A program made the translations under genes and the position numbers. This document shows, one piece after another, positions 1-36,207 of a stretch of DNA of 36,207 nucleotides. Below the pieces are notes generated by a model. The model did not search any database. It was not told the origin of the DNA and saw only the letters and a list, made by a program, of their open reading frames with translations. How positions within the stretch are numbered: the stretch's first letter is position 1; every line of letters begins with the position of its first letter. Source of the stretch: an uncultured Bacillota bacterium (GTDB lineage Bacteria > Bacillota_I > Bacilli_A > RF39 > UBA660); contig CAMODW010000011.1 in assembly GCA_946611635.1 (NCBI GenBank), forward strand, positions 1 through 36,207. Direction: 5' to 3'.

Positions 1-838
1 TATATCTTTTTGTTTTTAAATTATATAACAAATCCTCATAATTATTAGATACTTTAATAAATTTTAATATTCTATATTCTATTCCTTCATCAACATCTAA
101 ATATATAGATAAATCCTTATCCGTAAGAATTTTAAATTTAATAAAATTAAATATCTCTTGCTCATTAATTCTTATAAGTTTATCTGCTATTCCATAAGGT
201 ACATATTTATCTACATTTTCTCCTTTAGAATATCTCTCTCTAATATTTTGTGCACTTACTATATTATCATCACTATTCAAATCATGATAATTACTAGTTC
301 TAAGAATACTAATAGGAACTATTTGTTTGTTAATCTTATTTATTGCTTTAATATAAGAGATAGCTAGTAAATCATTTGGTTGATTGATAGGTTTATTAAG
401 ATTTAAAGCTTTAGACATTGCTGTTGGATAGTTATAGCCGTTATCCAAGTATTCCTTAACTCTATTTTCATATTCTTTATCATTTAGTTGAATATCTGCG
501 GCTTTTTTTAAAAGCTCTAAATCATTGCTTTCGCTTCCAAAACATAACACATCAATTTTAAACTCATTTAGTATTTTTATAGCTTGATATCCAAATATAT
601 CCCCAGCTTGAGTACCATATACATATGGCAATTCTAAAACAATATCTATACCGTTATCCAAAGCAAATCTTACTTTATCTTCCTTTGCTAATATAGATAA
701 TTCTCCTCTTTGCATAAAATAACCATTAACAACAGCTATTATTATTGAATTAGGATACATCTTTTTTATAGTTTCTATTTGATATAAATGCCCATTATGG
801 AAAGGATTATATTCTGCTATTATACCAATTACATTCAT
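1..838 (-). CDS. tmcAL: tRNA(Met) cytidine acetate ligase TmcAL (YlbM family), 3' end outside window
   Basis: The minus strand encodes a protein beginning MNVIGIIAEYNPFHNGHLYQ, the hallmark N-terminus of the YlbM/TmcAL nucleotidyltransferase-like family. The HxGH-type motif (HNGH) marks the ATP-binding site. Family knowledge: the enzyme uses acetate and ATP to form N4-acetylcytidine at the wobble position of elongator tRNA(Met). About 279 codons are present and the frame runs off the left edge, so the C-terminal third is missing from the window. The ATG at 838 is preceded by an AAGGAG site (complement of 846-852). It is divergent from yceD-rpmF, matching the ylbM-ylbN-rpmF order of Bacillus. 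Confidence 0.9.
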   Translation of the reverse strand, partial: MNVIGIIAEYNPFHNGHLYQIETIKKMYPNSIIIAVVNGYFMQRGELSILAKEDKVRFALDNGIDIVLELPYVYGTQAGDIFGYQAIKILNEFKIDVLCFGSESNDLELLKKAADIQLNDKEYENRVKEYLDNGYNYPTAMSKALNLNKPINQPNDLLAISYIKAINKINKQIVPISILRTSNYHDLNSDDNIVSAQNIRERYSKGENVDKYVPYGIADKLIRINEQEIFNFIKFKILTDKDLSIYLDVDEGIEYRILKFIKVSNNYEDLLYNLKTKRY

Positions 839-875
839 ATTAATTGCTCCTTATTAATTCTTTGTATCTATATTT

Positions 876-884
876 ATTATATCA
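876..884 (-). promoter_or_regulatory. Extended -10 promoter for tmcAL
   Basis: On the minus strand this reads TGATATAAT, a perfect TG-N-TATAAT extended -10 element, about 40 nt upstream of the tmcAL start. No good -35 is visible. The same motif recurs ahead of many genes in this window. Confidence 0.6.
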
Positions 885-959
885 TTTATAAATCAATAAT
901 AAAATCCTTTGCTTAATGTGTGAAAGAGAAGAGTTTTTGTGGTAATTATTCCAAATAAA

Positions 960-968
960 TGATATAAT
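960..968 (+). promoter_or_regulatory. Extended -10 promoter for yceD-rpmF
   Basis: TGATATAAT, an extended -10 element, lies about 22 nt ahead of the yceD start. The implied leader is only about 15 nt, just enough for the AGGTGAT ribosome-binding site. No clear -35 at 17 bp. Confidence 0.6.
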
Positions 969-990
969 TATTTGGCTAGTAGGTGATTTA

Positions 991-1410
991 ATGTTTATAG
1001 ATTTAGCAAAAATTGACGAAAAAGGCATCGTAATAGATGATACAATATCATTTGGTGAGGACTACATTAAAAAGACCCCTATTAAAAAATTAGATAATAT
1101 AAAGGTTAAAGGCCGTGCTTACTATAGTGTTACAAACGAAATAGTATTTGATTGTGATGTAAAAGGCACAATGGTTTTAGAAGATTCTTTAACATTAGAA
1201 CCTATTGATTATCCTATAGATATTCATATTAATGAAGTGTTAGGAGAAAATACCGAAGAAAATGTTAAAAATGAATCGAAAACACTTGATATTATTGACA
1301 TTTTATGGCAAAATATTGTCTTAGAGGTTCCCATCAGTCTTAGAGCCAATCCTGAAAAAGATTATGACTTAAAAGGTGAAGGTTGGGAATTATTAAAAGA
1401 AGAAAACTAA
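991..1410 (+). CDS. yceD: YceD/DUF177 family protein (YlbN-like)
   Basis: A 139-residue acidic soluble protein. The segment from about residue 40, YYSVTNEIVFDCDVKGTM, resembles the conserved core of DUF177 (YceD/YlbN), where a conserved cysteine precedes a strand-rich region. Position is the main support: the family is found immediately upstream of rpmF, as here (L32 starts 60 nt downstream). The family is linked to 23S rRNA accumulation in plants and E. coli, while the bacterial mechanism is poorly defined. The ATG at 991 has a TAGGTGAT ribosome-binding site at good spacing. It is presumably co-transcribed with rpmF from the extended -10 promoter at 960. Confidence 0.8.
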   Translation: MFIDLAKIDEKGIVIDDTISFGEDYIKKTPIKKLDNIKVKGRAYYSVTNEIVFDCDVKGTMVLEDSLTLEPIDYPIDIHINEVLGENTEENVKNESKTLDIIDILWQNIVLEVPISLRANPEKDYDLKGEGWELLKEEN

Positions 1411-1422
1411 AAGATCCAAGAC

Positions 1423-1463
1423 TAGCTCCTTTGTAAGAGCTACTTGAAAAAGAAGGGAAGGAG
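1423..1463 (+). promoter_or_regulatory. Possible RNA switch in the rpmF leader
   Basis: TAGCTC (1423-1428) can pair with GAGCTA (1437-1442), an 8-nt-loop hairpin. CTCCTT (1426-1431) is also exactly complementary to the L32 ribosome-binding site AAGGAG (1458-1463). The two pairings share bases and are mutually exclusive, so the leader could expose or hide the ribosome-binding site. Short helices in AT-rich DNA make this tentative. Confidence 0.3.
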
Positions 1464-1470
1464 TGAAATC

Positions 1471-1665
1471 ATGGCAGTTCCTTTTAGAAGAACAAGTAAA
1501 ACAAAAAAAAGAATGCGTCGTACTCACTTGAAGAAAGATGTTGGAGCTTTGACAGTTTGCCCACAATGTGGAGAAACTATTAGACCACATAGAGTATGTA
1601 CAAAATGCGGATACTATAAAGGTAAAGAAGTTATTAAAACTGAAGAAAAAACTACTAAAGAATAG
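1471..1665 (+). CDS. rpmF: 50S ribosomal protein L32 (zinc-ribbon form)
   Basis: A 64-residue basic protein beginning [20 protein letters not shown], the diagnostic L32 N-terminus. Two CxxC pairs (C30/C33 and C43/C46) make it the zinc-binding C+ form. It is a component of the large ribosomal subunit near the peptidyl-transferase region. The ATG at 1471 is chosen over an upstream in-frame start at 1444: it has an AAGGAG site 7 nt away and matches family starts (MAVPxR). Second gene of the yceD-rpmF operon, followed by a weak hairpin/T-run. Confidence 0.97.
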
Positions 1666-1675
1666 TAGCTTTTTT
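1652..1675 (+). terminator. Weak intrinsic terminator after rpmF
   Basis: CTACT (1652-1656) pairs with AGTAG (1664-1668) across the stop codon, followed by C and six T. The stem is only 5 bp, extendable by A-T pairs. Confidence 0.5.
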
Positions 1676-1709
1676 ATTGCTTTATAATATATATTTTTGA
1701 AGAAAAATA

Positions 1710-1718
1710 TGATATACT
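1710..1718 (+). promoter_or_regulatory. Extended -10 promoter for the 1745 gene
   Basis: TGATATACT is a TG-N-TATACT extended -10, about 27 nt upstream of the preferred start. The TTGAAG at 1697 is too close to act as a -35. Confidence 0.5.
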
Positions 1719-1744
1719 AATAAAAATAAAAAGGTGTGATGATT

Positions 1745-2887
1745 ATGAAAGGTTTTGAATTCCCAGGCAGTTCTAATATTAAAAACGATAAAAAAGCGGA
1801 TACATCTAGTAATATCACTCCTCTTGAAGAACCAAAACATAGCATTGATAATAGTTCTATTGCTATACCTGATATAGTAAATGCCAATCCTTATGAGGAA
1901 ACGGTTGTTAATACTAATCCATACACTAACGTTAATATATCGGATGTCATAAGTGAAACAGAAGTAGATGAAGAATCAGTCGTTAACGATTCGCCTGAAT
2001 CTACGCAAAACCAAAAAAGAGAATTAACGGATGATGAAATAACAGAAATAGAAATAGAGAAAATAAAAGCAGAAAGAAGAAGAAAGATTAAAGGCTTTAG
2101 GTTGGTCTATGTAGTATTTATGGCTATTATATTAGTTATACTTGCTGTTTGTTATAACCAAACTAGAAAAAATGCTAAGCCCATAGTTATCGGTGATATA
2201 GAAATAAATACCAAAGATGATAATCCTCCTATAGAGCAATTAGAAATCTCAGCAGAATTGAATAATTTCTACCAAACAGGAGAAAAAGTAAATTTAGAAA
2301 AGATACTAGTTGATTCTGTAAATGATTCAAATAAAATAAAACTTATTAATGATGCAGCATTAACACAAATTAATAGATTAATAGAGGATAATATAGAACA
2401 ATCAAAAGATCATATAGATTATGAACAAAAAATAAACAAGTTATTAGAATATATAAAGAACTTAAACGAAATAAAATTTAATGATTATAAAGTATTAAAT
2501 GATAATGACTGTAATAATATTAAAGAAAAAATAGAAATATCAAAACAGACTGCTATTGAATATTTTTCAGCGTTAAATAGTTATAACTCTAAAGATTATA
2601 ATAACGCTTATAATACTTTCAATTCTATAACAGAAGATAATCTATTTTATAAATATGCTGAAAAACAAAAAGATATTATATGTGATGATATGATAGAATT
2701 ATTAAAAAAAGATATAGAGAATTCTGAACAAAATATAAGTACATTAAATGAAGAAGAACAAAAACTAAAATATCAAGAAATAAAAGGAATGATAGAACAA
2801 TATAACCTAGCATATCCTTATCTTAATTTAGAAACAAATCAAACATATAATGATTTATTACAGAAATATAAGAATTTAAGTGAATAA
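1745..2887 (+). CDS. Single-pass membrane protein of unknown function
   Basis: I do not recognise this 380-residue protein. The first ~100 residues are acidic, rich in Asn/Ser/Pro/Glu and look disordered, with two similar NPYEETVVNTNPYTNV-type patches. A basic stretch (KAERRRKIKGFR) precedes one hydrophobic helix at about 117-139 (LVYVVFMAIILVILAVCY). The positive-inside rule puts the N-terminus in the cytoplasm and the ~240-residue helical C-terminal part outside. That outer part is rich in Asn, Lys and Glu with no recognisable catalytic motif. The ATG at 1745 is preferred because AAGGTG (1731-1736) lies 8 nt upstream; GTG 1736 and ATG 1739 are too close to it. Monocistronic, between its own promoter and a terminator. 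Confidence 0.75.
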   Translation: MKGFEFPGSSNIKNDKKADTSSNITPLEEPKHSIDNSSIAIPDIVNANPYEETVVNTNPYTNVNISDVISETEVDEESVVNDSPESTQNQKRELTDDEITEIEIEKIKAERRRKIKGFRLVYVVFMAIILVILAVCYNQTRKNAKPIVIGDIEINTKDDNPPIEQLEISAELNNFYQTGEKVNLEKILVDSVNDSNKIKLINDAALTQINRLIEDNIEQSKDHIDYEQKINKLLEYIKNLNEIKFNDYKVLNDNDCNNIKEKIEISKQTAIEYFSALNSYNSKDYNNAYNTFNSITEDNLFYKYAEKQKDIICDDMIELLKKDIENSEQNISTLNEEEQKLKYQEIKGMIEQYNLAYPYLNLETNQTYNDLLQKYKNLSE

Positions 2888-2908
2888 GATATCTTAAGAT
2901 ATCTTTTT
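2886..2908 (+). terminator. Intrinsic terminator
   Basis: AAGATATC (2886-2893), loop TTAA, GATATCTT (2898-2905), then a T run. The stem overlaps the stop codon of the preceding gene. Confidence 0.8.
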
Positions 2909-2926
2909 ATTTTATATAAATTATTG

Positions 2927-2932
2927 TATAAT
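2927..2932 (+). promoter_or_regulatory. -10 box of the FemX-like gene
   Basis: Perfect TATAAT 16 nt before the ATG at 2948, implying a very short leader that begins near the GGTGAT ribosome-binding site. A start at TTG 2924 would overlap this box, which argues against it. Confidence 0.5.
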
Positions 2933-2947
2933 TTAAGTGGTGATAAT

Positions 2948-4177
2948 ATGAAATTTACATTATTAAAAGATGAAGAATTCACAAAATTTGTAGATAGTCG
3001 CCCTGAAAAAAATTTTTTTCAAACTACAATGATGAGAGATAGGATAAAAAAAGAGGGAAAAGAAAACTATTTAGTTGGAGTTAAAGACGAAAAGGGCAAA
3101 GTACTAGCTGCTGCATTTATAGCAGAAACAGGACATAAATTTATGAATAAAAAAACCTTTGAAAGTTATAAAGGTTTCATATTAGATTATAATAATCAAG
3201 AATTATTAGCTTTTTTTACAAGTGAAATTAAAAACTTCTTAAAAGAAAAAAATGCTTTGCGATTAATAATAGATCCGTATATAGTAAATGTTTCTCGTGA
3301 TATGGATGCTAAAGAAACCGGTGAAGTTGATAATCGGAAAATAGCAAACTATTTAAAAAAACTAGGATACTACTACAATGAAAACGGTGCGCAAGTAAAA
3401 TGGTGTTATTGTCTAGATATTAACGGAAAAACATCAGAAGAATTATTTAAAGAATTTAGAAGTAGTACTAGGAATAATATTAATAGAACAATTACCAAAT
3501 TTAAACTAAATATTAGAGATTTGAAAAAAAATCAATTACATGAGTTTAAAAAAGTAACAGAAGATACATGTGATAGAAGAGAGTTTCAAGACAAAACATT
3601 ACAGTACTATGAAGACATGTATGATGCCTTTGGCAAAGATGTTGCCTTTAAAATATGCGAACTAAATTGTGATGAATATATAGATAATATGAAAGAAGAA
3701 ATAAAAGAGTTTAATAGAAAGATAAACGAATTATCAGATTCATCATCTAATAAAAAGAAAAAAGAAGAATATAAAAAACAACTAGAAGCAAACGAAAACA
3801 AAATAAAAGAAGTAGAAGAATTAAAAAAAGAAAAAGGGAATATAATTCCTTTATCAGCTGCAATGTTTATACTTTATGGTGATGAAATTGTATATCTATT
3901 TAGTGGTTCATACGAAGAGTATATGAAATTTTGTGGGCAATATAGATTACAATGGGAAATAATTAAATATGCTGCCGATCATGGTTATAAAAGATATAAT
4001 TTCTATGGTATTCAAGATGTGTTTAACCCTCAAGGTAAAGATTATGGAGTTTATGAATTTAAAAAAGGTTTTGGAGGCTATGTCGAAGAATTATTAGGTT
4101 CTTACATAATAGATATAGACTTTAAATCTAAAATATATAACTTGTTAAGAAAGATAAAAAGATTAATTAAAAGATAG
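2948..4177 (+). CDS. FemAB/FemX-type peptidoglycan aminoacyltransferase
   Basis: A 409-residue protein of the FemAB family. These GNAT-fold enzymes use aminoacyl-tRNA to attach amino acids to the third residue of the lipid II stem peptide on the inner face of the membrane. Visible features are a FemAB-like N-terminus (residues ~12-25, SRPEKNFFQTTMMRDRI), a second GNAT-like half, and a charged coiled-coil arm at about residues 248-297 (ELSDSSSNKKKKEEYKKQ and following). That arm is typical of FemA/FemX and absent from some relatives. The C-terminal YNFYGIQDVFNP and FKKGFGGYVEELLGSY segments match the family core. The ATG at 2948 has GGTGAT 5 nt upstream. The added amino acid cannot be read from sequence. 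Confidence 0.88.
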   Translation: MKFTLLKDEEFTKFVDSRPEKNFFQTTMMRDRIKKEGKENYLVGVKDEKGKVLAAAFIAETGHKFMNKKTFESYKGFILDYNNQELLAFFTSEIKNFLKEKNALRLIIDPYIVNVSRDMDAKETGEVDNRKIANYLKKLGYYYNENGAQVKWCYCLDINGKTSEELFKEFRSSTRNNINRTITKFKLNIRDLKKNQLHEFKKVTEDTCDRREFQDKTLQYYEDMYDAFGKDVAFKICELNCDEYIDNMKEEIKEFNRKINELSDSSSNKKKKEEYKKQLEANENKIKEVEELKKEKGNIIPLSAAMFILYGDEIVYLFSGSYEEYMKFCGQYRLQWEIIKYAADHGYKRYNFYGIQDVFNPQGKDYGVYEFKKGFGGYVEELLGSYIIDIDFKSKIYNLLRKIKRLIKR

Positions 4178-4211
4178 TGTCAACCATTAAAAGTTGACAC
4201 TATCTTTTTTT
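4171..4211 (+). terminator. Strong intrinsic terminator
   Basis: A 14-bp perfect stem (4171-4184 with 4193-4206, containing AGTGTCAAC/GTTGACACT), an 8-nt loop and a run of T. The stem includes the stop codon of the FemX-like gene. Confidence 0.93.
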
Positions 4212-4213
4212 AG

Positions 4214-4222
4214 TGATATATT
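4214..4222 (+). promoter_or_regulatory. Extended -10 promoter ahead of the small ORF/ABC pair
   Basis: TGATATATT, an extended -10 just after the terminator. Transcription would start near 4229, upstream of the 26-codon ORF. The same nonamer is used in both arms of the 22125-22163 dyad. Confidence 0.5.
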
Positions 4223-4249
4223 GTTGAGGAATTTTATGGAAAGAGAGGA

Positions 4250-4329
4250 GTGAGAAAATGAGCAATAGAATTCAAAATAAAACAATTAGACTAGAGGACG
4301 TGAATAAGAGAATTATTACATTTTCTCAC
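4250..4329 (+). repeat. 11-bp inverted repeat spanning the small ORF
   Basis: GTGAGAAAATG (4250-4260) and CATTTTCTCAC (4319-4329) are exact reverse complements. The left arm covers the start codon (ATG 4258-4260) of the small ORF and the right arm lies in its last codons. In RNA the pairing would hide the start codon. Confidence 0.75.
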
Positions 4330-4338
4330 GAATTATAA
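4258..4338 (+). CDS. Small ORF, 26 residues, ahead of an ABC exporter
   Basis: A very strong site (GAGAGGAG, 7 nt spacing) precedes ATG 4258. The frame encodes MSNRIQNKTIRLEDVNKRII followed by six residues ending in HEL. It has no hydrophobic signal, Gly-Gly leader or cysteine. It ends 51 nt before the ABC transporter, and both follow the promoter at 4214. It could be a secreted or modified peptide handled by the transporter, a regulatory leader peptide, or an incidental ORF within an RNA leader. The start is inside an 11-bp inverted repeat. No homolog is known to me. Confidence 0.45.
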   Translation: MSNRIQNKTIRLEDVNKRIITFSHEL

Positions 4339-4389
4339 TTTCTGAGGAAACTTTAATTTAGTTCATATCCTTTATAGAAAGGAAAGAGC

Positions 4390-6123
4390 ATGAAAAAGTT
4401 GAAACAATTTAAAATATTGTTTCGCTATTTAAAAGAAGATAAAGTATTATTAATTATTTATCTAGTATTTTCTATATTAAGATACTTTGAGCCATTATTA
4501 AATGCTTTTATATGGGCTAATGCTTTTGAATACCTTTCCAAAGGAAATGAAAAGCTATTCTTAGTATTTTTAAGTTGTTGGAGTGGCGTTATTATCTTCT
4601 GTTGGGTAGTATTATCATTACCAATAGATTTAATTTATAACAAACTTGAAAAGAAATTCATGACAAATGTTAATAAAGACTTATACGCTAAAGTAAGTAA
4701 TTTACCAGCTGTCGCTTATGAAGAAATAGGTGTTGGAGAATTTATTAATAGGATGTATACAGATCCTGATCGAGTTTTAGAATTATTACAAAAGTTGATA
4801 AAACTTACCTGTCGCTTAGTAATTGCAATTATCATAGTCGTAATTTCTTTTACAATTTCAATCATTGTCGGTATAGAATTAGTCATTCTTTGTTTAATAA
4901 TGTTTGTCTTATCAAATATATATTATCCTAAGTTAAAAAAGATTAATGAAGATATCAAAAAAGAAGCTGATGAGTATGTTAAAGTTGCTACTCAGAACAT
5001 TACTGGTATAAGAGAAATCAAAGCTTTAGGTATAAAAGATAATATTAATAACCGAGTATTTAGTAGAATAGATTCTTTGTTTAACAAACAAAAATGTGCT
5101 GGAAAAAATGAAACATACTATTTTGGTTTTAATAATCTATGTTATTTTACTATTCAATTTATAATACTATTAACTTTAGGGCATCAATATTTTAAAGGAA
5201 TAATTACTTTAGCTTCCTTCATAATTATTGAAAAGTATATTTGGAGGATTGATGAAGTAGTAGAGTCACTTTCCGAATTTGGTGTAAGTTTTAACAAAGT
5301 AATGGTATCATTAAAAAGAATAGATGAAATATTAAATAATGAATTATACCCTGATGAAACCTTTGGTAAAAAAGAACTTAAAGATTCAAAATGTGAAATA
5401 GAATTTAATAATGTTTTCTTTAAATATCGAAACGATGAAGAATTAATACTAAGAGGATTAAATATGAAACTTAAACCTCACAAAAAAATAGCTATAGTTG
5501 GTCGTTCGGGAGAAGGAAAATCAACCTTGTTTAACTTATTGTTAAGATATTTTGATAGTGTTAAAGGAACAATAAAAATTAATAATATAAATATTAAACA
5601 ATTATCTGAAGATTCTCTAAGAAATAACATCTCAGTAATTAGACAAACCCCTTACTTATTTAATTCAACTATTATGGACAATTTTAAAGTAGTTAAAGAA
5701 GATGTAACATTAGAAGAAGTAAGAGAAGCATGTAAGAAAGCTTATATAGATGATTATATTATGTCTTTACCACATCAATATGAAACGTTAATAGGTGATG
5801 GAGGCGTTAACTTATCTGGAGGTCAAAAACAAAGAATAGCTATAGCTAGAACTTTGTTAAAAAATACAAAAGTTATATTATTTGACGAAGCTACTAGCGC
5901 TTTAGATAATGAATCACAAGAATATATCAAACAAACAATAGATAATTTAGTTAAAGATCACACAATTATAATAGTTGCTCATCGTCTTTCCACTATTATG
6001 GATGCTGATATTATTTATTGTATTGAAAAGGGAAAAGTAAGTGCTTATGGAAATCATGGGGAACTTATGAAGACATCCAAACTATATAAAAAACTATATA
6101 GTCCAGAAGTATTAGATATCTAA
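4390..6123 (+). CDS. Half-size ABC exporter (fused TMD and NBD)
   Basis: A 577-residue type I exporter-like ABC protein. Residues ~1-320 hold six predicted membrane helices. The nucleotide-binding domain follows, with Walker A GRSGEGKST (~371-379), a Q-loop (RQTPYLFNSTI), signature LSGGQKQR (~475), Walker B VILFDEATSAL and an H-loop (IIVAHRLSTI). All catalytic residues are present, so it should be active, presumably as a homodimer because no second half is nearby. There is no N-terminal peptidase C39 domain. Substrate is unknown; relatives export lipids, drugs or peptides. The only neighbour on the presumed transcript is the 26-residue ORF. Start ATG 4390 is preceded by AGAAAGGAAAGAG. Confidence 0.9.
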   Translation: MKKLKQFKILFRYLKEDKVLLIIYLVFSILRYFEPLLNAFIWANAFEYLSKGNEKLFLVFLSCWSGVIIFCWVVLSLPIDLIYNKLEKKFMTNVNKDLYAKVSNLPAVAYEEIGVGEFINRMYTDPDRVLELLQKLIKLTCRLVIAIIIVVISFTISIIVGIELVILCLIMFVLSNIYYPKLKKINEDIKKEADEYVKVATQNITGIREIKALGIKDNINNRVFSRIDSLFNKQKCAGKNETYYFGFNNLCYFTIQFIILLTLGHQYFKGIITLASFIIIEKYIWRIDEVVESLSEFGVSFNKVMVSLKRIDEILNNELYPDETFGKKELKDSKCEIEFNNVFFKYRNDEELILRGLNMKLKPHKKIAIVGRSGEGKSTLFNLLLRYFDSVKGTIKINNINIKQLSEDSLRNNISVIRQTPYLFNSTIMDNFKVVKEDVTLEEVREACKKAYIDDYIMSLPHQYETLIGDGGVNLSGGQKQRIAIARTLLKNTKVILFDEATSALDNESQEYIKQTIDNLVKDHTIIIVAHRLSTIMDADIIYCIEKGKVSAYGNHGELMKTSKLYKKLYSPEVLDI

Positions 6124-6136
6124 TACTTCTTTTTTA
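6105..6136 (+). terminator. Intrinsic terminator overlapping the ABC gene end
   Basis: A 26-nt perfect palindrome (AGAAGTATTAGAT and its complement, 6105-6130) followed by T residues. The last ABC codons form the left arm. It shares the GTATTAGA core with the terminator at 8565. Confidence 0.88.
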
Positions 6137-6146
6137 TTAAAAAATA

Positions 6147-6176
6147 TTGAAAAACTCCCGATTTTTCCACTATAAT
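6147..6176 (+). promoter_or_regulatory. Sigma-A type promoter for the 6217 gene
   Basis: TTGAAA (6147-6152), an 18-bp spacer and TATAAT (6171-6176). One of the few promoters in the window with a recognisable -35. Confidence 0.7.
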
Positions 6177-6216
6177 AAAAATAATGAAATTTATTGACAA
6201 GAAGGAGAAATAGAAA

Positions 6217-8565
6217 ATGAGTTATGAAGATGCAGAGAGAAGACTAATTGAGCTAATACTAAGTAAACCTCTTCCTAAAGAAAATGAAGTTATATTTAGT
6301 AGAAAAGAATGGCTTGCTACTGGCTTTTCTAAATATTATATATCTAAATTTATAGAAAAAGGACTTATCAAAAGAAAAGAACCTGGTATTTTTTCTTTTA
6401 AAGCTAGAGAAGCTCTATTAGAAAAAGGATCAAGTTTATCGGATGATAATCAAGAAAAATGCTATCAACTATGTATTATGATGGTTTGGCCAAAGGTGGA
6501 TAAAATGAGTGTAGATGCTTGTTACAAAGCAATATCTATATTAATTAGTCATAAGAAATACGATGAAATTTTTAAATATATTAGAATAATAAAACAAACA
6601 AACAGTACAAAATATGTTCCTGATGCTGTGGCCATTTTTGTGTTATTGGGATATTTAATAGAAATTCCTGAAAATTTCAAAAACTGGCTTGATTATATTA
6701 GAGAAGCAAAACATGGAAACATTATAAAAGCTAATGAAGATAAAGATAGTACTTTTAATAAAATTAGAATTATGATAAGTGAAGGATTAGCCAAGGAAGC
6801 TCGCAAAGCACTTGTTAATATACCAGTAGAAGAAAAAGAAAACACTTCTAAAGAAATAGCGTGTTTAACATCTTTAATCTTAGAAGCAGCACAAGTACAA
6901 GAAGAAAGAGAGAATATGATATTAAATCTAATAAAACAAAAAAAATATCAAGAGTTAGTATCAAAATTATCAAATATAAGAGAGAATTGCTTGCTTAGTC
7001 AAGAAGAAGAAAATTTATTAAAAGTTGCCCAAAGTATTGTTAGAATTCAAGAAAAAATAACAATGCCAAGTACAAAACCTAACAAAGCTTCAAATATTCA
7101 AGAAGCATTAAAAGCAGACAATTGTTTATTAGCTGCAATATACGCTAATAAAGAAATGTTAAATCAAGAAGAAAAAAACGAAAATCTACTTTATTTACTA
7201 TTAAATGATTTATACGAATTAAAAAAAGAAAACACAAACCTAGAAGATGTTATGAGTATTATAAGAAATTCTAATAATATAGAAGATGTCCTACTATGTG
7301 TACGAAATTACCTAGGCACTGATAATAAGCAATATCTATCTTATATTCGAACTCTTATTGATATTTGTCAAAGAGAACAAAAAGGAATGGGCGATGTAAA
7401 AAAAACTTTATTGCAACTTAAAAACGGGATCTTTGCCCCAGATGTTCAAGAGTATCTTCGAAAGGCTGCACTTAATAACAATGTAGGTCAAATAGCTTTA
7501 CAACATCAATATAACAAACTATATACTTTAGCAGTGGCGATAGATCCGAATTTAAGTATAACAATGACTGTTGTATCTCCACCAATAGATGATTTTGATA
7601 AAAGTACAGGTGAATCGGCAAATTCATATCCTACTTATCGCACTAGAAAGACAAAATATGATATACCAGAATCACTAGAAGAATATGCTAAACTATTACA
7701 CATGAACTTGATAATAAAAAAAGATATCATAATTCTTCCTCATATGACAAAAGATAGAATGGATGAATTAAATGAGATAATAAAAGAGAAATACAAGGAT
7801 GTGGCTACCTACTTCATAGTAGAAGGAGAAGAAAAAAGGCTTGTTTTGAAGTATTCTCCATACATTGATGATAGAGATTTTCATACTGCTTGGTTTAACT
7901 TTATACCTAACATTATGCAAGGTGACTATGAAGCAGCTATAAGACAAGGCCTATTAGTATCTCATTGTAATAAAAATGCCAAAAAGAATGTAAGTATTTT
8001 TGCTTGGCTTGGCGGAACATATAAAGAATTAGGAGAATGCCATTTAGCTCGTCAATATTATGCCTTAGCAAGATCACTATCTAAACAAGAAAGGTTTAAA
8101 TCAGAATATGATCATATGATCTCAAGACTTATAGAAATGGATTCTCAAGCCCAAGTTCTTGAAACAACCGATCTTATTCTATCTAAAAAAGACCTTAATA
8201 CAGAGTATTGTTTTGGCTTAGAAGATGCTCCTACTATTATTAGAAAAATAGTAGGTAAGATTGATAGTGGTATGAATTTTGATGAAGCATGCGCAGATCT
8301 TTCAGATGAAACTAAAGATATCATAACTCTTTTAATAGCAAGAAGAGCGTACATAGCAGGAGATGAAGATTTTGCTACATATCTACTAAAAACGATAGAA
8401 AATAAAAAGACTACAGAAAAAGTTTTGACAATTTATCATCATATATTAAGTGAAATACCATATTACACTTCTCAGAAGTATAATAATGATTTTCACCAAA
8501 TTGATAACAAGTCCCTATATGATTTATCACTAGTTTTAACACGTGAAAATTTTAAAAAGAACTAA
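6217..8565 (+). CDS. Winged-helix plus TPR-like repeat protein, unknown function
   Basis: A 782-residue soluble protein. Residues ~27-62 (FSRKEWLATGFSKYYISKFI, then EKGLIKRKEPGIFSF) resemble the small winged-helix at the N-terminus of AbiEi-type antitoxin/regulator proteins: a helix-turn-helix followed by a GxF/Y-type wing. The rest is almost all helical, with TPR-like segments such as YEAAIRQGLLVSHCNKN and ELGECHLARQYYALARSL near residues 570-620. A possible scaffold or DNA-linked regulator is inferred; no enzyme motif is visible. Start ATG 6217 follows AGAAGGAG. It stands alone between its promoter and a terminator, with no partner toxin next to it. Confidence 0.7.
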   Translation: MSYEDAERRLIELILSKPLPKENEVIFSRKEWLATGFSKYYISKFIEKGLIKRKEPGIFSFKAREALLEKGSSLSDDNQEKCYQLCIMMVWPKVDKMSVDACYKAISILISHKKYDEIFKYIRIIKQTNSTKYVPDAVAIFVLLGYLIEIPENFKNWLDYIREAKHGNIIKANEDKDSTFNKIRIMISEGLAKEARKALVNIPVEEKENTSKEIACLTSLILEAAQVQEERENMILNLIKQKKYQELVSKLSNIRENCLLSQEEENLLKVAQSIVRIQEKITMPSTKPNKASNIQEALKADNCLLAAIYANKEMLNQEEKNENLLYLLLNDLYELKKENTNLEDVMSIIRNSNNIEDVLLCVRNYLGTDNKQYLSYIRTLIDICQREQKGMGDVKKTLLQLKNGIFAPDVQEYLRKAALNNNVGQIALQHQYNKLYTLAVAIDPNLSITMTVVSPPIDDFDKSTGESANSYPTYRTRKTKYDIPESLEEYAKLLHMNLIIKKDIIILPHMTKDRMDELNEIIKEKYKDVATYFIVEGEEKRLVLKYSPYIDDRDFHTAWFNFIPNIMQGDYEAAIRQGLLVSHCNKNAKKNVSIFAWLGGTYKELGECHLARQYYALARSLSKQERFKSEYDHMISRLIEMDSQAQVLETTDLILSKKDLNTEYCFGLEDAPTIIRKIVGKIDSGMNFDEACADLSDETKDIITLLIARRAYIAGDEDFATYLLKTIENKKTTEKVLTIYHHILSEIPYYTSQKYNNDFHQIDNKSLYDLSLVLTRENFKKN

Positions 8566-8594
8566 AAAGTATTAGACGTCTAATACTTTTTTTT
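8565..8594 (+). terminator. Intrinsic terminator
   Basis: Perfect palindrome AAAAGTATTAGAC plus its complement (8565-8590), then T residues. Confidence 0.9.
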
Positions 8595-8612
8595 ACTCAA
8601 AAAAAATATATA

Positions 8613-8621
8613 TGATATAAT
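8613..8621 (+). promoter_or_regulatory. Extended -10 promoter for the 8647 gene
   Basis: TGATATAAT, an extended -10 26 nt ahead of the ATG at 8647. Confidence 0.6.
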
Positions 8622-8646
8622 TATTTACATAATAGAGGTGTATGTT

Positions 8647-9888
8647 ATGGAAGGTAAAATAATCTTAATAAAATATCCTGATAATAGCTATCATACAGCT
8701 AGTGTTAATCGTTTTGTATCTGTAAATATTAACGGAAAAAACATAGATACCATATGGTATATAGATATTAACGAAGCAGATGAAGATGATACTACAGGAT
8801 CTTATTCGGTAATTAGAGATAATAATGATGGAACATATACCAATTTAAATTGTGGAGATTTTAGCGATTATCAACGAATTTATGATGAAATATCAAAATG
8901 CGTTAATGATAACAAATATACAAATAAAGATGTAAATTCACTACCATATTCCATAGATACTGTTGAAGACTATGACTATCAATCTGACTTGTTTTCTGAA
9001 GAAGAAATAATAGAATTGTCTGATGAAGTAAAAAGTGTTAAAAAAGAGATATCGACTAGAATAGGTGCTTTTGTTGATCCATATTACCTTAAGTCATACA
9101 AACTAATGGAAAAAGACCTAGGTGTTAAATTAGAGGTTCTGAAAGAAAAAATGACTGATTCCGATTGGAGATTAGCTAAAAATGAGCTCCTTTCTTATTT
9201 ATCTTTTAAAAAAATGGATATGAGTAGAGGCTATATTCTAATAGAAGATGCCTCTAATGCTTTAAATGAAATAGAAGAAATAGTATTAGAAGAAATTAAA
9301 AACAAAAACAAAGTAATAGAAAACAAAATAAGTGCTACTGAAGAAATAGAATTGCCTGCATTAGCTAGTAATAAAGACATATCTAATAAAGAAATAGAAG
9401 AAAACAAGTTGCCGGAATTAACTGTTGAAGATTTAAAATCGGAAGCTAAAGAAGAAACGAGTATAAATGATTATCATCCTTATATAAAGACAATATATGT
9501 TTTATGGAATAAAGTTTATTCTAATCTAGCTAGTTTTGCTTATTACGAATTTAACTCTTACACAAATATTTCTAATCGCATAGTATTATCTTTTGATAAT
9601 ATGGGTAACAAATACAATATTATTAATAAAGAAATAACAAAAATTATAGATAAAAAGCCGTTGAAAATAACAGAAAAAAACTTATTAACTGTTTATGATA
9701 ATCAAACAAAATATAATTTTTATATAATTCCTGTTGAAGACTATGACGTATTTATGACTCTAAGAGATAGTAATACACCATATCTTTTTAGTAAAGAAAT
9801 TGAAGAACCTTTAATAACATTAATAAAAGGTGTCGAAAGAAAGAATATCATAGTTACCGAAAAACAAACATTAAGTATTTTAGAATAG
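8647..9888 (+). CDS. Hypothetical soluble protein
   Basis: A 413-residue protein I do not recognise. The N-terminal ~100 residues look strand-rich (GKIILIKYPDNSYHTASVNR, and a DNNDGTYTNL turn). The middle (~115-210) is helical and acidic, residues ~220-265 form a Glu/Lys-rich linker, and the C-terminal ~140 residues are mixed. There is no signal peptide, membrane segment or recognisable catalytic motif. Start ATG 8647 is preferred: GAGGTG at 8635-8640 lies 6 nt upstream, whereas the GTG at 8638 is part of that site. Monocistronic, with its own promoter and terminator. Confidence 0.7.
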   Translation: MEGKIILIKYPDNSYHTASVNRFVSVNINGKNIDTIWYIDINEADEDDTTGSYSVIRDNNDGTYTNLNCGDFSDYQRIYDEISKCVNDNKYTNKDVNSLPYSIDTVEDYDYQSDLFSEEEIIELSDEVKSVKKEISTRIGAFVDPYYLKSYKLMEKDLGVKLEVLKEKMTDSDWRLAKNELLSYLSFKKMDMSRGYILIEDASNALNEIEEIVLEEIKNKNKVIENKISATEEIELPALASNKDISNKEIEENKLPELTVEDLKSEAKEETSINDYHPYIKTIYVLWNKVYSNLASFAYYEFNSYTNISNRIVLSFDNMGNKYNIINKEITKIIDKKPLKITEKNLLTVYDNQTKYNFYIIPVEDYDVFMTLRDSNTPYLFSKEIEEPLITLIKGVERKNIIVTEKQTLSILE

Positions 9889-9911
9889 TATTACACCTGT
9901 AATACTTTTTT
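9887..9911 (+). terminator. Intrinsic terminator
   Basis: AGTATTAC (9887-9894), loop ACCT, GTAATACT (9899-9906), then T residues. Similar in sequence to the terminators at 6105 and 8565. Confidence 0.85.
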
Positions 9912-9925
9912 AAATATTATAAAAG

Positions 9926-9934
9926 TGTTATTAT
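9926..9934 (+). promoter_or_regulatory. Extended -10 promoter for the ygjP-trmD operon
   Basis: TGTTATTAT (TG-N-TATTAT) 16 nt before ATG 9951, just after the preceding terminator. Confidence 0.45.
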
Positions 9935-9950
9935 TGTAATAGGTGGTTTT

Positions 9951-10583
9951 ATGGAAATAGAAATTGGCAATAATACTTTTCCTGTTCAAATAATTAGAAA
10001 AAATAATAAAAATATCTATTTTCGATTTAAAGAGAATACACTATCTATTACTTGTAATAGATTCATTAGTGAAAATGAAATAAAAAGATTAATAATAAAA
10101 AATCAAGATTCGTTAATAAAAATGTATAAAAAAGTAAAAACAAAAGAAAATAACAACCTCTATTTCCACTACTTAGGTAAACAAACAACGATAGTATATG
10201 ATGAAAAACTAACTATGACTACTATAGAAGATAATATTATATATACTAAAAATGAAAAACAATTTGAAAAATGGTATAAAGAAGAATGCTATAGAGTCTT
10301 TAATGATAGAATAGATTATTTATTACCTCGCTTTGCAAATATTCCTAATTTCACCTTTAAAACACGAAAAATGAGCAGTAGATGGGGAGTAAATAACGTT
10401 ACTAAAAGAATAATCACTTTAAATACAGAATTATTAAAAAAAGATATATCTTTAATAGATTATGTAATAGTTCATGAACTATGTCATTTCTATGAAGGAA
10501 ATCATAGTGAAAGATTTTGGTATCAAGTATCTTTACGATATCCAAATTATAAAGAAGCAAGAAAGAGGTTAAGAAATGAGTAA
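9951..10583 (+). CDS. YgjP-like zinc metallopeptidase
   Basis: A 210-residue protein of the YgjP-like (DUF45) gluzincin-related family. The zinc site HELCH is at residues 175-179 and a third histidine at 185 in EGNHSERFW, which is the family signature. Upstream, KMSSRWGVNNVTKRIITLN matches the conserved RWG-type segment. The substrate is unknown. First gene of an operon: it overlaps the downstream methyltransferase by 8 nt. Start ATG 9951 follows AGGTGG. Confidence 0.88.
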   Translation: MEIEIGNNTFPVQIIRKNNKNIYFRFKENTLSITCNRFISENEIKRLIIKNQDSLIKMYKKVKTKENNNLYFHYLGKQTTIVYDEKLTMTTIEDNIIYTKNEKQFEKWYKEECYRVFNDRIDYLLPRFANIPNFTFKTRKMSSRWGVNNVTKRIITLNTELLKKDISLIDYVIVHELCHFYEGNHSERFWYQVSLRYPNYKEARKRLRNE

Positions 10584-11319
10584 TATAGAAATTATAAAAT
10601 CATTAGAAAATAAAAAAATAAAAAAACTTTCTAAATTATTACAAAAAAAATATCGTGAAGAAGAAAAAAAGTTTATAGTAGTAGGAGATCATTTAGTAGA
10701 GGAAGCATATAAAACTAATAATTTAATAGAAATAATTAAAACAGAAGATAATAATATTTGTTTAGATATACCAACTACATATGTTACATATGATATCATA
10801 AAAAGAATAAGTGGTATGTCTAATCCCCAATCAATAATAGGTATATGTAGTACTATTAAACCTAAAAATATTGGTAATAAAGTACTTGTCTTGGATGAAA
10901 TCCAAGATCCAGGTAATTTAGGTACAATAATTAGAAGTGCTGTAGCATTTAACGTCGATACAATTATTATGTCAAACAATACAGTCGATTTATATAATGA
11001 AAAAACAATTAGAGCCTCAGAAGGTATGATATTTAATATTAATATATTAAAAGAAGAACTAATATCATTTATAAATAATCTTAAGAAAAAAGATTATAAA
11101 ATATTTGGTACTAATGTTAATGGTGGAAAACTAGTAAATAACTTAGAGTTACCTAAAAAATATGCTATAATAGTAGGTAATGAGGGTAGTGGGGTAAAAA
11201 AAGAGATATTAGATATGTGTGATGAACACTTTTATGTTCCAATGAATCCTAAATGTGAAAGCTTAAATGTTGGAGTTGCAACAAGTATAATCCTTTATGA
11301 AATAGATAAATACAATTAG
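10576..11319 (+). CDS. SpoU/TrmH-family RNA 2'-O-methyltransferase
   Basis: A 247-residue protein with an N-terminal substrate-binding domain and a C-terminal SPOUT knot. SPOUT motifs visible are LDEIQDPGNLGTIIRSAVAF (motif 1), YAIIVGNEGSGVKKEI (motif 2) and VPMNPKCESLNVGVATSI (motif 3). The family methylates ribose 2'-OH in tRNA or rRNA using S-adenosylmethionine. RlmB-like and TrmH-like targets cannot be separated here. It overlaps the YgjP-like gene by 8 nt, and its ribosome-binding site (AAAGAGG) lies within that gene. Confidence 0.92.
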   Translation: MSNIEIIKSLENKKIKKLSKLLQKKYREEEKKFIVVGDHLVEEAYKTNNLIEIIKTEDNNICLDIPTTYVTYDIIKRISGMSNPQSIIGICSTIKPKNIGNKVLVLDEIQDPGNLGTIIRSAVAFNVDTIIMSNNTVDLYNEKTIRASEGMIFNINILKEELISFINNLKKKDYKIFGTNVNGGKLVNNLELPKKYAIIVGNEGSGVKKEILDMCDEHFYVPMNPKCESLNVGVATSIILYEIDKYN

Positions 11320-11333
11320 AAAGAAGAAATAAA

Positions 11334-11813
11334 ATGATATATATAGGTAAAATAGTAAACACTCATGGCATTAAAGGAGAATTAAGAATACTAAGCAATT
11401 TCTCTTCTAAAAATAAAGTGTTTATTCCTCAAATGCCTATTTATATAGATAATCAAAAAGAAATAATAAATAGTTATAGACATCATAAAATGTTTGATAT
11501 GATCACATTAAAAAACTATAATAATATAAATGAAGTATTGAAATATAAAGGAAAAAAAGTATATATTAAAGAAGAAGATTTAAATTTAAAAAGCGGAGAA
11601 TATATACTAGAAGAATTAATAGATTATATAATTATTGAAAATAAAGAAAATCTAGGACTAGTAAAAGATATTATTTATAATAATGGTAATAATCTATTGC
11701 TTGTAAAAGGAAAGAAAGACTTCTATATTCCTTTTAATGAACATTTTATAAAAAATGTTGATAAAGAGAAAAAAGAAGTAACAGTTGAAAATGCCAAGGG
11801 ATTGATATTATGA
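11334..11813 (+). CDS. rimM: Ribosome maturation factor RimM
   Basis: A 159-residue protein starting [20 protein letters not shown], the RimM N-terminal beta-barrel signature. The second PRC-like half includes [14 protein letters not shown]. RimM binds S19 and assists assembly of the 30S subunit head. It sits 14 nt after the SpoU gene and overlaps trmD by 4 nt (ATGA), the usual rimM-trmD coupling. Slightly shorter than typical (about 165-175 residues). Confidence 0.95.
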
Positions 11814-12475
11814 AAATAGATATTTTAACAATTTTTCCCCATATGTTTGATAATATATTCAAAGAATCAATTATAAAAAGAGCAATCGAGAATAAGAGAG
11901 TAGAAATTAGAATAGTCGATTTTCGTGAATATAGTAAAGATCCTCACAAAAAGGTAGATGATACACCATATGGTGGAGGAGCTGGAATGGTATTAACACC
12001 AGATCCTATATTTAGTTGTGTTGAGAACTTGAAAAATGAAGATACAAAAGTGATACTATTAACACCAGATGGAGAACAATATAAACAAAAGAAAGCTTAT
12101 GAATTAAGCAAAGAAAAACATTTAATAATAATATGTGGTCATTATGAAGGTTTTGATGAAAGGATTAGAACTTTAGCAGATTTAGAAATAAGTATTGGTG
12201 ATTATGTTTTAACAGGTGGAGAAATACCAGCTATGGTTTTAGTAGATTCAGTTGTAAGATTAATACCTGGTGTAATAAACGAAAAAAGTCACCTAGAAGA
12301 TTCTTTCAACGAAAACTACTTATTAGATTATCCAACGTATACAAAACCAAGAGTTTATAGAGGTATGGAAGTGCCAGAAGTATTAGTATCTGGAAATCAT
12401 GAAAAAATAAATGCCTGGCGCCAAGAACAAAGTCTAAAAAAGACTAAAGAACGTCGCCCGGATTTATTAAAATAA
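11810..12475 (+). CDS. trmD: tRNA (guanine37-N1)-methyltransferase TrmD
   Basis: A 221-residue SPOUT enzyme that makes m1G37 in tRNAs reading CNN codons, preventing +1 frameshifts. The start [15 protein letters not shown], the [10 protein letters not shown] segment, [10 protein letters not shown] and [11 protein letters not shown] are TrmD signatures covering the trefoil knot and S-adenosylmethionine site. Translation is probably coupled to rimM by the ATGA overlap. The usual downstream partner rplS is absent; a different gene starts 13 nt later. Confidence 0.97.
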
Positions 12476-12488
12476 GGAGGTGAAAACA

Positions 12489-12935
12489 ATGTCAAATTAT
12501 AAAGTAGCTAAGAATAGCGAAAGAGCTAACATATTAAATTTAAAAGATATAGCGGGTTATGATTTTTCACCAAAGAATAGTAAAAGTAACGCTATTAAAG
12601 TTAAAAAAGTTACAGTTGTTGATAGTAAGATGATAGACAAAATCTTATCGATGAAATTTGAAAAATATTTTCGTCGTTTAGCTACTTTAGCGCTAAGAGT
12701 TATAGAAGATGATGATTCTACAGATGATGCGGCAGACATTGTTTTAGACGAAGCTCAACTAGTAAAGGAAATATTAGAAAATAGATATAAAAAATTTCTT
12801 AACTATGAAAAAGAACAATTATTCCTAAAGAAAATAAGAATTATTGAAAATCAATTACAAATGAAAAAAGCCGAAATCAAAAAGAAAGCAATATATTTAG
12901 AAATGCTAGAAAGACAAAATACTAGACATATGTAA
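12489..12935 (+). CDS. Hypothetical charged helical protein in the rimM-trmD operon
   Basis: A 148-residue protein I do not recognise. It starts MSNYKVAKNSERANILNLKD, has a basic central part and ends in a long helix (about 85-145) with coiled-coil character. There are no cysteines and no membrane segment. It has one of the strongest ribosome-binding sites in the window (AAGGAGGTG at 12474-12482), which places the start at ATG 12489 rather than the GTG at 12480 inside that site. It is 13 nt after trmD and closed by a terminator, occupying the place where rplS is often found. Function unknown; high translation is inferred. Confidence 0.8.
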   Translation: MSNYKVAKNSERANILNLKDIAGYDFSPKNSKSNAIKVKKVTVVDSKMIDKILSMKFEKYFRRLATLALRVIEDDDSTDDAADIVLDEAQLVKEILENRYKKFLNYEKEQLFLKKIRIIENQLQMKKAEIKKKAIYLEMLERQNTRHM

Positions 12936-12955
12936 TTGTTAATAATAAGATTACT

Positions 12956-12980
12956 AAAAGTTGATTATATCAACTTTTTT
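12956..12980 (+). terminator. Intrinsic terminator ending the rimM-trmD operon
   Basis: AAAAGTTGAT (12956-12965), loop TAT, ATCAACTTTT (12969-12978) and T residues. Confidence 0.9.
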
Positions 12981-13046
12981 CTTTTGTTTTAACATAACAA
13001 GATACAAAAAGTATACATAAGTTAGCGATAGGTTAGTGTAAAAACG

Positions 13047-13075
13047 TGTGTAAATGAAAAGCGATAATTTACACA
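13047..13075 (+). promoter_or_regulatory. Candidate operator dyad upstream of deoD
   Basis: TGTGTAAAT (13047-13055) and ATTTACACA (13067-13075) are a perfect 9-bp inverted repeat with an 11-bp spacer. A third half-site, GTGTAAA, lies at 13036-13042. The right arm overlaps the region where a -35 for the TATAAT at 13094 would lie, a position suited to repression. The cognate regulator is unknown. Confidence 0.55.
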
Positions 13076-13093
13076 AGCGAAAGTAAAGGGGTG

Positions 13094-13099
13094 TATAAT
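13094..13099 (+). promoter_or_regulatory. -10 box of the deoD promoter
   Basis: Perfect TATAAT, 28 nt before the deoD start. The nearest -35-like sequence (TTACAC at 13069) is 19 bp away, a suboptimal spacing that fits a regulated promoter. Confidence 0.55.
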
Positions 13100-13127
13100 G
13101 TAATCATAGAGGAGGATTGATAATAAA

Positions 13128-13853
13128 ATGAAACCTCAAAAAGAGCCAATTCACATAAATGCTAAGAAAGCAGATATAGCGCCGGTTGTACTAATGCCAG
13201 GAGATCCTTTAAGAGCAAAGTACATAGCAGAAAATTTCTTGTTTGATGCTAAATTAGTTACATCAGTAAGGAATATGCTAGGATATACAGGATACTATAA
13301 AGGCAATAGAATAACTGTAATGGGCTCAGGTATGGGACTACCATCCATGGGAATATATTGTTTTGAACTATTCTACTATTATAATGTTCAAAAAATAATT
13401 CGTATTGGAACTTGTGGTGTCGTAAATCCTAAAGTTGAAATTCCAGAAATTATAGTTGCAGATAAAGTCTGGAGCGAATCAAGATTTGCTTATTCTTACA
13501 ACGGATTTAAAGGAGATACAGTTACTCCTAGTATGAATCTTACAAATAAGATAATCGAAAGAGCTAAAAAGAGTAAGCAAAAAATTCACGTAGGAGCTTT
13601 AATGACAACAGAAGTATTTGGACCATATGTTGATGATGAAGCATTAGTTAATCGTGCTCCAAAATACTTAGATGTTTTAGGAGAAGAAATGGAAGCATAC
13701 GCTTTAATACACGTAGCTAACAGTTTCAAAAGAGAAGCAGCAGCAATTGTAACAGCTGTTGATTCAAAATTTAGTGATAAGATTCTTTCTATAGAAGAAA
13801 GACAAACGTCGCTAGATAATATGATTAAACTTGGTTTAGACGCCTTGATTTAA
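13128..13853 (+). CDS. deoD: Purine nucleoside phosphorylase DeoD
   Basis: A 241-residue hexameric-type (NP-I family) phosphorylase that cleaves purine (deoxy)ribonucleosides with phosphate. Family marks are the start IHINAKKADIAPVVLMPGDP, the phosphate-site GDPLRAKYIAE, GSGMGLPSMGIY, RIGTCGVV, the nucleoside-site EEMEAYALIHVA, and TAVDSKF where the aspartate acts on the purine base. Full length. The ribosome-binding site GAGGAGG is 12 nt from ATG 13128, a long spacing. It is transcribed alone between a dyad-containing promoter and a terminator. Confidence 0.95.
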   Translation: MKPQKEPIHINAKKADIAPVVLMPGDPLRAKYIAENFLFDAKLVTSVRNMLGYTGYYKGNRITVMGSGMGLPSMGIYCFELFYYYNVQKIIRIGTCGVVNPKVEIPEIIVADKVWSESRFAYSYNGFKGDTVTPSMNLTNKIIERAKKSKQKIHVGALMTTEVFGPYVDDEALVNRAPKYLDVLGEEMEAYALIHVANSFKREAAAIVTAVDSKFSDKILSIEERQTSLDNMIKLGLDALI

Positions 13854-13893
13854 TCGCGGGGAAAAGTGATACTGGTACCTAAGTGCCTTAATA

Positions 13894-13920
13894 AAAAGAA
13901 CTTTAATAGTTCTTTTTATT
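13894..13920 (+). terminator. Terminator after deoD (direct-repeat copy 1)
   Basis: AAAAGAACT (13894-13902), loop TTAAT, AGTTCTTTT (13908-13916), followed by T. Identical to the terminator at 16093. Confidence 0.9.
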
Positions 13921-13927
13921 ATGCTAT
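13894..13927 (+). repeat. 34-bp direct repeat, copy 1
   Basis: This segment is identical to 16093-16126. It contains a whole intrinsic terminator plus the following TTATTATGCTAT. In this copy that continues as TGCTATAAA, which resembles an extended -10 element. The copies are 2,199 bp apart and flank the 14037 gene. Confidence 0.95.
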
Positions 13928-14010
13928 AAAAACCACAAATATAAAATGAAAAATCTAAATATTAGCTAATGTAATTATTGATATAAAAAGTATAAAAATA
14001 ACAATAAATA

Positions 14011-14019
14011 TGCTACAAT
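14011..14019 (+). promoter_or_regulatory. Extended -10 promoter of the first paralog
   Basis: TGCTACAAT (TG-N-TACAAT), 17 nt upstream of ATG 14037. A TTGATA at 13978 is too far upstream to be its -35. Confidence 0.5.
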
Positions 14020-14036
14020 CAAAATAGGTGATTAAA

Positions 14037-16085
14037 ATGTCAATGTACGATTTAGATGAAACAGAGTCAAAATATAAGCAATATGCAGAATGGCTTTCTA
14101 AAGCTGAAGAAGAAGAATCTCAAAAAGAAAAAGATTTTTTTGAATCGCTTCATACCCCTCTTGAAGAGAGACTAGATTCATTAACAGAATACTTGGATAG
14201 CAAAAACTCTGTTTACAACAATTATTTAAATCTTTTACAAAGGGTAATTAATCATAGTAACATTCGCCAAAAAATAGTTTACACGAAGAAAAAAACTGAT
14301 TGTGAAAATGAACATAAAGAATTTGTTCAGTTGCTTCTTAAACCTATGTCAGATATATCTTCTGGTGTTAAAAGTAGTAGTTATTTTTCAGAAAATGAAA
14401 AAAAACTAGCTATAGCTAATGAAATTATATATAGACTTAATACTATCGATTCTATGAAAGAAAATAATCCTTTTTCAAAAGAAGAATATAGTTCAATAAG
14501 CAAAAAAATTCAAAAAATATACTTAGAGATTTGTCGCATTCCATCAGAAAAAGAAAAAATAAGTAGAAAAATAAGAAAATATCAAGAAAATTTCTCAGGA
14601 AAAAATAACAAGAAGATACAATCCTTATTATCACTTAATAATTATGGATATTTAGAAGTAACAAAAATACTTGAAGATTCTTTGGATTTTGTAGAAAAAA
14701 CATCTGAAGAAGAAAACGAAATAATTAGAGAAATTAGAGAAGAATATTCATACAGAAATATAAAAATAGAAGAAGATCATTATATGTCGTACTATAAATA
14801 TCTTAGCCAATCTACAAAAGAACAATATAAAATTAAAGCAATAGATATGGACGATTATAGAGAAATGTTATATAAAAAAGCTATTTTGAAAAAAATACTA
14901 GACGGTTTAAACAAGGCAAAAACAAATTTAGGTAGTATTACTTTTGTAGAAAAATCTGAAAAAAATCAAGCAAGTATTGTTATAGCATTGATTAATAGTG
15001 CTATAACAGATATAACAAAAATACAAAAAGAAAGCGATATAAAAATAGCAGAAATAGAGAGATATAAAGAAGCAATTAAACAAGCTTATGAAACACAATA
15101 TATTTTAGTAGAAGAATTAGCAGAATTACTTTTCAAAAGAAGAATATATGAAGATTATGACGAAAAAAGATTAGAAGAATTATACACTATTGTAAACGGG
15201 CCTGGCAAAGAAAAAAGTGAAAACTTAAAAAGAGCTGAAAAATTATGCGAAGAAAAATATATAGAATATAATAACAAAAAAACCCTTGAAGAGATGAAAG
15301 ATTCACCTAGTATTTCATTAGATGAAGACGCGGATTTATATAGAAAAAGTAATGATGATTTAATAATAGAATTAACTCAACTTGCTGGTGAAGAAAAAGT
15401 TAGAGAAATAAAAGAATGGGTTAATTATAAAGCTGAACAACAATATTCTTTTATGCTAGATGAAAGTAGAGCGCCTTTTGATTTTTATGATTTAAATTTA
15501 GGAAATCAAAATGAATTTGCTAAAAAATTATTAAGAAAAACATTAATAGATAATATCAAAAGATATCGTTCTGAAAGAAAACAAAAGGAGATAGAAGAAA
15601 GAAAAGCCTATGAACAAGGCGAAATTCCAACAACATCTACAGACGAAAAGGCATCTGAAGATACACAGGATATAGATGAAGAAAAATTTTTAATGATAGC
15701 TGAAATACTAAAAAAAGTTAAAGAAGGTTCGCCAGTTTCTAAATATAGAATAAAAATATACGAGGATGAATTATATCTAGCTTATAATTTACCATATGTT
15801 GATACAAGTGACTTAACCGAAAAAGAGATATCTATCCTTCAATCTATTTTGACTGAAGAAGAAATAACAGAAACAGAACAGGAACTAAAAGAGAATATGG
15901 TTTTGTTTATTAGAGAGTGTTTAAATAAACGTATAATAAATCCTAAAAATAGTCCTAGGCCACAAAAGATGATTCAACAAGTATTTAGAGATTTATATCC
16001 AGCAGCTATAGTCAAAAGAGCTATTCAAAAATATAAAGAAATTACTCTTAAACTTGGCGGTAATCCTGACGGATTTCATATGTAA
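14037..16085 (+). CDS. Long coiled-coil-rich protein, paralog A
   Basis: A 682-residue, highly charged, almost wholly helical cytoplasmic protein with no signal peptide, membrane helix or enzyme motif. It is paralogous to the 18726 product, with matched segments in the same order: YKEAIKQAY (~residue 343) versus YKEAVSKAY, VEELAELLF versus IDELAEILF, NNKKTLEEM versus RNKKAIEEM, LAGEEKVR versus LAGEDAVR, and RAPFDFYD versus REPFDSSP. Divergence is large, so the duplication is old. Start ATG 14037 follows AGGTGAT; the GTG at 14028 is inside that site. Function unknown; a structural or cytoskeletal-like role is only a guess. It lies between two copies of a 34-bp terminator repeat, just upstream of priA. 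Confidence 0.8.
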   Translation: MSMYDLDETESKYKQYAEWLSKAEEEESQKEKDFFESLHTPLEERLDSLTEYLDSKNSVYNNYLNLLQRVINHSNIRQKIVYTKKKTDCENEHKEFVQLLLKPMSDISSGVKSSSYFSENEKKLAIANEIIYRLNTIDSMKENNPFSKEEYSSISKKIQKIYLEICRIPSEKEKISRKIRKYQENFSGKNNKKIQSLLSLNNYGYLEVTKILEDSLDFVEKTSEEENEIIREIREEYSYRNIKIEEDHYMSYYKYLSQSTKEQYKIKAIDMDDYREMLYKKAILKKILDGLNKAKTNLGSITFVEKSEKNQASIVIALINSAITDITKIQKESDIKIAEIERYKEAIKQAYETQYILVEELAELLFKRRIYEDYDEKRLEELYTIVNGPGKEKSENLKRAEKLCEEKYIEYNNKKTLEEMKDSPSISLDEDADLYRKSNDDLIIELTQLAGEEKVREIKEWVNYKAEQQYSFMLDESRAPFDFYDLNLGNQNEFAKKLLRKTLIDNIKRYRSERKQKEIEERKAYEQGEIPTTSTDEKASEDTQDIDEEKFLMIAEILKKVKEGSPVSKYRIKIYEDELYLAYNLPYVDTSDLTEKEISILQSILTEEEITETEQELKENMVLFIRECLNKRIINPKNSPRPQKMIQQVFRDLYPAAIVKRAIQKYKEITLKLGGNPDGFHM

Positions 16086-16092
16086 CAAGGTG

Positions 16093-16117
16093 AAAAGAAC
16101 TTTAATAGTTCTTTTTA
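16093..16117 (+). terminator. Terminator after paralog A (direct-repeat copy 2)
   Basis: AAAAGAACT (16093-16101), loop TTAAT, AGTTCTTTT (16107-16115), then T. Starts 8 nt after the stop codon. Confidence 0.9.
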
Positions 16118-16126
16118 TTATGCTAT
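16093..16126 (+). repeat. 34-bp direct repeat, copy 2
   Basis: Identical to 13894-13927. The end of the repeat merges into TGCTATTAT (16121-16129), a possible extended -10 for priA, so the module combines a terminator and a promoter. Confidence 0.95.
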
Positions 16127-16129
16127 TAT
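16121..16129 (+). promoter_or_regulatory. Possible extended -10 promoter for priA
   Basis: TGCTATTAT (TG-N-TATTAT), 18 nt before ATG 16148 and directly after the terminator T run. Confidence 0.45.
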
Positions 16130-16147
16130 TACTAATAGGTGATACAA

Positions 16148-18328
16148 ATGTATGCAGAAGTATTAATAGAATATAATTCTAAATCAGTAGATAAAACATT
16201 TACCTACCTAATTCCTGATAATTTAAAAGCTAAAATAAAAAAAGGAATGAAAGTAAAAGTCCCATTTGCTAATAGAATTATTAATGGTTTTATTACTAAC
16301 ATTATAGATTCATATACTTCTGAATATGAACTTAAAGAAATAGATTCAATAGTAGACGAATACTTAGTTTTAAATGAAGAAATGTTATTACTAGGATCAT
16401 ATCTTCAAGAAAAAACTCTATGTACCAAAATAGCTGCCTATCAAACAATGCTTCCTTCGTCTTTAAAAGTAAAAGAAAAAAAACAAAAAGACTATTCGAA
16501 ATACCTAGAGTATGTAGAACTAAGCGCAGATGATAATATAATCCAAGAGTATAAACTAAAACATAAAACAGCTAAAAAACAAATAGAAGTCTTAAATATA
16601 CTAAAAATAGAAAGACAATTAAAAAACGCTCTATCACCTAGTGTGATAAATGTATTAAAAGAAGCAGGTTTAATAAAAATAGTTAAAGAGCAAATATATC
16701 GAATTAATAAACAAACTAAAGAAGAAAAAAATATAAAACTAAGCGATGAACAAAATATAGCTTTAAACTCAGTAGATTTAAATGAGAATAATACCTATTT
16801 ACTTCATGGTGTAACTGGTTCTGGTAAAACTGAAGTATATATGCAATTAATAGATAGAGTAATAAAAATGGGTAAAAATGCTATTATGTTAGTTCCAGAA
16901 ATATCTTTAACAACACAAATAATCAATAAGTTTTATGATCGTTTTGGTAGTGATGTTGCTATTTTTCATAGTGCTCTATCAGATGGTGAAAAATATGATG
17001 AATACTTAAAAATATATCGTGGTGAAGTTCATATTGTTATCGGAACAAGAAGTGCTATTTTTACACCGTTAGAAAAACTAGGAATAATAATTATTGATGA
17101 AGAACATAGTGATACTTATAAACAAGATTCCAGCCCTCGTTATCATGCGTTAGATATGGCATTGTTTCGCGCAAAATATCATAACATACCACTAGTATTA
17201 GGTAGTGCAACTCCTTCATTAGAAACTATGGCTAGAGCTTTAAAAGGAGTTTATAAATACATAGAGATGAAAAACAGAATAGGTAATGCTACTTTACCTA
17301 AAATATCTATTGTGGATATGTCATTAGAACTTAGAAAAAGAAATATGATATTTAGTTCTCTTTTAAAAGAGAAAATTAAAGATCGCCTAGAAAAGAAAGA
17401 ACAAATAATATTATTACTAAATAGAAGAGGATATTCAACTGTGGTAACCTGCAAAAATTGTGGCTATACATACGAATGCCCTTATTGTGATATAACTCTT
17501 ACTTATCATAAAACATCTAATAATCTTCGTTGCCACTATTGTGGTTATACAATAATAAAAAGTGATACTTGCCCTGAATGTCACGAAAAATCATTAGATG
17601 ATAGAGGATTAGGGACAGAAAAACTAGAGCAAGAAATAACTAAACTATTTCCTGAAGCAAGAATAATTCGAATGGATGCTGATACTACTCGAAATAAAGG
17701 ATCACATGAAGAAATAATTAATAAATTTAAAAATCACGAATATGATATTTTATTAGGTACCCAAATGATAAGTAAAGGTTTAGATTTTCCTTTAGTAACA
17801 TTAGTAGGAATAATTAATGCTGATACAACACTTAACATGCCAGACTTTAGAAGCGCTGAAAGAACATATTCCTTACTTAGCCAAGTATCTGGTAGAGCAG
17901 GACGAAGCGAACTAGAAGGCGAAGTAATACTTCAAACATTCGATCCAGATAACTTTACGCTTAATTGCGTTAAAGAAAACAATTATAATAAGTTTTATAA
18001 AAATGAAATGAATAATCGCCATAAACTAAATTATCCCCCTTACTACTTTATTACAAGTATTAAAATAGCATCTAAAGAATATGACTTAGCCTCCAAAGAG
18101 ATACTTAAAGTAAAAAGATATTTAGAATCTAACCTAGCCAAAAGTGCAATTATACTAGGACCATCTACGGCAGCAGTTTTTAAAATGAATAACATTTATA
18201 GATTTCAAATCATTATTAAATATAAAAAAGAACCTAATTTAATGAATATACTAAAAGAATTAGACAATATGTATATAACCAATAATAAAGTTAATATCGA
18301 AATAGATAATAATCCTTTACAAGTTTAG
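16148..18328 (+). CDS. priA: Primosomal replication restart helicase PriA
   Basis: A 726-residue superfamily 2 helicase that recognises stalled forks and starts primosome loading. Visible: an N-terminal 3'-DNA-binding domain (MYAEVLIEYNSKSVDKTFTY), Walker A HGVTGSGKTEVY, the DEEH box (IIIDEEHSDTYKQ), and a zinc region with CxxC pairs (CKNCGYTYECPYCD, CHYCGY, CPECHEKSL) inserted in the helicase core. The C-terminal helicase motifs include GTQMISKGLDFP and SQVSGRAGRSE. Start ATG 16148 follows AGGTGAT; the GTG at 16139 is part of that site. Its partners DnaB and DnaI are encoded at 28.7-30.8 kb. Confidence 0.97.
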   Translation: MYAEVLIEYNSKSVDKTFTYLIPDNLKAKIKKGMKVKVPFANRIINGFITNIIDSYTSEYELKEIDSIVDEYLVLNEEMLLLGSYLQEKTLCTKIAAYQTMLPSSLKVKEKKQKDYSKYLEYVELSADDNIIQEYKLKHKTAKKQIEVLNILKIERQLKNALSPSVINVLKEAGLIKIVKEQIYRINKQTKEEKNIKLSDEQNIALNSVDLNENNTYLLHGVTGSGKTEVYMQLIDRVIKMGKNAIMLVPEISLTTQIINKFYDRFGSDVAIFHSALSDGEKYDEYLKIYRGEVHIVIGTRSAIFTPLEKLGIIIIDEEHSDTYKQDSSPRYHALDMALFRAKYHNIPLVLGSATPSLETMARALKGVYKYIEMKNRIGNATLPKISIVDMSLELRKRNMIFSSLLKEKIKDRLEKKEQIILLLNRRGYSTVVTCKNCGYTYECPYCDITLTYHKTSNNLRCHYCGYTIIKSDTCPECHEKSLDDRGLGTEKLEQEITKLFPEARIIRMDADTTRNKGSHEEIINKFKNHEYDILLGTQMISKGLDFPLVTLVGIINADTTLNMPDFRSAERTYSLLSQVSGRAGRSELEGEVILQTFDPDNFTLNCVKENNYNKFYKNEMNNRHKLNYPPYYFITSIKIASKEYDLASKEILKVKRYLESNLAKSAIILGPSTAAVFKMNNIYRFQIIIKYKKEPNLMNILKELDNMYITNNKVNIEIDNNPLQV

Positions 18329-18362
18329 AATAATTATGTAGAGTATTAATTAGCGAGAGTTT

Positions 18363-18556
18363 ATGAGTATAAGAAATCTAGATGAAAAAGAGTCAAGACA
18401 TGGTGAAGTCTACATTAGATTATTACAAAAACAATTCGCGAAAGATTAAGAATTGAGAGCGTAGCTAAAATTATTGAGAATAACTCATACACTGAAACGT
18501 TATTAGGAGACGATGAAAATAATTCAAGTTTTTCGCACGGAAGAATAAAAATTTAG
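18363..18556 (+). pseudogene. Decayed fragment of a third coiled-coil paralog
   Basis: ATG 18363 opens a 28-codon frame starting MSIRNLDEKESRH, which aligns without gaps to the paralog A start MSMYDLDETESKY (7 of 13 identical, others mostly conservative). DNA is similar too (TAGATGAAA, then GAGTCAA). The frame stops at 18449. The -1 frame is open from 18419 to a TAG at 18554 and continues plausibly as RLRIESVAKIIENNSYTETL. So one frameshift and loss of the other ~600 codons are inferred. No good ribosome-binding site precedes it. Alternatively it is a short, frameshifted family member; no classical in-frame slippery heptamer was seen. Confidence 0.55.
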
Positions 18557-18584
18557 TATTATTTAAATATTTCAGCAAATAACA

Positions 18585-18610
18585 GGACTTGTTTAATGAC
18601 AAGTTCTTTT
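18585..18610 (+). terminator. Terminator after the relict
   Basis: GGACTTGT (18585-18592, one G-U pair) with ACAAGTTC (18599-18606), loop TTAATG, then T residues. It suggests a transcribed gene once ended here. The stretch 18611-18698 holds only AT-rich sequence. Confidence 0.75.
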
Positions 18611-18698
18611 AAAATTCTAAATATTATTATTAAAAAAATTTTTAAACAATAGTTATTAAAATTAATAATAAAAAATAATATTTATATACGACACTATA

Positions 18699-18707
18699 TG
18701 ATATAAT
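18699..18707 (+). promoter_or_regulatory. Extended -10 promoter of the second paralog
   Basis: TGATATAAT, 18 nt ahead of ATG 18726. Confidence 0.6.
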
Positions 18708-18725
18708 TATAATAGGTGATATAAG

Positions 18726-20747
18726 ATGGGTGACAAAATAAGAGAACCCTTTGGAGCAAATGATATTAAAGGAATAAGAGAAAAATACGGTGATATATTT
18801 GCAAATAGTATGCGAAGAAAAAATGAAGAAGAAAAATCTGCAGAATTAAGATTCATAAAAAAAATGATTGAAAGATTTTCTTCTTCAGCGGATAAAAAAA
18901 CCAAGAAAAAGCTACTAGAAGCATATTTAGATTATCTTAAAGCTGTAAATTATAAGTTGTCAGAATATTATAAGATAATAACAATAAATAAGCCTTTATT
19001 TTCGCTAAATGATAAGACAAAAAAAACTAATAAAAAGATTCAACAACTAAATGATATACTAATTAAGCCATTAGATGAGATACTAAGAGCATTAGAACAG
19101 GGTTCATCTGACGAAGAGAAAAATATACAACTTATAGATTGGATAACCTTTAGATTATTTGATGAAGTTTTTCCATCTCAAAACAATAGCTATATTAATG
19201 AGTTCTTTTCTAATGATGAAAAAGCACTACTAGAAAAAAATCTAAGAAAAATAAGAAAGTTAGCATCATCTTTAAAGTGTCCGAGTGATATTAGTTTTGC
19301 CACTTTTAATGATTTGATAAAACGACTTCAAAAAAAGAGTAGAGATATAGAAACTATTATCGATGCATATATTTACAAGCGAATGATGGATCTTTTATTA
19401 GCAATAAAATATGAAGATTTTTATGACGAAGAAATCAGTAAAAAAATTATGAAAGATTCGGAAGAAAAGTATTCACTTTTAAAAATAGGAGAACAAGATA
19501 GAGAAAAATCATTTGTTGAGCGTTATAATGGTTTAAAAGAATATACCAAAAAACAATTTGGTATAGACAATATTAATATTGAAAAATATAAAAAATTGCT
19601 AATCAAAAAAGAAATATTAAAAAGAATAGATAAAGGATTAAAAGAAATACTAAGTATTATAAATAACAATACTTTTTGGAATAATGAAAATAGAGAAATA
19701 ATTCAAACTCTTAAAAGTTTGATTGCCAATTTTTTACCAACTATTACCAGAATGATAAACGAAAATAATAAAAAAATAGCAGAATTTGAACAATATAAAG
19801 AAGCAGTATCTAAAGCGTATTTGGTAGAAACACAATTAATAGATGAGTTAGCTGAAATATTATTTAATATAAAAATCGGTAAAAAATACGATAAAAACAG
19901 ATATGAGGAATTAGTTTTAATAGTAAAAGATGAAAATTTCAAAAAAGCTCAAGAAAGAGCCGAAGAATTATATCAAGACCATCGAAACAAGAAAGCAATT
20001 GAGGAGATGGAACAAAGGCTTGATTATACGTCATATAATGAGTATTCTTATTTATATCTTCAACCGACTAATCATTTGGAAGAAGAGCTAAGATACTTAG
20101 CAGGTGAAGATGCTGTTAGGTTTGCTAAAGAGAGAGCTGAAATGGCTGCAAATAATAATTTCCCAGTTATTCCAGATCACCATAGAGAACCTTTTGATAG
20201 CTCACCAGACGAAAATGCCGGTAAAAGAAGTAAAGCTAGAGAAGAATATTATAGAAAAAATTTAATAGAAAAAATAATAGAAATAAAAGAAAAACAAAAA
20301 GAACAAGAAGCCCAAGAAATGCTAAAGAATAATGATAGTAATAACCAACCTAGTATAGTTGAAAAAGAACTATTAGAACTTGTTGGAGAAATACTTAGTA
20401 AAGTAACTGATGAAAGTCCATATGCCGATTATATATATAGAACAGAAGAATATCCTAAGTATCTACCTAATATAAATATCAAAGCCATAACTAGGAACTA
20501 TAAATATCTAGAATGCATATTTACCTTCCTAGGACCGAACGAAATAAAAATGGTAGAAGCAGATCTAAAAAGAAGAATTGCTGACTACTTAGATTTATAT
20601 TATAATTCAATTCCGGGAGCTTATACACATACTGCTCCTCGAGAATTAATAGAACAACAGATGCAAAAAGAATTATTCCTTGTAGCTTGTGTAGAAAAAG
20701 TAAGAGAAAAATATATAGAATTAACAAAAGGATATTCTAATAACTAA
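18726..20747 (+). CDS. Long coiled-coil-rich protein, paralog B
   Basis: A 673-residue, highly charged helical protein homologous to the 14037 product over most of its length. The best shared blocks lie in the second half, from about residue 357 (YKEAVSKAY) through IDELAEILF, RNKKAIEEM, LAGEDAVR and REPFDSSP to the C-terminal YRTEEYPKYLPNI region. The N-termini differ: it starts MGDKIREPFGANDIKGIREK rather than the MSxxxLDExES start of paralog A and the relict. No membrane segment or catalytic motif. AGGTGAT precedes ATG 18726. Its terminator is shared with the convergent deacetylase gene. Function unknown. Confidence 0.8.
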   Translation: MGDKIREPFGANDIKGIREKYGDIFANSMRRKNEEEKSAELRFIKKMIERFSSSADKKTKKKLLEAYLDYLKAVNYKLSEYYKIITINKPLFSLNDKTKKTNKKIQQLNDILIKPLDEILRALEQGSSDEEKNIQLIDWITFRLFDEVFPSQNNSYINEFFSNDEKALLEKNLRKIRKLASSLKCPSDISFATFNDLIKRLQKKSRDIETIIDAYIYKRMMDLLLAIKYEDFYDEEISKKIMKDSEEKYSLLKIGEQDREKSFVERYNGLKEYTKKQFGIDNINIEKYKKLLIKKEILKRIDKGLKEILSIINNNTFWNNENREIIQTLKSLIANFLPTITRMINENNKKIAEFEQYKEAVSKAYLVETQLIDELAEILFNIKIGKKYDKNRYEELVLIVKDENFKKAQERAEELYQDHRNKKAIEEMEQRLDYTSYNEYSYLYLQPTNHLEEELRYLAGEDAVRFAKERAEMAANNNFPVIPDHHREPFDSSPDENAGKRSKAREEYYRKNLIEKIIEIKEKQKEQEAQEMLKNNDSNNQPSIVEKELLELVGEILSKVTDESPYADYIYRTEEYPKYLPNINIKAITRNYKYLECIFTFLGPNEIKMVEADLKRRIADYLDLYYNSIPGAYTHTAPRELIEQQMQKELFLVACVEKVREKYIELTKGYSNN

Positions 20748-20748
20748 T

Positions 20749-20776
20749 AAAAACTCGTTTAAATAACGAGTTTTTT
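20749..20776. terminator. Bidirectional terminator between convergent genes
   Basis: AAAAACTCGTT (20749-20759), loop TAAAT, AACGAGTTTTT (20765-20775). A-rich and T-rich flanks give a T run on both strands, so it can end paralog B and the deacetylase transcript. Confidence 0.9.
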
Positions 20777-22109
20777 ATTTTACATATCTATAAGATTTAT
20801 TGGCTTCGGGAACTATTCCTTTCTTATTAAATAATTCTTCAACTGTTACAAATTGATAGTTCTCATTTTTTAAATAATCAATAGCTTTTAATACACCTTC
20901 TACTGAAGTGGGGTATAAATCATGCAGCAAAATAATATCGCCATCGTTAACATTATTAATAATATATTCATATACTAATTCACTATCTCTATTTTTCCAA
21001 TCCTCAGTATCTACACTCCATAATATAAATACCATATTACTATTATCTAAAATACTATTATTATAATTTCCATAAGGAGGTCTTAAATATTTAGTACTTA
21101 TACCAGTTATATTATTTAACGCATCATTTGTTCTATTAATATCATTTAAAGCATCTTCTAGTGATAACTTTAATAAATTTTTATGACTATATGTATGTGA
21201 ACCAACAAGATGTCCTTCACTAGTCATTCTTTTTATAAGCTCTGGTTGATTTATCGCTCTACTCCCAAGAACAAAAAAAGTAACTTTAGCATTTCTTTCT
21301 TTTAAACCATCTAGTAAAGTTGTAGTAGTTTCCTTGGCTGGACCATCATCAAAAGTAAAAGCTAAGTATTTAGGAAGATTAAGCTCATCTGTCTTATCTA
21401 TGTCTTCTTGCTCATTCTCTTCTTTGTCTTCAGTTATTACTATCTCTTGTTTTTCTTCAGTTTTCTTCGTATCTTTTATCTTAAAATAATTATTGCTTAA
21501 ATATTCTTTTATATAAATATATTCTATAGGTATATCAAACTCTTTATTGTTATTAATTAATATAACGTGTAAAGTGCTATTACTAAATGTTAATAACTGA
21601 TAATTATTATCATCTATTTCTAATAATTCTTCATTATAATCTGTTATCTTTTTTTCTTCTAAATAATCAATACATTTAGAATTAAGTATCGCATACAAAC
21701 CTATATCTCTTTTAATTAATGATTTTTGTTCAAGTATCTTTCTTTCTTTTGAATCATAATAAATTATATAATCTTTTCTTTTTAGAATCTTTTTAATACT
21801 TTCCTCACTAATTATATGAAATGTATATATATCTTTATATCTTGTATATTCATAATCTATAATTAAACTTCCTTTATTCCTATTTTCTTTTAAAAAACTA
21901 TCTTTAGCTTTATTAATTATTTCTTTTATTTTACTATTTAGCTTATTACTATTACTATTAATAGTTTTAATTTTTATAGTATAATCTTTTTGCTCGATAA
22001 TATAATCTTTAGTATCAAAGTGAAAACCTTTATCAATATTTGTCGCTAAAACAACAATACATAGAACAAGAATAATAATAGAAATTATAATAATTTTTTC
22101 TCTCTTCAT
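20775..22109 (-). CDS. Membrane-anchored polysaccharide (peptidoglycan) deacetylase, NodB family
   Basis: A 444-residue protein with an N-terminal anchor (hydrophobic residues ~5-24), an extracytoplasmic domain of about 200 residues resembling the N-terminal half of PdaC-type enzymes, and a C-terminal NodB domain from residue ~247. Catalytic motifs are intact: TFDDGP (D254/D255), SHTYSH (H305/H309, metal ligands), RPPYG (R343), DTEDW and LLHD (H396). It probably removes N-acetyl groups from peptidoglycan GlcNAc or MurNAc, giving lysozyme resistance; the exact sugar is uncertain. Start ATG at 22109 has AAAGGG 7 nt upstream, better than TTG 22115. Divergent from fhs across a symmetric dyad. Confidence 0.92.
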   Translation of the reverse strand: MKREKIIIISIIILVLCIVVLATNIDKGFHFDTKDYIIEQKDYTIKIKTINSNSNKLNSKIKEIINKAKDSFLKENRNKGSLIIDYEYTRYKDIYTFHIISEESIKKILKRKDYIIYYDSKERKILEQKSLIKRDIGLYAILNSKCIDYLEEKKITDYNEELLEIDDNNYQLLTFSNSTLHVILINNNKEFDIPIEYIYIKEYLSNNYFKIKDTKKTEEKQEIVITEDKEENEQEDIDKTDELNLPKYLAFTFDDGPAKETTTTLLDGLKERNAKVTFFVLGSRAINQPELIKRMTSEGHLVGSHTYSHKNLLKLSLEDALNDINRTNDALNNITGISTKYLRPPYGNYNNSILDNSNMVFILWSVDTEDWKNRDSELVYEYIINNVNDGDIILLHDLYPTSVEGVLKAIDYLKNENYQFVTVEELFNKKGIVPEANKSYRYVK

Positions 22110-22124
22110 AAGCAATCCCTTTAG

Positions 22125-22163
22125 ATTAATATATCACTAATTGTAAAAAAGTGATATATTAAT
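22125..22163. promoter_or_regulatory. Symmetric divergent promoter dyad between the deacetylase gene and fhs
   Basis: ATTAATATATCACT (22125-22138) and AGTGATATATTAAT (22150-22163) form a perfect 14-bp inverted repeat with an 11-bp spacer. Each arm reads TGATATATT on its own strand, an extended -10 for fhs (plus) and for the deacetylase gene (minus). The -10 of one promoter sits about where the -35 of the other would be. Confidence 0.7.
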
Positions 22164-22185
22164 AAATGTTTAAAGGAGTAATTAT

Positions 22186-23751
22186 ATGAAAAATATTGCT
22201 AGTATAGGGAAAAAAATTGGTCTTAGTAAAGAATTAGAATTATATGGAAAAGACATGGCTAAAATAGATTTTACTAAATTAAATAATAATCAAGAAGGTA
22301 AATTAATATTAGTTACAGCAACTTCTCCAACACCATATGGAGAAGGTAAAACAACAATTAGCATTGGCTTATTAGATTCTCTTAATAAATTAGGAGTAAA
22401 AGCTATAGCTTCCTTAAGAGAACCTTCCTTAGGCCCAGTATTTGGAATGAAAGGTGGAGCTACAGGTGGAGGTAAGTCTACTATTGAACCTAGTACAGAA
22501 ATAAATCTTCATTTTACTGGTGATTTCCATGCTATAACTGCTGCTAATAATTTATTATGTGCTGCAATTGATAACCACATTCATCAAGGTAACAGTTTAC
22601 AAATAGATCCAAATAGAATAATGTTTAATAGATGTTTAGATGTAAACGATCGGGCTTTAAAAGATATAACTATCCATGGAAAAGACTATGAAAGAAAAGA
22701 ATCTTTTTCTATCACTGCTGCTTCAGAAATAATGGCAATTATTTGTCTAGCCAAAGATTATGATGATTTAAGAAATAGATTAGATAGTATTTTAATAGCT
22801 TATGATTTAAAAGGTAAACCATTATTTGCTAAAACACTATCTATTACTGGAGCAATACTAGCTTTACTAAAAAATGCTTTAAAACCAAATCTAGTTCAGA
22901 CTGCTTATGGTAATCCTGTCATAGTTCATGGTGGACCATTTGCTAATATAGCTCATGGATGTTCATCTTATTTAGCTACTTCTACTGCTCTAAAACTAGG
23001 TGATTATTGTATTACTGAGGCTGGATTTGGCTCTGATTTGGGAGCCTTAAAATTCTTTGACATTAAATGCCGAAAGAATAACTTACGCCCTGCAGTAACA
23101 GTTTTAGTAACTACTATTAGGGCTTTAAAATATAATGGCAATGAAGACCTTAAAGAAGGCTTGTCTAATCTTCAAGCTCATATAGATATTTTAAATAATT
23201 TTACTAAAAAAATAATTGTTTGTCTTAACAAATTTAATGAAGATCTAGAAGAAGAAATAAATATAGTAAAAGATTTTGTTGAAAAACAAGATATACCATT
23301 TACTATAAGTACATCTTATATAGAAGGAGAAAAAGGCTCTATAGAACTAGCCAAAAAAGTTTTAGAATATGATGAGGTATCCTATAGAGAAATATATAAT
23401 ATTGAAGATAAATTAGAAGATAAAATTAATAGAATAATAAAAGATATATACAAAGCAAGTAAAATAGAATATAGTCAAAAAGCTTTAGATATAATAAAGT
23501 TACTAAAAGACAATAATTTAGATAAATTACCAATATGTATTGCTAAGACACAATATTCAATATCAGATAATAAAGATTGTCTAGGATATCCTAAAAACTA
23601 TGATGTTACTGTAAAAAATATAAAATTATATAATGGCGCTGGTTTTATTACCATATACTTAGGTAATATAATTACAATGCCAGGATTAAATAAAGAACCT
23701 AATTATAAAAAAATTGATTTAATAAATAATGAGATAATAGGAGTAAAATAA
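22186..23751 (+). CDS. fhs: Formate-tetrahydrofolate ligase
   Basis: A 521-residue enzyme that makes 10-formyl-tetrahydrofolate from formate, ATP and tetrahydrofolate. Family signatures are TSPTPYGEGKTTISIGL (phosphate-binding loop), REPSLGPVFGMKGGATGGG, LHFTGDFHAITAANNL and TEAGFGSDLGALKFFDIKC. It is about 30 residues shorter than the usual ~555, with the reduction spread through the C-terminal half. The end MPGLNKEPNYKKIDL matches the family (MPGLP-type ending). AAAGGAG precedes ATG 22186. It is followed 24 nt later by the HD hydrolase. Its product is the formyl donor used by Fmt at 30896. Confidence 0.96.
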   Translation: MKNIASIGKKIGLSKELELYGKDMAKIDFTKLNNNQEGKLILVTATSPTPYGEGKTTISIGLLDSLNKLGVKAIASLREPSLGPVFGMKGGATGGGKSTIEPSTEINLHFTGDFHAITAANNLLCAAIDNHIHQGNSLQIDPNRIMFNRCLDVNDRALKDITIHGKDYERKESFSITAASEIMAIICLAKDYDDLRNRLDSILIAYDLKGKPLFAKTLSITGAILALLKNALKPNLVQTAYGNPVIVHGGPFANIAHGCSSYLATSTALKLGDYCITEAGFGSDLGALKFFDIKCRKNNLRPAVTVLVTTIRALKYNGNEDLKEGLSNLQAHIDILNNFTKKIIVCLNKFNEDLEEEINIVKDFVEKQDIPFTISTSYIEGEKGSIELAKKVLEYDEVSYREIYNIEDKLEDKINRIIKDIYKASKIEYSQKALDIIKLLKDNNLDKLPICIAKTQYSISDNKDCLGYPKNYDVTVKNIKLYNGAGFITIYLGNIITMPGLNKEPNYKKIDLINNEIIGVK

Positions 23752-23775
23752 AAGATAAAAAAACAGGAGGTTGCG

Positions 23776-24804
23776 ATGAGTCAAATAATAAGAGATTACA
23801 AATCTATATTTGTTGATAAAGAAGAATATCCATCCTTTATTGATGAATATTTAGCTACTCGTACTTTAAAAAGATTACAAGGAGATACACAATTTTGTGG
23901 TTGTGATTATACTAAAATATATAATACCAGAGCTATGTATACTCGTTATAATCATAGTGATATAGTAGCTCATATGACTTGGCATTTCGGTCATGATAAA
24001 ATCGAAACTATTAAAGCGGTTTTACACGATCATAAAACCCCTTGCTTTGCTCATACTATAGATTATTACTTTGGTGATTATCTAAATCAAGAAAAGTCCG
24101 AACAATACTTACGTAATGTAATAGTTAAAGATAAAAAACTAAAAAGCTTATTAAAAAGAGATGGTATTGAAATAGAAGAAGTGAGTAATCTAAGTGATTG
24201 CCCAATACTTGAAAACAAAACTCCAAGATTATGTACAGACCGTCTTGATGGCGTTTTACATACGGGATATATATGGCTTCAAACACATACTTTAGATACT
24301 ATTAAAGATATTTATGATAGTATGAAACTTCTAAAAAACGAAGACGGAACAAAAGAAATAGGTTTTATTGAAGAAAAACAATGTGTTAATTTTGCTGAGA
24401 TTGTTTCAGTGTATGCTAAAGAACTTCAAAGTGCAAGAAATAAATATGTGATGATGTATTTATCAGAATTAATAAAATTAGCTATAAATAATAGAATAAT
24501 AACTTTAGATGATCTCTATACCAAATCAGAATCCGAATTAATTAGAATTTTCTCTTCTAACTTTAATTCATGGTCTTTATTTAGAAATGCAACAAAAGTT
24601 TTAACTAGTGCTAATCCTGTCGATGGTAGATTTTGTGTCCATATAGAAACTAAAAGAAGAAATACAATACCACTACTTCAAAAAGATGGTGCTATCGATA
24701 GAATTACAAACTTATCAAGTGCAGCTCGAGATATATACCAGGAAATAGATGATTACAAAGAAAAAGGATATGGATTTGTTAAAAGCATTAAAACTATTAA
24801 TTAA
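23776..24804 (+). CDS. HD-domain phosphohydrolase
   Basis: A 342-residue soluble protein with an HD domain. The conserved histidine in RYNHSDIVAHMTWHFG, followed by the HD dyad in IKAVLHDHKTPCFAHTIDYY, supplies the metal ligands (H...HD...D pattern). A shorter helical segment follows (residues ~100-342). Relatives are HD-superfamily phosphohydrolases; dNTPase-like or phosphoesterase activity cannot be specified. Start ATG 23776 has AGGAGG 6 nt upstream. It lies 24 nt after fhs and is probably co-transcribed. No clear terminator follows; the non-coding RNA region begins immediately after. Confidence 0.82.
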   Translation: MSQIIRDYKSIFVDKEEYPSFIDEYLATRTLKRLQGDTQFCGCDYTKIYNTRAMYTRYNHSDIVAHMTWHFGHDKIETIKAVLHDHKTPCFAHTIDYYFGDYLNQEKSEQYLRNVIVKDKKLKSLLKRDGIEIEEVSNLSDCPILENKTPRLCTDRLDGVLHTGYIWLQTHTLDTIKDIYDSMKLLKNEDGTKEIGFIEEKQCVNFAEIVSVYAKELQSARNKYVMMYLSELIKLAINNRIITLDDLYTKSESELIRIFSSNFNSWSLFRNATKVLTSANPVDGRFCVHIETKRRNTIPLLQKDGAIDRITNLSSAARDIYQEIDDYKEKGYGFVKSIKTIN

Positions 24805-24843
24805 TAAAAGTTGATTACTTGACAATTATTATTTCTTTTGTGA

Positions 24844-24872
24844 TTGACAATAACTATTATAAATAGTATACT
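24844..24872 (+). promoter_or_regulatory. Consensus promoter of structured RNA 1
   Basis: TTGACA (24844-24849), exactly 17 bp, TATACT (24867-24872). Start would be near 24878. Much closer to the sigma-A consensus than most promoters here. Confidence 0.85.
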
Positions 24873-24890
24873 TAAGATACTTAATAGTAT
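24859..24890 (+). repeat. 32-bp direct repeat, copy 1 (RNA 1 promoter/5' end)
   Basis: Identical to 25206-25237. It spans the -10 box, the transcription start and the 5' pairing strand of the RNA. The spacing between copies is 347 bp. Confidence 0.95.
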
Positions 24891-25168
24891 TAGTGATTTG
24901 GATACTTTTAAATTTAAATCTCGAATTTAAATTTAATCTCTATCCATTACATCCTATATTATTTAGTGATTCGTTTACTAATATAATATAGATGTTATCA
25001 CAAAGATTAGTATTATTATATTAATCTTAAATCTGTATCTTATCTAACTATTAAGTATATATGTGTATAGTAGCAATAGGTGAGAAGCTATATTACAACT
25101 GTCACTGTTTTATAGTTAAAAAGCTACGGGAAAGGACATATTATAGACAGATAATATGTCTTTTTTTT
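24877..25168 (+). ncRNA. Structured RNA 1 of a tandem pair, unknown family
   Basis: A predicted ~290-nt transcript from the promoter at 24844 to the terminator at 25135. No protein frame of note. 5' strand ATACTTAATAGT (24877-24888) is exactly complementary to ACTATTAAGTAT (25047-25058). That partner sits in the loop of another hairpin (TCTTATCT 25038-25045 with AGGTGAGA 25078-25085, two G-U pairs), giving a large pseudoknot. Between them lie a 12-bp hairpin (24908-24919 with 24925-24936) on a GGATA/TATCC stem, a ~14-bp hairpin (24954-24967 with 24977-24991, one bulge) and AAGATTA/TAATCTT (25003-25009 with 25022-25028). Conserved with RNA 2: CTTATC, CTATTAAGTAT and ATTANANCTGTCA. It lacks tmRNA, RNase P, SRP and 6S hallmarks. 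Confidence 0.7.
25135..25168 (+). terminator. Terminator of structured RNA 1
   Basis: GACATATTAT (25135-25144), loop AGACAG, ATAATATGTC (25151-25160), then eight T. A textbook intrinsic terminator. Confidence 0.95.
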
Positions 25169-25190
25169 GTACATTTTTTATAAATGTGAA

Positions 25191-25219
25191 TTGACTTTAT
25201 ATTCAATAAATAGTATACT
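25191..25219 (+). promoter_or_regulatory. Consensus promoter of structured RNA 2
   Basis: TTGACT (25191-25196), exactly 17 bp, TATACT (25214-25219). Start near 25225. Confidence 0.85.
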
Positions 25220-25237
25220 TAAGATACTTAATAGTAT
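25206..25237 (+). repeat. 32-bp direct repeat, copy 2 (RNA 2 promoter/5' end)
   Basis: Identical to 24859-24890, covering the same -10 box and 5' pairing strand. Confidence 0.95.
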
Positions 25238-25582
25238 AGGGTATTTTATTTATGTGACGATACTTTTTTAAAACGGTGTATACTGTTTTGGATGACCTTT
25301 GTTACTGCGATAAAAGGCCCTTTTAAAAGGAACGGAGTGTCCGTTATTTGAGTGGTGCTGTTCTTTGTTAAAAGGCGTTTTAACACTGTAAACGGTCCTC
25401 ATAGGATAGGCTCAGTACTTTCTAGCTAATGACTAAATTAGTGATTTTAGTTTCTTATCAAGCTATTAAGTATACCGGTATGTGGCATTTTTGATAAGAG
25501 CCTCTGATTATATCTGTCAGTATAAGAAGGGCATGACAACCGCCACAAAAAAAACGTGTTGATTATCAATATGTTTTTTTTT
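25224..25582 (+). ncRNA. Structured RNA 2 of a tandem pair, leader of the metal ATPase gene
   Basis: A predicted ~360-nt transcript ending at a terminator 45 nt before the ATPase start. 5' strand ATACTTAATAG (25224-25234) is complementary to CTATTAAGTAT (25463-25473). That partner lies in the loop of TCTTATCAA/TTGATAAGA (25453-25461 with 25491-25499), the same pseudoknot plan as RNA 1. The interior differs and is less AT-rich, with small hairpins such as AACGGA-GTG-TCCGTT, GTTAAAA/TTTTAAC and TCCT-CAT-AGGA. TTGATAA (25491-25497) can also pair with TTATCAA (25563-25569) inside the terminator. A cis-acting attenuator is therefore possible; an independent small RNA is equally allowed. No known riboswitch consensus recognised. 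Confidence 0.68.
25553..25582 (+). terminator. Terminator of structured RNA 2
   Basis: AACGTGTTGA (25553-25562), loop TTA, TCAATATGTT (25566-25575) with two G-U pairs, then a T run. It lies upstream of the ATPase, so the ATPase needs readthrough or another start. Confidence 0.8.
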
Positions 25583-25626
25583 GACTTAAATAATAGTTGG
25601 TAATATACTAAATTAAGGAGGATAAA

Positions 25627-27678
25627 ATGAAAAAATATAAATACATAATTAATAATTTAGACTGTGCAAATTGTGCACGTGAAATAGAAGAAGGACTAAA
25701 TAAAGATAAGAGATTATGCAATGTACATGTAAACTTTAGTACATCTAAAATATCTTATGAAACAACTCATAACATTTCTTTAAAAGAATTAAATGAATTA
25801 GTAAAAAAAATAGAACCAGAAAGTTTTATTACTCAGGAAGATATAAATACCGAAACAGACTTTAATATTATTATATTTATAATAGCTATAGTAATATTTA
25901 TTATTAGTATTTTTGTAAAAAATAAAATAATAAACAATATGTTGTTAATAATTACATATATACTATTACTATATAAAATAATAATTAAAGCTAACAAAAT
26001 ACTTATAAATAATCATAGTATAGATGAAAACTTCTTAATATCAATATCTTGTATAGGAGCATTTTTAATCGGTTCAAAAGCTGAAGGTATTATGGTTATT
26101 ACTCTATATACTATTGGCAAATTATTAGAACATTATGCGATAAATAAATCACGTTCTTCTATAAAAAATATAATAGATTTAAAAGTTAAAAACGTTCAAA
26201 TTAAAGAGGGAACTAGTTATAAAGATGTACCAGTAGAAGAAGTAAATATAGGTGATGTTGTATTATTAAAAAAAGGTGATCGAGTTCCAATTGATGGAAT
26301 TATAAAAAAAGATTCTACATTTGATACCTCAAGTATTACAGGGGAAAGCGAATATGTAAAAATAAAAAAAGGAAAAAGTGTTTTCTCGGGATATATTAAT
26401 ATCGGAGATACTATAGAACTTGAAGTAACTAGTTTATATCAAGATTCAATGATTGCCAGAATATTGGATATAATGGAAGATGCTACTGAAAAAAAAGCTA
26501 AAACTGAAAATCTTGTTAGTAAGTGGAGTAAAATATATACCCCAGTTGTAATATCATTATCTCTTATATTATTCTTATTTCTTTCCTTTATAGGAAATTT
26601 AAGTTTTAAAGATTCTTTATATCGTTCTTTGACTTTCCTAGTTATATCATGCCCATGTGCGATTGTTATTTCTATACCATTGTCTTATTTTTCTGGACTT
26701 GGTATAGCTTCCAAAAATGGAATACTTATTAAAGGCAGCAACTATCTTGATCAAATATGTTCATTAAAAAAAATCATTTTCGATAAAACAGGAACACTAA
26801 CTACTGGTACATTTAATGTTGAAAGTATTGAAATAATCGATACTAATTATGATAAAGATAAAATAATAGAATTACTAAGGATGGGCGAATCAAAATCGCC
26901 ACATCCTATAGCAAAATCAATTATGAACTTAAGTAATAAAAAAATAGATGAAACTAAAATAAAAGATTATCACGAAGAAATAGGTCATGGAATAAGTTAT
27001 AGAATTAATAATAAAAAAGTATTTATAGGATCTAAAAAAATGTGTAATTGTGATTATGATACAGATCTTCATCTTAATGTAAATGGTAAACATATTGCTT
27101 CAATAACTATAAATGATGGATTAAAAGATGGTGTTAAAGAAACTATTAATTATTTAAATAATCAAAAAATAAAAACATACATGTTTACTGGTGATAAAAA
27201 TAATGTTGCTAAAGCTATAGCTGAATCTTTAAATATAAGCGATTATCAAAGTGAAATGTTACCAGAAGATAAATATAATTATTATGAAAAAGTATCAAGT
27301 AATATGTTGACTGCTTTTGTAGGTGATGGAATAAATGATGCTCCAACACTTAAAAGAGCCGATATAGGTATTTCTATGGGAAATGTTGGCTCAGAATCAG
27401 CAATAGAAGCATCAGATATAGTTATAATGAATGATGATATTAAAAAGATATCCCTATTATTTGAGATATCAAAATATACTAAAAAAATAATAATTGAAAG
27501 CTTAATCTTTTCTTTATCAATAAAAGTATTAACTCTTATATTAGGAAGTATAGGAATGGTTTCAATGTGGTTAGCTGTCTTAGCTGATACAGGAGTAACT
27601 TTAGTAACAGTGATAAATAGCTTAAGAATTATCAAGAAATATAACAATATTCAAAATAAAAATTCTTGTGTAACCTAG
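25627..27678 (+). CDS. P1B-2 type heavy-metal ATPase (Zn/Cd/Pb efflux)
   Basis: A 683-residue metal-pumping ATPase. One N-terminal HMA domain has CANC (C13/C16). Then come membrane helices, the actuator motif TGES, the metal-site C342-P-C344, D386KTGT (phosphorylated aspartate), a P-domain TGD and G566DGINDAP. The C-terminal membrane pair carries K633 and D654, 21 residues apart. That is the same spacing as the conserved Lys/Asp pair of ZntA-type P1B-2 pumps, supporting Zn/Cd/Pb rather than copper. It should export toxic metal using ATP. AAGGAGG precedes ATG 25627. The tandem structured RNAs and a terminator lie directly upstream and may control it. Confidence 0.93.
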   Translation: MKKYKYIINNLDCANCAREIEEGLNKDKRLCNVHVNFSTSKISYETTHNISLKELNELVKKIEPESFITQEDINTETDFNIIIFIIAIVIFIISIFVKNKIINNMLLIITYILLLYKIIIKANKILINNHSIDENFLISISCIGAFLIGSKAEGIMVITLYTIGKLLEHYAINKSRSSIKNIIDLKVKNVQIKEGTSYKDVPVEEVNIGDVVLLKKGDRVPIDGIIKKDSTFDTSSITGESEYVKIKKGKSVFSGYINIGDTIELEVTSLYQDSMIARILDIMEDATEKKAKTENLVSKWSKIYTPVVISLSLILFLFLSFIGNLSFKDSLYRSLTFLVISCPCAIVISIPLSYFSGLGIASKNGILIKGSNYLDQICSLKKIIFDKTGTLTTGTFNVESIEIIDTNYDKDKIIELLRMGESKSPHPIAKSIMNLSNKKIDETKIKDYHEEIGHGISYRINNKKVFIGSKKMCNCDYDTDLHLNVNGKHIASITINDGLKDGVKETINYLNNQKIKTYMFTGDKNNVAKAIAESLNISDYQSEMLPEDKYNYYEKVSSNMLTAFVGDGINDAPTLKRADIGISMGNVGSESAIEASDIVIMNDDIKKISLLFEISKYTKKIIIESLIFSLSIKVLTLILGSIGMVSMWLAVLADTGVTLVTVINSLRIIKKYNNIQNKNSCVT

Positions 27679-27721
27679 GAGCTAGATATATAATATTTCC
27701 TTGGAAGCGAGAAGAAGAAAA

Positions 27722-28639
27722 ATGGTTATAGGACAAAATAACGCTAAAAAAAAGCATAATGATATAGAAATATTTAAAACAGAAAACACAATAATACTAA
27801 CAGAAGCTCAATTGGAATATATAAAAAAAGAAAAAAAGATACTAGGATCAGGAATAGATGGAACAGTATACGGTATGGATTCTAAAACAGCATTTAAATT
27901 TTATCATAGTACTTTAGATGCAACAGAAGTATTTGAGGGAAAAGGTATATATGATAGTGACGGAGTTAATATAAGAGATATAAAAGAAACGCTGAGATAT
28001 GTTTGTAGGAATAATAATAAACCAATAAATTATATAGATTTAGACGGAGTTATGCTAGGTCGTGAGGAAGCAATACTAAGAGCAATTGAAAAACAAAAAG
28101 ATGTAAAACTAACATATCTTCCTCAAAAAATTATAAAAAAAGATAATAATAGAGTTATAGGTTGTGAATATAGAAGATATCAAACACCTCTAAGTGTCTA
28201 TGCAGTATCTTATATGCCATTTTTAAAAAAACGTAAAGAGATTATGTATAAATTATTTGTTAAGTTTAAAGAATTGGTAGATAATAATATATATCCTGTT
28301 ACTCTAGTTCAAAAAGATCCTTTATTTCCTTTTGGACGCCATGGAGCTAATGTATTATTATCTTTTAATTTAGAACCGATATTTATTGATCTAGACGGAA
28401 TAAGTACTATATATACTGAATCTTTCCATCAACGTTTATATGATAAAGCTTTTAGAGATTTTTCGATATTAGCAATGGAAGTAATATCAGGCTTAGATTA
28501 TGATTACGATGGAAATCAAGACATCGACCTAGATATTGTCGACTTAGTAGATCGTGGAATACCTTACGATATTGCAAGAGACTTTTATAATCAAGAAGGA
28601 TTTTCTACTGAGGAACAAGTATTACGACTATTAAAGTAG
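27722..28639 (+). CDS. Divergent protein-kinase-fold protein
   Basis: A 305-residue protein. Residues 41-50, LGSGIDGTVY, form a glycine-rich loop and AFK (K59) matches the ATP-binding lysine. Near residue 205, GRHGANVLLS followed by IFIDLDG gives H207xxN210 and D223xD225, resembling the catalytic-loop and DFG-equivalent positions of kinase-like (ABC1/aminoglycoside-kinase-like) folds. The usual HRD triad and long activation segment are missing. Ends in a helical domain. Whether it phosphorylates protein or small molecules is unknown. Start: ATG 27722, preceded by a purine-rich but weak site; an in-frame TTG at 27701 is possible. It begins 43 nt after the ATPase and precedes dnaB. Confidence 0.6.
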   Translation: MVIGQNNAKKKHNDIEIFKTENTIILTEAQLEYIKKEKKILGSGIDGTVYGMDSKTAFKFYHSTLDATEVFEGKGIYDSDGVNIRDIKETLRYVCRNNNKPINYIDLDGVMLGREEAILRAIEKQKDVKLTYLPQKIIKKDNNRVIGCEYRRYQTPLSVYAVSYMPFLKKRKEIMYKLFVKFKELVDNNIYPVTLVQKDPLFPFGRHGANVLLSFNLEPIFIDLDGISTIYTESFHQRLYDKAFRDFSILAMEVISGLDYDYDGNQDIDLDIVDLVDRGIPYDIARDFYNQEGFSTEEQVLRLLK

Positions 28640-28681
28640 AAAAAAATAAGATATAATAAACTATATGTAGAGGGTGGTTCA

Positions 28682-29965
28682 ATGGATAAAACTGTTACTT
28701 TATTACCGGCAGATACTTATAATGTAATATGCCGTACAATAATAAGTGAAGAAGATAAAAAGAATATTATTTCTCTATATGAACCAATAATTGGACCAAT
28801 AGCATTATCTTTATACTTAACATTAGAACATGATTTAAAACTATCTAATATTATATCAAGCGAATACAATCACCATCATTTAATGACTATAATGAGGAGC
28901 TCCTTAGAATCAATAAAACTTGCAAGAGAAACTCTAGAAGGAGTAGGGCTTATTAAAACTTATTATAAGGAAGGTAATACTAATTCCTTTGTTTATGAAT
29001 TATATTCTCCACTAGGAGCTAAAGAGTTCTTTAATTCACCGATATTTAATATTACCTTATATAATAATATTGGTAAAACAGAATATGATTTATTAAAATA
29101 TGAGTATCAAATTCCTAAAATTGATTTGAAAGATTATCAAGATATTACAAAAGCCTTAAACTTAACTTTTAAATCTTCTAGTACTTTAGAGCCATTTGAA
29201 ATAGCCGAAAGAAATGAACTAGATTTAAAACTAGAAAATGTTATAGATTTTGATTTAATCCTATCCTCTCTACCAAAAGGATTAATAAATGAAAAAGCAT
29301 TAACTAAAAAAACAAAAGAATTAATAGAACAATTAGCTTTTATCTATAATTTAGATAATTTAAAAATGATAGAGATATTACGTATGACTATAACTGAAAA
29401 AGGAACTTTTGATAGAGAAGAATTAAGAAAAATAGCTCGTAAGTATTATCAATATAACAATAATGGAAAATTACCAACATTAGTATATAGAACTCAACCT
29501 GATTATATAAAAAGTCCAATCGGAGATAAATCAACCAAAGCAAAAATTATTTATATGTTTGAAAATACAACACCTTATGACTTCCTAAAAATGAAAAACA
29601 AGGGAGTAGAACCATCTAATAGGGATTTAAGAATTATAGAAGGTTTAATGGTAGATTTAGAACTGTCTCCTTCGGTAGTAAATGTTCTAGTAGACTATGT
29701 TTTAAGAAAAAATAATAATAAATTAAATAAAGAATATATCGAGACTATTGGAATTCAATGGCGTCGAAGTAATATAAAGACAGCTACAGAAGCAATGGAA
29801 ATAGCTAAAAAAGAAAATAATAAAATAACCAAAAAGATTGAAAAGAATACCAATATTAAGCCAAAAGGAGAAAACCCTGCTTGGTTTAATGTTGATGCTA
29901 AAAAAGAAGAAATGAGTGCAGAAGAAATAAAAGAATTAGAAGATTTATTAAAAGAATATAGGTGA
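28682..29965 (+). CDS. dnaB: Replication initiation/helicase co-loader DnaB (Bacillus type)
   Basis: A 427-residue protein matching Bacillus DnaB, the DnaD-like co-loader (not the replicative helicase). The N-terminal winged-helix segment is DKKNIISLYEPIIGPIALSL, a family marker. The C-terminal half has the DnaD/DnaB helical domain (TPYDFLKMKNKG, LVDYVLRKNNNKLN). It works with PriA, DnaD and DnaI to load the replicative helicase. Start ATG 28682 follows AGGGTGG. The gap to dnaI is 4 nt, with the dnaI ribosome-binding site inside the dnaB end, so the two are translationally linked. Confidence 0.93.
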   Translation: MDKTVTLLPADTYNVICRTIISEEDKKNIISLYEPIIGPIALSLYLTLEHDLKLSNIISSEYNHHHLMTIMRSSLESIKLARETLEGVGLIKTYYKEGNTNSFVYELYSPLGAKEFFNSPIFNITLYNNIGKTEYDLLKYEYQIPKIDLKDYQDITKALNLTFKSSSTLEPFEIAERNELDLKLENVIDFDLILSSLPKGLINEKALTKKTKELIEQLAFIYNLDNLKMIEILRMTITEKGTFDREELRKIARKYYQYNNNGKLPTLVYRTQPDYIKSPIGDKSTKAKIIYMFENTTPYDFLKMKNKGVEPSNRDLRIIEGLMVDLELSPSVVNVLVDYVLRKNNNKLNKEYIETIGIQWRRSNIKTATEAMEIAKKENNKITKKIEKNTNIKPKGENPAWFNVDAKKEEMSAEEIKELEDLLKEYR

Positions 29966-29969
29966 TAAA

Positions 29970-30848
29970 ATGACAATTAATAGTGAAGTAAATAAAGAAG
30001 AGTTAAAGAATAATTACAACGAGGCTTTAAAAAATAATACTACCTTTAGAAAAATAGTTAAAACAATTAATGCAAAGCCAGAAGTAGCAATGAAATATAC
30101 ATCTTCCTTAGAAGAAACAGCTATTGAACTAACTAATTGTCAGGACTGTCCAGGATTAATTTATTGTAAAAATCGTTTAGAAGGACATATTTTTTATCCA
30201 AATGTTAAAAAAGAACAAATAATATTTTCCTATGTCCCTTGTCATTTTACTAAAGAACAAAAAAAAGCAATAGAAGAAAAAAATAATAGAGAAAAAGATT
30301 TATTAAACGCAACTTTTAAAGATGTAGATATTACCGACAAAAAAAGAGTTAAGGTAATCAAATGGTTAAAAGAATTTTGTGACAATTATAATAAAGCCGG
30401 TTATTTTAAAGGATTATACCTACATGGCAATTTTGGTTGTGGTAAAACATATCTTATTTCAGCTTTATTTAATGAATTATCAAAAAAAAGAATTAATACA
30501 GAGATTGTTTATTATCCCGAATTATTAAGAGAAATAAAAAGTGACTTTGACACCTATGGCGATAGAATTAATTATTTAGAAGATGTAGATTTGTTATTAA
30601 TAGATGATATCGGTGCTGAAAAAGTAACAGAATGGAGTAGAGATGAAATATTAGGAACTATCCTTCAAAAAAGAATGAACAACTATAAAACAACATTTTT
30701 TACATCAAATCTAAATATGGAAGAATTAGAAAGACATTTAAGAATTAATTCTTACAGTGACGATGAAATAAAAGCCAGAAGAATAATTGAAAGAATCAAA
30801 CAATTAACCGTTGATATGGAAATGATTAGTGAAAACAAAAGAAAGTAG
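29970..30848 (+). CDS. dnaI: Primosomal protein DnaI (helicase loader)
   Basis: A 292-residue AAA+ ATPase that loads the replicative helicase. The N-terminal zinc domain shows C57, C60, C66 and C91. The AAA+ domain has Walker A LHGNFGCGKT (K159/T160), Walker B LLLIDDIGAE (D212/D213) and a sensor-1 TSN segment (TTFFTSNLNMEEL). Coupled to dnaB. AGGTGAT immediately precedes ATG 29970. Full length relative to Bacillus DnaI (~310). Confidence 0.95.
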   Translation: MTINSEVNKEELKNNYNEALKNNTTFRKIVKTINAKPEVAMKYTSSLEETAIELTNCQDCPGLIYCKNRLEGHIFYPNVKKEQIIFSYVPCHFTKEQKKAIEEKNNREKDLLNATFKDVDITDKKRVKVIKWLKEFCDNYNKAGYFKGLYLHGNFGCGKTYLISALFNELSKKRINTEIVYYPELLREIKSDFDTYGDRINYLEDVDLLLIDDIGAEKVTEWSRDEILGTILQKRMNNYKTTFFTSNLNMEELERHLRINSYSDDEIKARRIIERIKQLTVDMEMISENKRK

Positions 30849-30868
30849 TAACAAAAATAAAATAAATT

Positions 30869-30877
30869 TGTTATAAT
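30869..30877 (+). promoter_or_regulatory. Extended -10 promoter for fmt
   Basis: TGTTATAAT (TG-N-TATAAT), 18 nt ahead of ATG 30896, in a 47-nt gap after dnaI. Confidence 0.5.
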
Positions 30878-30895
30878 CTTTAAGAGGTAATAAAA

Positions 30896-31831
30896 ATGAA
30901 AGATTTAAGAGTAATATTTATGGGAACACCTGATTTTGCTGTTCCAGTATTAAAAGCACTAGTTGAGAATACTAACGTTGTATTAGTTGTAACTCAACCT
31001 GATAAAAGAGTAGGTAGAAAACAAGAAATAAAAATTACGCCAATAAAAGAATTGGCTAATTCATATAATATACCTGTATTTCAACCTGAAAATATAAAAA
31101 AGGATTTTGAAAAAATTATTAGTTATAAAGCTGATATTATAATTACTTGTGCATATGGGCAAATAATTCCTGAAGTAATACTTAATAATCCTGAATTAGG
31201 ATGCATAAATGTTCATGCTTCGTTACTTCCTAAATTAAGAGGAGGAGCTCCGATACATCACGCTATAATGGACGGGTATAAAGAAACAGGAATCACTATA
31301 ATGTACATGGATAAGGATATGGATACCGGGGATATTATAAGCCAAAAATCTTGTGAAATAGAAATAAATGATAACGTGGAAACTCTTCATGATAAACTAA
31401 GTGCAATGGGAGCAAATCTATTAATAGAAACTTTAACAAATATATTAATAGGATCTTCTAAAAGAATAAAACAAAATGATTCCGAAGCTACCTATGCTTG
31501 GAACATAAAAAGAGAAGAAGAACACATCAATTTTAATAGAACAGCTCTAGAAGTATATAATCATATAAGAGGATTATATCCATTCCCTACAGCTTATTGT
31601 TTAATTAACGGAGAAGAAACAAAAATATTAGAAGCTTACATAGGTGAAAAAGATTCAGACTTTTCATCATCAACAATCTGCGATATAACCAAAGAATCTA
31701 TTGGAATATCTACTAAAGATAAGATTATCTATATAACTAAGATTAAACCATTTGGTAAAAAAGCTATGTTAGTAAAAGATTATTTAAATGGTATAGATAA
31801 AAATAAACTTCTTCATACTATTGTTGAATGA
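30896..31831 (+). CDS. fmt: Methionyl-tRNA formyltransferase
   Basis: A 311-residue enzyme that transfers formyl from 10-formyl-tetrahydrofolate to Met-tRNA(fMet). The start FMGTPDFAVPVLKALVE, the catalytic NVHASLLPKLRGGAPIHHAI segment (Asn and His), and MDTGDI with the catalytic aspartate are diagnostic. The C-terminal beta-barrel (KILEAYIGEKDSD and after) is present. The ribosome-binding site AGAGG precedes ATG 30896. Overlaps the next gene by 4 nt (ATGA). The supplier of its folate cofactor, fhs, is encoded at 22.2 kb. Confidence 0.97.
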   Translation: MKDLRVIFMGTPDFAVPVLKALVENTNVVLVVTQPDKRVGRKQEIKITPIKELANSYNIPVFQPENIKKDFEKIISYKADIIITCAYGQIIPEVILNNPELGCINVHASLLPKLRGGAPIHHAIMDGYKETGITIMYMDKDMDTGDIISQKSCEIEINDNVETLHDKLSAMGANLLIETLTNILIGSSKRIKQNDSEATYAWNIKREEEHINFNRTALEVYNHIRGLYPFPTAYCLINGEETKILEAYIGEKDSDFSSSTICDITKESIGISTKDKIIYITKIKPFGKKAMLVKDYLNGIDKNKLLHTIVE

Positions 31832-32385
31832 AAAAAATAATTAAAGAATATAAATTTTTATTTATATACAGTATCATAATAATTGTTATCTTACTATTTA
31901 TTCTTTTTGCAGTAGATGATAAATACTTTATAAAAAAGAATAATAATACAATAAATACAAAAGAAAAATCTAAAACAATAGATTATAAAAAACAATTAGA
32001 GCAATTATTAAATGAGAATTATTCATACCATTACGACCTTAATTATAATGGTGAAACATATAAATGCGAAGGAATAAAGAAGAAAGAAGAAGAAAAAGGT
32101 AAATGTATAGAACCGGAATCTATAGAATACAATAACGATAATTATCAAGAAGTTTTTAAAAATATAAATACAAAATATTTAGATGTAAATTACATATACA
32201 ATATAATAAAAGAACTTGACCCCGAGATGACAAATCTTAATGTTAAACGATATTACACTTATGATGTAAATATATTGAATATGAAAGGAAACATAATAGT
32301 ATATTCTGATTTGTCAAGAATCACTCAAATTACAATAGCTAACGGGTATTTAACTTATGTATTATATTTTGATAATATAAAATAA
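31828..32385 (+). CDS. Small membrane-anchored protein, unknown function
   Basis: A 185-residue protein with an N-terminal membrane segment (residues ~10-29, FLFIYSIIIIVILLFILFAV) preceded by positive residues, and a ~150-residue domain outside, probably strand-rich. Two cysteines (in TYKCEG and GKCIEP) could form a disulfide. Overlaps the fmt stop by ATGA, so it is translationally coupled and in the same operon. Unrecognised; no enzyme motif. Confidence 0.7.
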   Translation: MKKIIKEYKFLFIYSIIIIVILLFILFAVDDKYFIKKNNNTINTKEKSKTIDYKKQLEQLLNENYSYHYDLNYNGETYKCEGIKKKEEEKGKCIEPESIEYNNDNYQEVFKNINTKYLDVNYIYNIIKELDPEMTNLNVKRYYTYDVNILNMKGNIIVYSDLSRITQITIANGYLTYVLYFDNIK

Positions 32386-32474
32386 ATTTACAAAACTTAA
32401 ATTAACGTATTTACTATTATATTATTCTGCGATATTATCAAAAGGGATATAAATTATTGAGGATAGTGAGCAAG

Positions 32475-32960
32475 ATGGTTAAGAGTATTAAAAACAATTT
32501 TATATTTGAAGGTATTAAATTAAAAAAAAGGCAACAAAAAATTGTCACTCTTTTAAGTAGTTGCAAAGAAGTTCGAGATACTGCCTATCCTTTAGAAAAC
32601 TCTAACGTTACGGAGTTGGTAATTAAAGAATTGTATGCTAGCAAACAAAAGGGATATACCTATTTATCTGGTATATTACAATTAGAAGATGGCGAAAAAG
32701 AAGAAAACAGAAACTTTGTTGCTTATCTTACAGAAAAGAATAATGAGTATCATATCTTATTAGACATTACTCGTAATATAAATGGTGAAAACAAAATGAT
32801 AAGGACTACAGATATTATCCAAGAAGAAGAGGAAAATATTATTTCTCATACTTCATACTGTAGTATTGGTTTTTTACAAGAAAAGGTATTCTCAGAAGAA
32901 TTCCCTAAGGGTTATTTAGATAGTACACCAGTAAAAACAGAACAATTAAGTGCTTTATAA
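32475..32960 (+). CDS. Hypothetical soluble protein
   Basis: A ~161-residue protein I do not recognise. Basic N-terminal ~25 residues (IKNNFIFEGIKLKKRQQKIV) then a mixed, acidic body with no membrane segment or catalytic motif. The start is uncertain: TGAGGA (32458-32463) is 3 nt from GTG 32466 and 12 nt from ATG 32475, and an upstream TTG at 32457 is in frame. A TATTAT at 32433 could be its -10. It is followed by a terminator and lies before a membrane protein. Confidence 0.6.
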   Translation: MVKSIKNNFIFEGIKLKKRQQKIVTLLSSCKEVRDTAYPLENSNVTELVIKELYASKQKGYTYLSGILQLEDGEKEENRNFVAYLTEKNNEYHILLDITRNINGENKMIRTTDIIQEEEENIISHTSYCSIGFLQEKVFSEEFPKGYLDSTPVKTEQLSAL

Positions 32961-32970
32961 GCACCTTTTT
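32950..32970 (+). terminator. Small intrinsic terminator
   Basis: GTGCTT (32950-32955), loop TAT, AAGCAC (32959-32964), then C and five T. The hairpin overlaps the stop codon of the preceding gene. Confidence 0.75.
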
Positions 32971-32985
32971 AATTTGGAGGTAAAA

Positions 32986-34098
32986 ATGAAAAACTATTTC
33001 TTACTCTTTATAACAATCATCGTGTTTGTTTTAACAATTATTTCCAAAGAAATAAATCTTTTTTTGTCTTTTATTCTCCTATTCTTTCCGATACTAATTA
33101 ACTATTACTTCTCTAAAAAAGAGGGGATAGAAATAAGAATAAATTCCAAAATAATTCTTTTATTCTATTTATTTACTTGTGTCTTATATTATCTAATAAG
33201 TAAAGATCATCTATCTTGTATTATTTTATACTTATTACAAATTAGTTATCTTTTTTATAATCCACGATTAAAAATAGAAGAAGACATATTATATACAAAA
33301 GAAATATTTATAAAGAAAAATATTGTAATACCAGAAAATCTAAAAAAAGACTTTCTAAAAGCTGGAATAACTATAAAAAACAATACTCAATCCAATAAAA
33401 ATATAAATACTATAAAAAGTATTAAAGAGTTAGAATCTTTATATCAGCAAATAAAAATAAATCGCAATCGATATGAAAACTTAATAAGAAGTAAAAAATA
33501 TAAAATTGTATCTTCATTTATAATACCGTTTATAATCGTCTTTATTTATATATTCAATCTTCCTAATCCTATAACAACCCCAGTGGTATTATTCACTTAT
33601 TTTTTATATACTATTACAAATGTTTTTCTATCAATATTTCTTCCTAGTGAAAAAGACATTATGAAGAGAAAGCCAAGAATAAAAGGAGAAAACTTATATT
33701 CTAAAGAAGAAAAACTATTTATAATAGTAAACATAATTTGTAATATCATAGCTATTACTATTCCTTATCTGTCTATAATTTATAATACAAACAATCCTAT
33801 TATTGCTTCTTATACATTAATGATTACTATAATTATAGCTAATATTATTAATATCGCTTACCATATAGATGACAGTTTAACTATTATTAATCTGTTTACC
33901 AGTTTTAATAGTATTATTTACATTACAATAATTATTACCAGTATAGCTATCTTTATTAATATAAATAAGATTTATTATATATATAGTATATATCCAATAG
34001 GAAACTATTTAAAAATAATTATTATTTCTTTGTTTGCTATCGCTTGGGAAGATATAATAAAAATAGCCAGATACTTACATAGTAAGAAAGGAGAATAA
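32986..34098 (+). CDS. P-type ATPase-derived membrane protein without catalytic domains
   Basis: A 370-residue protein with about ten membrane helices. Residues 221-231, SEKDIMKRKPR, and preceding NLPNPITTPVVLFTYFLY match the TM5-TM6 loop of Ca2+-type P-type ATPases (P-x-x-DIMxxPPR motif, from family knowledge). RNRYENLIRSKKYKIVSS fits the end of the P domain leading to TM5, and AWEDIIKIARY fits the last helix. DKTGT, TGES and GDGxNDxP are all absent: a ~80-residue cytoplasmic part replaces the P and N domains. Against SERCA the ion ligands N796 and D800 align to Y205 and T209. Start ATG 32986 follows TTGGAGG. Role unknown. Confidence 0.65.
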   Translation: MKNYFLLFITIIVFVLTIISKEINLFLSFILLFFPILINYYFSKKEGIEIRINSKIILLFYLFTCVLYYLISKDHLSCIILYLLQISYLFYNPRLKIEEDILYTKEIFIKKNIVIPENLKKDFLKAGITIKNNTQSNKNINTIKSIKELESLYQQIKINRNRYENLIRSKKYKIVSSFIIPFIIVFIYIFNLPNPITTPVVLFTYFLYTITNVFLSIFLPSEKDIMKRKPRIKGENLYSKEEKLFIIVNIICNIIAITIPYLSIIYNTNNPIIASYTLMITIIIANIINIAYHIDDSLTIINLFTSFNSIIYITIIITSIAIFININKIYYIYSIYPIGNYLKIIIISLFAIAWEDIIKIARYLHSKKGE

Positions 34099-34100
34099 TT

Positions 34101-34988
34101 ATGATAACTTTAACAAAGAATATAGAAGAAGCAAAATTTATTACTCACTCAGGAATATTTCATCCAGACGATGTCTTTTCAACTGCTTTCCTTGATAAAA
34201 TGTTCCCAAATAATAAAGTTATAAGAGTTAATAAAGTAGAAAAAGTAAAAAAAGATCAAATAGTATATGATATAGGATTTGGTAAATTTGACCATCATGG
34301 TAAAGATGCTAGGTGGCGAAATGAAAAACTAAAATATTCGTCTTTTGGCTTATTATGGAAAACCTATGGCCATCAATATTTAGAAAAAATAACTCCACAT
34401 TACCAAGATGTTTGGAAGAAAATAGATGAAAAACTAGTTTGTCAAATAGATGGAATAGATAATGGTAATTTCCCCAAAATTATTGCTGATTATGAATTGC
34501 TTGATTTAGATAAAGTTATAGATTTATATAATAAGAACTGGGATAGTAAAGATGATAATGATGAACAATTTTTAAAAGCCGTATTTGTAGCTTCTGAGTT
34601 GTTAGATAACCTTATCAAAAGAGAAATATCCTATAGTATAGCTTTTAAAAAAGTAATAGAAATAATAAATAATACAGAAGGTGATATCTTATACTTAGAT
34701 GAATATATGCCTTATGAAGAAGCAATTTTTTATAATAACAATAACAATCGCTTTAAAGCGATAATCTATCCTGCTAATAGAGGCGGTTTTAATATAAAAC
34801 CAATTACTATATCTAAAGATTCTTATGAATTAAAATATCACTTTCCTGAAGAGTGGTGTGGCTTAGAAGAAAAAGAATTAATAAACAAAAGTAAAATAAG
34901 AACACTTAGATTTATTCATTCTAATGGTTTTATAGCTTCAACAGGTACAAAAGAAGATGCTTATTTATTATGTAAAAATCTTAATTAA
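34101..34988 (+). CDS. MYG1-family protein (predicted metal-dependent hydrolase/exonuclease)
   Basis: A 295-residue protein of the MYG1 (UPF0160) family, related to DHH phosphoesterases. The N-terminal THSGIFHPDDVFSTAFLDK and VYDIGFGKFDHHGKDARW segments carry the aspartate and DHH-like metal ligands of the family. The C-terminal half includes FPEEWCGLEEKEL and FIHSNGFIASTGTKEDAYLL, matching conserved MYG1 stretches. Eukaryotic MYG1 is an RNA exonuclease; the bacterial role is less clear. Start ATG 34101 is preceded by AAGGAG and lies 2 nt after the upstream gene, so it is probably translated from the same transcript. Confidence 0.9.
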   Translation: MITLTKNIEEAKFITHSGIFHPDDVFSTAFLDKMFPNNKVIRVNKVEKVKKDQIVYDIGFGKFDHHGKDARWRNEKLKYSSFGLLWKTYGHQYLEKITPHYQDVWKKIDEKLVCQIDGIDNGNFPKIIADYELLDLDKVIDLYNKNWDSKDDNDEQFLKAVFVASELLDNLIKREISYSIAFKKVIEIINNTEGDILYLDEYMPYEEAIFYNNNNNRFKAIIYPANRGGFNIKPITISKDSYELKYHFPEEWCGLEEKELINKSKIRTLRFIHSNGFIASTGTKEDAYLLCKNLN

Positions 34989-34994
34989 AAAATA

Positions 34995-35023
34995 AAAAAA
35001 GTGTAACTTAATTACACTTTTTT
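34995..35023 (+). terminator. Strong intrinsic terminator
   Basis: AAAAAAGTGTAA (34995-35006), loop CTTAA, TTACACTTTTTT (35012-35023). A 12-bp stem and a T run. Confidence 0.9.
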
Positions 35024-35040
35024 CTTTAACAAAAAAATAG

Positions 35041-35046
35041 TATAAT
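35041..35046 (+). promoter_or_regulatory. -10 box for the 35072 gene
   Basis: Perfect TATAAT, 25 nt before ATG 35072. No clear -35. Confidence 0.45.
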
Positions 35047-35071
35047 TAAACATAATAAGGAGTTGTTTATT

Positions 35072-36207
35072 ATGGATTACGAAGAAAAAGCTATTAAACT
35101 ACTAAATGGCGATAAACAAGTGCTCAAAGAAATAATTAGTACAATAAAAGAAGAAGATTTTGATACAATAAAAAAACTATATTTTTATATAAAAAATCAT
35201 CATTCTAAATCAGATGTTAATAAATTTATAAACGTTATAATAAATAATATTGATATTGTATACGATGATGAAATGAATCTAAATAGCAACATATCCTTCT
35301 TAAAAGAAGTACAACCTTTAATAATTAAGTTCTTATTAATTAATAACTATGAATTTAGTGATAAGCAATTAAAAAAAATGAAAAACGAGTTATTAATAGA
35401 AATGCCTATTAATGCATCTATAGAAGAAATCTGTCAAAGACTTCAAAGAAAAGAGTTTTCTCCTTCATTATTAAATGTAACAAAGTTAAAAAAAGTTATC
35501 AATTTTGCATCCGTTAATAATTTAGATAAAGTAATAGAAATACTAGTAGATGATTATGATTTTATAATTCAATATAATAATAGTAATATCAATACTTCTT
35601 TACTTCTAAAGCACTCACAAAAACTAAGCTTTCGTGAAAAAATATTACTATCAAAAAGATTTAACAAAGAATTAAAGAGTAAACCTGAAGAAATAACTAA
35701 GTATTTAACTAAAGAAGAAGTAAAATATTTAAAATCAGATATCTATGTTAAAAATATGTTCTTGTCTAAAGGATTAAGATATGATGTTTTAGAATCTAGT
35801 ACTATTACTAATCTAATAGACAATATTAATATTTTTAAATCCTACCCATTTAGAACTATTAACGAGTTCTATGAATCTATTTCTAATAATAAAAAACTAA
35901 GTGATAATAAAGTATTAAAAGATATTTATCTTAACAAAATAGATGATATTTATGATAATATTCGCTTGTTTAAATCTTTAAACAAAGAAAGCATTAATGA
36001 AATTATTGCAGAGTATCCAAGAGAATTAATATATTTAAATCTATTTATTAACGTTAACGAAGAAGAAAAAAAGTGGCTATTAGAATTACCAATTATTAAA
36101 GAAACTCTATATAATACTAAAAAAACAAAAGTATATAATTATCTAAATCATAATGAATTATATAATATATTAAAAACTAAAGATAATATTTTTAAATATA
36201 AAGAGTA
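35072..36207 (+). CDS. Hypothetical helical protein, 3' end outside window
   Basis: From ATG 35072 (AAGGAG, 8 nt spacing) the frame MDYEEKAIKLLNGDKQVLKE stays open to the window end, at least 378 codons. The product is rich in Lys, Asn, Ile and Leu, all predicted helical, and has no signal peptide or membrane helix in the visible part. Helix pairs resembling degenerate repeats recur (LLNGDKQVLKEII, LDKVIEILVDDYD and LFKSLNKESINEII), which suggests an alpha-solenoid. No recognisable motif; function unknown. Confidence 0.8.
   Translation, partial: MDYEEKAIKLLNGDKQVLKEIISTIKEEDFDTIKKLYFYIKNHHSKSDVNKFINVIINNIDIVYDDEMNLNSNISFLKEVQPLIIKFLLINNYEFSDKQLKKMKNELLIEMPINASIEEICQRLQRKEFSPSLLNVTKLKKVINFASVNNLDKVIEILVDDYDFIIQYNNSNINTSLLLKHSQKLSFREKILLSKRFNKELKSKPEEITKYLTKEEVKYLKSDIYVKNMFLSKGLRYDVLESSTITNLIDNINIFKSYPFRTINEFYESISNNKKLSDNKVLKDIYLNKIDDIYDNIRLFKSLNKESINEIIAEYPRELIYLNLFINVNEEEKKWLLELPIIKETLYNTKKTKVYNYLNHNELYNILKTKDNIFKYKE

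Follow-up and report, generated by a model that had tools for sequence, protein, structure and literature searches.

The gene at positions 32986-34098 on the forward strand of the window, by which we mean the whole stretch of 36,207 nucleotides that was analysed, encodes a stand-alone, non-catalytic homologue of the P-type ATPases, here named SA, which is stable over a genus. The product has 370 amino acids, the stop codon ends at 34098, and the protein is one of a family of 13 members. The ATG at 32986 is preferred as start codon over an alternative GTG at 32950, and is preceded by a Shine-Dalgarno sequence, GGAGG, at 32976-32980 (+), as expected from the original prediction of an intact frame with a strong ribosome-binding site. 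A terminator-like hairpin followed by a T-run, by consensus match only, lies at 32950-32964 (+), between SA and the preceding gene for a 167-residue protein.

The Pfam family Cation_ATPase_C (PF00689) matches residues 201-360 of SA with 35.9 bits (cut-off 27.3, E-value 8.2e-9), and no NCBIfam model scored above its cut-offs for this protein. In the genome search the PF00689 cut-off was passed by 12 of the 13 members, with only that of genome G012 falling below it; the G003 protein reached 33.3 bits there and went unreported by hmmscan of the protein alone. The profile of the SA orthologues matches Na,K-ATPase, LMCA1 and SERCA, with a best E-value of 1.8e-10. The AlphaFold model of the window protein (pLDDT 76.5, pTM 0.72) aligns with SPCA1 over 315 residues at 3.4 Å (VIA-align, Z 20.1), and its best Foldseek match is LMCA1 (E-value 1.5e-5). 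The G003 orthologue, of 402 residues, models better (pLDDT 84.9, pTM 0.81); its best match is SPCA1 7yai_A (Z 30.2, 394 residues aligned, 3.1 Å), and on SPCA1 8iwp 399 of the 402 residues superpose at 2.9 Å (Z 29.6), spanning SPCA1 residues 102-908. The P-type fold, comprising the membrane domain and a P-domain core, was thus obtained in predicted models, not solved structures, and neither model points to an unrelated architecture. Because the models superpose on SPCA1 with short joints in place of the missing parts, it is well supported, at the level of prediction, that the SA members hold M2-M10 plus a trimmed P-domain core, and that the actuator (A) and nucleotide (N) domains are gone. The proposal that SA is a stand-alone P-type ATPase membrane domain is borne out by the superposition of the models on SPCA1 and SERCA over nearly their whole length.

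In the model of the window protein, four N-terminal helices are followed by a small strand-helix-strand unit, a 44-residue M5, and M6-M10. Helix 1 (residues 2-19, 32989-33042) is an addition confined to the window clade and has a mean pLDDT of about 50-60. Helix 2 (residues 23-43, 33052-33114) is M2-like and is followed after five residues by the M3-like helix 3 (residues 49-72, 33130-33201), which is also supported by a profile match to M3 of full pumps, and then by helix 4 (residues 75-91, 33208-33258), which is M4-like without PExLP. At the A-domain site only 5-7 residues separate the pump-flanking helices in the two models; in the G003 model this is the joint between helices 1 and 2, seven residues long, where pumps hold the actuator domain. 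The shrunken P-domain core (residues 92-145, 33259-33420) comprises a strand at residues 106-109, a helix at 117-125 and a strand at 129-132; it is fuller in the G003 model, the spacing between M4 and M5 being 86 residues there and 54 in the window clade, and the alignment indicates that it is also shortened in G008 and G012. Then come the long M5 with its cytoplasmic stalk (residues 146-189, 33421-33552), M6 (residues 198-218, 33577-33639), the L6-7 loop with DIMKRKPR (residues 224-231, 33655-33678), M7 (residues 240-268, 33703-33789), M8 (residues 271-294, 33796-33867), the M9 region (residues 299-331, 33880-33978), and M10 with the C-terminal helix (residues 339-366, 34000-34083). The earlier description of SA as the C-terminal half of a pump is too narrow, since the first ~145 residues are not foreign but consist of further membrane helices and the reduced P core.

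A pattern scan for DKTGT, TGES, TGD, GDGxND and PExLP found none of them in any of the 13 orthologues, in line with the predicted loss of the phosphorylation, nucleotide and dephosphorylation motifs. The ion site has likewise changed. In an alignment with nine full pumps, no ligand residue is present in any of the 13 members at the positions of N768, E771, N796 and D800 (here and below in SERCA numbering), so the ion ligands are lost, as had been proposed. When anchored on DIMKRKPR, the positions of N796, T799 and D800 in M6 of the window protein are occupied by Tyr, Tyr and Thr, which reproduces the first reading of Tyr for N796 and Thr for D800. Across the family the N796 position holds Lys in nine members, Tyr in three and Ile in one; the Tyr replaces the M6 Lys in the window clade, and G008 has a Lys three residues beyond this position. 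The register of M5 is uncertain in the three window-clade members, where MAFFT places Ser at N768 and the profile alignment Tyr or Ser, and the alignment rows of G014, G013 and G012 begin up to a few residues past the likely start, which leaves the counted columns unaffected. The E908 position in M8 is Asn in all 13 members, and this residue was probably inherited, since three of the four 822-837-residue pumps checked have Asn there too. The membrane helices are otherwise nearly without charged residues and have very few polar ones, and the C-terminal tail is basic.

Eleven positions are invariant in the 13 members, which by the model fall in the M5 stalk (R160, N165), the L6-7 loop (D224, I225, R228, P230), M8 (N286, at the E908 position), the M8-M9 loop (N302, within the M9 region), and M10 with its cytoplasmic end (N340, K359, R362). 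Eight of them thus belong to the M5 stalk, the L6-7 loop and the C-terminal tail (K359 and R362). In pumps, the M5 stalk and the L6-7 loop form the hub that couples the membrane domain to the P domain.

Of the 15 genomes from the genus, 13 were found by an orthologue profile search to carry SA, in frame in every case, with open frames of 348 to 429 amino acids. Two genomes lack SA. In G010, which is 65% complete, MYG1 was not matched either, so the SA locus itself may simply be missing from this assembly. In the other, G009, the order dnaB-dnaI-fmt-180 aa-164 aa-MYG1 is intact, with a clean empty site of 116 bases between the 164-residue gene and MYG1 (L151:1503-1620), and SA is therefore dispensable in at least one species. 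The short gene occupies one syntenic place in these 13 genomes, and no relative points to a recent truncation, the case that had been named as evidence against a repurposed protein. Profile searches also covered the class (395 genomes) and the family (386 genomes). Outside the genus, the only confirmed SA-like form is a 192-201-residue M5-M10 protein in a second genus (g45), represented by L119:9769-10374 (G061, 201 aa) and L178:8217-8795 (G529, 192 aa), which are 83% identical to each other; the upstream gene differs between the two, and no N-terminal half is found nearby. Apart from these forms and five excepted loci, the other profile matches listed for class and family have open frames of at least 737 amino acids. 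The excepted loci, left uncounted, are G301:C31 (409 aa, 531 bases from the contig end), G564:C114 (539 aa), and three with N-terminal matches only (G315:C63, G322:C46 and G167:C6). A contig scan gave 16 loci at 23-33% identity.

SA was placed among the pumps by a tree of 32 C-terminal sequences (M5-M10), in which the SA and g45 sets have long branches. The 13 SA members form one group (94/87), which joins the g45 short form of 201 and 192 residues (99/94), and both together join six full pumps of 822-844 residues (99/97). A single origin of SA and the g45 short form is favoured by this tree, though the rival topology, in which the g45 form groups with the full pumps, has an AU p of 0.052. Ten Ca2+-type pumps, six of them from the SA genus, stand apart (98/88). 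Derivation from the Ca2+ pump of the genus itself was rejected (AU test, p 8.2e-6 for grouping with these pumps), as was a grouping of SA with all ten Ca2+-type pumps (p 0.0027). Where a Ca2+-type pump had been suggested, the tree groups SA with the 822-844-residue pumps and not with the Ca2+ pump of its genus. In the four of these closest pumps that were checked, TGES, DKTGT, TGD, GDGxND and the acidic E and D of M6 are kept, and PEELP was seen in M4 of G019 and G690.

In the window, fmt (methionyl-tRNA formyltransferase, 30896-31831), assigned by family match and synteny and used as syntenic anchor, is followed on the same forward strand by the gene for a 185-residue protein of no confident family, predicted to have a single membrane stretch at its N terminus (31828-32385), which is conserved at the locus, by that for the 167-residue protein, also of no confident family (32457-32960), whose family is found at 9 of the 13 loci, and, after SA, by a MYG1-type (UPF0160, DHH) nuclease gene (34101-34988), which keeps the DHH motif. 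Upstream of SA, fmt and the 185-residue protein are found in 11 of the 13 genomes, and downstream MYG1 adjoins it in all 13, the frames overlapping or being separated by at most 2 nt (taking the longest MYG1 frame). MYG1 is rare among the relatives searched, being found in 15 of 59, 14 of these in the SA genus, where the MYG1 model detects it in 14 of the 15 genomes. In nine of the 13 genomes (L066-L074), which are related and not independent, TATAAT stands 21-25 bases before the SA start codon, against a background of about 2.2 occurrences per kb on the same strand of the SA locus stretches; it is absent before SA in the three genomes of the window clade and in G012. Because of this position, SA and MYG1 look like a unit with its own putative promoter in those nine genomes, by consensus match only. 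If TATAAT is a promoter element, it would leave a very short leader. A large protein of about 1060-1220 residues in other genomes is encoded downstream of MYG1 at 10 of the 13 loci (in the window at 35063-36205, cut by the contig end; L074:9885-13322), and its G003 copy has no Pfam or PADLOC match. A role in anti-phage defence was considered and set aside, PADLOC giving no match for six proteins of the locus. A full P-type ATPase with a heavy-metal-associated domain is encoded at 25627-27678, 5 kb upstream of SA.

The role that we consider most likely for SA is that of a membrane scaffold or receptor, in which a 'pseudopump' fold would serve a soluble partner, perhaps MYG1, and we hold this reading tentatively, at somewhat less than even confidence. 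Sequence and models show that a full pump of the 822-844-residue type lost the actuator domain, the nucleotide domain and all catalytic residues. What it retained is M2-M10 with the long stalk of M5, the loop L6-7 and a reduced core of the P domain, and the old ion site was filled by hydrophobic residues and, in most members, by the M6 Lys. In the proposed role, the resulting protein would be unable to burn ATP or to bind cations in the manner of a pump, and would instead act as a static scaffold or receptor whose cytoplasmic face, formed by the M5 stalk, the DIMxRxP loop and the KxxR tail, may hold the partner. MYG1 would be the likeliest one because its gene comes next and overlaps or abuts that of SA. 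Against this link it can be said that gene order, which is all that suggests it, can also be inherited. Further against it, MYG1 occurs without SA in G009 and G027, and the two g45 genomes that carry the short form gave no MYG1 match; 14 control genomes of that search were silent too, although the same model detects MYG1 in the SA genus. The P-domain core shrank again in three lineages and so is not a strongly kept docking site, and the invariant residues, which are also common in active pumps, may serve only the upkeep of the fold.

If SA were instead a pump remnant decaying slowly without function, one would understand that it is the fastest evolving of the seven genes compared (47-49% identity among the compared genomes, against 63-92% for the neighbours, whose six dN values are 0.05-0.27), that its P core was repeatedly shortened, and that it was lost cleanly in G009. 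Yet dN is 0.39-0.44 against a dS of 1.6-2.0 in the three pairs formed by the three closest genomes, giving a dN/dS of about 0.2-0.27 with dS near saturation, and in a neutral simulation redrawing 20% of the positions was enough to break the frame in all 2000 copies, a divergence at which 13 SA copies are still in frame. Adding the 11 invariant residues and the placement of TATAAT in nine genomes, we regard decay as very improbable, and SA as being under constraint, though loosely, as judged from these substitution rates. The call of a functional gene and not a pseudogene is thereby upheld, including the dN well below dS that was to be looked for among relatives. Still harder to credit is an assembly or binning artefact, such as a truncated or chimeric contig: the genomes are incomplete and fragmented (that of the window is 73% complete in 67 contigs), but the same short gene stands at the same place inside long contigs of 13 independent assemblies.

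Two further readings grant SA a function of another kind. It might regulate an active P-type ATPase, or help to assemble it, by pairing with the complete pump within the membrane, as small subunits do elsewhere, which would suit the retained membrane surfaces and stalk/L6-7 hub, the several full pumps of the window genome, and the full Ca2+-type pump found ~6-11 kb downstream of SA in 5 of the 13 genomes; we find it unlikely, because in the window genome the Ca2+ pump and SA are on different contigs, and because SA and pumps can be found apart. G008, which is 85% complete, has SA and no match to PF00122 (the A domain) or to the Ca2+ pump of the window genome; with no P-type ATPase detected there, SA has no obvious need of a partner pump. 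Conversely, G009 has a full Ca2+ pump, 72% identical to that of the window genome, and no SA. Within the limits of incomplete genomes, both speak against an obligate pump partner. The nearly complete membrane domain could alternatively form an energy-independent transporter, a leak channel or a lipid-handling protein, and the site without acidic residues, the M6 Lys of nine members, the invariant M8 Asn and the basic tail would then suggest that what passes is an anion or an anionic lipid, not a cation, in keeping with TMEM94, where a positive cytoplasmic band holds a PA-like lipid (PMC12134183). This possibility, which we rate as rather doubtful, has to contend with membrane helices very poor in other polar residues, with the change of the M6 Lys to Tyr in the window clade, and with neighbours that suggest no substrate, save a CDP-alcohol phosphatidyltransferase at 7 of the 13 loci, not including the window.

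Going beyond the scaffold or receptor role, we put forward as a speculation, and a quite unlikely one, that SA and its relatives are a new pump-derived class whose ATP motor was lost in the ancestor of at least two genera, a receptor that either brings a MYG1-type RNA nuclease to the membrane or responds to an anionic lipid, with a built-in Lys replacing the transported ion. The membrane and cytoplasmic domains of P-type ATPases are usually taken as interdependent. The long-lived SA family shows that the membrane part of a pump, its ion site refilled, can fold and be of use by itself, and it offers a natural test object for the contacts, those of the M5 stalk and the L6-7 loop, that matter without ATP. 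There is also a risk for annotation, as the 12 members that pass the Cation_ATPase_C cut-off could be misnamed transporting ATPases.

Among known systems, the sister group of SA is formed by the 822-844-residue pumps of the same bacterial family. Of the four that were checked, three have the M8 Asn in common with SA, and all differ from it in keeping the catalytic motifs and the acidic M6. The P2A Ca2+ pumps SPCA1, SERCA and LMCA1 have the same M2-M10 and P-core fold (Z 17-30) and the DIMxRxP loop, whereas SA is without their A domain, N domain, catalytic motifs and Ca2+ ligands. A search of open-licence papers, with narrow phrases for P-type ATPases that are truncated, inactive, pseudoenzymes or reduced to the membrane domain, found no bacterial family without A and N domains. 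According to PMC10654040, CtpE and the P6 ATPases have PEGL in M4 and a replaced M6 Asp; set against this description, SA has a replaced M6 Asp but no PExLP. The same paper places a built-in Lys acting as counter-ion in TM5 of several active P-type families, whereas the Lys of SA is in M6. A truncated SERCA1 (S1T) cannot pump and lowers ER calcium, going by the title of a 2001 paper cited in PMC7760721. Like SA, S1T is a shortened pump, but it arises by splicing from a gene whose other product is the complete pump, and what it retains is the N-terminal part, the opposite of SA. MJ0968, a soluble catalytic P-domain protein, is a P-type ATPase part encoded as a separate gene and in this sense the complement of SA. 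The nearest published case is human TMEM94, also called ERMA, which, like SA, has a P-type fold possibly no longer used for pumping. It has the fold without TGES, no ATPase activity was detected, and a PA-like lipid was found in its membrane domain (PMC12134183), but this pseudopump view is contested, as ERMA is called an active Mg2+ ATPase in PMC13322241. TMEM94 chains match the model of the window protein in fold only (9jk5, Z 17.4), and TMEM94 keeps A-, P- and N-like domains, whereas SA is without A and N. The SA family offers a bacterial counterpart to the TMEM94 debate.
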